From Thermoprotei archaeon (GTDB lineage Archaea > Thermoproteota > Thermoprotei > Thermofilales > B20-G17): DNA of 50,952 nt. A program made the position numbers and the translations under genes. Position 1 is the first letter of the stretch. Each line of letters begins with the position of its first letter. Below the pieces are notes generated by a model. It was not told the DNA's origin. It made no database searches and was given only the letters and a program-made list of their open reading frames with translations. Positions 1-50,952 of this stretch are shown in pieces. Where the stretch lies: positions 1 to 50,952 of the forward strand of contig QMRH01000005.1 of the NCBI GenBank assembly GCA_003650675.1, given 5' to 3'.

Positions 1-28
1 CTCTAAATATAGTTTTGTATCAAAGAGA

Positions 29-40
29 ATATTTATAAGG
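29..40 (+). promoter_or_regulatory. Probable TATA box for the RNA polymerase operon
   Basis: An AT-rich ATATTTATAA-like box lies about 65 bases before the rpoH start, where an archaeal TATA element would serve the rpoH-rpoB-rpoA1-rpoA2 operon. It is the only such box in the short leader. No experiment supports it. Confidence 0.45.
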
Positions 41-102
41 CTGGGTAGTGTAGCCATATTTACAGTACTAGTGGTTGAGGGATTCAATTCTGGTGTAAGG
101 GT

Positions 103-345
103 ATGGGTAGAAAGTTTAATGTGTTAAACCATCAATATGTCCCACAACATATAAGGTTGTCGAGGGAGGAGGCTCGACGAATCCTGGGGGATTTAAACAT
201 ATCCCTCTCCGAACTCCCCTGGATTCTCTCCTCAGATCCTGCAGCGCGTGCGGCTGGAGCTAAACCGGGCGATGTCTTACTGATAATCCGTAAAAGTCAA
301 ACAGCAGGGGAGTCTATAGCATTTAGATTGGTTATACCGGGTTGA
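103..345 (+). CDS. rpoH: DNA-directed RNA polymerase subunit H (Rpb5-like)
   Basis: Small RNA polymerase subunit corresponding to the C-terminal assembly domain of eukaryotic Rpb5; it sits in the polymerase jaw. The 80-residue length is normal for archaea. The VPQHIRLSREEARRIL segment (about 13-28) and the PAARAAGAKPGDVLLIIR segment (about 46-63) are the family hallmarks. It is the first gene of an rpoH-rpoB-rpoA1-rpoA2 run, and its stop lies 13 bases before the TTG of rpoB. Start ATG at 103 gives the expected short N-terminus. Confidence 0.96.
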   Translation: MGRKFNVLNHQYVPQHIRLSREEARRILGDLNISLSELPWILSSDPAARAAGAKPGDVLLIIRKSQTAGESIAFRLVIPG

Positions 346-358
346 AGGTGAGTGAATC

Positions 359-3300
359 TTGAAGGGTAGAAAGGGAAGGGGCAAAATAAAGCCGGAGGAT
401 CGATGGGTTCTAGTCGAAGCATTCCTAAAGGAACGTGGGCTTATACATCAACATATAGAATCCTTTAACGATTTCGTGGAGAGAAAGTTGCAGGAGATAA
501 TAGATGAGCAGGCTATAGTTGAAACCAGTATACCTGGATTCTACGTGAAGCTTGGTAAAATAGAGGTCGGGTTTCCTAAGGTAAGGGAGGCTGATGGATC
601 GGAGACGGAGGTGCTTCCACAAGAGGCACGTATACGAAACATAACGTATGCGGCGCCCATGTATCTAACCATGTCCCTGGTAATCGACGACATTGAAACG
701 GAGCCTGTGAAAGTCTATATCGGACATTTACCTATCATGGTGAAATCCTCTAAATGTTATTTATCGAAGATGAGTGAGGAGGAGCTAATATCTGTAGGCG
801 AGGATCCTGGGGATCCTGGAGGGTATTTTATAATAAATGGTTCGGAAAGAATTCTTGTAATACAGGAGGATCTTGCGACAAACAGGATACTCGTCGATTA
901 CGGTAAAAGCGGTTCGACTGTAACCCATTTCGCAAAAGTATTTTCCGCCACCACGGGGTATAGGGTCCCCGTTACAGTTGAAAGACATAAGGATGGAACC
1001 CTGTATGTTTCATTCCCATATCTCGGCGCAAAGGTGCCGCTTACCATTGTAATGATGGCCTTAGGGCTTACCACAGACAAGCAGATAATGGACGCAGTGT
1101 CCGGAGACCCTGAAATCAGGAAGGAATTGATACCCTCACTCAACCAAGTGGCGGCGTTCCGTAACGTGGAGGAGGCGTTAGATTACGTGGGTTCGAGGAT
1201 CGCCATCGGGCAACCAAGGGAGGAGAGGTTAAGGAGGGCACAACATATCCTTGACCAGTACTTCCTTCCGCATATAGGTACAACCCCTGATGCCAGAAGA
1301 GCGAAGGCGTATTTTCTAGGCCAAATGGCTGAAAAACTCTTGGAGCTGGCTTTAGGTAGAAGGAAACCCGACGATAAAGATCATTATGCAAATAAAAGGC
1401 TGAAGCTGGACGGAACCCTCCTAGCTATGCAGTTCCGTGCAGTCTTTAAACAGTTTGTAAGGGACCTTAAATACCAGTTGGAAAGAATTAGGAGCAGAAG
1501 TAGAGAGATAAAGTTAGAGACGCTTGTTAGAGCCGATGTAATAACTAGTGGGCTTTTACACGCCATGGCTACAGGCAACTGGGTTGGAGGTAGGACTGGC
1601 GTCAGCCAGATACTTGACAGAACAAATCACCTCTCTACTTTAAGTCATCTTAGGAGAGTGGTCTCTCCTTTAAGCAGGTCTCAACCACACTTTGAAGCCA
1701 GAGAGCTACATCCAACACAATGGGGGAGGCTGTGTCCAAGCGAGAGCCCAGAAGGCCAGAACTGTGGACTTGTAAAGAACCTTGCACTTCTAGCGGAGGT
1801 TTCCCGGGGAATAAATGACCGCGAGATAGAAGACCTCCTTTATCAACTAGATGTCGTGCCAATATCCATTGCAAGGGAGAGGGGCGACAAGGGGTCAAAG
1901 GTCATCCTAAACGGTCGGTTAATTGGCATCCATAGAGATGGTAGAAAATTGGCTGAAAAGATTAGGAAGCTTAGACGGGAAGGCAAGATTTCTCCGGAAG
2001 TTAATGTGGCACACTATAAGACAGAGTATCTAGACGAAGTATACGTAAACTGCGATGAAGGTAGGCTCAGGAGACCTCTCTTAGTGGTCGAGAACGGAGA
2101 ACTTTTACTGAAGCCTGAACATATAGAGAAGCTTAAGACAGGTAAGTGGACATGGAGTATTCTAGTTAGAAATGGTATAGTAGAGTACCTTGATGCTGAA
2201 GAGGAAGAAAATGCGTATATTGCGGTTAACCCGGAGGAGTTAACGAAGGAACATACTCATATGGAGATAGTTCCAGCAGCGATACTTGGAGCCATAGCAT
2301 CTATAATACCGTTTGCAGAACACAACCAATCTCCACGTAATTCTTACGAAGCCGCCATGGCTAAGCAGTCTCTCGGAATACCTCTCTTGAACTTCAAGTA
2401 TCGTCTCGACTCTAGAATGCATTTACTACATTACCCCCAGAAACCACTTGTAACCACAAAGGTCACCGAGTACATTGGATACAACAAGAGGCCTGCAGGC
2501 CAAAACTTCATAGTAGCTATCGCCACTTCTGGAGGCTATAACATGCAGGATGCCATTATCCTCAATAAGGCGGCGGTGGAACGTGGTTTAGCGCGATCCA
2601 CGTTCTACCGAACCTATGAGACGGAGGAACGCAGGTATCCTGGAGGGCTTGAAGACAGGATTGAACGGCCGAGCCCGGAGGTAAGTGGTTACAAGCCTGA
2701 GGAAGCCTACGCACACTTGGAGGAAGATGGTATAATATCCCCCGAGAGCGAGGTTAAGGGAGGAGACGTTATTATAGGGAAGACAAGTCCACCCAGGTTC
2801 TACGGAATATACGGTAGGGAAATCGGCTATAGGCGTAAAGATACTTCCGTAACTATACGGCACGGCGAAACAGCAGTGGTCGACATGGTGGTTTTAACTC
2901 ACACGCTTGAAGGCAACAGGCTCGTGAAGGTCCGTGTAAGAGACCTCCGAATCCCTGAACTGGGAGACAAGTTTGCTTCACGTCATGGTCAGAAAGGAGT
3001 GGTTGGAATGATAGTTCCTCAGGAGGATATGCCTTTCACGGAGGACGGTATTACACCCGACCTCATAATAAATCCGCATGCAATCCCCTCAAGAATGACC
3101 GTGGGACAGCTGCTTGAATCCATTGCAGGTAAGGTGGCGGCGCTTCAAGGAAGGGTTGTGGATGCAACGGCGTTTGAGGGCGAACCAATAGAGAAGCTTA
3201 AGGAGGCGTTAAAGAGGCTTGGCTTCAAGAGTACTGGTAGAGAGGTCATGTACAATGGAATCACAGGCGAAAAACTGGAGGCCGAAATATTCATAGGCGT

Positions 3301-3705
3301 CGTTTATTATCAAAAACTCCACCACATGGTTGCAGACAAAATGCATGCACGTGCAAGAGGATTAACACAGATCCTTACAAGACAACCCACTGAAGGTAGG
3401 GCGCGTGGAGGAGGACTACGTTTCGGAGAAATGGAGAGAGACTGTCTCCTGGGCCACGGATCTATAATACTTTTAAGAGAACGTTTACTCGAATGCTCCG
3501 ATAAAACCATTATATATGTATGTAAGAACTGTGGATTTATAGCGTACTACGATGCAAGGAGAGGAAGACCTGTATGCAGGCTTTGCGGAGACAAGGCTGA
3601 AATATATCCCGTTATGATGCCTTATGCGTTTAAACTTCTCCTACAGGAGTTAATGAGCCTGGGTATCGCGCCTAGGCTCGTATTAGGTGAACCAGGTGAG
3701 GTTTA

Positions 3706-3706
<1 letters not shown>
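359..3706 (+). CDS. rpoB: DNA-directed RNA polymerase subunit B (unsplit)
   Basis: Second-largest RNA polymerase subunit, which forms the upstream half of the active-site cleft. At 1115 residues it is a single full-length B chain, not the B'/B'' pair of most euryarchaea. The conserved [12 protein letters not shown] segment and a C-terminal zinc site (C-x2-C starting near residue 1055, second C-x2-C about 17 residues on) are intact. The start is TTG at 359, preceded by GGTGA at 347-351. The TAA stop shares one base with the rpoA1 ATG, so translation is probably coupled. Confidence 0.98.
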
Positions 3707-7588
<3,882 letters not shown>

Positions 7589-7655
7589 TGTCCAGAAAGA
7601 TCGGCTACAACAGAAAATTTTTAATCGTATCTGGATAGAAAATGAGGGGGTTGTA

Positions 7656-7970
7656 ATGGTTGATGTCGTTAGGGAGTTGAAGGTGGCTTTAGATACCGGT
7701 AAGGTGGTTATAGGAAGTAAAAAGACTCTAAAAGCGGCAATGTACGGGAAGGCGAAAATGATAATGATAGCGGCGAATTGTCCCGAAGATATAAGGGCTA
7801 AGATAGAATATTATTCAAAGTTATCTAGCATACCTATCTACGTCTTTCCCGGATCCAGCTGGGAGATTGGCGCCGTCTGCAAGAAACCGTTCATGGTGGC
7901 ATCATTAGCCATAATAGATCCAGGCGAGAGCTCGATATTAGCTCTAGTTGAAAGCGAGGGAGGTGAGTAA
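7656..7970 (+). CDS. rpl30e: Ribosomal protein L30e
   Basis: Small RNA-binding protein of the L7Ae/L30e fold in the large ribosomal subunit. The 104 residues contain the family segments DTGKVVIGSKKTLKAA near the N-terminus and KPFMVASLAIIDPGES near the C-terminus. It follows rpoA2 by 67 bases with a GAGGGGG ribosome binding site, and nusA begins 6 bases later, the classical archaeal rpoA2-L30e-nusA order. Confidence 0.95.
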   Translation: MVDVVRELKVALDTGKVVIGSKKTLKAAMYGKAKMIMIAANCPEDIRAKIEYYSKLSSIPIYVFPGSSWEIGAVCKKPFMVASLAIIDPGESSILALVESEGGE

Positions 7971-7975
7971 CACGG

Positions 7976-8410
7976 ATGCCTGAAATAAAGTTAACGGACC
8001 GTGAAATGCGCTACATAGCCCTCTTTGAAAGCCTCACAAATACCACCGTTATGGACTGTGTTGTCGACGACGATAAAAACAGGATAATATTTTTAATCAA
8101 ACCTGGGCAAGCAGGGCTGGCTGTAGGACGCAACGGAATAAACGTTAAGAGACTAAGGGAAATATTAAACAAAGATATTGAGATAATAGAATATGCTGAA
8201 ACCCCCGAAGAGCTTATCAAAAACTGTTTTTACCCCGCTAATGTGAGAACCGTCAAGATAACTACTACAGCTGACAATAGGAAGGTTGCTGTAATCTCGG
8301 TTTCTCCGGCCGAAAAAGGTCTGGCAATAGGGAAAGACGGGAGGAACGTTTCCAGAGCGAGGTTAATAGCCAAGCGATACTTCGATATTGAAAAAGTAGT
8401 TGTAATCTAA
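7976..8410 (+). CDS. nusA: NusA-like KH-domain transcription factor
   Basis: Archaeal NusA homologue made only of the two KH RNA-binding domains; it lacks the bacterial N-terminal and S1 domains. GxxG-type motifs are visible at GQAGLAVGRNGINV (about residues 43-56) and EKGLAIGKDGRNVSRAR (about 114-130). The 144-residue length fits. It is the last gene of the polymerase run. The 434-base gap after it, filled mostly by a mobile-element relic, separates it from rps12. Confidence 0.93.
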   Translation: MPEIKLTDREMRYIALFESLTNTTVMDCVVDDDKNRIIFLIKPGQAGLAVGRNGINVKRLREILNKDIEIIEYAETPEELIKNCFYPANVRTVKITTTADNRKVAVISVSPAEKGLAIGKDGRNVSRARLIAKRYFDIEKVVVI

Positions 8411-8484
8411 TAGTAAAGCGTCTCCCCAACCGATAACCCACATGAATTATACTACTCTTTACTGTAAATAATTCAATATTAGGC

Positions 8485-8730
8485 TATTCGCTTATTTGAG
8501 TATTTGAGGTCTTCTGGAAACTTCGGAAACACTATATTTTTACCCTGCATTTTCGATATGGTTTGTGAAGCCGTCAGGCTTTGCCGATGACAACAATCTC
8601 CCCGGTAACCCACGCCCCTGTGGTGTGCGAGGATGTAGCACCCGATGAACCACCAACTAGAGGTGAGGCGGCTGAAGGAGAAGCCCACACAAGTTCCCAT
8701 AGTTTCAAAAATAATGCACGGGCAACCACA
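8485..8730 (+). mobile_element. Solo degenerate TnpB/IS605-type end, copy 1
   Basis: About 246 bases closely similar to 32281-32533. Both copies share a left block (TTCGCTT.TTTGAGTA, GGAAACTTCGGAAAC or close), a central block, and a sharp right end at GCACGGGCAACCACA. Read on the plus strand, copy 1 encodes PVTHAPVVCEDVAPDEPP, then TRGEAAEGEA, which looks like the C-terminal tail of an archaeal TnpB protein. Copy 2 encodes VVCGNVAPDEPP. No tnpB catalytic domain is present, so this is probably a non-autonomous or decayed relic, possibly retaining the guide-RNA (omegaRNA) portion. It fills most of the gap between nusA and rps12. Assignment to TnpB rests on recognition of the tail, not on a search. 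Confidence 0.55.
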
Positions 8731-8844
8731 TACACATACCTGTTAGGTTAGGATACGTATGATGGATAGCCCTGTAGTTCATGTCGAGCTTATATGCAAG
8801 GAAAAGTTTAAATTTGAAATTAACAGCAAGAAGGTGGGATATGT

Positions 8845-9288
8845 ATGCCTGGGTCTAAGTCTCCTAAAGGACTATTTGCAGCACGAAAGCTAAAACTTAA
8901 AAGAAAAAAATTCAGGATGAGTGATATACATTACAAGCGTAGAGTGCTTGGCATTGCTAAGAAGGCAGATCCCCTTGAAGGAGCACCCATGGCTAGAGGC
9001 ATAGTTATCGAAAAAGTAGGTATAGAGAGTAGACAACCCAACAGTGCTGTAAGAAAATGTGTTAGAGTACAGTTGATTAAGAACGGGAAACAAGTTACAG
9101 CATTCCTGCCGGGAGACGGAGCGTTAAAATTCGTGGATGAACACGATGAGGTCATCATCGAACGTATAGGTGGGCCCGAGGGACGAGCGTACGGGGATCT
9201 TCCAGGGGTTCGTTTCAGAGTAATAAAAGTTAACGGGGTATCTTTGAAGGCTCTTCTTCAAGGCAAAAAACAAAAACCGGTACGCTGA
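8845..9288 (+). CDS. rps12: Ribosomal protein S12
   Basis: Decoding-centre protein of the small subunit. The 147 residues begin with [20 protein letters not shown], as in archaeal S12, and contain [14 protein letters not shown] and the [18 protein letters not shown] tail. ATG at 8845 is chosen over ATG at 8841 (different frame); AAGGTGGGA lies just upstream. A TATA-like AGTTTAAATTTG sits at about 8806-8817, giving it its own promoter after the relic. The usual neighbour rps7 is absent; rpoD follows instead. Confidence 0.95.
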
Positions 9289-9353
9289 TAGAAAAGCGTT
9301 AATATATGTCTCTGAAACTATATTTCTACCCCTCTTCTACAAGGTGAGGAGCA

Positions 9354-10226
9354 CTGGGTAAAGAGCATGGGAAAATAGAAGTACAGCTAGTGGAGAAGAA
9401 AGGTGATAGACTCGTTTTTCTAGCTAAAGGCGTAACCCCTGGTTTCGCAAACTCTATTCGGAGAACAATACTATCTGAAACACCGATTATGGCGATCGAC
9501 GAAGTGGTAATACTTGAAAACAACTCCATACTCTACGACGAAATACTCGCTCACAGGATAGGACTAGTACCTCTTGTAAACGATGTCAACGAAATAGAAA
9601 GCATACTGGAGAGTGATCCTGAAGAATTCAAGAACAAGGAGGTGGGATTCATACTCGACGTCGTTGCTGAAGACGATGAAGTCACAGTCTATTCAGGGGA
9701 TCTTAAACCTAAATCCCCTCTTGAGGGTGTGGCAGTAAAGGAGATTGTAAGGCCTGTAAGTAATAAAATACCCTTGGTAAAGTTAAGTAAAGGCCAGAGA
9801 ATTTTATTGGAAGCATATGCTCGCTATGGACTGGGCAAGCAGCATGCAAAATGGCAACCAGTATCCGTGTCAGCGTACAAATACATGCCTATAATAAAAA
9901 TAGATAAAGAAAAATGCATCCTCTGTGGACTATGCATCGAAGAATGCCCTAAGAAGATCTTCAAGCAAGAAGGAGAGGAAATTAAGATAGAAAGGGCGCT
10001 TGAATGTTCCCTCTGCATGAGCTGTGTGGAAGTATGTCCAGCATCAGCGATAACCGTTAAAGGCGACGAAAACAGCATTATCTTCAAGATAGAGGGAATA
10101 GGTGTGATGCCGCCAGAAAAAGTAGTGCTTTTAGCTCTTAAAGTCTTGTCCTTCAAGATTAGAAGGTTTAAAGAAACCTTAAGAAAGCTGATAGAAGGTG
10201 GGGACACCCCCCAGGATACTAGTTAA
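9354..10226 (+). CDS. rpoD: DNA-directed RNA polymerase subunit D (two Fe-S clusters)
   Basis: Alpha-like assembly subunit of RNA polymerase. The ANSIRRTILSETPIMAIDEV segment and ENNSILYDEILAHRIGLVPL are diagnostic. The inserted ferredoxin domain keeps both motifs, CILCGLCIEECP and CSLCMSCVEVCP (about residues 176-210 counted from the GTG at 9390), so two [4Fe-4S] clusters are possible. The start is uncertain. GTG at 9390 would lose the first beta strand (KIEVQLV), which is open upstream. CTG at 9354 has a well-spaced GGTGA at 9343-9347, and ATG at 9367 is one base out of frame. It heads rpoD-rpl18e-rpl13-rps9. Confidence 0.92.
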   Translation: MGKEHGKIEVQLVEKKGDRLVFLAKGVTPGFANSIRRTILSETPIMAIDEVVILENNSILYDEILAHRIGLVPLVNDVNEIESILESDPEEFKNKEVGFILDVVAEDDEVTVYSGDLKPKSPLEGVAVKEIVRPVSNKIPLVKLSKGQRILLEAYARYGLGKQHAKWQPVSVSAYKYMPIIKIDKEKCILCGLCIEECPKKIFKQEGEEIKIERALECSLCMSCVEVCPASAITVKGDENSIIFKIEGIGVMPPEKVVLLALKVLSFKIRRFKETLRKLIEGGDTPQDTS

Positions 10227-10266
10227 ATTAATAAATGGCTCTAGTTCAATCGGATAGGGTGTTGCG

Positions 10267-10629
10267 ATGAGGCGGACGGGACCCACAGATATACATCTAC
10301 GGTTACTGGCAAGTTACCTTAGAAAACAGGCTAGACTACATGGGGCTCCCATATGGAGATATGTGGCTGACCTGCTTTTAAGGCCGCGGAGACAGCGGAT
10401 AGCTGTAAACTTAAGCAGAATAAACAGGTATACTCAAAAGGGAGACGTTGTCGTAATTCCGGGAAAAGTATTGGGTGCTGGAACCCTCAACCACCCAGTT
10501 ACCGTTGCAGCGTGGAAGTTTTCGGAGAAGGCTAAAGAGAAGATTTTAAATGCAGGAGGAGAAGCCATCTCTATAGTTAAGCTCGTCGAAGGAAATCCCA
10601 AAGGATCTAACGTTAAGGTGATGCGATAG
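10267..10629 (+). CDS. rpl18e: Ribosomal protein L18e
   Basis: Large-subunit protein of the L15/L18e fold. The 120 residues include [20 protein letters not shown] at the N-terminus and the [14 protein letters not shown] segment (about 66-79), typical of the family. It lies 40 bases after rpoD and its stop is followed by the ribosome binding site of rpl13. Confidence 0.94.
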
Positions 10630-10640
10630 AGGTGATTAAT

Positions 10641-11090
10641 GTGGAAAAAGATAAGCAACGTATAGTTGTGGATGCAGGTGGGCTTGTAGCCGGAAGACTG
10701 GCAAGCATAGTGGCTAAAATGCTTTTAAGGGGGGAAGAAGTGGTGATAGTAAACGCCGAGAAAGCCCTTGTGACTGGCGAGAAAATGAGTGTTATAAACA
10801 GGTTTAAGAGACGGCTTAAATGGAGGACCTATTATAATCCTGAGAGACGGGGAGTAAAGAGGAGTAGGATGCCTGATAGACTTTTAAAGAGGATGATAAG
10901 AGGAATGCTACCGAGGAAAAAGAAGAGGGGAAGGGAGGCACTTAAACGGCTGAAGGTTTACATAGGTTTACCAGAAGAGTTCAAAGATGTAGAAAAAATA
11001 ATATTTGAGGATGCGAAACCTAGAAAGGTCAACGAAAAGTATGTTACATTAGCAGAGATTTCGAGGAATATTGGGGGTCTAAAAGAATGA
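10641..11090 (+). CDS. rpl13: Ribosomal protein L13
   Basis: Large-subunit protein with the N-terminal [19 protein letters not shown] segment and the central [19 protein letters not shown] segment of archaeal L13. A longer frame opens at GTG 10632. GTG 10641 is preferred because AGGTGA at 10630-10635 lies 5 bases before it and immediately follows the L18e stop. The 3' end overlaps rps9 by four bases (ATGA), indicating coupling. Confidence 0.94.
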
Positions 11091-11488
11091 AAGTTGTACT
11101 TGCATCGGCTAAGAGGAAGACAGCTGTAGCACGGGTCGTAGTAAAGGAGGGTAGAGGCAGAATTAGAATAAATGGAATACCTTTGGAAATCTATCAACCT
11201 GAGCTCTGCCGATGGAAGATAATGGAGCCCCTTCTCTTAGCGGGAAAAGAGATTGTTAGTAGAATCGATATATATGTTAATGTAAAAGGCGGGGGAGTGA
11301 TGGGTCAGGCATCAGCGGCACGTACCGCTATAGCTAGAGCTCTTGTAGAATGGACAGGTAATGAACGTCTTCGAGAACTGTTCCTTAAATATGATAGGCG
11401 GCTTTTAGTAGAGGATCCGAGAAGGACGGAACCCAAGAAGCCTCGCGGAAGGTCTGCTAGAGCAAAGAGACAGAAAAGTTACCGGTAG
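11087..11488 (+). CDS. rps9: Ribosomal protein S9
   Basis: Small-subunit protein whose basic C-terminal tail reaches the P site. The 133 residues contain [14 protein letters not shown] at the start, [20 protein letters not shown] in the middle, and end in [14 protein letters not shown]-like basic sequence. It overlaps rpl13 by ATGA and converges with rpoN, the two 3' ends overlapping by 10 bases. Confidence 0.95.
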
Positions 11489-11694
11489 CGGGGTTCTTGG
11501 GGTTTTTCATATCTTAATATCTCGTCTATTAATTCTACGTGGGATAAAATCATTCTTCTACAGCAATACCGTGTTATACCAAGGCTATCCAATACCTTAC
11601 CCGGGTCTTCTCCTCTAGCCACACGCCGTGCAAACTCCTCCCATTTATCTCCTATGACAGCTCCGCAGGTGAAGCATCTAACAGGGATTATCAT
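11479..11694 (-). CDS. rpoN: DNA-directed RNA polymerase subunit N, inverted
   Basis: Rpb10-like zinc-binding polymerase subunit. The 71 residues begin [18 protein letters not shown] and contain the second cysteine pair as CCRRM (about 44-48), giving the CxxC ... CC zinc-bundle signature. In most archaea rpoN lies downstream of rps9 on the same strand. Here it is on the opposite strand and its end overlaps that of rps9. A GGAGGGTG and an AT-rich box lie upstream on the minus strand, so it appears to have its own promoter. Confidence 0.95.
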
Positions 11695-11806
11695 GACAAA
11701 ACAGCACCCTCCTATTTATCCTATTATAATTAGGTTTTAAGGTTTTTGGTCGATCCGCCTTTTTGTCGCAGTGATCGCATAGCTGGTCTATGAGGAAAAA
11801 CAATGT

Positions 11807-12529
11807 GTGGTAGCGTTCATGCTGGGAAAAAATTTTATAGAGGAGCTTGTGAAATGGCTTGGGTTAGAGAAAGTGGCTGAGCCCGAAAAAAATATGGAGA
11901 ACGAGGGTAGCGTGGAAAAAGAGGAAGAGGAGCTACTTGTTCCACTAGAAAAATATCTGGCAGCTGGCGTAAGAATAGGAACCCACATAAAAAACGAGTT
12001 TATGAAACGTTTCATATACAGTGTTAGGCCGGATGGGCTCTTTCTCCTAGATGTAAGGAAGATAGATGAACGTATTAGGGTGGCGGCTAAATTCATTTCA
12101 CAGTATGACCCTAAGGATGTTGTGGCAGTATCCGCCAGAATTTACGGCCAAAAACCCGTACTAAAGTTCGCCGAATACACGGGTGTAATACCGATAGTAG
12201 GCAGGTTTATGCCGGGAACCTTCACGAACCCCGTGCTCGAAAACTACATTGAAGCAAAGCTTCTCATAGCTACGGATCCGCGCTCGGACTCCCAGGCTAT
12301 AAGGGAAGCTGCCATAAAGGGTATTCCAGTAGTAGCTTTATGTGACACCGATAATGTACCGAGCTTCGTCGACCTAGTTATACCAGCTAACAATAAGGGT
12401 AAAAAATCCTTAGCCTTAATTTACTGGCTTCTTGCACGCCAGGTTTTAAGGGAAAGAGGAGAGCTTAGACCTGACGAGGAGCTTCCGGAGGGACCTGAGG
12501 CCTTCGAAGCCAGAGCAGTAATGATTTAA
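11807..12529 (+). CDS. rps2: Ribosomal protein S2
   Basis: Small-subunit protein; [48 protein letters not shown] and [15 protein letters not shown] are conserved archaeal S2 segments. The protein has a roughly 40-residue N-terminal extension that becomes very acidic ([16 protein letters not shown]). Several starts are possible (GTG 11807, ATG 11819, ATG 11894 area), so the length of the extension is unsure. It stands after inverted rpoN with its own leader. Confidence 0.93.
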
Positions 12530-12612
12530 AAATATAATTTTCGTTGATGTCGGGCCGATAAATTAAATTACAGTCAAGATGTTCACTAATGGTTGTTTTC
12601 TAAATATCTTTG

Positions 12613-12993
12613 TTACTTTATATATTTATGGATGTTAATGTTATCGTATAGGATCCTGCTTCCTTCAAACATTTTTCTAATAATAGGATCAGAAAGTTCG
12701 CTGATATCTAGTACAATCAGGTCCAATGAAAAGCCACGTGGCTTAAGTTTCCTAAATTCCTCTATGGCTTTAAGTTTATCGTCGATTTTTTCAATTATTA
12801 TCGCAACATCATAATCACTATAGGGAAGAGGATTTCCACGGGCTCTAGATCCATATAAGATTATAGCGCATCTAGGATGAATTCTCCTAATCCTAGCTAT
12901 ATACTCCTCTAAGAGTCTTGTTTCATCCTTCAGAAGCTCAGCTCTCCTCCTGAGAAATTGTTTTCTTAACCCATTTAATGATCTCTCTTGCAT
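12613..12993 (-). CDS. MNT-type nucleotidyltransferase (HEPN partner)
   Basis: Minimal nucleotidyltransferase of the polymerase-beta superfamily. The motif GSRARGNPLPYSDYDVAII (about residues 49-67) provides the GS and DxD metal-binding residues, and a third acidic residue lies in FSLDLIVLD. Such proteins usually pair with a HEPN protein and act as the antitoxin, often by modifying the HEPN toxin. Here the HEPN gene overlaps just upstream but is broken. An AGGAGG inside the HEPN end suggests that translation could also begin some 60 bases downstream of the ATG at 12993. Confidence 0.85.
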   Translation of the reverse strand: MQERSLNGLRKQFLRRRAELLKDETRLLEEYIARIRRIHPRCAIILYGSRARGNPLPYSDYDVAIIIEKIDDKLKAIEEFRKLKPRGFSLDLIVLDISELSDPIIRKMFEGSRILYDNINIHKYIK

Positions 12994-13345
12994 ATTCTAT
13001 ACATCTCCAAACAGTACCCTGATTATAAGTTATCGGTTTTCTACCAGGGCATCTAACCATAGTATAATGGGGAGGTAACGCATCCGCATACATATACAAT
13101 TTCTCTGGAGGAATTATGTTTAGAGCTTTAAGGGATTCAATTAACTCTACTAGGTCGCGGGTGAATGAATGGAGGCCTGTGAGGGCTACGTGAATTGCTT
13201 TTAGGTATAGTTCAGCGGCTTACTGAGCTTCAAAGCATGCTAGCCAGTAGATTCCTTCTCTACAGTGTCTCTCGGCCTCCCTAATTAGAACATCGGCCTT
13301 CTCAACCCATTCCTCCGGCAATCTTTTAGACAAAATTTTAGACAA
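12938..13345 (-). pseudogene. HEPN-domain protein interrupted by a nonsense codon
   Basis: Reading the minus strand from about 13345 gives a HEPN-type helical protein: LPEEWVEKADVLIREAERHC, then GIYWLACFEAQ, a TAA at 13220-13222, then AAELYLKAIHVALTGLHSF and on to EYAREIIKWVKK. HEPN proteins have FxAQQAAExxLKA at this point, so the TAA most simply replaces a CAA glutamine codon. Otherwise the frame is intact over about 135 codons. It overlaps the nucleotidyltransferase by 56 bases, a typical HEPN-MNT arrangement. The start is uncertain; two TTG codons lie in a TTTTGTCTAAAA direct repeat. Confidence 0.75.
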
Positions 13346-13422
13346 AATAACCCCTGAAGTATCTTAGGGAAATAGCATGCTTATAAACCTGTGTTTTTAC
13401 AAGTATTACGGCTGATTTAAGT

Positions 13423-14280
13423 ATGGCTACTGTCCGTAACCCATCAGTTGCAGGATATTTTTATGAGGGTGATAGAGAGGGTCTTCTAAAACGTTTAGAA
13501 TGGTGTTTCCTCCATAAATTAGGCCCGGGTAAATTACCTAAATTAGTTGAAGAGGGGCCTCGAAAAGTCCTTGGCATAGTATCACCGCATGCAGGATACA
13601 TCTATTCGGGGCCGATTGCAGCCCATGGATATTATTATCTGGCCAGTGACGGGGCACCGGACCTAGTTGTCATGATAGGACCAAACCACCATGGTATAGG
13701 AGCACCGATATCTGTGTACCCTGAAGGAGTATGGCGTACACCCCTTGGAGAGGTCGAGGTAGATGCCGAGATCGCCGAAAATGTAGCAGAGGCTGCAAAG
13801 GGTCTAATAGAGCTGGATAGAGAAGCTCATCTCCTTGAACATTCTCTGGAAGTTCAACTTCCTTTCCTCCAGTATATTTACGGCAAAAAATTTAGAATCC
13901 TACCAATAACAATGCTCTCTCAAAACGTTTACGCATGTGAGGAGTTGGGGGAGGCTTTAATTAATTCTCTCTCAGGGAGAAACTTCGTGATAATAGCTAG
14001 CAGTGATTTTACACATTATGAATCCTATGAGAAGGCTAGGAGGAAGGATAAGCTTGCGATCGACGCTATACTAAGTCTAGAACACCGCAAATTGTATGAA
14101 ACTGTAGTAACCCATGACATAACGATGTGTGGTTATGGGCCTGTCATGGTGCTCATGTATGTGGCTTGGAAGCTCGACGGCTTTAAAGCCAAAGTATTAA
14201 AGTATGCTACTTCAGGGGATATCTCTGGAAACAAGGCTACTGTAGTGGGTTATGCAAGCATAGTTTTCGAGAGGACGTGA
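13423..14280 (+). CDS. MEMO1 family protein
   Basis: Homologue of the MEMO family (AmmeMemoRadiSam group), related in fold to extradiol dioxygenases. Conserved histidine-containing segments SPHAGYIYSG (about 50-59) and GPNHHG (about 84-89) and the IIASSDFTHYE segment (about 191-201) are intact. The 285-residue length is standard. The molecular role in archaea is not settled; the gene often lies among ribosomal and isoprenoid genes near rps2, as here with IDI-2 directly downstream. A TATA-like CTTATAAACC lies about 40 bases upstream. Confidence 0.88.
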   Translation: MATVRNPSVAGYFYEGDREGLLKRLEWCFLHKLGPGKLPKLVEEGPRKVLGIVSPHAGYIYSGPIAAHGYYYLASDGAPDLVVMIGPNHHGIGAPISVYPEGVWRTPLGEVEVDAEIAENVAEAAKGLIELDREAHLLEHSLEVQLPFLQYIYGKKFRILPITMLSQNVYACEELGEALINSLSGRNFVIIASSDFTHYESYEKARRKDKLAIDAILSLEHRKLYETVVTHDITMCGYGPVMVLMYVAWKLDGFKAKVLKYATSGDISGNKATVVGYASIVFERT

Positions 14281-14293
14281 AGGTGGAAGCTGA

Positions 14294-15415
14294 ATGGTAT
14301 ACGAGGCACGGGATTTGATTAATCAAAGGAAAATAGAGCACTTGGAAATATGTATAAGGGAAAAGGTTGAGCCTGAAGGTGCTTCAACGTGGTTTGAAGA
14401 AATAACTTTACTACATAACCCCCTACCGGAAATAAACCTTAATGAGATAAATACCTCAACTGTTTTCCTAAACCATGAATTCAAAGCCCCTATCTTCGTT
14501 TCAGGGATGACTGGAGGACACCCCCAAGCCAAGAAAGTCAACATGGCTATAGCTAAAGTTGTAGAGAAGCTAGGTATAGGGATGGGCGTTGGAAGTCAAA
14601 GGGCAGTTTTAAAGAACAAGGATCTCGAGGATACTTTTTCAGTGGTCAGGGAGTATGCTCCGACTGCATTCATAGTAGGCAATATAGGTGCAAGCCAGCT
14701 TGTAATGGAAAAATATGATCTGGAGATGCTGGAAAAACTGGTTGAGATGGTGGATGCAAACGCCCTAGCCATACATTTAAATCCACTTCACGAATGTGTC
14801 CAAATAGAAGGCGAACCATACTACAAGGGGGTGCTGGAAAGAGTTAAAGAGCTCGCCGAAAACTTAAGTGTACCAGTTTTATTAAAGGAGACTGGTTGTG
14901 GTTTCTCGAAGGAGGCGGCGTTAAAAGCAGCGCAAGCTAGGATATCAGGTATAGAGATCGGAGGCGCTGGAGGAACCTCCTTCGCATTAGTAGAATATTA
15001 CCGTGCGCTACGAAAAGGGAATATGTATGCTGCAAGGATCGCAGGATCCTTTGTAACTTGGGGTATACCTACAGCGATATCTATATGTGAAGTAAGGAGT
15101 GTTACGTCCATTCCATTGATAGCTTCAGGGGGCATCAGAAACGGCATAGAAGTGGCAAAGGCTTTAGCTTTAGGAGCGGATCTAGCGGGTGTAGCATTAC
15201 CAGTACTCAGATCGTATTCTAATGGAGGAGTGGAGGGGGTTGAAGAGTACCTTCGGAAACTCATAGATGAGCTCAAGATAACGATGTTCCTTACCGGCTG
15301 TTCAAGTCTAAGAGATTTAAGGAGAATACCTCTGGTGGTATCAAGTAGATTTAACGAATGGTTGAAGCAGCGTAAAATCGATCTCGACTTTATCAGGAAC
15401 AAGTCTCCCGCTTAA
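14294..15415 (+). CDS. fni: Type 2 isopentenyl-diphosphate delta-isomerase
   Basis: FMN-dependent enzyme that interconverts IPP and DMAPP for archaeal membrane lipids. RKIEHLEIC near the N-terminus, PIFVSGMTGGHPQAKKVN, MGVGSQRAVL, the GIEIGGAGGTSFALVEYY segment and IASGGIRNGIEVAKALALGA match IDI-2. One oddity: the usual H-L-N-P-L-Q-E motif reads H161-L-N-P-L-H166-E here, replacing the proposed catalytic glutamine. The gene lies 13 bases after MEMO1, with GAAGGTGGA just before the ATG. Confidence 0.92.
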   Translation: MVYEARDLINQRKIEHLEICIREKVEPEGASTWFEEITLLHNPLPEINLNEINTSTVFLNHEFKAPIFVSGMTGGHPQAKKVNMAIAKVVEKLGIGMGVGSQRAVLKNKDLEDTFSVVREYAPTAFIVGNIGASQLVMEKYDLEMLEKLVEMVDANALAIHLNPLHECVQIEGEPYYKGVLERVKELAENLSVPVLLKETGCGFSKEAALKAAQARISGIEIGGAGGTSFALVEYYRALRKGNMYAARIAGSFVTWGIPTAISICEVRSVTSIPLIASGGIRNGIEVAKALALGADLAGVALPVLRSYSNGGVEGVEEYLRKLIDELKITMFLTGCSSLRDLRRIPLVVSSRFNEWLKQRKIDLDFIRNKSPA

Positions 15416-15432
15416 AATTAAAAACATTTAAT

Positions 15433-15840
15433 TTAGACTCTTCTACCCCTTCTTCCACCAGGCTTCCTTATAGTGTCTGTTGGCAGAGGCGTTACATCCT
15501 CTATTCTATCCACCATTAATCCCGCTCTCACTAAGGCTCTTATGGCTGGGGCTGCCCCGGGGCCAGGGTTCTTTGGGCCATAGCCGCCAGGCGCCCTTAC
15601 TTTCACATGTACTCCGACTATACCCTTTGCTAAAGCTTCTCTAGCTGCCTTTATTGCTGCTTGCATTGCAGCCCAGGGGCTCGGTTTATCTCTATCCGCT
15701 TTGACGACCATTCCGCCACTAGCTTTGGCTATTGTTTCTGCACCGCTTAAATCGGTTATAAGTATCAAAGTATTATTGTAGCTTGCATAGATGTGGGCTA
15801 TACCCCATCTGGCTTTCTTATGTGTAGGAGTTTTACTCAT
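15433..15840 (-). CDS. rps11: Ribosomal protein S11
   Basis: Small-subunit platform protein. The 135 residues include [20 protein letters not shown], the [10 protein letters not shown] segment and the Pro/Gly-rich end [11 protein letters not shown], all hallmarks. It is the last gene of rps13-rps4-rps11 on the minus strand; the rps4 stop directly abuts its ATG. Convergent with IDI-2, separated by 17 bases. Confidence 0.96.
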
Positions 15841-16359
15841 TTACTGCACCTCCGCGCTTACTTCAGCACGTTTCGCGAAAGGGGATCCCGGATAAAAGCC
15901 TATTTTATCCTCTTCCTCCCTTGTTATAAAGTATCCGGGGCTTTTTACCCTCCTTCCGTTAACGACTATGTGGCCATGGGTTACTAGCTGGCGAGCATGG
16001 TGTATAGAAAGGGCTAAGCCTTTCTCGTACACTATTGTTTGTAGCCTACGTTTAAGGATGTCCTCCACAGTTAAGCTTAAGATATCATCTATTGAGGCAT
16101 CAGGTGAATGCACTATTCCAAGCTTGTAGAGCCGGCGGGCCAACGTTCTCTCTCTTTCCTCCCTTTCGCCTGGCGGAAGAGCGAGCAGGCTTCTTGCCTG
16201 AGCCCTAATCTTTCTAAGAAAAGTCTTTGCCTTCCATAATTCCCGTTTATTTCTAAGCCCGTATCGCCCCACTAAGTCAAGCTCTTGAAGCAGAAGATCC
16301 TTACGCCAAGGGTGTGACGGACCCTCCCACTTTTTTCTAGGCTTCTTGGGATCTCCCAT
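15841..16359 (-). CDS. rps4: Ribosomal protein S4
   Basis: Primary 16S rRNA-binding protein. The 172 residues are normal for archaea. The N-terminal PSHPWRKDLLLQELDLVGRY segment and the S4 RNA-binding domain with RLQTIVYEKGLALSIHHARQ and LVTHGHIVVNGRRV (about 120-152) are clear. Placed 12 bases after rps13 and abutting rps11. Confidence 0.96.
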   Translation of the reverse strand: MGDPKKPRKKWEGPSHPWRKDLLLQELDLVGRYGLRNKRELWKAKTFLRKIRAQARSLLALPPGEREERERTLARRLYKLGIVHSPDASIDDILSLTVEDILKRRLQTIVYEKGLALSIHHARQLVTHGHIVVNGRRVKSPGYFITREEEDKIGFYPGSPFAKRAEVSAEVQ

Positions 16360-16371
16360 ATAAACTCCCCT

Positions 16372-16821
16372 CTATCTCCTCCTCCTGGTTACGCCTACAG
16401 TGATACCTGTTCTACCCGTGGTTCTCGTCCTCTGTCCCCTAACTTTAAGTCCAAGCATGTGCCTAATTCCCTTCCAGCATTTAATTTTCCTCATTAGCTC
16501 GATGTCCATCTTTACTTTTAGAATAAGATCGGATCCTATAAGGTGGATGTTTTCTCCTGTTTGGGGATCTCTTGGCCTATTGAGGAACCAGTAATCGAAA
16601 CCATATTCATGGAGTTTCCTTACAGCTTGATCTAACCTATTTAGTTCTGATTCCGGTAGTGACCCTAGCTTCTGGAATGGATCTATACCAAGTTTTCTCA
16701 GTAATGCTATAGCAGTGTTTACTCCTATGCCCTTTATTCTGGCTAGCGCGTAGGCTACGCGTTTCTCCCCTAGGAGGTCTTTATCTGCTATTCGTACTAT
16801 ATATTTGAATTCTTCGCCCAT
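16372..16821 (-). CDS. rps13: Ribosomal protein S13
   Basis: Small-subunit head protein. The 149 residues contain YIVRIADKDLLGEKRVAYAL, the helix-turn KGIGVNTAIALLRKLGI, and the C-terminal RGQRTRTTGRTG basic segment. First gene of the minus-strand rps13-rps4-rps11 operon and divergent from rpl14e, with which it shares a roughly 150-base promoter region. Confidence 0.96.
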   Translation of the reverse strand: MGEEFKYIVRIADKDLLGEKRVAYALARIKGIGVNTAIALLRKLGIDPFQKLGSLPESELNRLDQAVRKLHEYGFDYWFLNRPRDPQTGENIHLIGSDLILKVKMDIELMRKIKCWKGIRHMLGLKVRGQRTRTTGRTGITVGVTRRRR

Positions 16822-16974
16822 AATCCCTTATCGCTATCCTCATTCCTCTTTATAAATTTTATACCTAGATTCTTGGCTGTAGCAGGTGAATAATGGTATC
16901 TTATTCTACTATGTAAGAAGAAATCACAAAACTTAAAAGCATAAATGTATATGATGTGCGGGTAGGTGGACTTT
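16822..16974. promoter_or_regulatory. Divergent promoter region between rps13 and rpl14e
   Basis: This 153-base AT-rich stretch separates two translation-gene operons that point away from each other. It holds an AAACTTAAAAGC TATA-like box for rpl14e (about 16929-16940) and a TTATAAATTTTATA-like box facing rps13 (about 16849-16862). No gene was seen in it. Confidence 0.45.
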
Positions 16975-17265
16975 ATGCCAGCATTCGAAGTGGGTAGAAT
17001 ATGTGTAAAGACTAGGGGAAGAGAAGCCGGTAGAAAATGCGTTATAGTGGACATAATAAACGAAAACTTCGTGCTCGTAACAGGACCTAAAAACATTACA
17101 GGAGTCAAGCGTAGAAGAGCCAACGTAAAGCACCTGATTCCAACTAACCTGAAAATAGAGATCGAGAAGGGGGCAAGCGACGAGGCTGTAGAAAAAGCAC
17201 TAGAATCTGCAGGATTAATAGACGAAATGAGACAACCTGTAAAGGTGGAGCCCAAAATAATCTAG
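16975..17265 (+). CDS. rpl14e: Ribosomal protein L14e
   Basis: Archaeal/eukaryotic-type large-subunit protein with a KOW-like barrel. [20 protein letters not shown] near the start and [12 protein letters not shown] in the middle are diagnostic. GTG at 16966 would add three residues; ATG at 16975 is preferred because AGGTGG at 16964-16969 is spaced for it and gives the usual MPAFEVGR start. cbf5 follows 40 bases on, the common archaeal L14e-cbf5 order. Confidence 0.93.
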
Positions 17266-17304
17266 GTCAACCACAAGTATATTTTAGAAATAATTCTAAC
17301 ATTA

Positions 17305-18350
17305 ATGGATGAATTTCTGGTGGTTAAAGTGAAAGACCTGTTTAACGTTAAACGGGAGGTCTATATAAAAGCAGAGGAGGAGACGGATCCCCGCTACGGT
17401 AAACCCCCCGAGGAGAGAACGGTCCCCGAACTAATATCGAAGGGTATCGTCAACATCGATAAGCCTGCTGGACCCACGAGCCACGAAGTTGTAGCCTGGA
17501 TAAAGAAAATGTTAGGACTGAAACGTGCCGGGCATGCAGGAACCCTAGAGCTCCTTTAAAGGAGCGGGGATATCCTAAGGTAACCGGAGTTCTACCTGTG
17601 GCGCTCGAAAAAGCAACGAAAATAACTTCGGCCTTAATGGGTGCGGGAAAGGAGTATGTTTGCTTAATGAGGCTTCACGGCCCGGTTCCTGAAGACGTTC
17701 TTCTAAAGACGATACAGGAGTTCGTGGGGCCAGTGTATCAGAGGCCTCCGCTCCGCTCCTCCGTTAAGCGAGCCCTGAGAATAAGAAGAATATACTACAT
17801 AAGGGTCCTTGAAATAGAAAGCAAGGATGTTTTAATGCAAGTTGGATGCGAACGTGGAACCTATATGCGGAAACTATGCCATGATATAGGCGAAGTTCTA
17901 GGTGTGGGCGCGCATATGCAGGAATTAAGGAGAACTAGAGTGGGGCCATTTAGGGAGGATGAATCCCTTGTAACGCTTCAAGACCTATTAGATGCTTACG
18001 TTCTATGGAGGGATGAAGGCTACGAAAAATGCATCAGGAAATTCATTTTACCTGTCGAAAAAGCGGTCGAACATTTACCCAAAATAGTCATTAGGGACAG
18101 TGCGGTGGATGCTATCTGTCATGGAGCCGCCTTAGCAGCCCCAGGAGTCTTACGTGTTGAAAGCGGCATTAAAAAGGGGAATCTCGTAGCAATCTTCACG
18201 CAAAAAGGAGAACTGGTAGCCTTAGCAAAAGCATTAGTTAGAAGCGAGCAGATAGTGGTTATGGATAAAGGGTTAGTAGCCAAACCGACTAGAGTCATGA
18301 TGAATCCCGGAACCTACCCCCCTTTCTGGAGAGAGAAAAAGAAAACTTGA
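17305..18350 (+). CDS. cbf5: tRNA/rRNA pseudouridine synthase Cbf5, intron-containing
   Basis: Catalytic subunit of H/ACA RNPs (dyskerin homologue), which pseudouridylates rRNA guided by H/ACA RNAs. Exon 1 (17305-17548) encodes NIDKPAGPTSHEVVAWIKKM and AGHAGTL; exon 2 (17572-18350) resumes with PKVTGVLPVALEKATK. Removing 23 bases joins them into GTLDPKVTG, the catalytic motif, in a continuous 340-residue frame. The TruB catalytic domain fills the first two thirds and a PUA domain starts near HLPKIVIRDSAVDAICHGA. Without splicing, exon 1 ends at a TAA in the intron loop after 84 residues. The open frames on both sides are otherwise intact, which argues against decay. Confidence 0.92.
17549..17571 (+). 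other. 23-nt bulge-helix-bulge intron in cbf5
   Basis: The insert is A, a 16-base perfect palindrome GCTCCTTTAAAGGAGC, GGGG and AT. In RNA, the inner helix is GCUCC(U):(A)GGAGC. A four-base central helix forms between exon CCCU (17543-17546) and intron GGGG (17566-17569). The bulges are AGA (17547-17549) and AUA (17570-17572), exactly three bases each. Cutting after the second base of each bulge gives CTA-G|AT-CCT, restoring Leu-Asp-Pro. An outer AGGA:UCCU helix has one bulged A. This is the canonical substrate of the archaeal splicing endonuclease. cbf5 introns are known from several Thermoproteota. Confidence 0.88.
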
Positions 18351-18469
18351 TAGATTGAGGGAGCGGTTATCTGCATTGAGGGCATCACTTTCAGAACATG
18401 TGAAAACAAGGCTAGCTTCTGGTGGTGTCTAGTTGAATTAAGAAGGTATGTTTTCGGCTTGAGATGTGA

Positions 18470-18568
18470 CGCCGGGGGTGGGATTCGAACCCACGCGCCC
18501 CATATGGAGCACAGGCTGTCTGTTCCAGGGCTCCAGGCCTGCCCCTTGGTCCACTCGGGCACCCCGGC
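18470..18568 (-). tRNA. tRNA-Ser (anticodon GGA) with a 13-nt intron
   Basis: Acceptor arms GCCGGGG and CCCCGGC pair with G as discriminator, as in archaeal tRNA-Ser. The T arm is GTGGG-TTCGAAT-CCCAC. A long variable arm GCUCC-AUAU-GGGGC marks a class II tRNA. The anticodon stem CAGGC/GCCTG encloses 20 bases; removing 13 (18518-18530) leaves the 7-base loop CTGGAGA with anticodon GGA at 18532-18534. The intron sits at the canonical 37/38 position, and the AGC and ACA segments can act as the two bulges, although the central helix is imperfect. CCA is not encoded. The mature length of 86 is normal for Ser. Confidence 0.9.
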
Positions 18569-18693
18569 TATTAAATTTTAGTATATTGTGTTTGATTTAA
18601 GCATATCGCTACCTTTCATACCAGGGGGAATCTTTAGTTGAAAACTTAAATAGAAGCATGCTTATTCTCATTCGGCACATTCTGGTGAAACAC

Positions 18694-19257
18694 ATGGCGT
18701 TAATAGAAGTTAGATGGCATGGAAGAGGAGGTCAAGGAGTAGTAACAGCCAGTGATCTTCTAGCGAAGGCAGCGATCCTAGAGGGTAAGTATGTCTGGCA
18801 TGCACCAATGTTTGGCCCGGAAAGAACAGGCGCCCCGGTAATGGCGTTTACACGTATAAGCGATGAACCTATTGAAATACACTCTGGAATATATTCACCT
18901 GATATCGTGGTTACAATCGATCCTATACAGGTTGTTGAGGTAGAATGGTATACTGAAGGCCTTAAGGAAGGAGGCTCAGTAGTGGTTAACGCTAAAAAAA
19001 TACCCAAGGTGCTGGCTGACAAGGCAGTACAAAAGAACTATAAAATATTCTATGTTGACGCCTATGACATTGCATTAAATGTTTTCAAGCGGGCTTTCTA
19101 TAACACCCCTATGCTAGGGGCGCTTGTAAAGGTAACAGGCATCGTTGGATTAGAGTCTGTTTTAAAGGTGGTGGAAACTAGATTTAGAAAGGAGATCGCA
19201 GAGAAGAACAAGGAGGCCATTAGAAAGGCTTACGAGGAGGTGAAGAAGTATGAGTGA
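18694..19257 (+). CDS. porG: 2-oxoacid:ferredoxin oxidoreductase gamma subunit (PorG-like)
   Basis: Gamma subunit of a pyruvate-type 2-oxoacid:ferredoxin oxidoreductase, which makes acyl-CoA, CO2 and reduced ferredoxin from the 2-oxoacid. The start IEVRWHGRGGQGVVTASDLL and FGPERTGAPVMAFTRIS are diagnostic. An upstream ATG at 18658 exists, but ATG 18694 is preferred: GGTGA at 18683-18687 precedes it, the TATA-like AAACTTAAATA is at about 18640, and homologues begin with this segment. First gene of porGDAB; its 3' end overlaps porD by 8 bases. Confidence 0.92.
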   Translation: MALIEVRWHGRGGQGVVTASDLLAKAAILEGKYVWHAPMFGPERTGAPVMAFTRISDEPIEIHSGIYSPDIVVTIDPIQVVEVEWYTEGLKEGGSVVVNAKKIPKVLADKAVQKNYKIFYVDAYDIALNVFKRAFYNTPMLGALVKVTGIVGLESVLKVVETRFRKEIAEKNKEAIRKAYEEVKKYE

Positions 19258-19567
19258 AAAGTTTCCTGTTAAGATGCCGGAATCGGCGTTCAAGGGTAAA
19301 GCAACTTGGAAGGAGCTACCTATAGGTGCAGTTATACCGGAGCCTACAAGCATACGTTACAAGACCGGGAACTGGAGGGCTTTAAAGCCTATACTTGATA
19401 AAAGTAAATGTATACGTTGTCTCCTATGCTGGGTCTACTGTCCAGAGCCAGCCATAAACAGGCTGGAAGACGACCACGTTGAAATAAACTACGATTTTTG
19501 TAAGGGATGTGGAATATGCGCGAATGTGTGTCCTGTAAAGGCAATAAAAATGGTAAGGGAGGAGTGA
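19250..19567 (+). CDS. porD: 2-oxoacid:ferredoxin oxidoreductase delta subunit (ferredoxin)
   Basis: Small iron-sulfur subunit that passes electrons from the TPP subunit to ferredoxin. Two complete motifs, CIRCLLCWVYCP (about 62-73) and CKGCGICANVCP (about 86-97), bind two [4Fe-4S] clusters. The N-terminal extension with WKELPIGAVIPEP is typical for PorD. It overlaps porG by 8 bases and porA starts 4 bases after its stop. Confidence 0.93.
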   Translation: MSEKFPVKMPESAFKGKATWKELPIGAVIPEPTSIRYKTGNWRALKPILDKSKCIRCLLCWVYCPEPAINRLEDDHVEINYDFCKGCGICANVCPVKAIKMVREE

Positions 19568-19571
19568 GATT

Positions 19572-20771
19572 ATGTCTGAAACTGTAGCTTTAAAGGGGAA
19601 GATAGTTGGAATGAATGGAGACGAGGCGGTAGCGTTTGCAGTAAAACAGGCCAATGTAGATGTTATAGCGGCTTATCCTATAACACCACAAACAATAATA
19701 GTAGAGAGGATAAGCGAATATGTTAACAATGGGGAGCTGGACTCCGCTTTCATCCCTGTTGAAAGCGAGCATTCAGCCCTTTCCACGGTTCTAGGGGCAG
19801 CACTGACAGGCGCCAGAGTTTTTACTGCTACTGCAAGTCAGGGTCTCGCCTTGATGCACGAGATCCTTCACATAGCATCTTCTATGAGAACGCCTATAGT
19901 AATGGCCGTTGTTAACAGGGCGTTGAGCGCGCCAATAAACATCCACTGTGACCATTCGGATGTAATGAACGCTAGGGACACCGGCTGGATACAATATTTT
20001 GCCGAGAACGTGCAGGACGCCTACGACTTAACACTACAAGCCTTTAAAGTAGCAGAAGACTTGGATGTACTTCTACCGGTCGAGGTAAATCTCGACGGCT
20101 TTATACTCTCACATAGCGTAGAGAGGTTAGAGATACTTGATGACGAGACTGTAGCTAAGTTCATTCCACCACGCAAAGCGGTCTATACACTCGACTTCAA
20201 CAATCCAGTAGCCCATGGGCCTCTCGCTTTAACAGACTATTACATGGAGTTTAAACGCCAGCAAGAGGAAGCGATGGAGGCGGCTAAAGGTAAAGTGGAT
20301 GAGGTGGCTCGCGAGTATGAGAAGATCTCTGGACGGTTATTCACGAAACTAAATACCTTTGGATTGGAGGATGCTGAGGTGGCAGTTGTCGTGATGGGGT
20401 CTACTACCGGGACAATGAGGTACATTGCAAGGAAGCTACGTAAAGAAGGTAAAAAGGTGGGTGTGATAGGGGTTAGATTGTTTAGACCGTTCCCTGACAA
20501 GGAGATTTTAAAGGCCGTAGAAAACGTGAAGGTATTAATTGTCATGGATAGGGCGGTCAGCTTCGGAGCTGTTGGAGGACCACTATTCATGGAGACAGCT
20601 GCAACGCTCTACGGTACAGACGTAACCCCGTTAATGATGAACGTGATCTATGGTTTAGGCGGGAGAGATTTAACGCCGAGGGATGCTGAAATGATTTTTA
20701 GAAGGGGCTTGAAAATACTTGAAACCGGCCGTGTTGAGGAAAAGAAGATATGGGTGGGAGTTAGGGAGTGA
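19572..20771 (+). CDS. porA: 2-oxoacid:ferredoxin oxidoreductase alpha subunit (PorA-like)
   Basis: Alpha subunit, contributing the pyrimidine-binding domain for thiamine diphosphate. AAYPITPQTIIVERISEYV (about 35-53) and PVESEHSALSTVLGAALTGA (about 62-81) include the conserved catalytic-loop segment; the C-terminal transketolase-like domain is seen at VGVIGVRLFRPFPDKEI. At 399 residues it is full length for the four-subunit enzyme. Substrate is most likely pyruvate by gene order, but 2-oxoisovalerate or another 2-oxoacid cannot be ruled out by eye. Confidence 0.92.
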   Translation: MSETVALKGKIVGMNGDEAVAFAVKQANVDVIAAYPITPQTIIVERISEYVNNGELDSAFIPVESEHSALSTVLGAALTGARVFTATASQGLALMHEILHIASSMRTPIVMAVVNRALSAPINIHCDHSDVMNARDTGWIQYFAENVQDAYDLTLQAFKVAEDLDVLLPVEVNLDGFILSHSVERLEILDDETVAKFIPPRKAVYTLDFNNPVAHGPLALTDYYMEFKRQQEEAMEAAKGKVDEVAREYEKISGRLFTKLNTFGLEDAEVAVVVMGSTTGTMRYIARKLRKEGKKVGVIGVRLFRPFPDKEILKAVENVKVLIVMDRAVSFGAVGGPLFMETAATLYGTDVTPLMMNVIYGLGGRDLTPRDAEMIFRRGLKILETGRVEEKKIWVGVRE

Positions 20772-20782
20772 GGTGAGGCTGG

Positions 20783-21721
20783 ATGACGTTCATAAGAACA
20801 ATTAAAGATATACCAAGGGAGGAATACCTCCTACCTGGACACAGGCTCTGTGCCGGATGCGGGCCTGCAATAATCGTGAAGCTAGTTCTTAAAGCAATTA
20901 GAGGACCCACAATCGTCGTCAATGCAACCGGATGCGTGGAGGTTGCCACAACGATCTATCCATTCAACAGCTGGAAAGTTCCATGGGTCCATGTGGCATT
21001 TGAAAACGCCGCTGCAGTAGCCAGTGGAATTGTTGAGGCATTGAAGATACTTGAAAAGAAATATGGTAAAGGTACAAAATACGATGTCATAGTATTTGGT
21101 GGAGATGGCGGAACATTTGACATAGGTTTACAAGCACTCTCCGGCGCCCTTGAGAGAGGCCACGACTTTGTCTACATTTGTTACGATAATGAGGCTTACA
21201 TGAATACTGGTATACAGAGGTCTGGTGCCACCCCTAGAGGAGCTGCAACAACCACAAGTCCTGCGGGAAGAGTTATACCTGGAAAACTTGAGCGTAAAAA
21301 GAACCTTATAGCCATAGCCGTTGCACATGGCATACCATACGCCGCTACAGCCTCCATAGCGTACCCCATAGACTTGATAAACAAGGTTAGAAAAGCTATA
21401 GAAGTCGAGGGTCCAGCAGTACTTCACATATTGGGACCCTGCACTAGAGGTTGGAGGTATGATCCTGCAGTCACGGTCGAGGTAGCTAGGTTAGCCACTG
21501 AAACTTTAATCTTCCCGATATATGAAGTGGAAAACGGCAAGTATAAGATCAACATTAAGCCAAGGACCGTTAAACCATTGGAGGAGTATCTAAAACTACA
21601 GGGAAGATTCAGGCATCTACTTTTACCTGAAAATAAATGGCTCCTAGATAAACTTAAGAAGGATATTGAAGAACAGTGGCAAAGGCTCCTACTCTTAGAG
21701 AAGGCTACCAGCTCTCTATAA
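20783..21721 (+). CDS. porB: 2-oxoacid:ferredoxin oxidoreductase beta subunit (PorB-like)
   Basis: Thiamine-diphosphate-binding subunit. The metal/TPP motif begins at FGGDGGTFDIGLQALSGALE (about 105-124) and ends in YDNEAYMNTG. LCAGCGP near residue 22 and further cysteines such as the one in ATGCVE can ligate the proximal cluster. At 312 residues it is complete. It ends the porGDAB operon, 11 bases after porA, and is followed by a T-rich stretch. Confidence 0.93.
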   Translation: MTFIRTIKDIPREEYLLPGHRLCAGCGPAIIVKLVLKAIRGPTIVVNATGCVEVATTIYPFNSWKVPWVHVAFENAAAVASGIVEALKILEKKYGKGTKYDVIVFGGDGGTFDIGLQALSGALERGHDFVYICYDNEAYMNTGIQRSGATPRGAATTTSPAGRVIPGKLERKKNLIAIAVAHGIPYAATASIAYPIDLINKVRKAIEVEGPAVLHILGPCTRGWRYDPAVTVEVARLATETLIFPIYEVENGKYKINIKPRTVKPLEEYLKLQGRFRHLLLPENKWLLDKLKKDIEEQWQRLLLLEKATSSL

Positions 21722-21743
21722 ATTTATAATAATAATAATTAAT

Positions 21744-21765
21744 TTATTTTCTTTTATTTTCTATT
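21744..21765 (+). terminator. T-rich terminator after porGDAB
   Basis: A run rich in TTTATTTTCTTTTATTTTCT on the plus strand lies 22 bases after the porB stop and before an independently promoted gene. Poly-T without a hairpin is the usual archaeal termination signal. Confidence 0.5.
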
Positions 21766-21839
21766 CAATGGATTTGATTCTACAGGTCTTAAGATAAGAT
21801 AACTTAAAATACCGTAGATAAAACTCTATACTGATAAAA

Positions 21840-22643
21840 ATGTCTAAGGAAAGAAAACCATATATAGGGGTTATAGGCGGCTCCGGGCTGTATGATCCCG
21901 AGATACTTGGGTCGGTGAAGGAAGTTACTGTCCATACCCCCTACGGTGCACCTTCAGACAACATCTTTATAGGCGAAATTAAGGGGGTTACCGTAGCTTT
22001 TCTGCCACGGCATGGGAGAGGGCACAAGTATCCTCCCCATAGAATAAACTATAGAGCGAATATATGGGCTCTTCACTCTCTCGGGGTTAAAAGAATAATA
22101 GCCGTGTCGGCTGTGGGGAGCCTAAGGGAAGACTATGAGCCAGGAGACTTCGTTCTTCCCGATCAATTTGTCGATATGACTAAAAATAGGTCATACACTT
22201 TCTATGATGGCCCGAAGGTGGCGCATATACAGATAGGTCTTGAACCCTTCTGCCCTGAATTAAGAAAAATAGTATTGGATACCGCACGTGAACACAATAT
22301 AAAAATACATGATGGAGGATGCTACATTTGTATAGAAGGGCCGAGGTTCTCGACGAAGGCCGAGTCTAGGATATGGAAAGATGTATTTAAATGCGATATA
22401 ATAGGTATGACTCTTATACCTGAGATAAATCTTGCAAGGGAGCTTGGCATATGTTATTCGTTGATAGCCATGGTGACGGACTACGATATCTGGGCTGAAA
22501 GAGTCGTAACAGCAGAAGAGGTCGTTAAAGTCATGAAGGAAAACGTTGAAAAAGCTAAGAAACTACTTTACTCCGTTATACCTAAAGTACCTGAAACCAA
22601 GGGCTGTAAATGCGAGGAGATTTTGAAAACTGCTTTTCTTTAA
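21840..22643 (+). CDS. mtnP: S-methyl-5'-thioadenosine phosphorylase
   Basis: Cleaves methylthioadenosine with phosphate to adenine and 5-methylthioribose 1-phosphate, recycling the by-product of polyamine synthesis. The start [35 protein letters not shown] and the [18 protein letters not shown] segment are family markers. ATG at 21840 has no ribosome binding site and lies about 30 bases after an AACTTAAAATA box, so the mRNA is probably leaderless. It lies next to SAH hydrolase, giving a methyl-cycle pair. Confidence 0.9.
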
Positions 22644-22790
22644 TCAAATACAAAATGTTTTTATCCTATGATTTTTGAACCACGGTTAAAAGAGTTTTCG
22701 ATTCAGAGGTGGAGCCCTGCCGACAATAGGGTAACCACAATAAATATTATGTTATGTTTTCCAAGGTAAGTGAAGTGGTGGCTAGGGGAA

Positions 22791-24101
22791 ATGAAGTTTA
22801 AAGTAAGAGATTTGAGTCTTGCTAAAAAGGGGTTTGCTAAAATAGATTGGGCAGAGGCCCACATGCCGGTGCTATTGAAAATCAGGGATAGATTCTCTAG
22901 GGACCGCCCCCTAGAGGGAATAAGGATAAGCGCGTCGCTCCATGTAACTAAAGAAACGGCGGTTCTCGTTCGAACCCTAAAAAAGGGTGGCGCCGAAGTA
23001 GTGCTTGTACCTTCCAATCCACTTTCCACTCAAGATGATGTAGCTGCTGCTTTAGCCTCGGAGGGAGTGTACGTGTTTGCCTGGAGAGGCATGAAACGCG
23101 AAGAATATTACGAGGCGATAAGCCGAGCTATAGAATTTAAACCTCACATAACGATGGACGATGGGGCAGACGTAATCTCTACTCTACATAAAATATATTG
23201 GAGGGTAAAAGATGAGGATGCGGATTTAGTTAGAAGAAGCATAAGAGAAGACGCAGCAAAATACATTGAGAATATTATAGGTGGAACAGAGGAAACGACT
23301 ACTGGAGTTATGCGAATTAAGTCTATGGAGCGGGAAGGTAAACTTATGTATCCCGTTATAGCCGTAAATGAGTCCTTAACAAAATATATGTTTGATAACA
23401 GGTATGGCACCGGTCAAAGTGTTCTGGATGGAATAATGCGAGCCACCAGCATATTGATTGCAGGGAAAAAAGTTGTTGTTGCAGGATACGGTTGGTGTGG
23501 ACGAGGAATAGCGTTTAGAGCACGTGGACTCGGTGCACATGTTATAGTAACCGAAGTGGATCCGATTAAGGCATTGGAGGCGATCTACGATGGTTTTGAA
23601 GTTATGTCTATGAAGGAGGCGGCCGAGGTCGGAGATATATTCATTACAGCCACCGGAAACAAGGATGTTATTAGAGGTGAGCATTTCCGGAAAATGAAGG
23701 ATGGTGTTATTCTAGCCAATGCAGGCCACTTCAATGTTGAAATAAACATTAGGGAGCTTGAAGAACTATCTAGGTCGAAGAGAAAAATAAGGGAAAACGT
23801 GGAAGAATATACTTTAAATGACGGTAGAAGGATATACCTTCTTGCCGAAGGAAGGCTGGTTAATCTCGTTGCGGCGGAAGGGCATCCAAGCGAGGTAATG
23901 GACATGAGCTTTGCAAACCAAGCTCTCGCAGTAAAATACCTCGTTGAAAAACAACTAGATCTTAAACCTAAAGTTTACAATCTTCCACGGATGATTGACG
24001 AAGAAATAGCCAGACTTAAACTCGAAAGCCTAGGCGTAGCCATAGATAAGCTAACCGAAGAGCAGAAAAAATATCTGGAAAGCTGGGAACCCGGAACCTA
24101 G
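22791..24101 (+). CDS. ahcY: S-adenosylhomocysteine hydrolase
   Basis: NAD-dependent enzyme that splits S-adenosylhomocysteine into adenosine and homocysteine after methyl transfer. AEAHMPVL near the start, [34 protein letters not shown], the NAD loop [20 protein letters not shown] (about residues 223-242) and the [17 protein letters not shown] segment are diagnostic. ATG 22791 gives the family-like [14 protein letters not shown] start; GTG 22770 is an in-frame alternative adding seven residues. Confidence 0.93.
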
Positions 24102-24195
24102 GACACCTATCATATTAATATGAGTATTAGTAATAAAATAAGTTAGTATCGATCATTGGAACGGGAGAGAAGAAACCTGCATTAGAGGTAAGCTT

Positions 24196-25494
24196 CTAGG
24201 AGCATACAATTTCTCCACGTAGGTCGAAGAAGGTTACTTCGTTTATTTTCGCTTTAACTACTTTACCTGGTCTTATCCTTTCATAGAGGATTAAAGGTTT
24301 ATAGTTAAAGAGGCGGGCTCTAGTTTCGTTTCTTTCACCCAGAGTTTCCAAAGTTAACGCCTTTACAGTTTTTCCAATGTATTTTCTATTTATCTCTAAA
24401 GCAAGTTTCTCCGTTAACCTTGATATGATCTGTGAACGTCTCTTTTTGATAGGTTCTGGAACTTGCTTGCTTACATAGCCCCTGGTAAACGGCGTTAAAG
24501 TATATCGTGCTACGTGAACCTTGTCAGGTTTTATCTCTTTAAGCACGGTAACTGTGTTATGGAACTCTTCATCTCCTTCTCCAGGGAACCCAACGATTAT
24601 ATCTGTGGCTAGAAAAATATCTGGAAATCGTTTCCTAAACTTTGAGACTATTTCTTTAAATTCCTCTACAGTATATCTTCTACCCATCATACTCAGCACG
24701 TTGTTGTCCCCAGACTGTAAGGGTAAATGAAGGTACTTTATTATACGGGGGTCGTTGAACACTTCAACCAAGTCATCCAACATATCTAATACTAGGCTTG
24801 GCTCCATCATACCTAACCTGAAATATACTTCCTTGCCTGCAGTTGATTTAAGTAACCTTTCCAAAAGATCCGTCAACCTCCCTCCTTTATCTCTTCCGTA
24901 GGCGGCGACGTCTTGTCCCGTCAAAACCACTAACTTAGCACCTTTAGAGACGGCTTTAAGGACATTTTCTATAATTTTTTCTGCGTCGTAGCTTGTGAGC
25001 CTCCTTCTAGCATAGACTTCCACACAGAAAGTACAAGAACCTAAGCACCCTACGGATATGGGAACTATATGGACCACTCCATCGCGTAAGGGATCGTATT
25101 CTGGCAGTATTGGACATGTTCTAGGTTTAAATGGATTGACATCTATTACTCTCTTGCCTTCAAGGAAAAGAGATAGAGAATCTATCGAATTAGGCCCTAT
25201 GAGACTCGCAGTGGGGGAAATACTGTGTATAGTGGCGCCCCGAATAGGGGTGAGGCAACCAGCTATCAGTAGGCGAAAGTTATGTTTCCGTCTCAGCTCT
25301 TCAAGCTCCCTTATACGTCTAATCATTCTTCTCTCAGTATCCCCTCTCACAGTACATGTATTTAGAATCACGATATCCGCATCGGATATATGGTGAACTA
25401 TCCTAAACCCTTTTCTACGCGCTATATCTTCCATTATCCTACTATCAGCTTTATTAAGCCAGCAACCATAGGTTTCAATATATATCCTAGCCAC
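24196..25494 (-). CDS. tRNA methylthiotransferase, MiaB/e-MtaB family
   Basis: Radical SAM enzyme that adds a methylthio group to t6A37 of tRNA in archaea and eukaryotes. The N-terminal UPF0004 domain supplies cluster cysteines in ETYGCWLN, LNTCTVRGDTE and AGCL. The radical SAM motif is CLGSCTFC (about 147-154) and a TRAM-like domain closes the protein near GKTVKALTLETLGERNETRA. At 432 residues it is full length and monocistronic. The e-MtaB assignment rests on the archaeal origin and the segment around GCLGSCTFC. Confidence 0.88.
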   Translation of the reverse strand: MARIYIETYGCWLNKADSRIMEDIARRKGFRIVHHISDADIVILNTCTVRGDTERRMIRRIRELEELRRKHNFRLLIAGCLTPIRGATIHSISPTASLIGPNSIDSLSLFLEGKRVIDVNPFKPRTCPILPEYDPLRDGVVHIVPISVGCLGSCTFCVEVYARRRLTSYDAEKIIENVLKAVSKGAKLVVLTGQDVAAYGRDKGGRLTDLLERLLKSTAGKEVYFRLGMMEPSLVLDMLDDLVEVFNDPRIIKYLHLPLQSGDNNVLSMMGRRYTVEEFKEIVSKFRKRFPDIFLATDIIVGFPGEGDEEFHNTVTVLKEIKPDKVHVARYTLTPFTRGYVSKQVPEPIKKRRSQIISRLTEKLALEINRKYIGKTVKALTLETLGERNETRARLFNYKPLILYERIRPGKVVKAKINEVTFFDLRGEIVCS

Positions 25495-25569
25495 TTTCCC
25501 CTTCCCTGTCGATAGGTTTTTAATTTCTATCTCATTAAGTTGACGATAGCCTAATAAAGGGGAGATAGC

Positions 25570-27213
25570 ATGAAAAAAATCTTTCGATCCATCGGGCTCA
25601 TAATCCTTCTATCAACAGGCATTATTGTACTCATCGGACAGCTACATGTAACAGCCAGCCCTTACATTAAAGCTAATATCAACATTAAAGTAGATAAGGG
25701 ATTCGTGGTTGCGAAGGAAATCCTGTATTCTGGAAACATTCCTTCAACACTTACTTTCAATTTACCGGTAAATGTATCCTTTTTCTTTGCTCTCGGGGAG
25801 GACGGTAAAGTTTTAGCTAAGGCATGGAATGGAGGTAAAATTACTTTCTCAACAACAGGTCAAAGAAACATTACCTTATACTTCGTATACGTAAATGAAG
25901 GGCTAAAAATTACAGACGACAACAAACTGGTTTTTGGCATCGAGCTCCCCCTTGCACCAGCAGAGACTGGAGTCGACGCAGCATTAGTCGTGGACGCTAA
26001 CACGATAGGAAACGTCAGCTCCATTAACCTGACTATTAACGGTTATGAAACACCGTTAATGTATCCTTACAATAAATCAAACATATTATTGGACGCGGGG
26101 CAAACAGCGATTTTCCAGCTTAAAATAGACGTGGAGAACCAGGAATCATGGCCTGTAGCGTACCTTAAAAGAATCGTTAAACCATTGGAGCCAGGTATTC
26201 TATTGATAATAGATGAGCTGGAGCTGGAAAACTATGGTTTGAGAACTTTATCTGAACTTCAACTCAAGCTACCTAAGGGGGCTTCCATAATAGAGGTAAG
26301 AAGTAAGATAGTAAAGTTTCTCAGAGGATCAACGTACGGCGGCTTCAAGGTGAAGAAAAACTCCAATGAAACACTTGTAACAATTTATCTTCCGGTTTAC
26401 ATTAATAGGCAATCAAAAACGCATTTAATCGTAGAATATAAGATACCATTGTCTGAAGGGGAAACAGGCGTCGTAGCATCAATCCTCCATAACCCAGGTA
26501 TACCATTACTAGGCTTCGAAGTTAAATTCTCTCCATCTGATAGATTTTCTATCATAACTAATTGGGTTAAAGAACATGTAGAAATAGTGGAGGGTCAGCA
26601 TGCCTTCATCCTGCATGAAGGTGTACCAAATATCCCCGATATAATGCCTGTAGAAGAGGTTTTAGTGGAAGCTAAGGTAAGTTTCGACCTTTTCGAGCTT
26701 TATAAACCTTACATTGTTTCACTTATACTTCTTGCGTTAATAGCGTCAGCAATTGCGGTCGCCTATAGGTTTATTGGAGTTAAACAATTAAAGGAGGCTA
26801 AAGTTAGGGTGCTTGAGGAAGCTAGGTTGAGGCCAGTAATAGATAGAATCGAAGACTTCGTAAGTATTGTTGAAGCTGAAATCGATCTTCTAAGAAGCAT
26901 TGAGAAAGGAGAAATAAAGAGATCTAAGGCGGCCACTAGGCTTAGGGCTCTTAGAAGAACCATAAGCCTAGAGGATAGACGGCTGCGTGAAGCGGTTGCG
27001 AAGACGCCGAAGCCTTATAGAGAGGGCCTTGAGGCTGCTATTGAAGAGGTATACACTGCTTTGAACAAGCTTGAAGAGGTTATAAAAAGAAATTACCTAC
27101 GTAGGAGGGGTAGAAGACCGCTTGTAGATTTAAGGACATATTGGAGGGCTCTAGAAGACGCCTTAAGGAAGTTAGAGGAGGAGACGTCAAGGCTTAAAGA
27201 AAACCTCTTTTAA
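25570..27213 (+). CDS. Single-pass membrane protein with large external domain and coiled-coil tail
   Basis: Not recognised with certainty. A signal peptide or anchor (GLIILLSTGIIVLIGQL, about 9-25) precedes about 350 residues rich in beta-type sequence. One membrane helix follows (YIVSLILLALIASAIAVAYRF, about 382-402), then about 145 charged helical residues with coiled-coil character. The external part resembles two repeated beta sandwiches (segments near LEPGILLIIDELELENYG and ETGVVASILHNPGIPLLGFE). This layout, signal peptide, lumen-facing domain, one helix and helical cytoplasmic tail, is that of eukaryotic ribophorin I, but that is an architectural likeness only. Monocistronic, with a GGGGAGA site before ATG. 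Confidence 0.7.
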   Translation: MKKIFRSIGLIILLSTGIIVLIGQLHVTASPYIKANINIKVDKGFVVAKEILYSGNIPSTLTFNLPVNVSFFFALGEDGKVLAKAWNGGKITFSTTGQRNITLYFVYVNEGLKITDDNKLVFGIELPLAPAETGVDAALVVDANTIGNVSSINLTINGYETPLMYPYNKSNILLDAGQTAIFQLKIDVENQESWPVAYLKRIVKPLEPGILLIIDELELENYGLRTLSELQLKLPKGASIIEVRSKIVKFLRGSTYGGFKVKKNSNETLVTIYLPVYINRQSKTHLIVEYKIPLSEGETGVVASILHNPGIPLLGFEVKFSPSDRFSIITNWVKEHVEIVEGQHAFILHEGVPNIPDIMPVEEVLVEAKVSFDLFELYKPYIVSLILLALIASAIAVAYRFIGVKQLKEAKVRVLEEARLRPVIDRIEDFVSIVEAEIDLLRSIEKGEIKRSKAATRLRALRRTISLEDRRLREAVAKTPKPYREGLEAAIEEVYTALNKLEEVIKRNYLRRRGRRPLVDLRTYWRALEDALRKLEEETSRLKENLF

Positions 27214-27226
27214 TCGTTATACAATT

Positions 27227-27293
27227 AAAATTAGCGATGATGAGAAGGCCGATTAAAGAATTGATGATTAAACGAACCCGGACTGAAAATTTA
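27227..27293 (+). ncRNA. Possible C/D box guide sRNA
   Basis: ATGATGA (27237-27243) can be box C, TTGATGA (27261-27267) box C' and CTGA (27283-27286) box D, with short AT-rich ends able to form a terminal stem. The 15 bases before box D include GAACCCGGA, complementary to UCCGGGUUC as found in many tRNA T arms. Box D' is poor, and the segment between C and C' is 17 bases. The prediction is weak but this is the only gap in the window that shows the pattern. Confidence 0.35.
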
Positions 27294-27406
27294 GTAAACG
27301 ATAGAAGTAGTGGATGTTTCATGGAGAATTCTTAGGGCCTCGCACTTCGGGAAGACAGTACGTCTTTTGGTAAACTTTTATTTAACTTAGAGAGAATAAA
27401 ATTACT

Positions 27407-28525
27407 ATGACCCGCATTAGACGGCTAGAAGTTTACGAGGTGAAGCTTAAACTCGAAGAACCGTTTACGATATCTTCTGGTACAAGCACCTATAGCCACA
27501 ATGTGGTTGTCAAGTTCGTGGATGAGGATGGGCGGACCGGGTGGGGTGAAGGATCTCCTTCCTATAGAGTTAGTAGAGAAACCGTTGGATCGAATATAGA
27601 GGCTATAAAAAGCGTTGCAGGAAAGATCATTGGGCTTGACATACTTAAATTGGAGAGACTTCGGGAAATTTTAGCTAAAATAGAGGGGAATCCTTCGGCG
27701 AAAACAGCTCTTGAAACAGCTTTCCTAGACCTCATGGGAAAAGAACTACAGAAACCAATTTACCGTTTTATGGGAGGATATAGGGACAGCATTGTAACAG
27801 ACTTTACTATAAGCATTAGATCTCCTGAGGAGATGGCGAAAAACGCGCTTAAGGCTGTTGAAAAGGGATTTAAAATACTAAAGATCAAGTTAGGGGTATC
27901 GCCTGAGGAAGATGTCGAACGTATCAAACGCATTAGGGAGGCTGTGGGCCCTGATGTTAAAATACGTGTGGATGCTAATCAAGGATGGAAGTTTGACGAT
28001 GCGGTGTACGTCTTGAATAAAATAGCTGATTACGATGTAGAGTTATGTGAACAGCCCTTAGAAGCAGGGGATTTAAAGGGACATGCGAGGCTTAGAAAGG
28101 AATCACCCATTCCGATAATGCTTGATGAAAGTGTACATGGGGTGGTAGAGGCGGTGAAAGCCATTGAAATGGAGGCAGTAGATTTCATTAACATAAAGTT
28201 GATGAAAACTAAAGGAGTTTCTGAAGCGGTTACACTCGCCCATCTCGCTGAAAGCTATGGTATACCATGCATGGTTGGATGTATGGGTGAATCTAGAATA
28301 GGCATCAGCATGGGGGTCCACTTTGCACAGGCGATCAAAAACGTGATGCTGGTGGATTTAGATGCAGACCTGCTTCAAGCCGAATTTCTCGTTGAGAAAG
28401 GTGGAGCCTCGATCGCTCCTGGAGGTATTAGAAGGGTGCCAGAGGTGCCTGGATTAGGTGTAGAAAAGGTCGATGAAACTAAGTTAATACGACGGTTTAC
28501 TGTGGGAGGAGGCGTTGAACTCTGA
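27407..28525 (+). CDS. Enolase-superfamily epimerase (dipeptide epimerase / muconate cycloisomerase type)
   Basis: Member of the mandelate racemase/muconate lactonising branch of the enolase superfamily. The catalytic KxK is in LKIKLG, the metal ligands in VDANQGW, CEQPL and LDES, and the second lysine in NIKLMKT. This set is typical of L-Ala-D/L-Glu and related dipeptide epimerases and of o-succinylbenzoate synthase-like enzymes. The 372-residue length is normal. No peptide or menaquinone gene lies next to it, so the substrate is open. Start ATG 27407. Confidence 0.82.
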   Translation: MTRIRRLEVYEVKLKLEEPFTISSGTSTYSHNVVVKFVDEDGRTGWGEGSPSYRVSRETVGSNIEAIKSVAGKIIGLDILKLERLREILAKIEGNPSAKTALETAFLDLMGKELQKPIYRFMGGYRDSIVTDFTISIRSPEEMAKNALKAVEKGFKILKIKLGVSPEEDVERIKRIREAVGPDVKIRVDANQGWKFDDAVYVLNKIADYDVELCEQPLEAGDLKGHARLRKESPIPIMLDESVHGVVEAVKAIEMEAVDFINIKLMKTKGVSEAVTLAHLAESYGIPCMVGCMGESRIGISMGVHFAQAIKNVMLVDLDADLLQAEFLVEKGGASIAPGGIRRVPEVPGLGVEKVDETKLIRRFTVGGGVEL

Positions 28526-28533
28526 GAGACTTC

Positions 28534-28764
28534 ATGGAACTTGAATCGAAAGAGGATTTCCTTAAACTGGCTCTTAAAACAGATCTAATATTCAGAATAG
28601 ATCCTTTTCTGATAATAAACTATTATGGAGTTTTTATGTATCTTGATCTTAGAAGACTTGGAGATGGGGAAGTAAAGTCGTTGCTTTACTCGTTAAAGGA
28701 CAAGATTATCAATATAAGAAGACACCTAAAGGCTGGTAGCATTAGCCAGCTTCTCGAAGAGTAA
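28534..28764 (+). CDS. Small uncharacterised protein
   Basis: A 76-residue protein, not recognised. It begins MELESKEDFLKLALKTDLIF and is mixed helix and strand without membrane segment or cysteine. It lies 8 bases after the epimerase and 46 bases before the next unknown gene, in the same direction, so it is probably co-transcribed with one or both. Length, codon use and ATG with preceding GAGAGA support a real gene. Confidence 0.55.
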   Translation: MELESKEDFLKLALKTDLIFRIDPFLIINYYGVFMYLDLRRLGDGEVKSLLYSLKDKIINIRRHLKAGSISQLLEE

Positions 28765-28810
28765 CCTTTAAATCGAATCTCTGGGGCATAAACATAGGGG
28801 ATGCATACAG

Positions 28811-29476
28811 GTGTTTGGAGGACTCTACAGTGGCGGAATACTGAGGTATCTGCTCAGAAACCGGGTGGTAAACGCCCTCTCAGCCATAGAGCCTTCTCTT
28901 TCCCGGGATGAAACAACCTTTATGGCCAATATAGCCTTTGAAGACTACTTAAATTATCTTAAAACTAAACATAGGTTCTCCGAATCCGGTAAAGAAAGGA
29001 AATTTAGCGATTTCATTGCTTCAATGCTTCTACGGTGGGATGAATCCCAGGACAAGGAGTTAAAGGACTGGCTTGTAAAATGGCTCAATAAATGGCGTAG
29101 AAGAGTGCGGTTGGTCTTTGCTGAAGACGAGTTCTACAAGAGAGCTGGAAAACCCGATAGAATACCAGCCAGTTTTCTAGAAAGAGTTCAAAATGAAGTA
29201 GATTACATAGAGGAGCTTAGAAAAATAATCATGGAGACGCTTATCGAAAAAGAGGAGTACTGTATGATGAGTTTCATCACGAACGAAATAATCAAGAATT
29301 CTTTAATAGAGATTAGAAAGGGCATAGGCGACGAGGATAAAGCAATAGATTTTCTACGGAAAAACCCCCTCTTTCTCCTTGATCTCTCATTTAAATACCT
29401 TAGAAATATTTTGAGGAAAAAAGACGCTCTAATAATAATCAGGGTCGACGAGAAACTTTTAGAAAATTTCAGTTGA
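28811..29476 (+). CDS. Uncharacterised helical protein
   Basis: A 221-residue protein, not recognised. The start is GTG at 28811, giving MFGGLYSGGILRYLLRNRVV. It is mostly charged helix with a WDES...WLVKWLNKWRRR segment (about 73-96) and no transmembrane or catalytic motif I can name. It follows the 76-residue unknown gene and precedes a 170-base gap before the GH31 gene. It could be a DNA-replication or cell-division accessory protein by general character, but that is a guess. Confidence 0.55.
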   Translation: MFGGLYSGGILRYLLRNRVVNALSAIEPSLSRDETTFMANIAFEDYLNYLKTKHRFSESGKERKFSDFIASMLLRWDESQDKELKDWLVKWLNKWRRRVRLVFAEDEFYKRAGKPDRIPASFLERVQNEVDYIEELRKIIMETLIEKEEYCMMSFITNEIIKNSLIEIRKGIGDEDKAIDFLRKNPLFLLDLSFKYLRNILRKKDALIIIRVDEKLLENFS

Positions 29477-29645
29477 AAACGATAGCTTATTGAATTTATG
29501 GGAAGAATTTCTACTTTTACTTAACATGGATTAATTCCTGTGAAAAGTGATTGTTTTCAAGCATGTTATAATTCAAACAGTGGCTTAAAATTATATTAAA
29601 TAAAAGGTAATTGTTTTGCTTTGACCTTGGATAACGGTGTAGCGT

Positions 29646-32042
29646 ATGGAATACTTCACCTTAGTGGGGAATGTAAAGGGATTTAAGCAGAGTAAGGGAT
29701 CTCTAATATTCGACTGCAATAATTCAATGTTGGAATTAAAGGTTCTGGATGCAAATATAGTTAGAGTGCGGTTATCCCCGGCAGGCAGTTCATTTCCACA
29801 GAAATCGTATGCGGTTATATGGGACGGTGAAGGAGAGTTCAGTGTCTCTGATGAGGGGGAATTCGTCCATGTGGATACCGGAGAGGTAGTAGTCAGGGTA
29901 TTCAAGAATCCATGTAGAATAGTTTTTGAAGATAGGAAAGGGAAAGTAATTAACGAGGATTACTGGCCTGCGGGAATGGGCTGGAAACCCAGTAAATGGG
30001 AGGGATACCATGTTAAATGCTGGAAAAAGCTCTTTATGGATGAACGATTCTACGGTTTTGGGGAGAAAGCAGGAACATTAGACAAGCGGAGAGAAAAGCT
30101 TGTTATGTGGAATACCGATGCATGGGGTTATAAAAGTGGAAGCGATCCTCTTTATCTAAGCGTCCCCTTTTTTATAGGACTAAGAAAGAACATCGCATAC
30201 GGGATATTCTTCGACAATACTTTTAAAGCTATTTTTGATATGGGGCACACATCGGAAGAATTTTATTCCTTTGAAGCTGAAGGAGGGATACTGGACTACT
30301 ACTTCATATATGGGCCTCAGGTGAAGGATGTTGTTGAGGGATACACTAGACTTACAGGTAGAATGCCGCTTCCGCCTTTATGGTCACTGGGCCATCAGCA
30401 GTCACGTTACAGCTACTATCCCGAAGAACATGTAGTTCAAATAGCTGAGAGATACAGGCTTGAACACATACCATGCGATGTAATATACCTCGATATACAC
30501 TACATGGAGGATTTCAAGGTCTTCACGTGGAATAAACGTAGGTTCCCTGACCCATACAGGCTAAAGAAGAAATTATCTGCAATGGGTTTCAAACTAGTGG
30601 TTATAGTAGATCCGGGCGTGAAACTGGATCCACAATACCATGTTTTTCGAGAGGGTGTATTAAGAGACTTTTTCTGTAAAACGCCTAGGGGAGACTTGTA
30701 TGTAGGTAAAGTGTGGCCAGGATTATGCGTTTTTCCGGACTACACTAGGGACGATGTAAGAAAATGGTGGGGAGACCTGCATAAAACACTAACAGACGTA
30801 GGTGTAGATGGGATATGGAACGACATGAATGAACCCTCTATTTTCACCGATTTTAAAACAATGGATTTAAACGTGCTTCATAAGGACGGCTTCCACGCTA
30901 AAATCCATAATGTGTATGCTCTTTTGGAATGTAAGGCCACATATGAAGGTTTGTTACGGCTAAGACCCAATAAGAGGCCATTTATACTTACTAGATCAGG
31001 TTTTGCAGGTATACAACGTTATGCAGCCAAGTGGACGGGGGATAATGCGTCAACATGGGAGCATCTTTGGTTGCAGATACCGATGGTCTTGAATCTAGGT
31101 CTTTCGGGAATACCCTTCACTGGGGCCGACATAGGAGGGTTCGCGGGAAGACCGTCACCAGAACTTCTTGTAAGATGGTATCAGGTTGCAGTATTCATGC
31201 CGCTATGCCGGAATCATCAAATGATGGGAACATACGACCATGAGCCATGGATGTACGGGAAGAGAACTAAAACTATTATTAGAGAGATGCTGAAGCTACG
31301 GTACTCGCTTCTCCCCTACATTTATTCGCTCTTCTACGAGCATTACTTGAAGGGATATCCTCCTGTAAGACCCCTTTTCTTCGAATTTCAAGATGACGAG
31401 GAAACGTACAGCATTGACGACGAGTTCATGCTGGGAGAAGCCCTGCTGGTTGCGCCTATACTTAGGGAGGGAGCCAGAGGAAGAGAGGTCTACCTTCCCT
31501 CAACTTCACTGTGGTACGATTTCTGGAGCGGTGAAATGTTGGAAGAAACCGGCTGGACATACGCCGAAGCACCATTGGATAGGATCCCACTTTACGTTAA
31601 AGCAGGGGCTGTAATCCCCATGTGGCCGCCGATGAATTATGTAGGTGAAAAAGATCCTAACCCGCTTTTCATACACTATTATCCCTCAACTGGCAAAAAC
31701 ACTTTCATCCTCTACGAGGATGATGGCGTAACATTGAACTACCGTAGGGGAGAATGCCGGGAGACCCTGTTGTCCGCGGAAACAGATGGGAAGGCAATCA
31801 CAATTGAATCGAAAGTGACAAAGGGAACTTATAAGCCTCCACGAGACACTGTGGTAATAGTAATACATGGGCTCAAAGATGTGAATATAATAGAGGTGGA
31901 AAAGGATGGAAGGATGCTTAAACAGGTTAAAAGCCTTAAAGAACCGGGTGAAGGCTACTGTTATAATACCGAAAAAGGAGAATTATACGTGAAGTTTAAG
32001 GATAAAATAGGCGTTTTCAGTCTTTCCATCAATTTTACATAA
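29646..32042 (+). CDS. malA: GH31 alpha-glucosidase/alpha-xylosidase
   Basis: Family GH31 retaining alpha-glycosidase, probably releasing glucose or xylose from alpha-linked oligosaccharides. The nucleophile is Asp393 in IWNDMNEPSIF; the acid/base is Asp466 in WTGDNASTW. The N-terminal galactose-mutarotase-like domain, the (beta/alpha)8 barrel with VIYLDIHYMED, and C-terminal beta domains are all present in 798 residues, somewhat longer than Sulfolobus MalA. There is no signal peptide, so it acts in the cytoplasm. It may serve the sugar importer 11 kb away. Specificity between glucose and xylose cannot be read here. Confidence 0.9.
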   Translation: MEYFTLVGNVKGFKQSKGSLIFDCNNSMLELKVLDANIVRVRLSPAGSSFPQKSYAVIWDGEGEFSVSDEGEFVHVDTGEVVVRVFKNPCRIVFEDRKGKVINEDYWPAGMGWKPSKWEGYHVKCWKKLFMDERFYGFGEKAGTLDKRREKLVMWNTDAWGYKSGSDPLYLSVPFFIGLRKNIAYGIFFDNTFKAIFDMGHTSEEFYSFEAEGGILDYYFIYGPQVKDVVEGYTRLTGRMPLPPLWSLGHQQSRYSYYPEEHVVQIAERYRLEHIPCDVIYLDIHYMEDFKVFTWNKRRFPDPYRLKKKLSAMGFKLVVIVDPGVKLDPQYHVFREGVLRDFFCKTPRGDLYVGKVWPGLCVFPDYTRDDVRKWWGDLHKTLTDVGVDGIWNDMNEPSIFTDFKTMDLNVLHKDGFHAKIHNVYALLECKATYEGLLRLRPNKRPFILTRSGFAGIQRYAAKWTGDNASTWEHLWLQIPMVLNLGLSGIPFTGADIGGFAGRPSPELLVRWYQVAVFMPLCRNHQMMGTYDHEPWMYGKRTKTIIREMLKLRYSLLPYIYSLFYEHYLKGYPPVRPLFFEFQDDEETYSIDDEFMLGEALLVAPILREGARGREVYLPSTSLWYDFWSGEMLEETGWTYAEAPLDRIPLYVKAGAVIPMWPPMNYVGEKDPNPLFIHYYPSTGKNTFILYEDDGVTLNYRRGECRETLLSAETDGKAITIESKVTKGTYKPPRDTVVIVIHGLKDVNIIEVEKDGRMLKQVKSLKEPGEGYCYNTEKGELYVKFKDKIGVFSLSINFT

Positions 32043-32063
32043 AGGGTTAATTCAGCGCCTTTT

Positions 32064-32267
32064 CTATTCCATAGATTTTATAGCCTTATAAAAGGACTCA
32101 TATGCTTCTCGACTTCCCTTTCTATCCATCTTCTCTAGAATTTCCTCTTTGTCCTCCTCTATCTTTTTCATAAGCTCTTCTGCTGTTTTAACGAAGGTGC
32201 GTATGGCTTCGATAGAGTGGGATAAGATTTCTGAAATAAAACGATCATCATCTATTAGGATCGACAT
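32064..32267 (-). CDS. Small uncharacterised coiled-coil protein
   Basis: A 67-residue minus-strand frame that is entirely helical and charged, with heptad-like spacing (FVKTAEELMKKIEEDKEEIL). It converges with the GH31 gene 21 bases away and starts just left of the repeated TnpB-end element. No good ribosome binding site was seen, so it is possible but unproven; no function can be offered. Confidence 0.4.
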   Translation of the reverse strand: MSILIDDDRFISEILSHSIEAIRTFVKTAEELMKKIEEDKEEILEKMDRKGSREAYESFYKAIKSME

Positions 32268-32280
32268 AGCATAGGTGGAC

Positions 32281-32533
32281 TGTTCGCTTGTTTGAGTACT
32301 TAGGATATTTTGAAAACTTCGGAAACGTTACGTTTATATTTCTCTTCTACAATTATGGGTGACGAAGCCATCAGGCTTTGCCGATGACGGCACAACCCCG
32401 TAACCCGCACCCTGTGGTGTGCGGGAATGTAGCTCCCGATGAACCACCGATAAGATGAAGTGGCTGAGGGAGAAGCCCGTGCAAATTCCCATAATATCAA
32501 AAATATCCAAAATACCATGCACGGGCAACCACA
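32281..32533 (+). mobile_element. Solo degenerate TnpB/IS605-type end, copy 2
   Basis: Second copy of the element at 8485-8730, with small indels and the same right end GCACGGGCAACCACA. The frame encoding VVCGNVAPDEPP is present, but the downstream frame has stops and the upstream frame GDEAIRLCR ends in TGA. Pieces of both copies together would read as one TnpB-like C-terminal tail. Near the right end GCCCGTGC (32475-32482) can pair with GCACGGGC (32519-32526), forming a hairpin that copy 1 has partly lost. Minus-strand frames across it look like antisense artefacts. Confidence 0.55.
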
Positions 32534-32685
32534 GATATTTATAGGATTTACCGGAATGCAGCGTCAATTCTTCTTTTCGAGGGGAGGAAACCTGTAGAAG
32601 CAATAATGCCATAAAGTAGGGTAGCCCGACAGTATACTTAATGGCAGTGTTATGTGTTTTAAAATCGTGAAATATACTTTACATC

Positions 32686-33134
32686 CTAGAGACCTAAAAA
32701 TTCTTTAAGTGTATATGCTCCTCCTTCTCTACTCTTAACTGGAAGAACAAGTACTTTTCTTCCTTTAATGTGCCTGCCCCGGGACCGAACATGCGATGGG
32801 CGCTGGCAACCATTACATTTTCAGGAAATTCACGGTAGATTTCTTCCAGTCCTTTCTTGATCGTAGCTATGTCGAATACAAATGGATGCTTCTCCACGTT
32901 AACCAATGTTTTTACCCTTTCCAGAACCTTCGGTGCGTCGTTTAACGGTACAGCCACAGCTATAATATCAGATCTTTGAATAAGGTGTTTTAAACCAACA
33001 AGCTTTAACCGGCGGCTGCCGAAATTTACTCTTTTAGGGTATTTATTAAATGCAAATATAGAGTATCTGGCGTTTAGTGCATCTTTTGCTAGCATAATTC
33101 CCATTCTTCCTAATCCTATTATTCCGAGCTTAAT
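32686..33134 (-). pseudogene. Prephenate dehydrogenase (TyrA-like) remnant
   Basis: N-terminal Rossmann part of a TyrA-type dehydrogenase: KLGIIGLGRMGIMLAKDA (GxGxxG), DIIAVAVPLNDAPKVL and ASAHRMFGPGA. After this the frame shifts by one base near 32775-32780; the other frame continues correctly with IKGRKVLVLPVKSREGGAYT and ends at a TAG (32686). The protein is still about 100 residues short of a normal TyrA. The only in-frame start with a good GAGGTGG site would be ATT at 33132-33134. It overlaps the end of the upstream aminotransferase. Frameshift plus truncation makes it a pseudogene. Confidence 0.75.
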
Positions 33135-34003
33135 TCCAGAGCCACCTCATTTATTATGTTAGCTGCTTTAGCTATCTTGTTTATCGGACAGTTAACGAAA
33201 CCCGTATATATGTACCGTAATTTCCGAACGCTTTCCCAGGAAAAACAGATACACCATATTGTAACAGGGTTTTTGCGAATGTGAATCCATCCTGTTTAGT
33301 GTCTATAAAACAGTAAAATGAGCCTGTGGATTCACGTATGAAAAAAGTTTTTGTCGAGGTGTTTCACGAAGGTTTCCGCCCTTGCTCTGATGATGTTTCT
33401 GGTTTTCTCGGCGACTTCTTTTCTCAAATCTAGGGCCGTGACACCCGCTTTCTGGATGAACGCGGGCACACAAGTTATGGTGGCTCTAATGAATTCTACG
33501 ATCTTCTTTACTATCTCCCTAGGTGCTACGACGTATCTAAGTCTCAGAGATGGATACGCGAATGTCTTGGAGAAGCTATAGATTAAGGCGCATCTGTCAA
33601 AGCATACATCTATTATCGATATAGGTTTTTTATCGAAGTGGATATCAATATACGTCTCATCGGAAAGTATATAGCCGCTGGTTTTTTCACAGAGTTCTTT
33701 TACAAGTTTTTCTCCGCTACTACTCCTGTCGGGTTGTTCGGATAATTTAGTATCAGGGAGCCGTGAATTACATCTACCTTCGGCATCCATCCGTTAGTTT
33801 GGTTTCCACAACATTCAGTCTAGTGTTAGTTAATGAGGCGATCTGCTTATATCCAGACCAGTAAGGAGCTATTACAGTGATCTCCTCTAGATAATGCAGT
33901 AACGCCGCTATACCAAATTTTGCTCCGGGGACGACCACTGTTTCACTTACCTCTACGCCGTGGATATAAAAGCTCTGATTAGAATATCGCGAAGACATTA
34001 TCC
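33119..34003 (-). pseudogene. Class I/II aminotransferase remnant
   Basis: PLP-dependent aminotransferase broken by four frameshifts: near 33788 (GATGGATG run), in a five-T run at 33707-33711, in a six-A run at 33341-33346, and near 33185. The pieces read in order as GVEVSETVVVPGAKFGIAAL, WMPKVDVIHGSLILNYPNNP, ILSDETYIDIHFDKKP with the PLP-lysine segment IYSFSKTFAYPSLRLRY, STGSFYCFIDTKQDGF and AKAANIINEVALELSS. The N-terminal quarter is missing where the frame meets an unrelated membrane-protein fragment at about 34003. With tyrA downstream it was probably an aromatic amino acid aminotransferase. Confidence 0.8.
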
Positions 34004-34243
34004 CGGCTTTCCGGAGGCTATGAAACGACGGTCACCAACGGTAAACTATACATCATAGGTATTCAAAACAACACATTAACAATAGAGATAAAAAACATGA
34101 CACAACAACTAGCTCTGATAATTAAACCCAGGTTTAACCCCGAAACTAAATACCCTGTTCGAACATATATTCTATTAACGATAGGCACAATAATAGTGAC
34201 TACCTTGCTTCTCATTATTAAATTCTTAAGAAAACGGAGATAA
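33983..34243 (+). pseudogene. C-terminal fragment of a membrane-anchored protein
   Basis: Plus-strand frame open from 33983 to a TAA at 34241-34243 without a proper start. It encodes YETTVTNGKLYIIGIQNNTL, then a C-terminal membrane helix (ILLTIGTIIVTTLLLIIKFL) and a basic end RKRR. That is the typical tail of an archaeal secreted, surface-anchored protein. Its N-terminal part is gone, replaced by the aminotransferase remnant on the other strand, so this looks like a rearrangement joint. Confidence 0.6.
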
Positions 34244-34258
34244 CGTGCTTATATTTCA

Positions 34259-35173
34259 TTAAAATAGCCTGAGTTTTCTCTCGAATTCCTTAAATTCCTT
34301 CTTTTTCTCGTATAGTGTAACTATTTCCTCTACGGAGACTACTCTAAAGAATTCTTCAATTTCATGAAAGCTGCCTTGAATCCATTGTTGAGCCTGTTTT
34401 ATCTTATCTTTGGTTGTTACAAGCACTGGAATGGCGTTCCATAAGTCGAAAGCATGCTTCAATTTCACTAAGTCTCGATATAAGTCGCCTCCTTTCAAAT
34501 TAACTTCAAATACAATGTAAGGGTTTCCACGAGCTATTCTCCTCCATACGACATCGACTCTGCTCTCTTCAAGTGGATATTCTTTCTCTGGGAACCTACC
34601 TTGCATTTCTCCAATTTTGAAAATTATGTCAACAAGATTGTCATGTGTAAGTCTGTCGACTGTAGGTAAGCTAGAGTTTCTGGTTTCAAACTCGATCCAG
34701 ATACGTCTAAATTTTTCATAAGGATACGTCACACCTCTTGTTTTTGTTTCACCGAAGATGAAGAGACTCCATCTATCTCCAGGAGTTCTAAACACCGGTA
34801 TGTAATGTGACAGTTCTTCCCTCGTAATAGGTTTAACCTTATCAAGCATATCCACGTCTAAGCCCCTTTTCTTGACCTTAGGAAAAATTGGTTTGAAAAT
34901 CACTCTAAAGGGGTAGAGACGGGCATCGGCATGCCAGTAAGAAACCCTGTCTTCCCCTCTAAAAGTTTTCACGATCTCAGCTAACACCCAAACTCCACGA
35001 ACGCCCTTGTGTTCAAAATATAGGAGAATTTTCATACCCGGCCTTAATATTCTCCATCTACGTTCATTAATTCCAAGGCGGTCTCTTGGAAACCCCCATA
35101 ACCCTTCTTCAGTAACACTCTTAAAGTGTGGATGACTACTGCTTCTCAGATTAAAAATAGCTCCTATCATCAC
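34259..35173 (-). CDS. EVE/PUA-like plus PD-(D/E)XK-like protein, candidate nuclease
   Basis: Residues 1-110 resemble an EVE/PUA-like fold (LWGFPRDRLG, LRPGMKILLYFEHKG, VWVLAEIV), domains that bind modified bases. Residues about 200-250 resemble a PD-(D/E)XK nuclease core: Asp207 in RVDVVW, then IVFEVNLKGGD with Glu223 and Asn225 or Lys227, then a helix and the strand IPVLVTT. An EVE-nuclease fusion would suit restriction of modified DNA. The PD-(D/E)XK lysine is displaced, so activity is uncertain. It is monocistronic in a disturbed accessory region with no methyltransferase nearby. ATG start at 35173. The identification is by eye and needs structural comparison. Confidence 0.55.
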   Translation of the reverse strand: MMIGAIFNLRSSSHPHFKSVTEEGLWGFPRDRLGINERRWRILRPGMKILLYFEHKGVRGVWVLAEIVKTFRGEDRVSYWHADARLYPFRVIFKPIFPKVKKRGLDVDMLDKVKPITREELSHYIPVFRTPGDRWSLFIFGETKTRGVTYPYEKFRRIWIEFETRNSSLPTVDRLTHDNLVDIIFKIGEMQGRFPEKEYPLEESRVDVVWRRIARGNPYIVFEVNLKGGDLYRDLVKLKHAFDLWNAIPVLVTTKDKIKQAQQWIQGSFHEIEEFFRVVSVEEIVTLYEKKKEFKEFERKLRLF

Positions 35174-35321
35174 TTGAATTTACAGAGTACGAGAAATATA
35201 AATTATTCAAAAAGGAATTAGCTAGTTTTAGGGAATTATTCAATATATAATACGCCACTTCACATATTTGTAAATAATTGTATGTTTAAAGCTACTTTTA
35301 TACTGTTTTTGAATAGGTTTT

Positions 35322-36433
35322 TCATGGGTTTTGGTTTGGGGAGTTTAGTAGGTGTTTAATGTATGCTGCTAGTTTATGGGGTGTTGTGTTGCCTATGTCT
35401 GCTACCAGGAAGTTTTTCCTGATGCTGGCTACTGTTTCGGCGTTTTCTTCTTGTTCGTAGTGTCCTTTGAGTGGTAGGAGTACGGCCGGGATTCCAAGCA
35501 CCATTAATTCTGTTATGGTGGATAATCCAGCTAGGGTGACTGCGCAATCTACACCCGCCATAACCCTGTAAAGCGTGTAGGGTTCTTCGAGTACCTCTAC
35601 GTCTGCCGATGTTTGGTCTTTAATGTTCACCCTAGGCCCTGGGGCAACAAGTATCTTTGTTTTTCTAAATTTTTTTCTAATCTCCTTTGCAACCTCTCCT
35701 GTAGCATCGAGAAGTTCTTTGCCAGCTCGGGTGCCTCCGATTGAGAAGAGAATTACCTTGGTTTCGTCGTCGACACCAAGTCTTCGCCTCGCCTCAACTC
35801 TATCTGGTAGCTCTTTTTCGGTGAAGCTTGGTATAGGCCCTATAAACGTGAATTGTCTATTAGCCCACTCCCGTACACTGCCCCCAGCTACCAGGTACCA
35901 TTTTTGGTCCGGTATAGCCTGCTTGAAGCCGACGTATAGTTTTTGTCGAATGCCTCTATCCTGGCTTTAAGGTACCTGTTTATGGCTAGTGCGGCGGGAA
36001 GGTTTAGGGGGTCTTTATAGAGATAGGAGATGAAGTCAGTTATGTACACTTTTGGTTTCGGGGCGTTTATTTTGTTGCTTGCAAGGAGTTCCCAGAACTC
36101 GTCGCCAACTATAATATCGTATTTCTCTAGGTCTATGTTTTCGAACAACGTTTCCACATTTTTTATTATCGAATATTCCCTTAATGCTAGAGACAGACTT
36201 ATTCTCAACCCGCCTTCACTATAGGAGGCTTCAGCTATAGGTGACAGACTTTTCAACCGCTCCGATACATCTAGTACTTTTTCTCCCCAGAACTTAAGGT
36301 AACTTAGTGCAGGTTCGGCGGCTACAAATTCCACGGTAGTGTTTCCATCTAGTTCCCGTAGCCGCCTCGATACGGCTTTCGCTCTTACAGCATGCCCTAA
36401 ACCCACTGAAGACACTTCATATAATATCCTCAA
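35322..36433 (-). pseudogene. MurG-like glycosyltransferase with one frameshift
   Basis: GT-B fold family 28-like glycosyltransferase. The N-terminal part begins ILYEVSSVGLGHAVRAKAVS with the G-x-G-H sugar-nucleotide loop. After EAFDK the frame changes at a five-T run (plus 35940-35944, A5 on the coding strand), and the other frame continues with LYVGFKQAIPDQKWYLVAGG, ILFSIGGTRAGKEL and AGLSTITELMVLGIPAVLLP to a stop at 35322. Adding one A to the run gives 371 codons with no other defect. This may be a real frameshift or a homopolymer error. Acceptor unknown. Confidence 0.75.
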
Positions 36434-36490
36434 TTCTAATCCCTACTGTCCCCCCTTACACAACAGTTATCGCCCTGTTATTCGTTAATC

Positions 36491-37510
36491 TCATACATCG
36501 TATATCGACTGTATAACTGCATTCGGGTTTCTGGGGTCGGGGGTGACGGTTGCTTCTCTCATGTTTACGGGTATGGGTGGATGATATGAACGTACTATTC
36601 TGTCTAGATGTGTGAATGCTCCGCCAACTATCTTTATTTTTGCTTTTTCGACGGGACCCCGGAAGACCACCTCCCTCCAATGGCGGTCTGTAATCAACCA
36701 ATCTATTGTTAAATTATCTGGATTCACCCAGAGTTCTATTCTCTCTACATCCGGTACTTCGTCGAAAATGTTCTTGTTTAGCCAGAAAAACCATACTCTT
36801 ACAACCCAGTACCATCTCTTTCTACCTTCCAGATCCGATGCCTTTCCTATGAACAGGTCGTTCTTTATATTAATTCCAGAAACATGTCTTAAACCGCTGC
36901 CTAAGTCCCCGGAGACTACTGCTATCTCCCTTTCATCGAAGAATACGTGTACACGTGGAATAAACTGCCAGATAAAGGTCTTTATTTCCGGTACTCCATA
37001 ATGTTCTATAATCTTCTTAACCTCGCTGCGCATCCCGCCGTGCAACATAGGTTTGTATCTTGGACGATAAATGTATCCCTCGAGGTTGAATGGGTGGACG
37101 CTTATTGGGATACGGACTGAGCCGAATACTTCTCTCCTGTCGTGGATGTGGAGGGGGAGAGTTACTTCCATGCCTTGCCTGTAGGGGTAATAGAGAAAGA
37201 AATATGCAATAACGCTTTCGCCAGGTCTAATTTCATCTCTGTCACCCGGTAGCATCAACAGGTAGCCCTCCCTCCGCCCACCACCCCACATAACCTCAAG
37301 CCGATCTACCAATCCTCTTACTAGCCTTTGGTCGAGTAGGGTGCGTGGAGGTGAAATATAGATGCCCTCAAAACTTCTATCAGATTTATTTATTATCTTC
37401 AGCTTTAACGTTGAAACTCTATTCGATAAAATGTTGTTCGAACCGTCTTCTACACGTACATCAAAGTACTTGGAATCCACATCTATATCCTGTTTTCCCA
37501 TCGTCTCCAA
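36491..37510 (-). CDS. Uncharacterised protein
   Basis: A 339-residue protein, not recognised. ATG 37510 or ATG 37501 (giving MGKQDIDVDSKYF) are possible starts. The first half looks like a beta sandwich (STLKLKIINKSDRSFEGIYI ... VTLPLHIHDRREVFGSVRIP), then a Trp-rich second half (WYWVVRVWFFWLN, about 232-244). No signal peptide or membrane helix is seen. A TATA-like TAAATATTTAAA lies upstream on the minus strand. It is the last intact gene before the frameshifted glycosyltransferase, possibly co-transcribed with it. Confidence 0.6.
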   Translation of the reverse strand: METMGKQDIDVDSKYFDVRVEDGSNNILSNRVSTLKLKIINKSDRSFEGIYISPPRTLLDQRLVRGLVDRLEVMWGGGRREGYLLMLPGDRDEIRPGESVIAYFFLYYPYRQGMEVTLPLHIHDRREVFGSVRIPISVHPFNLEGYIYRPRYKPMLHGGMRSEVKKIIEHYGVPEIKTFIWQFIPRVHVFFDEREIAVVSGDLGSGLRHVSGINIKNDLFIGKASDLEGRKRWYWVVRVWFFWLNKNIFDEVPDVERIELWVNPDNLTIDWLITDRHWREVVFRGPVEKAKIKIVGGAFTHLDRIVRSYHPPIPVNMREATVTPDPRNPNAVIQSIYDV

Positions 37511-37737
37511 GGCTTTTGCAGAAAAGGGGGGTTTAAATATTTATCTACTTTGAAAACATAATCACTCAAGACATGGAATATAAGTATGTAAAAAGTAGAT
37601 GCATATCTCGTATGTTTACACCGATTTTGTCTAGGAGTACTTGTCGGGAAATGTTCCCTGCTTTCCTCTTACCGTCTTTCGGCTTTTGTAGTTAAATAGT
37701 GTAAATTAGTACAGTAATTTATGGCGGTGAAGATGGC

Positions 37738-39096
37738 TTGAGCTGCATTAAACCAGTAGAATACTATTTCACCGCCAACGTCCTTGTTAATGAGGGAGTT
37801 CTGCAGGCGAAATGCAGGGTTAAATTATCCAATTTAGGTGCTGAGCCTGAGAATACAGTTCAAATATTGTTGAATAGGGGTTTGAAAGCAAGTTCCGTCG
37901 AACAGTCTGGGAGAAGAGTAATTTTTACACAGAGGCTTTGCAAGTTCCCCGACCTGAAGGAAATAGAGGTGAATCTAATCGAAATACATTTTGAAAGACC
38001 TTTAAAGCCCGGTGACACAACCTGGATAACCCTGGCATATGAGGGAGAAGTCGAGGGCTACGAAGAGGTTTTTACTTACGCTAGGGACAAGATAGATGAA
38101 AATTTTTCGCTTATCAGGACTGACGTGTTCTCTTATCCTGTGGTCGGGGCTCCAGAATTTAAGAAACTGGTTTCACTGCTACCCTCCCAGCGTTTTAACT
38201 ATAGGCTTGAGATAACCGTACCCGAAGGATTTAAAGTAGCCAATATCGGGAGACTTCTAGGCTACAGAAGGAAAAAGGATATGGTGACATATATCTATGT
38301 CAGTAAGCTACCCAGCTGGAGGATGGATATAGCAGTTGCAAGGTTTAAGCTGTTGTTCGATAAAGAAGAGGATTTACGGGTGTTTGCACTTGAAGAAGAC
38401 TATGTACATGCAGAAAGAATCATGCATGAGTTGAAGAGGTGTTTGGCATTTTATAGGGAATGGTTTGGTGAACCTGTTTTCTGGGCGGGCTACACGGTCG
38501 TAGAAATACCTGAGGGATGGGGTGGCCAGGCAGACGTATGTGGAATGCTGTTAGATTCCAGGTGTTTTAGGGATGAAAATGAGGTTGGAGGACTATACCA
38601 CGAGCTAGCTCACCTCTGGAATGTCCCTTCAGGCGAGAAGATTCCATCCAGGTTTCTCGATGAGGGGTTCGCCAGCTATTTTCAGCTCTTGGCAGAAAGG
38701 AAGTTTCTCGGTGAGGAAAAATTTAGAGAGAAAATGAAGTTTTCTAGAAGAAGGATTATCCAGATGGCTGAAAAGAATCCTATTTTACTTGAAATTCCGG
38801 TAGCCAGCTACGGCGAATATATGGTCACCGATGCCTCTTACTTCGTAGGCGCCTGGATATTATACATCCTACATAGAATTGTAGGAGACGAGTACTTCAA
38901 AAAAGCGATTAAAAGGTTCCTTAAACATTACAGTAGGAAACCAGCAACTCTAGGAGATTTTAAAGAAACCATAGTAGAAGTTTGTGGGACACGGATCGAA
39001 AAATTCCTCGACGAGTGGTTATTCGGAAATAAGGCTGTAACTTACTTAAAAAAGAGGGTCCCGCTGGAACACTTACTATCGGCATATAAACCTTGA
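37738..39096 (+). CDS. M1-like gluzincin metallopeptidase
   Basis: Zinc peptidase related to M1 aminopeptidases. HELAH (residues 288-292) binds zinc, with the third ligand Glu309 in LDEGFASYF, 16 residues after the second His, slightly shorter than in classical M1 enzymes. The N-terminal half is beta-rich as in family M1. TTG at 37738 is chosen because GGTGA at 37725-37729 precedes it; the ATGs just upstream run into a stop. At 452 residues it lacks the C-terminal helical domain of large M1 enzymes. No signal peptide was seen, so it probably trims peptides inside the cell. Confidence 0.8.
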   Translation: MSCIKPVEYYFTANVLVNEGVLQAKCRVKLSNLGAEPENTVQILLNRGLKASSVEQSGRRVIFTQRLCKFPDLKEIEVNLIEIHFERPLKPGDTTWITLAYEGEVEGYEEVFTYARDKIDENFSLIRTDVFSYPVVGAPEFKKLVSLLPSQRFNYRLEITVPEGFKVANIGRLLGYRRKKDMVTYIYVSKLPSWRMDIAVARFKLLFDKEEDLRVFALEEDYVHAERIMHELKRCLAFYREWFGEPVFWAGYTVVEIPEGWGGQADVCGMLLDSRCFRDENEVGGLYHELAHLWNVPSGEKIPSRFLDEGFASYFQLLAERKFLGEEKFREKMKFSRRRIIQMAEKNPILLEIPVASYGEYMVTDASYFVGAWILYILHRIVGDEYFKKAIKRFLKHYSRKPATLGDFKETIVEVCGTRIEKFLDEWLFGNKAVTYLKKRVPLEHLLSAYKP

Positions 39097-39097
39097 C

Positions 39098-39274
39098 ACT
39101 CCTCCTACTTAAGTGGGGGATTCATTGAAGCAATGGCTGTGCCGCCAGCCCGATGGACATGCCTCCATTACGGAGGGTGTCCATCCCCCGAAAATGCTGT
39201 TTGAAACTCCTCTATTTAACCCCATCGACGCCATTCACCCCCCCCACTAAAGCAGGGGGCTTTCTGGCGCCATT
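39098..39274. repeat. Structured non-coding element with terminal hairpins
   Basis: About 177 bases with a hairpin at each end and one in the middle. The left hairpin is near CCTACTTAAGTGGGGG (39102-39118). The middle one is the long GATGGACA...GCCTCC / GGAGG...TGTCCATC stem (39152-39185). The right one is CCCCC-ACTAAAGCA-GGGGG (39241-39259), next to CTTTCTGGCGCCA. Terminal hairpins of this kind are found at ends of IS200/IS605-type elements, so it may be a non-autonomous element; a structured RNA is the other option. No coding frame was found. Confidence 0.4.
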
Positions 39275-39298
39275 TTTGTAAAATAAAGAACTAGTTTA

Positions 39299-39676
39299 TT
39301 AGAGTTTTTCCACTTTAACTTTTTCGCTGTCCTTTACTTTCCTTAGAACATCTATGCCTTCGACAACCTTGCCTATAACGTTGACAGGGCTAGCGGGTCT
39401 TATCCCGTTGGGTCCACTTATAGGTGTAGGGCCGAAGAACAGGCATATAGCATTGCCAGGAGGCCAGTATGCTACATCGCCTAGATTGACTGTCGACTGA
39501 CTGTTTTCTTCACCTACTCTAGCAGGTGTAGTAAAGTATACCTCATCGCCCCAGAGCATCGCCTTGCTCTCAAATGGTGTTGCAGCTAATATTGCTTCAA
39601 CGGTCTTAGGGTTTTTATTGGTTAACTTGACTATCACCTCGCCTGCCTTCTCGAAGACGAGTTTTATCTTGGCCAT
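39299..39676 (-). CDS. Cyclophilin-like domain protein
   Basis: Small protein of the cyclophilin-like family (DUF369/DUF3830 group). LAATPFESKAMLWGDEVYFT and NLGDVAYWPPGNAICLFFGP are the conserved segments. Peptidyl-prolyl isomerase activity is not established for this branch. ATG 39676 is preferred over GTG 39685 because AGGTGA, overlapping the stop of the upstream epimerase gene, is well placed. It is the last gene of a minus-strand pair with the sugar epimerase. Confidence 0.75.
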   Translation of the reverse strand: MAKIKLVFEKAGEVIVKLTNKNPKTVEAILAATPFESKAMLWGDEVYFTTPARVGEENSQSTVNLGDVAYWPPGNAICLFFGPTPISGPNGIRPASPVNVIGKVVEGIDVLRKVKDSEKVKVEKL

Positions 39677-39681
39677 ATGGC

Positions 39682-40614
39682 TCACCTGAGTTTTGAAACG
39701 TAATTAGCATAAGCCGTGTAAAGCACGCCTTTGGCTGCATGCACCACCTCAAGCCATGTTTGGCCCTCCTCGGGTTTAACTTCGAAACCTAAGGCCCCCC
39801 TGTAACCTATCTCGTGAAGTACCTTTACAAGGTCGGCAACCTCCTTTACGCCATTTATTGCTCCAGGCCTATAGAAGCCCGGATGCCAGTCTCTTAGTGA
39901 GCCATCGGCTAGCTTTTTAGTACAGCCGACGTGGATGTGGGCTAGGTAGGGTGCGAATTTCTTCAGGTCTTCGGGTTTCTCGCCTAACATGGGGGCATGG
40001 CTTAAATCCCATAGTATTCCGAAGTTGCTGAAATCCTTCCTGATAATTTTAGCCACCTCTATGGCTTCATCTAGAGGACCTATAAGCAACTTTTTGTCCC
40101 ATTCCCTGTCGAAGGTTTCTAAAATTACATAAACGTCCCTGTCCCCGGCATATTCTACTATCTCTCTGATACTTTCTATGAGAGCATTTTTAGCCTTCTC
40201 CCTCTTCTCAGCCCCTGGGTCGGGACCACTACAAAATGCAAATTTCTTTATTCCATGGGCGGCGGCGTCATCGACAGCCTTTTTTAGGGCGTTAACCGCC
40301 TTTTTACGCGTAGGTTCGTCTAGGGCATTTGGGTTTTCACCTTGTATCACTATTATAGGTTGGGCGCCTAAAGCATATTCTACACCTGTATTCTCCTTAA
40401 CTTCTTCTGCAACTTTCCAGTGTTCAGGTTTAAGGGGGCTAAGTTCAATTACGTCAAAAAACGGGTCACTGGCAAGTGTTTCTAAAGTCTCGCGAACCTG
40501 CTCGCCTCTTAGGAAAGCCGGGTTCGCCATGAAGGCTACGATGCCGATCTTCCATGGAAAAGTGTATATACAATACGCATCTAAATCTCTTCTACGGACA
40601 TTAACTGCGAACAT
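39682..40614 (-). CDS. Xylose-isomerase-like TIM-barrel sugar epimerase/isomerase
   Basis: TIM-barrel protein of the AP endonuclease 2/sugar phosphate isomerase-epimerase superfamily, 310 residues. Metal-binding segments are visible in VYVILETFDRE (Glu), ILWDLSHAPML (Asp and His), AHIHVGCT (His) and ALGFEVKPE (Glu). Such enzymes isomerise keto-sugars or inososes, or dehydrate them. A TATA-like AAATTTTAATT lies about 45 bases upstream. It belongs to the carbohydrate island next to the FGGY kinase and the DUF3830-type gene, whose site overlaps its stop. Confidence 0.8.
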   Translation of the reverse strand: MFAVNVRRRDLDAYCIYTFPWKIGIVAFMANPAFLRGEQVRETLETLASDPFFDVIELSPLKPEHWKVAEEVKENTGVEYALGAQPIIVIQGENPNALDEPTRKKAVNALKKAVDDAAAHGIKKFAFCSGPDPGAEKREKAKNALIESIREIVEYAGDRDVYVILETFDREWDKKLLIGPLDEAIEVAKIIRKDFSNFGILWDLSHAPMLGEKPEDLKKFAPYLAHIHVGCTKKLADGSLRDWHPGFYRPGAINGVKEVADLVKVLHEIGYRGALGFEVKPEEGQTWLEVVHAAKGVLYTAYANYVSKLR

Positions 40615-40740
40615 TTTTTACACACCATGTAGTAATACTTTTTCTTCATTAATTAAAATTTTTACTTTAACTTTACCCTGCACAACACACGAGACCATGG
40701 AAAATATAGAGATGGGTATATTGAAGCCTTACTGGAAAAG

Positions 40741-42351
40741 CTATTTTTCAAGCTTGAAAAGCAGGTGTATGAGTTCATCGATGTCCCAGGGAACCTTTCT
40801 CGGCGGCTGTTCAACTAACTTATCTACATCCTCGTAGAATGTATCTATAACATTTACTAGACGTTCATATAGACGGTAATATTTGTCGTAGATTTGGACG
40901 TACTGGGGGTTCGGCTCGATGACATCCCTTATTCTCACGAATCTTTGGACACCATCCTTGTAACCGTCAAGAATGCCTGCTCCAACTCCTGCTAGTATGG
41001 CGTCGCCGATTAATGCGGCGTCCAGAAACTCCAGTAGAACAGCTTTTCTTCCCGTGACATCGGCCTTTATTCTAGCCCATGTCGGGGTCTTTCCGCCACC
41101 ACCCAGAAGCCTGATTTCCCGGCTTTTCACACCGAGCTCCTCCAGCACCTCAAGGATCTTCCTAATCTCGTAGGCTATACCTTCCATAAGTGCTCTGAAG
41201 ACGTGGGCCCTAGTATGATACACCGTTAACCCGAATATCAGGCCTTTGGCCTTCGGCTTCCATCTTGGCGAACGAGCACCTGCAAAGAACGGTACCACTA
41301 TTAAACCATTTGATCCGGGGGGAATGTATTCAGCCTCCATGTCCAGGTATTCGTAGGCTCTTCTCCTCGTTAAGCCAGCGAGCATACGTTCTCCCTGGGT
41401 AAACTGGTCCCTAAACCACCTCAACACGGCTCCGGCAGTCGACATACCGGCTTCAATGCTCCACTTGCCTCTAATCACGTGCACGGTCGCAACCACCCTC
41501 ATTTCTGGATCAACTATGGGTGCGTCTATCGTGGTTGCCGTCGTGGATCCAGTTCCAGTAGATTCCTCAACTTTATCGGGACCCAAGACCCCTGAACCCA
41601 AGACCTCGCATCCACGGTCTCCACCACCAGCTACTACGGGGATTCCAGGCGCAAGCCCAGTATCCCTGGCAGCCTCCTCGGTTACTTCACCCACTATCTC
41701 GTCGGAGTATCTAGGTTCTGGGAACAAGTGTCGGTATTCGGCTAAACCAAAGTCCTCGAAGAGATCGTCAGCCCATTTTAGCCTTTTTATGTTAAACAGA
41801 AGCGTTCGGGACGCTACAGACATGTCTGTAGTAGGTTGACCAGTAAGTTTATACACAAGGTAATCTTTCGGCTGCAGAGCCCATTTAGCTTTTCTCAATA
41901 CTTCAGGCAGATTCTTCTTCAACCATAGGAGCTTCGTGGCCGTGAACGTGGGGTCTACCACAAGCCCGGTTTTCTCGTATATTTCTTTAATATCAAAGTT
42001 CTCGATAATCCATTGAGCCTGTGGTATTGAACGTTTATCCAGCCATATTATAACTCTCCCTAATGCTTTGCCTTCGGAATCTACCAATGCTACGGCTTCT
42101 CTATGACTGCTAACAGATATTCCTTTAATGGATTTAGGGTCTATACCAGCTTTGCCGACGGCCTCTCTTATGACGGTTACGACGACGGTCCACCAGTCTG
42201 AGGTGTCCTGCTCTGCCCATCCCGGCTTCGGGTGATATGTCGGGTATTCCCTCGAGGCGTATGCAACTAAACGTCCAGTCTCCTCATCGAAGATAGCGGC
42301 TTTCGCTGTACTTGTTCCAAGGTCCACGCCTAGCAACAAAATGAACACCAC
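40741..42351 (-). CDS. FGGY-family carbohydrate kinase
   Basis: ATP-dependent sugar kinase, 536 residues. The phosphate-1 motif LGVDLGTSTAKAAIFDEET is at the N-terminus, VVAGGGDRGCEVLGSG and GTGSTTATT in the middle, and the adenosine motif LLGGGGKTPTWARIKADV near residue 415. It resembles xylulokinase-type members; the substrate could be a pentulose or a keto-acid of inositol breakdown. GTG 42351 lies 25-30 bases after a CTTTAAAG box (42371-42378), so it may be leaderless. Divergent from the TrmB gene. Confidence 0.85.
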   Translation of the reverse strand: MVFILLLGVDLGTSTAKAAIFDEETGRLVAYASREYPTYHPKPGWAEQDTSDWWTVVVTVIREAVGKAGIDPKSIKGISVSSHREAVALVDSEGKALGRVIIWLDKRSIPQAQWIIENFDIKEIYEKTGLVVDPTFTATKLLWLKKNLPEVLRKAKWALQPKDYLVYKLTGQPTTDMSVASRTLLFNIKRLKWADDLFEDFGLAEYRHLFPEPRYSDEIVGEVTEEAARDTGLAPGIPVVAGGGDRGCEVLGSGVLGPDKVEESTGTGSTTATTIDAPIVDPEMRVVATVHVIRGKWSIEAGMSTAGAVLRWFRDQFTQGERMLAGLTRRRAYEYLDMEAEYIPPGSNGLIVVPFFAGARSPRWKPKAKGLIFGLTVYHTRAHVFRALMEGIAYEIRKILEVLEELGVKSREIRLLGGGGKTPTWARIKADVTGRKAVLLEFLDAALIGDAILAGVGAGILDGYKDGVQRFVRIRDVIEPNPQYVQIYDKYYRLYERLVNVIDTFYEDVDKLVEQPPRKVPWDIDELIHLLFKLEK

Positions 42352-42394
42352 TTTTTTACCCTCGAAAAATCTTTAAAGTTTTTTGCATATGGTC

Positions 42395-42407
42395 TTAACT
42401 ATAAGAT
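42395..42407. promoter_or_regulatory. Possible TrmB half-site upstream of the kinase
   Basis: TTAACTATAAGAT here resembles TTACTATAAAGAT in the palindrome before the ABC operon (43814-43826). It lies upstream of the kinase TATA-like box in the divergent promoter. Only a partial match, so weak. Confidence 0.3.
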
Positions 42408-42471
42408 TTCCCATATATCAGTTGTTTTTATTGTCATGGAAACCTCTGTGAAGTCGTCGGTGAGGGAAATA

Positions 42472-42489
42472 TTTTACTATCTGATAACT
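42472..42489 (+). promoter_or_regulatory. Candidate TrmB operator before its own gene
   Basis: TTTTACTATCTGATAACT matches, at 14 of 18 positions, the reverse complement of the site at 43816-43833 before the ABC transporter operon. It lies 30 bases upstream of the TrmB TTG start and next to a TATTTAAAT box, a position suited to autoregulation. Confidence 0.45.
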
Positions 42490-42518
42490 ATTTAAATGAT
42501 ACTAAAAGGGTTAGACAG

Positions 42519-43604
42519 TTGTCTGAAAACACCTTAGGGAAAATTAGAGGAAAGATAATAGGCAAGTTAATGGAGCTGGGTTTGAGCCAAAACGAGGCTA
42601 GAGCATACGAGGCACTACTGGAGCTTGATGTCGCAGCACCACTGGATATAGCCACATTCTCTGGGATTCCAATTTCAAGAATATACTTTATTTTATCAGA
42701 ATTGGAGAAAAAGGGGCTGGTGGAGACCCAAGGGGGGAGACCGAAACTATATAGGGCGATTGACCCTGAAAAAGCCTTATACATTTTAACTGAAAAATAC
42801 TTTAAGGCGAAGGAAGAGGCGCTACATTTTATAAGTAGACTTTCCACGGAAAAACGTAGTGTGGGAAAGGGATCGTTCTGGACGATACGGGGTAGAAAGA
42901 GCATTATAGAAAGAATTAAGGATATAATAGAAGACGCATCATACTCCCTTGCAGCAGCCTCAATAGACACCTTTTTAACAACACTGAATAAAAACATTTG
43001 GAATGCAGTACAACGCGGTGTAAATACGTCGATGGTCATTTACAGTACAAACGAGTCAGCGACAACATCCCTAGTAAATAAATTCAAAAACAATGCTATG
43101 ATAAGGATTAGAAGCGTCATGGCGCCTTCTGTTTTCATAGCTGACGACAGGATAGGTATAGCCTATATTCCTGAATACCTCTATAGGGGGAGGAAAGAAA
43201 AGAGGGAGACGGCTCTTCTCATAGAGAACGAGGAATTTCTACCCATACTAGGTACATATTACCGTTACTTTTTATGGTATCCAAGTAAGCCGGTAACCTC
43301 CCCTGAAGACCTTCTTTCACGTCCACGAACCTACTGTCTATACTATAGGGCGGTCGAAGACGCTAAATTCCTTCTTTCAAGGGGTATAAAAGTCAAGGTA
43401 AAGGCGACTGGAAGATTCATAGGGGACGATAGGAAGGAGACGACGTTAGAGGGATGGATAACAGATGTGTATGAGTCACCTGACAAGATAGTGTATAATA
43501 TAACAGTTGTAACAGATGACGGCAGGAAATACGTTCTAGGAGGAAGAAGATGCGTTCTAGAGGATTTTGAAACAGAGAGAATTACGCTCATACCCAGCCA
43601 GTAA
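42519..43604 (+). CDS. TrmB-family sugar-sensing transcriptional regulator
   Basis: Regulator with an N-terminal winged helix and a C-terminal sugar-binding domain. GLSQNEARAYEALLELD and FSGIPISRIYFILSELEKKG (about residues 26-73) are the DNA-binding helices. The middle is PLD-like (WTIRGRKSIIERIKDII), and a beta-rich end follows. TTG at 42519 begins MSENTLGKI. At 361 residues it is typical. TrmB proteins control alpha-glucoside and other sugar ABC operons, and the ABC genes follow 242 bases downstream, divergent from the kinase. It probably controls both directions. Confidence 0.85.
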   Translation: MSENTLGKIRGKIIGKLMELGLSQNEARAYEALLELDVAAPLDIATFSGIPISRIYFILSELEKKGLVETQGGRPKLYRAIDPEKALYILTEKYFKAKEEALHFISRLSTEKRSVGKGSFWTIRGRKSIIERIKDIIEDASYSLAAASIDTFLTTLNKNIWNAVQRGVNTSMVIYSTNESATTSLVNKFKNNAMIRIRSVMAPSVFIADDRIGIAYIPEYLYRGRKEKRETALLIENEEFLPILGTYYRYFLWYPSKPVTSPEDLLSRPRTYCLYYRAVEDAKFLLSRGIKVKVKATGRFIGDDRKETTLEGWITDVYESPDKIVYNITVVTDDGRKYVLGGRRCVLEDFETERITLIPSQ

Positions 43605-43813
43605 CACTTTTATATAATCTCTCAGCATCCAAAACGTTTACCAACAGCATCTAATTGTTCAAATAAAAGTAGCAGTCTTACCGCTAATAATTTAATTTTC
43701 CAAAAATCTTTTACAAATGTTTTAGAAATCATTTATTTAGTTTATTTGGATTATGGCATCGTCATTTTGCATTATTAAATGTTTTGCATAATTTTTATAA
43801 GGAAGAAGAAATA

Positions 43814-43833
43814 TTACTATAAAGATAGTAAAA
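43814..43833 (-). promoter_or_regulatory. Candidate TrmB operator before the ABC operon
   Basis: TTACTAT-AAAG-ATAGTAA (43814-43831) is a perfect 7-base inverted repeat with a 4-base spacer. It lies between the ATTTTTATAAGG TATA box (about 43790-43801) and the substrate-binding protein start, where binding would block transcription. The same motif appears upstream of the TrmB gene. Confidence 0.5.
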
Positions 43834-43846
43834 AAGGGGGCAAGTT

Positions 43847-45331
43847 ATGTCTGAAAAAACAACCTACCTTATTATCGGGATTATTGTCGGTATTCTTATT
43901 GGCGCTGCAATAGGATACGCTGTAGCACCTAAAGGAGTTCCACTAGAGGAGTATAATGCCCTAAAAAGCGAAAACGATCAGCTAAAAAGCCAGGTTACAA
44001 GTCTTACACAGGAGCTTCAATCCCTTAAAAACAAGTATATAAAAATAACAGCATGGAGCGCTGGGTCACCAGTAGACTACTATAGAGCCGAAAACCTGAA
44101 GAGTGCTGCTAAAATCCTTGAAAACCTCCTTAGGGTACTAGGCATAAACGTGACCATAGAAGTCGATTCATACTATGAACATGTGTCCGACTGGGGTGCC
44201 TGGAAGAGCAAATTCGTTGCCGCATTCGAAGCCGGTGAAGCCCCGGACATAATATCAGGTATCGATATGGTTGAAGCTGCCGAAGCCGGTTGGATCATAT
44301 CCTTAGATGAATATGTAAACAAGTATGAGGATCTTCTCGCCGACATACCAAGTCATCTCTGGGATGCAGTAAAGTATAAGGGTAAGATATGGGGTGTTCC
44401 CCAGGACGTTGCAAGCCAAGTATTCTACTTTAGAAAGGACGTGTTGAGGAAGCTTGGATGGAGCGAAGACGAGATTAACGCCCTGCCATCCAAAATAATG
44501 AGTGGAGAAATCACATGGGATGATCTTGCTGCCATAGCTAAGGAGGCTATGGACAAAGGTCTTGTAGAGTGGGGCTTCTATCATAGGCCGAACTGGGGTA
44601 CAAGTCTAGAGATACCCTACTACCTGGCTGGCGGCGAGTTCTATGATCTAGAAACAGGTAAACTTGTAATCGATAAAAGTGCGTTAAAGGACATGTACAC
44701 CCTCTTCTATAAGCTTGCACAGCAATACAAGGTGTTGCCCACCACTATGATAGGTACAAGCTGGAGAGAAATACATATGGGCTTTGTAAACGGCAGGGTC
44801 TTATTCTGGCTTGGCGGAAGCTGGCACTGGGGTGAATGGCAGAAAGTAGAGTACCATGAGCAACTTGGAAAACTTCCAGAGGAATACGAGTGGGAGAATA
44901 TAGGTTTCGCACCTTACCCGGCACTGGAGAAGGGCGGTACCCCTCTGGTCACGGTCGGTCCATGGAAATACTATGTCGTAAGTACATCGAAATACCCGGA
45001 GATAGCATTCCTGCTCTGCTTCTTTGCATCGACACCACCATACGACACCAACCACGCTATAACAAGTAGCCACCTGCCAGTACGCTATTCAACGGTAAAC
45101 TATCCGCCCTTCGTGGAGAAAGGTGGCTTCCTGTACAAGGTAAGCACCTTCGCCTCAAAATACGGAGTAAGCAAGCCAGTACTCCATCCCAAGTGGGGTT
45201 CACTCAAGGACATACTGTTAGAATATTTAGTGAAAGTTGAGAAGGGAGAGGTAACACCTGACCAGGCTGTGGAGGCAATCGTAAACGCTGCCAAGGCAGA
45301 GCTCGGAGACCAGCTACTGGTGAGAGAGTAG
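43847..45331 (+). CDS. ABC sugar transporter substrate-binding protein
   Basis: Extracellular solute-binding protein, 494 residues, of the MalE-like family 1. An N-terminal membrane helix (YLIIGIIVGILIGAAIGYAV, about 7-26) without a lipobox cysteine is followed by a short coiled coil (EEYNALKSENDQLKSQVTSL) and then the binding domain. The protein is thus anchored by its helix, not by a lipid. Segments such as PQDVASQVFYFRKDVLRKLG and HITSSHLPVRYS-like ends fit the family. It starts the operon just after the TrmB-like operator, with GGGGGCAAG before ATG. Confidence 0.9.
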   Translation: MSEKTTYLIIGIIVGILIGAAIGYAVAPKGVPLEEYNALKSENDQLKSQVTSLTQELQSLKNKYIKITAWSAGSPVDYYRAENLKSAAKILENLLRVLGINVTIEVDSYYEHVSDWGAWKSKFVAAFEAGEAPDIISGIDMVEAAEAGWIISLDEYVNKYEDLLADIPSHLWDAVKYKGKIWGVPQDVASQVFYFRKDVLRKLGWSEDEINALPSKIMSGEITWDDLAAIAKEAMDKGLVEWGFYHRPNWGTSLEIPYYLAGGEFYDLETGKLVIDKSALKDMYTLFYKLAQQYKVLPTTMIGTSWREIHMGFVNGRVLFWLGGSWHWGEWQKVEYHEQLGKLPEEYEWENIGFAPYPALEKGGTPLVTVGPWKYYVVSTSKYPEIAFLLCFFASTPPYDTNHAITSSHLPVRYSTVNYPPFVEKGGFLYKVSTFASKYGVSKPVLHPKWGSLKDILLEYLVKVEKGEVTPDQAVEAIVNAAKAELGDQLLVRE

Positions 45332-45353
45332 AAGGTCTAGAGAGGTTTAAAAA

Positions 45354-46349
45354 ATGTCAAATATTTTTTCTTTCCCTCCTTTTTTCGAGAAATTTGTTAG
45401 GAAACTAAAGGAACTTAAGTTTAAAATTCCTGTACGCTTTTTAAGGAAAGCATTACCATATATATTCATACTTCCATTTTTCGGCTATATAATGCTTACA
45501 TGGATAGCGCCAGTTATAATTACCATCGTTTTATCGTTTACTAAAACTCAATGGACTATAACCAGGATGGAGTTTTCTGGGCTTGAAAATTACTTCAGGA
45601 TATTTACACGCGACATATTCGTCTTCAGTGCTCTCCGGGTAACAGTGCTCTATGTTTCTTCTGTGCTTATGATAAACGCTTTCTTCAGCCTACTCTTGGC
45701 AATACTAGTAACATACTTCGTCAGAAACGAAAGTGTAGCGGCGGCCATTAGGTTAGCATGGCTGATACCAAGGATAACCCCAGCAGTAATATACGCCCTA
45801 CTATGGAGGTGGTTTATAGATCCGCGGATAGGTCTTTTAAACAAGATGCTCAGCATGTTTAATCTACCTGCCCCTCATGACTGGCTTCTAACGGCACCAT
45901 ATTCGCAGATATTGATGATAGTTGTCAACGGCTATGTCGGTGCATCCTTTGGAATGATAATATATTCGGCGGCCATAACATCCATACCAAGAGAATTGTT
46001 TTACGCTGCATCTATAGACGGTGCATCCGATCTACAGGTCATCAGACACATAATAGTGCCTCTCTTAAAGTGGCCGATTTTCTTTGTCACGGTATGGCAA
46101 ACCTTAAGCCTGATATCATCCTATGAACATATACTAGCTTTATGGGCAGGCGGGGCTGGTGTAGCTAGGGCTGCTGGGGTAGAGGTGTGGGCACTCTACG
46201 CATATTCGAGGGCATTCTATTCGGCGGAGTACGGTTACGGTGCAGCCCTTTCAGTATTCCTCGTGATAATAGGTTTGGTCTTCATTGTAATATTCTTCAA
46301 GATATTCGGGTTCGAGAGGATGATGCAGCCATCAAAGGTGGAGGTGTAG
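45354..46349 (+). CDS. ABC sugar transporter permease, MalF type
   Basis: Inner-membrane permease of the CUT1 family. Six hydrophobic segments are visible, from YIFILPFFGYIMLTWIAP near residue 35 to the helix before the C-terminus. The EAA loop is ELFYAASIDGASDLQVIRHI, which contacts the ATPase. At 331 residues it is normal. The gene follows the binding-protein gene by 22 bases and precedes the second permease by 2 bases. Confidence 0.9.
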   Translation: MSNIFSFPPFFEKFVRKLKELKFKIPVRFLRKALPYIFILPFFGYIMLTWIAPVIITIVLSFTKTQWTITRMEFSGLENYFRIFTRDIFVFSALRVTVLYVSSVLMINAFFSLLLAILVTYFVRNESVAAAIRLAWLIPRITPAVIYALLWRWFIDPRIGLLNKMLSMFNLPAPHDWLLTAPYSQILMIVVNGYVGASFGMIIYSAAITSIPRELFYAASIDGASDLQVIRHIIVPLLKWPIFFVTVWQTLSLISSYEHILALWAGGAGVARAAGVEVWALYAYSRAFYSAEYGYGAALSVFLVIIGLVFIVIFFKIFGFERMMQPSKVEV

Positions 46350-46351
46350 AC

Positions 46352-47251
46352 ATGATGAACGGGAATTCAAGCTACAAATCCAAGATTAGGAGGGCGCGTA
46401 TACGAAGATGGATAACAATAATAGTTGTCTACTCAATACTCTTGATACCGTTAACCCCTATCCTACTGATGGTCGGCTGGCTTGTGGCACAAAGTATCAG
46501 CAAGGGCCCTGCCATTGGCATAATACCTAACGGCTTTACCTTGGAGAACTTCAGGTTCCTTTGGGCGCCTATAAGATTCGGTTTATCGGAGTATCCGAAC
46601 ATCTGGCCTTTGGTAATGAACTCGCTTCTACTGGCGCTAGGTACAACAGCCTTCGAAATACCTGTAGCTGCACTTGCCGGCTACGTGCTCTCAAGAATGG
46701 AGTTTCGAGGTAGGATGGCGACAATGAAGCTCATAGTTGCGTTACACGCCTTCCCCGGAGTAATCCTCCTGATAGCTCTCTTCTACATCCTAAACAGGAT
46801 AGGACTCTACGGTAAAGGTCTACTAACCCTTCTGGGTGTAGCTTTAATCAAGGCGGGGCTAGGAGTACCCATGGACACGTGGATCCTAAAGGGATTTTTT
46901 GATGGCATACCATGGGAGCTTGAATGGGCTGCCATGGTTGATGGATCTACAAGGTTCCAGACGTGGAGGAAGATACTACTACCCATCGTTGCTCCCGGTA
47001 TATCTGCGGTAGCATTATTCTCGTTCATGGGCGGATGGGGTGAATTCCTAATAGCCTATACTTACATTAAAAGAAAAGAGTTTTATCCTCTTTCAGTGTT
47101 CCTATACAGCGTGATCGGTGAATTCGTCTACGTGGACTGGGGGTTGCTGGCAGCGGTAGCTCTGTTTTACATGTTGCCAGTATTAATATTCTATGCATTG
47201 GCGCAGAAAACCCTACTTAAATTACAGCTGGTTGGCGCTGTAAAGGGATAA
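46352..47251 (+). CDS. ABC sugar transporter permease, MalG type
   Basis: Second CUT1 permease. The real start is ATG 46352 (or 46355) after GGAGGTG at 46339-46345; the upstream frame overlaps the first permease and is not used. It begins MMNGNSSYKSKIRRARIRRW with a basic cytoplasmic end and six membrane helices. The EAA loop is PWELEWAAMVDGSTRFQTWR. About 299 residues, usual for MalG-like proteins. Confidence 0.9.
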   Translation: MMNGNSSYKSKIRRARIRRWITIIVVYSILLIPLTPILLMVGWLVAQSISKGPAIGIIPNGFTLENFRFLWAPIRFGLSEYPNIWPLVMNSLLLALGTTAFEIPVAALAGYVLSRMEFRGRMATMKLIVALHAFPGVILLIALFYILNRIGLYGKGLLTLLGVALIKAGLGVPMDTWILKGFFDGIPWELEWAAMVDGSTRFQTWRKILLPIVAPGISAVALFSFMGGWGEFLIAYTYIKRKEFYPLSVFLYSVIGEFVYVDWGLLAAVALFYMLPVLIFYALAQKTLLKLQLVGAVKG

Positions 47252-47281
47252 TAATCTAGATAAATTAAGGCAGGGTAGGCT

Positions 47282-48334
47282 ATGATAGAGGAGAAATTAT
47301 ACAGAAAACAGGAGAACATGCTTAGAAAGCTACGTGGCGTAAGGAAGCCCTTGGTCGAAGACATCTTTAAAAGGGTGGCCTATCTAGGTCCAGAAGATTT
47401 CAAAGTTGCTGGCTACAAGCGGACTAAACCTGTAGCCGTCTTCAATCCCGGGGCTCTACTACATAACGATAGGCTTCTACTGTTCCCGCGTATGATATTC
47501 GACTACTATAAATACGTCTCAAGTATAGGTTTCGTCGAGATAAAAATAGATGATCTACTCGACAACAGCCTTGAAACACCTATAGAGGCCCGTATCCTAA
47601 TGTGGCCCAGGAGGCTATGGGAGTTTCTTGGAAGCGAGGATCCAAGGGCATTCTACAACAAGGGGTCATACTACCTGCTGTACACCGGAAAAGGGTTTTA
47701 TCTCGATGACAGGAACTACTATAGAAGGGATGTGCTAGCGTTTGTGGAGTACGATTCTAGCTGGAAACTGCTTAGGAAAGGATACTTTACCATATCAGAG
47801 GGCAACGAAACCTTCATCCCTCAATCAAACAAGGATAGTGCGTTTATTAAGATAGAGGGTGATAAAGCCGTTCTCCTAACTAGACCAGAAATAAGGGGGA
47901 AACACGTCTGCTGGCGGTGTGTAGCACGGCTCTCCGATCTAACCATTGACGGTGAAACCCTCGAACCTATACTAGTTTACGAAGAATGGGAGCTAAAGGT
48001 TGGGTGGTCCACCAACACAGTTAAGCTTTCCAGCAACGAGTACCTGGTAGGATGGCATGGCGTTATATTGACGGACTACGCGTACCGGGATGGATTCGCA
48101 ATTGTCAGCGAGGAGGGAGAATTGCTGGCGGTCAGCAACTACCTTCTTTCGCCTCAAGGGCTTACGGAAGAATACGGCGACAGGTCGCTGGTGATCTTCG
48201 GAGACGGTTTAGTAAAGTACAAGGAGTTGCTGATATGGGTTGGCGGGGTCAGCGACTATGCAATAGGATTTTTTGTCGCGGAGCTGGATAAAGTATTGGA
48301 GAAGATGAGGTGGGTGAAGGGACATGTTACATAG
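47282..48334 (+). CDS. GH130-like glycoside phosphorylase
   Basis: Five-bladed beta-propeller protein of the GH130 group, whose members phosphorolyse beta-mannosides. Segments NPGALLHNDRLLLFPR, EDPRAFYNKGSYYLLYTG, VGWSTNTVKLSSNEYLVGWH and SLVIFGDGLVKYKELLIWVG follow the family pattern of repeated W/G-rich blades; the Asp in EDPRAF corresponds to the catalytic-Asp region. It is embedded between the permease and ATPase genes, so it probably acts on the imported sugar. No signal peptide. Specificity is unknown; hydrolytic members also exist. Confidence 0.7.
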   Translation: MIEEKLYRKQENMLRKLRGVRKPLVEDIFKRVAYLGPEDFKVAGYKRTKPVAVFNPGALLHNDRLLLFPRMIFDYYKYVSSIGFVEIKIDDLLDNSLETPIEARILMWPRRLWEFLGSEDPRAFYNKGSYYLLYTGKGFYLDDRNYYRRDVLAFVEYDSSWKLLRKGYFTISEGNETFIPQSNKDSAFIKIEGDKAVLLTRPEIRGKHVCWRCVARLSDLTIDGETLEPILVYEEWELKVGWSTNTVKLSSNEYLVGWHGVILTDYAYRDGFAIVSEEGELLAVSNYLLSPQGLTEEYGDRSLVIFGDGLVKYKELLIWVGGVSDYAIGFFVAELDKVLEKMRWVKGHVT

Positions 48335-48400
48335 GTTGTTACTTAAATGGACTAATTTTTTAAGGAAAATTAGACATTTTTTTAGAGGGGAGGATGTAAA

Positions 48401-49483
48401 ATGGTAAGCGTTAAACTTGAGAATCTATCGAAGTATTTCGGGAAGGTAAAGGCGGTAGACAACCTTAATCTCGAGATAAGGGACGGAGAACTTGTTGCAC
48501 TTCTAGGACCCAGCGGCTGCGGCAAAACAACCACCCTTCTAATGGTGGCTGGCATATATAGGCCGACATTTGGCTACATATACTTTGATAAAGATATAGT
48601 AAACGACCTTCCACCTAAAGACAGGAATATAGGAATGGTGTTCCAGAACTACGCCCTCTACCCGCACATGAAGGTATATGATAACATTGCTTTCCCCCTG
48701 AAATTAAAGAAGCTCCCAAAAAAGGAAATAGATAAGAAGATAAAGGAGGTTGCCCGCCTCCTGAGGATAGAGAATCTCCTCGACAGGAAGCCAGGCCAGT
48801 TAAGTGGTGGACAACAGCAGAGGGTTGCACTGGCCCGTGCTCTAGCAAAAGAGCCTCAATTATTTTTAATGGACGAACCGTTAAGCAACCTCGATGCGAA
48901 ACTCAGGGTTGTGATGAGAGCTGAACTCAAAAAACTCCAGAAGGAACTTGGAATAACCACCATATACGTTACCCACGACCAGGTGGAAGCTATGACTATG
49001 GCCGATAGGATAGCTGTACTGAACGAGGGGAAGCTACAACAATATGGGGAGCCAAACGAACTCTACAACAAGCCTGCAAACGTTTTCGTAGCCGGATTCA
49101 TAGGTAGCCCCCCAATGAACTTTATAGAGGGAAGCCTAGTAGAAAGGGAAGAGGAGATAGTGGTAGACTTTGGACCTTTTTCGCTTAAACTTCTAGCCGA
49201 CATTGCAACCATTCTCAGAAACCAGGGTGCTTCAGGAGAAATAATATTCGGCGTCAGGCCCGAAGACGTGATTATAGGGGAAGGAGAAATAGAAGGGGAG
49301 GTGTACGTCGTGGAACCATTAGGCAAAGACGTAATAGTACATGTAAATGTTGGAGATAAAACGATGATACGGGCCTTAACTTCAACGGATAAGGCGCCGA
49401 AAATGGGTGAAAAGATTAAACTAGGGTTCAACATGGATAAAATACACATCTTTGATAAAAAGACTAGTAAAGCGTACATCTAG
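48401..49483 (+). CDS. ABC sugar transporter ATPase, MalK/MsmK type
   Basis: Energises the importer. Walker A GPSGCGKTT (about 36-44), signature LSGGQQQRVALARALA, Walker B LFLMDEPLSNLD and the switch TIYVTHDQ are intact. The C-terminal third is the OB-fold regulatory domain of sugar importers (VRPEDVIIGEGEI). At 360 residues it is full length. It follows the GH130-like gene by 66 bases with GGGGAGGATG just before ATG. Confidence 0.95.
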   Translation: MVSVKLENLSKYFGKVKAVDNLNLEIRDGELVALLGPSGCGKTTTLLMVAGIYRPTFGYIYFDKDIVNDLPPKDRNIGMVFQNYALYPHMKVYDNIAFPLKLKKLPKKEIDKKIKEVARLLRIENLLDRKPGQLSGGQQQRVALARALAKEPQLFLMDEPLSNLDAKLRVVMRAELKKLQKELGITTIYVTHDQVEAMTMADRIAVLNEGKLQQYGEPNELYNKPANVFVAGFIGSPPMNFIEGSLVEREEEIVVDFGPFSLKLLADIATILRNQGASGEIIFGVRPEDVIIGEGEIEGEVYVVEPLGKDVIVHVNVGDKTMIRALTSTDKAPKMGEKIKLGFNMDKIHIFDKKTSKAYI

Positions 49484-49544
49484 CAACAGTAATTAAGATC
49501 CTTTTACTCAAAGCCGGGAGATCCTGACTGGAGGCGGCGGACCC

Positions 49545-50378
49545 TTGTTTAAACTAGCGGTAGCAGTTACGTTAGAAGAGGCTCGTTTTAACGCGGTTGC
49601 CAAAGCTAAATCCCTAGAAGAAGTAGCTACATTAGTCAATAGGTATGGTTTCGATGGAATAGAGATATCTATCATAGATCCAAAGACTCTAGACACCACA
49701 TACGTGAAGAAAATTCTAGCAGAATCTGGGCTTGAAATACCAGCCCTTAGCACAGGTCTCAACTACATTCATTTAGGACTTAGCCTCACCTCTTCAAACC
49801 GAGAGAAACGAGAACTTGCAGTAAAACGCCTACTAGAGTTTATTGATTTAGCGGAACGATTAGAGGCTGGCGTTGTAATCGGACTTATAAGAGGATGTAT
49901 CGAGGAGGGGCAAAGCAGGGAGGAAGCCTATAAACTCATGATCAAGGGTCTCCGAAAAATATGCGCATACTCGGAGCAGAAGGATGTACAGTTGTTCTTC
50001 GAACCCATAAACCGTTATGAAACAAATTTGATAAATACGGTAGAGGAAAGCTTAAATGTCTTGGAGGAAGTCGAATCCCCTGTGCTTAAACTTCTCTTAG
50101 ACACATTCCATATGAATATCGAAGAACCTAAAATAGAGGAATCGATACGGAAGGCTTCAAGGAAAATAGGGCACGTCCACGTAGCAGACAGTAATAGACT
50201 TGCACCTGGCATGGGACACCTTGATTTTCATGCGATTTTAACGGCGCTCAAAGACGCGGGATATAACGGATATCTTTCGGCAGAAGTCATGATTAAACCC
50301 TCCCTAGAAAAAGTCCTCCAAACAACAGGTAGCACCCTGAAACCTCTGATAAAAAACTGTTTTAAGGGCAGTCCTTGA
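49545..50378 (+). CDS. Xylose-isomerase-like TIM-barrel epimerase
   Basis: A second member of the sugar phosphate isomerase/epimerase superfamily, 277 residues, likely acting on the imported substrate. Metal-ligand segments are VQLFFEPINRYE (Glu), LLLDTFHMNIEEP (Asp and His), IGHVHVADSNR (His) and YLSAEVMIKP (Glu). This is the arrangement of tagatose-3-epimerase and inosose-isomerase type enzymes. TTG 49545 has GGAGG at 49530-49534. It lies between the ABC ATPase and the dehydrogenase, all on the plus strand. Confidence 0.82.
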   Translation: MFKLAVAVTLEEARFNAVAKAKSLEEVATLVNRYGFDGIEISIIDPKTLDTTYVKKILAESGLEIPALSTGLNYIHLGLSLTSSNREKRELAVKRLLEFIDLAERLEAGVVIGLIRGCIEEGQSREEAYKLMIKGLRKICAYSEQKDVQLFFEPINRYETNLINTVEESLNVLEEVESPVLKLLLDTFHMNIEEPKIEESIRKASRKIGHVHVADSNRLAPGMGHLDFHAILTALKDAGYNGYLSAEVMIKPSLEKVLQTTGSTLKPLIKNCFKGSP

Positions 50379-50545
50379 AATCATCGACTTTAGTTAACCC
50401 ACTAACTACTACTTTATCAAGTCATACAAAGTAGGAGTTTTATGATTCTAATAAGCCTGCAGTAAATATCTTTATCAAGGCTTCTAGAACTATTTATGGT
50501 GTATTTCATGTAAAGTCTTTTATAACCCTTGTTGTAAAAATATAT

Positions 50546-50952
50546 ATGGTGAAGCTATTGCCTAAAACTATGAAAGCCGCGGTGGTATACGCCGATTTCT
50601 CTCCTAGGCCTGGATATAAGTTAACTGAAGCCGAGTTGAAGACACGTAAGGTTCGTGAAGGGAACAGGGTATGGAAAAACCCTTCACTGAAACTCGAGGA
50701 GCGACCAATCCCAGAGCCAAAGCCAGACGAAGTTTTAATCAGAGTTAAGGCGTGCGGAATCTGTGGTAGCGACATACACTTCATCGAAACCGATGAAGAG
50801 GGATACATGATCTATCCCGGGCTGACGAAATTCCCGTGTATTATAGGCCACGAGTTTAGTGGAATAGTGGAGAAAACAGGGTCGGCTGTCAAGTGGGTGA
50901 AGCCCGGAGACGTGGTGACAGCCGAGGAGATGTGGTGGTGTGGGCAATGCGA
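50546..50952 (+). CDS. Zinc-dependent dehydrogenase, IolM-like (partial, cut by the window end)
   Basis: N-terminal 135 residues of a medium-chain dehydrogenase. KACGICGSDIHF provides the catalytic zinc Cys and the GHEFSG segment its His/Glu. MWWCGQC begins the structural zinc site. The N-terminal segments VVYADFSPRPGYKL, NRVWKNPSL and ETDEEGYMIYPGLT, and the length of the insert, look like Thermotoga maritima TM0412 (scyllo-inosose dehydrogenase), recalled from memory. A TATA box CTTTTATAACC at 50516-50526 makes ATG 50546 probably leaderless. Confidence 0.8.
   Translation, partial: MVKLLPKTMKAAVVYADFSPRPGYKLTEAELKTRKVREGNRVWKNPSLKLEERPIPEPKPDEVLIRVKACGICGSDIHFIETDEEGYMIYPGLTKFPCIIGHEFSGIVEKTGSAVKWVKPGDVVTAEEMWWCGQC

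Follow-up and report, generated by a model that had tools for sequence, protein, structure and literature searches.

The window considered here, a stretch of 50,952 nucleotides from a Thermoprotei archaeon, carries a minus-strand open reading frame that a first-pass annotation read as an EVE-like base reader fused to a PD-(D/E)XK-like nuclease and put forward as the best candidate here for an undescribed defense gene, directed against DNA with modified bases. Does this frame encode a protein and, if so, what would that protein recognize and cut? The frame itself is real, and its coordinates and strand had been assigned correctly. Full-length relatives without internal stops occur in the same class (G018, 49% identity; G040, 42% identity) and in other archaeal classes, at about 40 to 49% identity overall, so this is not a chance ORF; moreover, the plus strand across 34259-35173 is closed by many stops. 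The features of the locus are as follows.

34259..35173, minus strand: YTH-nuclease gene, 304 codons plus stop
35173, minus strand: GTG start codon, followed directly by ATG at 35170
34724..35170, minus strand: N-terminal YTH/EVE-like reader region, residues about 2-150 (AlphaFold2, Foldseek, profile alignment to Pho92 4rcm, conservation)
35096-35098, 34934-34936 and 34913-34915, minus strand: candidate cage residues W26, W80 and Y87 of the head
34262..34645, minus strand: predicted C-terminal PD-(D/E)XK-like nuclease domain, residues 177-304
34553-34555, 34505-34507, 34454-34459 and 34361-34366, minus strand: nuclease-domain residues D207, E223, K239-H240 and H270-E271
35195..35202, minus strand: TATA-like octamer TTTATATT, 24 nt upstream of the ATG, read by eye

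Comparison with relatives makes the ATG at 35170 the likelier start. The position of the octamer would fit a leaderless archaeal promoter, for which it is a candidate.

The gene had been said to stand alone, without a methyltransferase, in a region of decay and mobile-element traces, and its surroundings agree in part. Flanking it are genes for a GH31 glycosidase and an M1-type peptidase as well as broken metabolic genes, and no mobile-element gene came to notice among them; no methyltransferase gene is found in the neighborhood of the window copy and no defense genes around it, which places it outside any defense island. Decay is supported for three neighbors, all on the minus strand: a prephenate dehydrogenase fragment (32694-33104), an aminotransferase split over two frames (33332-33998) and a glycosyltransferase likewise split over two frames (35322-36433), each reflecting either true decay or an assembly error. 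Adjoining the broken glycosyltransferase is a 339-aa ORF without a Pfam family (36491-37510, minus strand).

A YTH-like head with a candidate aromatic cage

In an AlphaFold2 model of the whole window protein (mean pLDDT 88.6), the N-terminal half has a predicted EVE/YTH fold, nearer to YTH. A Foldseek search of the PDB gave 38 matches at E<=0.001, of which 35 are YTH domains, headed by 4rcm (Pho92 with m6A); the best YTH match has an E value of 3.7e-5, and TM scores normalized to the target are mostly 0.5-0.6. The other three are 2eve (EVE), the EVE-HNH restriction enzyme VcaM4I and the Leishmania protein 2ar1, which we take to be EVE-like. A sequence profile of the head, run against the PDB, likewise reached two yeast YTH domains, 4rcm (E=0.0014) and 4u8t (E=0.21), and 4rcm was found again in a repeat search. 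The EVE/PUA-like reader proposed at the outset is thus borne out by fold search and by the profile match to Pho92, and can be refined to a YTH-like one.

The m6A pocket of Pho92 is formed by W177, W231 and Y237 (PMC6112328). In the profile alignment, a sequence alignment in which the Pho92 chain residues were numbered by matching residue spacing, W26, W80 and Y87 of the window protein fall on exactly these three residues; the repeat profile alignment places Y87 less firmly. All three, together with H16, are invariant in the YTH-type sequences (12/12), and the three-residue hydrophobic cage of a YTH domain (W-W-W/Y/L) is present in the alignment. In Pfam scans, one of these 12 proteins matches the YTH family (PF04146), at E=0.027, and two of the 12 heads match EVE, at a best E of 0.025. 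Because the Pfam match is marginal, and is so for both EVE and YTH, we call the head YTH-like rather than YTH; the same EVE/YTH ambiguity in searches of archaeal YTH-like domains is described by Bell et al. 2020 (PMC7641849). From the aligned cage we infer that the window head may bind m6A. The protein MJECL36, which has a YTH-like fold and an aromatic cage and yet shows no detectable m6A binding (PMC6112328), is by analogy a warning against reading m6A recognition from a similar cage.

A lysine-less nuclease family with interchangeable heads

For the C-terminal half, a PD-(D/E)XK-like fold is predicted. Modeled alone (pLDDT 92.6), this domain has an alpha-beta-beta-beta-alpha-beta core, and its top fold matches are the PD-(D/E)XK nucleases Can2, EcoT38I, MspJI, Bax1 and Mus81. 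The match is moderate (best E of 0.0045 against the PDB, none below 0.001, TM about 0.5), and the C-terminal sequence profile found no known nuclease among PDB sequences, giving chance HSP90-type matches only. Topology and these moderate matches together bear out the nuclease-type domain of the first-pass annotation, which had also located a D207-x15-E223-V-N225 pattern and K227, all present at the positions given, and had singled out D207, E223 and K227 for conservation. The two acidic residues hold up over 43 nuclease domains (E223 in 43/43, D207 in 41/43), while K227 is found in no relative; it sits in an insertion of the window sequence alone, and was ruled out as the catalytic lysine. Indeed, the (D/E)xK lysine occurs in 0/43 members: position 225 is Q in 17, H in 14, V in five, S in four, E in two and N in one, and never K. 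Also conserved over the same 43 domains are K239 (39/43), H240 (42/43), D243, G267, F269, H270 and E271. Members of the PD-(D/E)XK superfamily vary at the motif lysine, and ExQ active sites, for example that of BglII, are active. Given this variation, and with the core topology and the conserved D and D/E in place but the canonical motif absent, we assign the domain to PD-(D/E)XK at the level of fold only; the family-wide absence of the lysine means that activity is not assured. From their conservation, we propose that the helix-borne K239/H240 could serve instead of the usual lysine.

Scans of the window protein with Pfam, NCBIfam and PADLOC gave no matches. A search of 61 related genomes returned close full-length matches in two others, plus a second copy in the window's genome; in ten further genomes the matches were weaker and fell mostly in the C-terminal domain. 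A scan of species-representative contigs added relatives in Calditenuaceae, Pelearchaeum, Bathyarchaeota and Methanodesulfokora, and one profile scan of viral contigs found no relative. The nuclease family is matched in 57/398 sampled genomes of the phylum; the full-length gene is patchily distributed, being present within the window's order in 2/27 sampled genomes, the window's own and G018. In the nuclease-domain tree the window protein clusters with Bathyarchaeota, G274 and G018, apart from G040 of the same class, a grouping that fits horizontal transfer.

Across this family, one nuclease is joined to YTH, EVE or winged-helix heads, plus others. The EVE heads are canonical (Pfam E down to 4e-14); winged-helix and other head labels were read from the sequences, with partial Pfam support. 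YTH-headed proteins form a single supported clade within the nuclease family (97/90).

Several further loci deserve record. The window's genome has a second family member with a winged-helix-like head (G000:C87:329-1384; L089/L014), beside a gene in which a staphylococcal-nuclease-like domain was recognized by eye. Spread over several contigs, genome G129 has ORFs with the EVE/YTH part alone and ORFs with the nuclease domain, several of each; among the former is an EVE-only ORF (L088:9675-10091) near HmaC/DUF499 and a DpdB-like protein. A YTH-nuclease copy in G241 (L080:9147-10596, on G241:C1) has its N-terminal part opposite to the rest and carries a frameshift. Invertible specificity was ruled out there: the frameshift and the lack of convincing inverted repeats at the breakpoints mark a rearranged, decayed copy.

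Defense islands and adenine methylases around the relatives

Whether homologues lie in defense islands was a question raised by the first-pass annotation, and they do. Family members adjoin HmaB and HmaC (L021), an HmaB-like methylase and a DEAD helicase (L019), HmaB/HmaC and an HEC-05/SspE-like protein (L092), and an Mrr_cat protein (L017); one lies on a contig with pAgo, a HEPN protein and a TmtA-like ATPase (L022). No obvious defense neighbor was seen at L018, L020 or L077. In G029, an EVE-like-headed member (L093) sits just upstream of a type I restriction-modification locus, with an HsdM match at G029:C3:303754-304695. DUF499, a Hma/BREX-related family, lies within 10 kb of a family match in 8/15 genomes holding both, where random placement predicts 0.28. 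Defense genes cluster generally, so this proximity shows residence in defense islands and not a specific partnership. A 2026 survey (PMC12839542) classes these DUF499 loci as BREX-related systems with N6-adenine methylases and points to the association with EVE that had been noted earlier.

Three YTH-type relatives have HmaB-type adenine methylase genes as neighbors (L019, L021 and L092), and DPPY motifs were seen at L019 and L021. At these loci, simple m6A restriction would therefore be self-destructive; they might instead be explained by recognition that depends on context, by a ligand other than m6A, or by cooperation with the neighboring systems. The last of these, in which the YTH-headed nuclease would work with the DUF499/DUF1156 BREX-related (Hma) system and read the methyl mark of that system's own adenine methylase, coupled to self-methylation, we regard as improbable. 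DNA methyltransferases are not excluded from carrier genomes, PF01555/PF02384 being present in carriers and non-carriers. The window's genome itself encodes an SPPY (m4C-like) enzyme and a DPPF enzyme; the contig that bears the DPPF gene is 3 kb long and may be a contaminant.

Proposed mechanism and comparison with known systems

We think it probable, with some reserve, that the window protein is a modification-dependent, type IV-like restriction nuclease that works alone, needs no NTP and reads m6A or a similar base. The YTH-like head would take up a modified base, flipped out of the DNA, in the W26/W80/Y87 cage; N6-methyladenine is the likeliest such base. The fused nuclease would then cut nearby, with D207 and E223 binding metal, probably aided by K239/H240 in place of the (D/E)xK lysine. 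Invading DNA with modified bases would probably be destroyed in this way. The combination of a modified-base reader with a nuclease, and with no cognate methyltransferase near the window copy, is that of type IV restriction; some relatives do have a methyltransferase nearby. No Pfam NTPase match is found in the 304-aa protein, which thus lacks the AAA+ GTPase domain of McrBC.

The aromatic cage is the reason for favoring m6A. The same mechanism with another base in the pocket (m4C, 5mC, 5hmC or a viral hypermodified base) seems unlikely: it would suit the 5mC/5hmC reading of restriction EVE domains (PMC7897488), the canonical EVE heads on some members of the nuclease family, the marginal Pfam matches to EVE and YTH alike and the adenine methylases beside some relatives, but it is opposed by the three-residue match to Pho92 and by the dominance of YTH domains in the fold search. 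RNA or single-stranded nucleic acid as the substrate, making the protein an m6A-RNA-guided or stress-response nuclease, is very improbable. Most YTH domains read RNA (PMC11037411), and the fold search with the nuclease domain ranks Can2, a CRISPR ancillary nuclease, first; against this, the archaeal restriction protein TgMcrB uses a YTH domain to bind DNA with 6mA, as described in PMC7641849 and PMC7897488, the same nuclease family bears winged-helix heads, and the neighbors of the relatives are DNA-defense genes.

We give least credence to a catalytically dead C-terminal domain, which would make the protein a reader or regulator of modified DNA. The family-wide lack of the (D/E)xK lysine is what such a domain might show, but E223 and D207 have been kept over great divergence, as have K239/H240 and H270/E271, and BglII-like ExQ sites are active. 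A restriction nuclease directed at m6A or a similar base thus remains the reading that we prefer. It has been proposed that the m6A readers of eukaryotes derive from prokaryotic YTH domains (PMC8868631). Few of these prokaryotic domains have been tested so far, and a YTH nuclease made of one chain about 300 residues long would be convenient for testing whether 6mA is read in DNA; it could also serve as a tool enzyme for mapping modified DNA.

How does the window protein compare with known systems? Thermococcus gammatolerans McrB also places an archaeal YTH-type reader, one that binds 6mA DNA, in a restriction protein; McrB is an NTP-driven translocase needing McrC, whereas the window protein has its own nuclease and no NTPase. 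VcaM4I shares the plan of an N-terminal PUA-superfamily reader and a C-terminal nuclease in about 300 residues, but its nuclease is HNH, where that of the window protein is PD-(D/E)XK-like, and it reads 5mC/5hmC. The YTH domain of yeast Pho92 (4rcm) has the fold and the aligned cage residues in common with the window head; Pho92 is an RNA reader without a nuclease. DpnI and HhiV4I, winged-helix fusion 6mA-dependent endonucleases (PMC11037411), follow a 6mA-directed type IV logic that the window protein would share, and winged-helix-headed members occur in its own nuclease family, one of them in its own genome. No YTH-PD(D/E)XK enzyme was tested in that study, whose authors name YTH fusions as future work, and we found no experimental test of such a YTH-nuclease in the open-licence literature.

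A close precedent is the work of Bell, Wolf, and Koonin 2020 (PMC7641849), which predicted EVE-PD(D/E)XK fusions and, in archaea, YTH-like-PD(D/E)XK fusions that resemble the window protein in architecture, in predicted role and in having archaeal YTH-like heads between EVE and YTH. "Undescribed" was thus too strong a word for this gene; that word and K227 are what the first-pass annotation loses, its reader head, nuclease fold, D207/E223 and islands having stood. The kind was already known, and the lysine-less nuclease family is a variant of it. Neither the lysine-less motif nor the swapping of heads was found described in the main text of that paper, whose examples may include this family. 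The nuclease with interchangeable heads is an unnamed family that Pfam, NCBIfam and PADLOC do not recognize. Within the literature searched, what is new is this distinct lysine-less nuclease family, together with the interchangeability of its heads, the grouping of YTH-headed members in one clade and the resemblance of the cage to that of Pho92.
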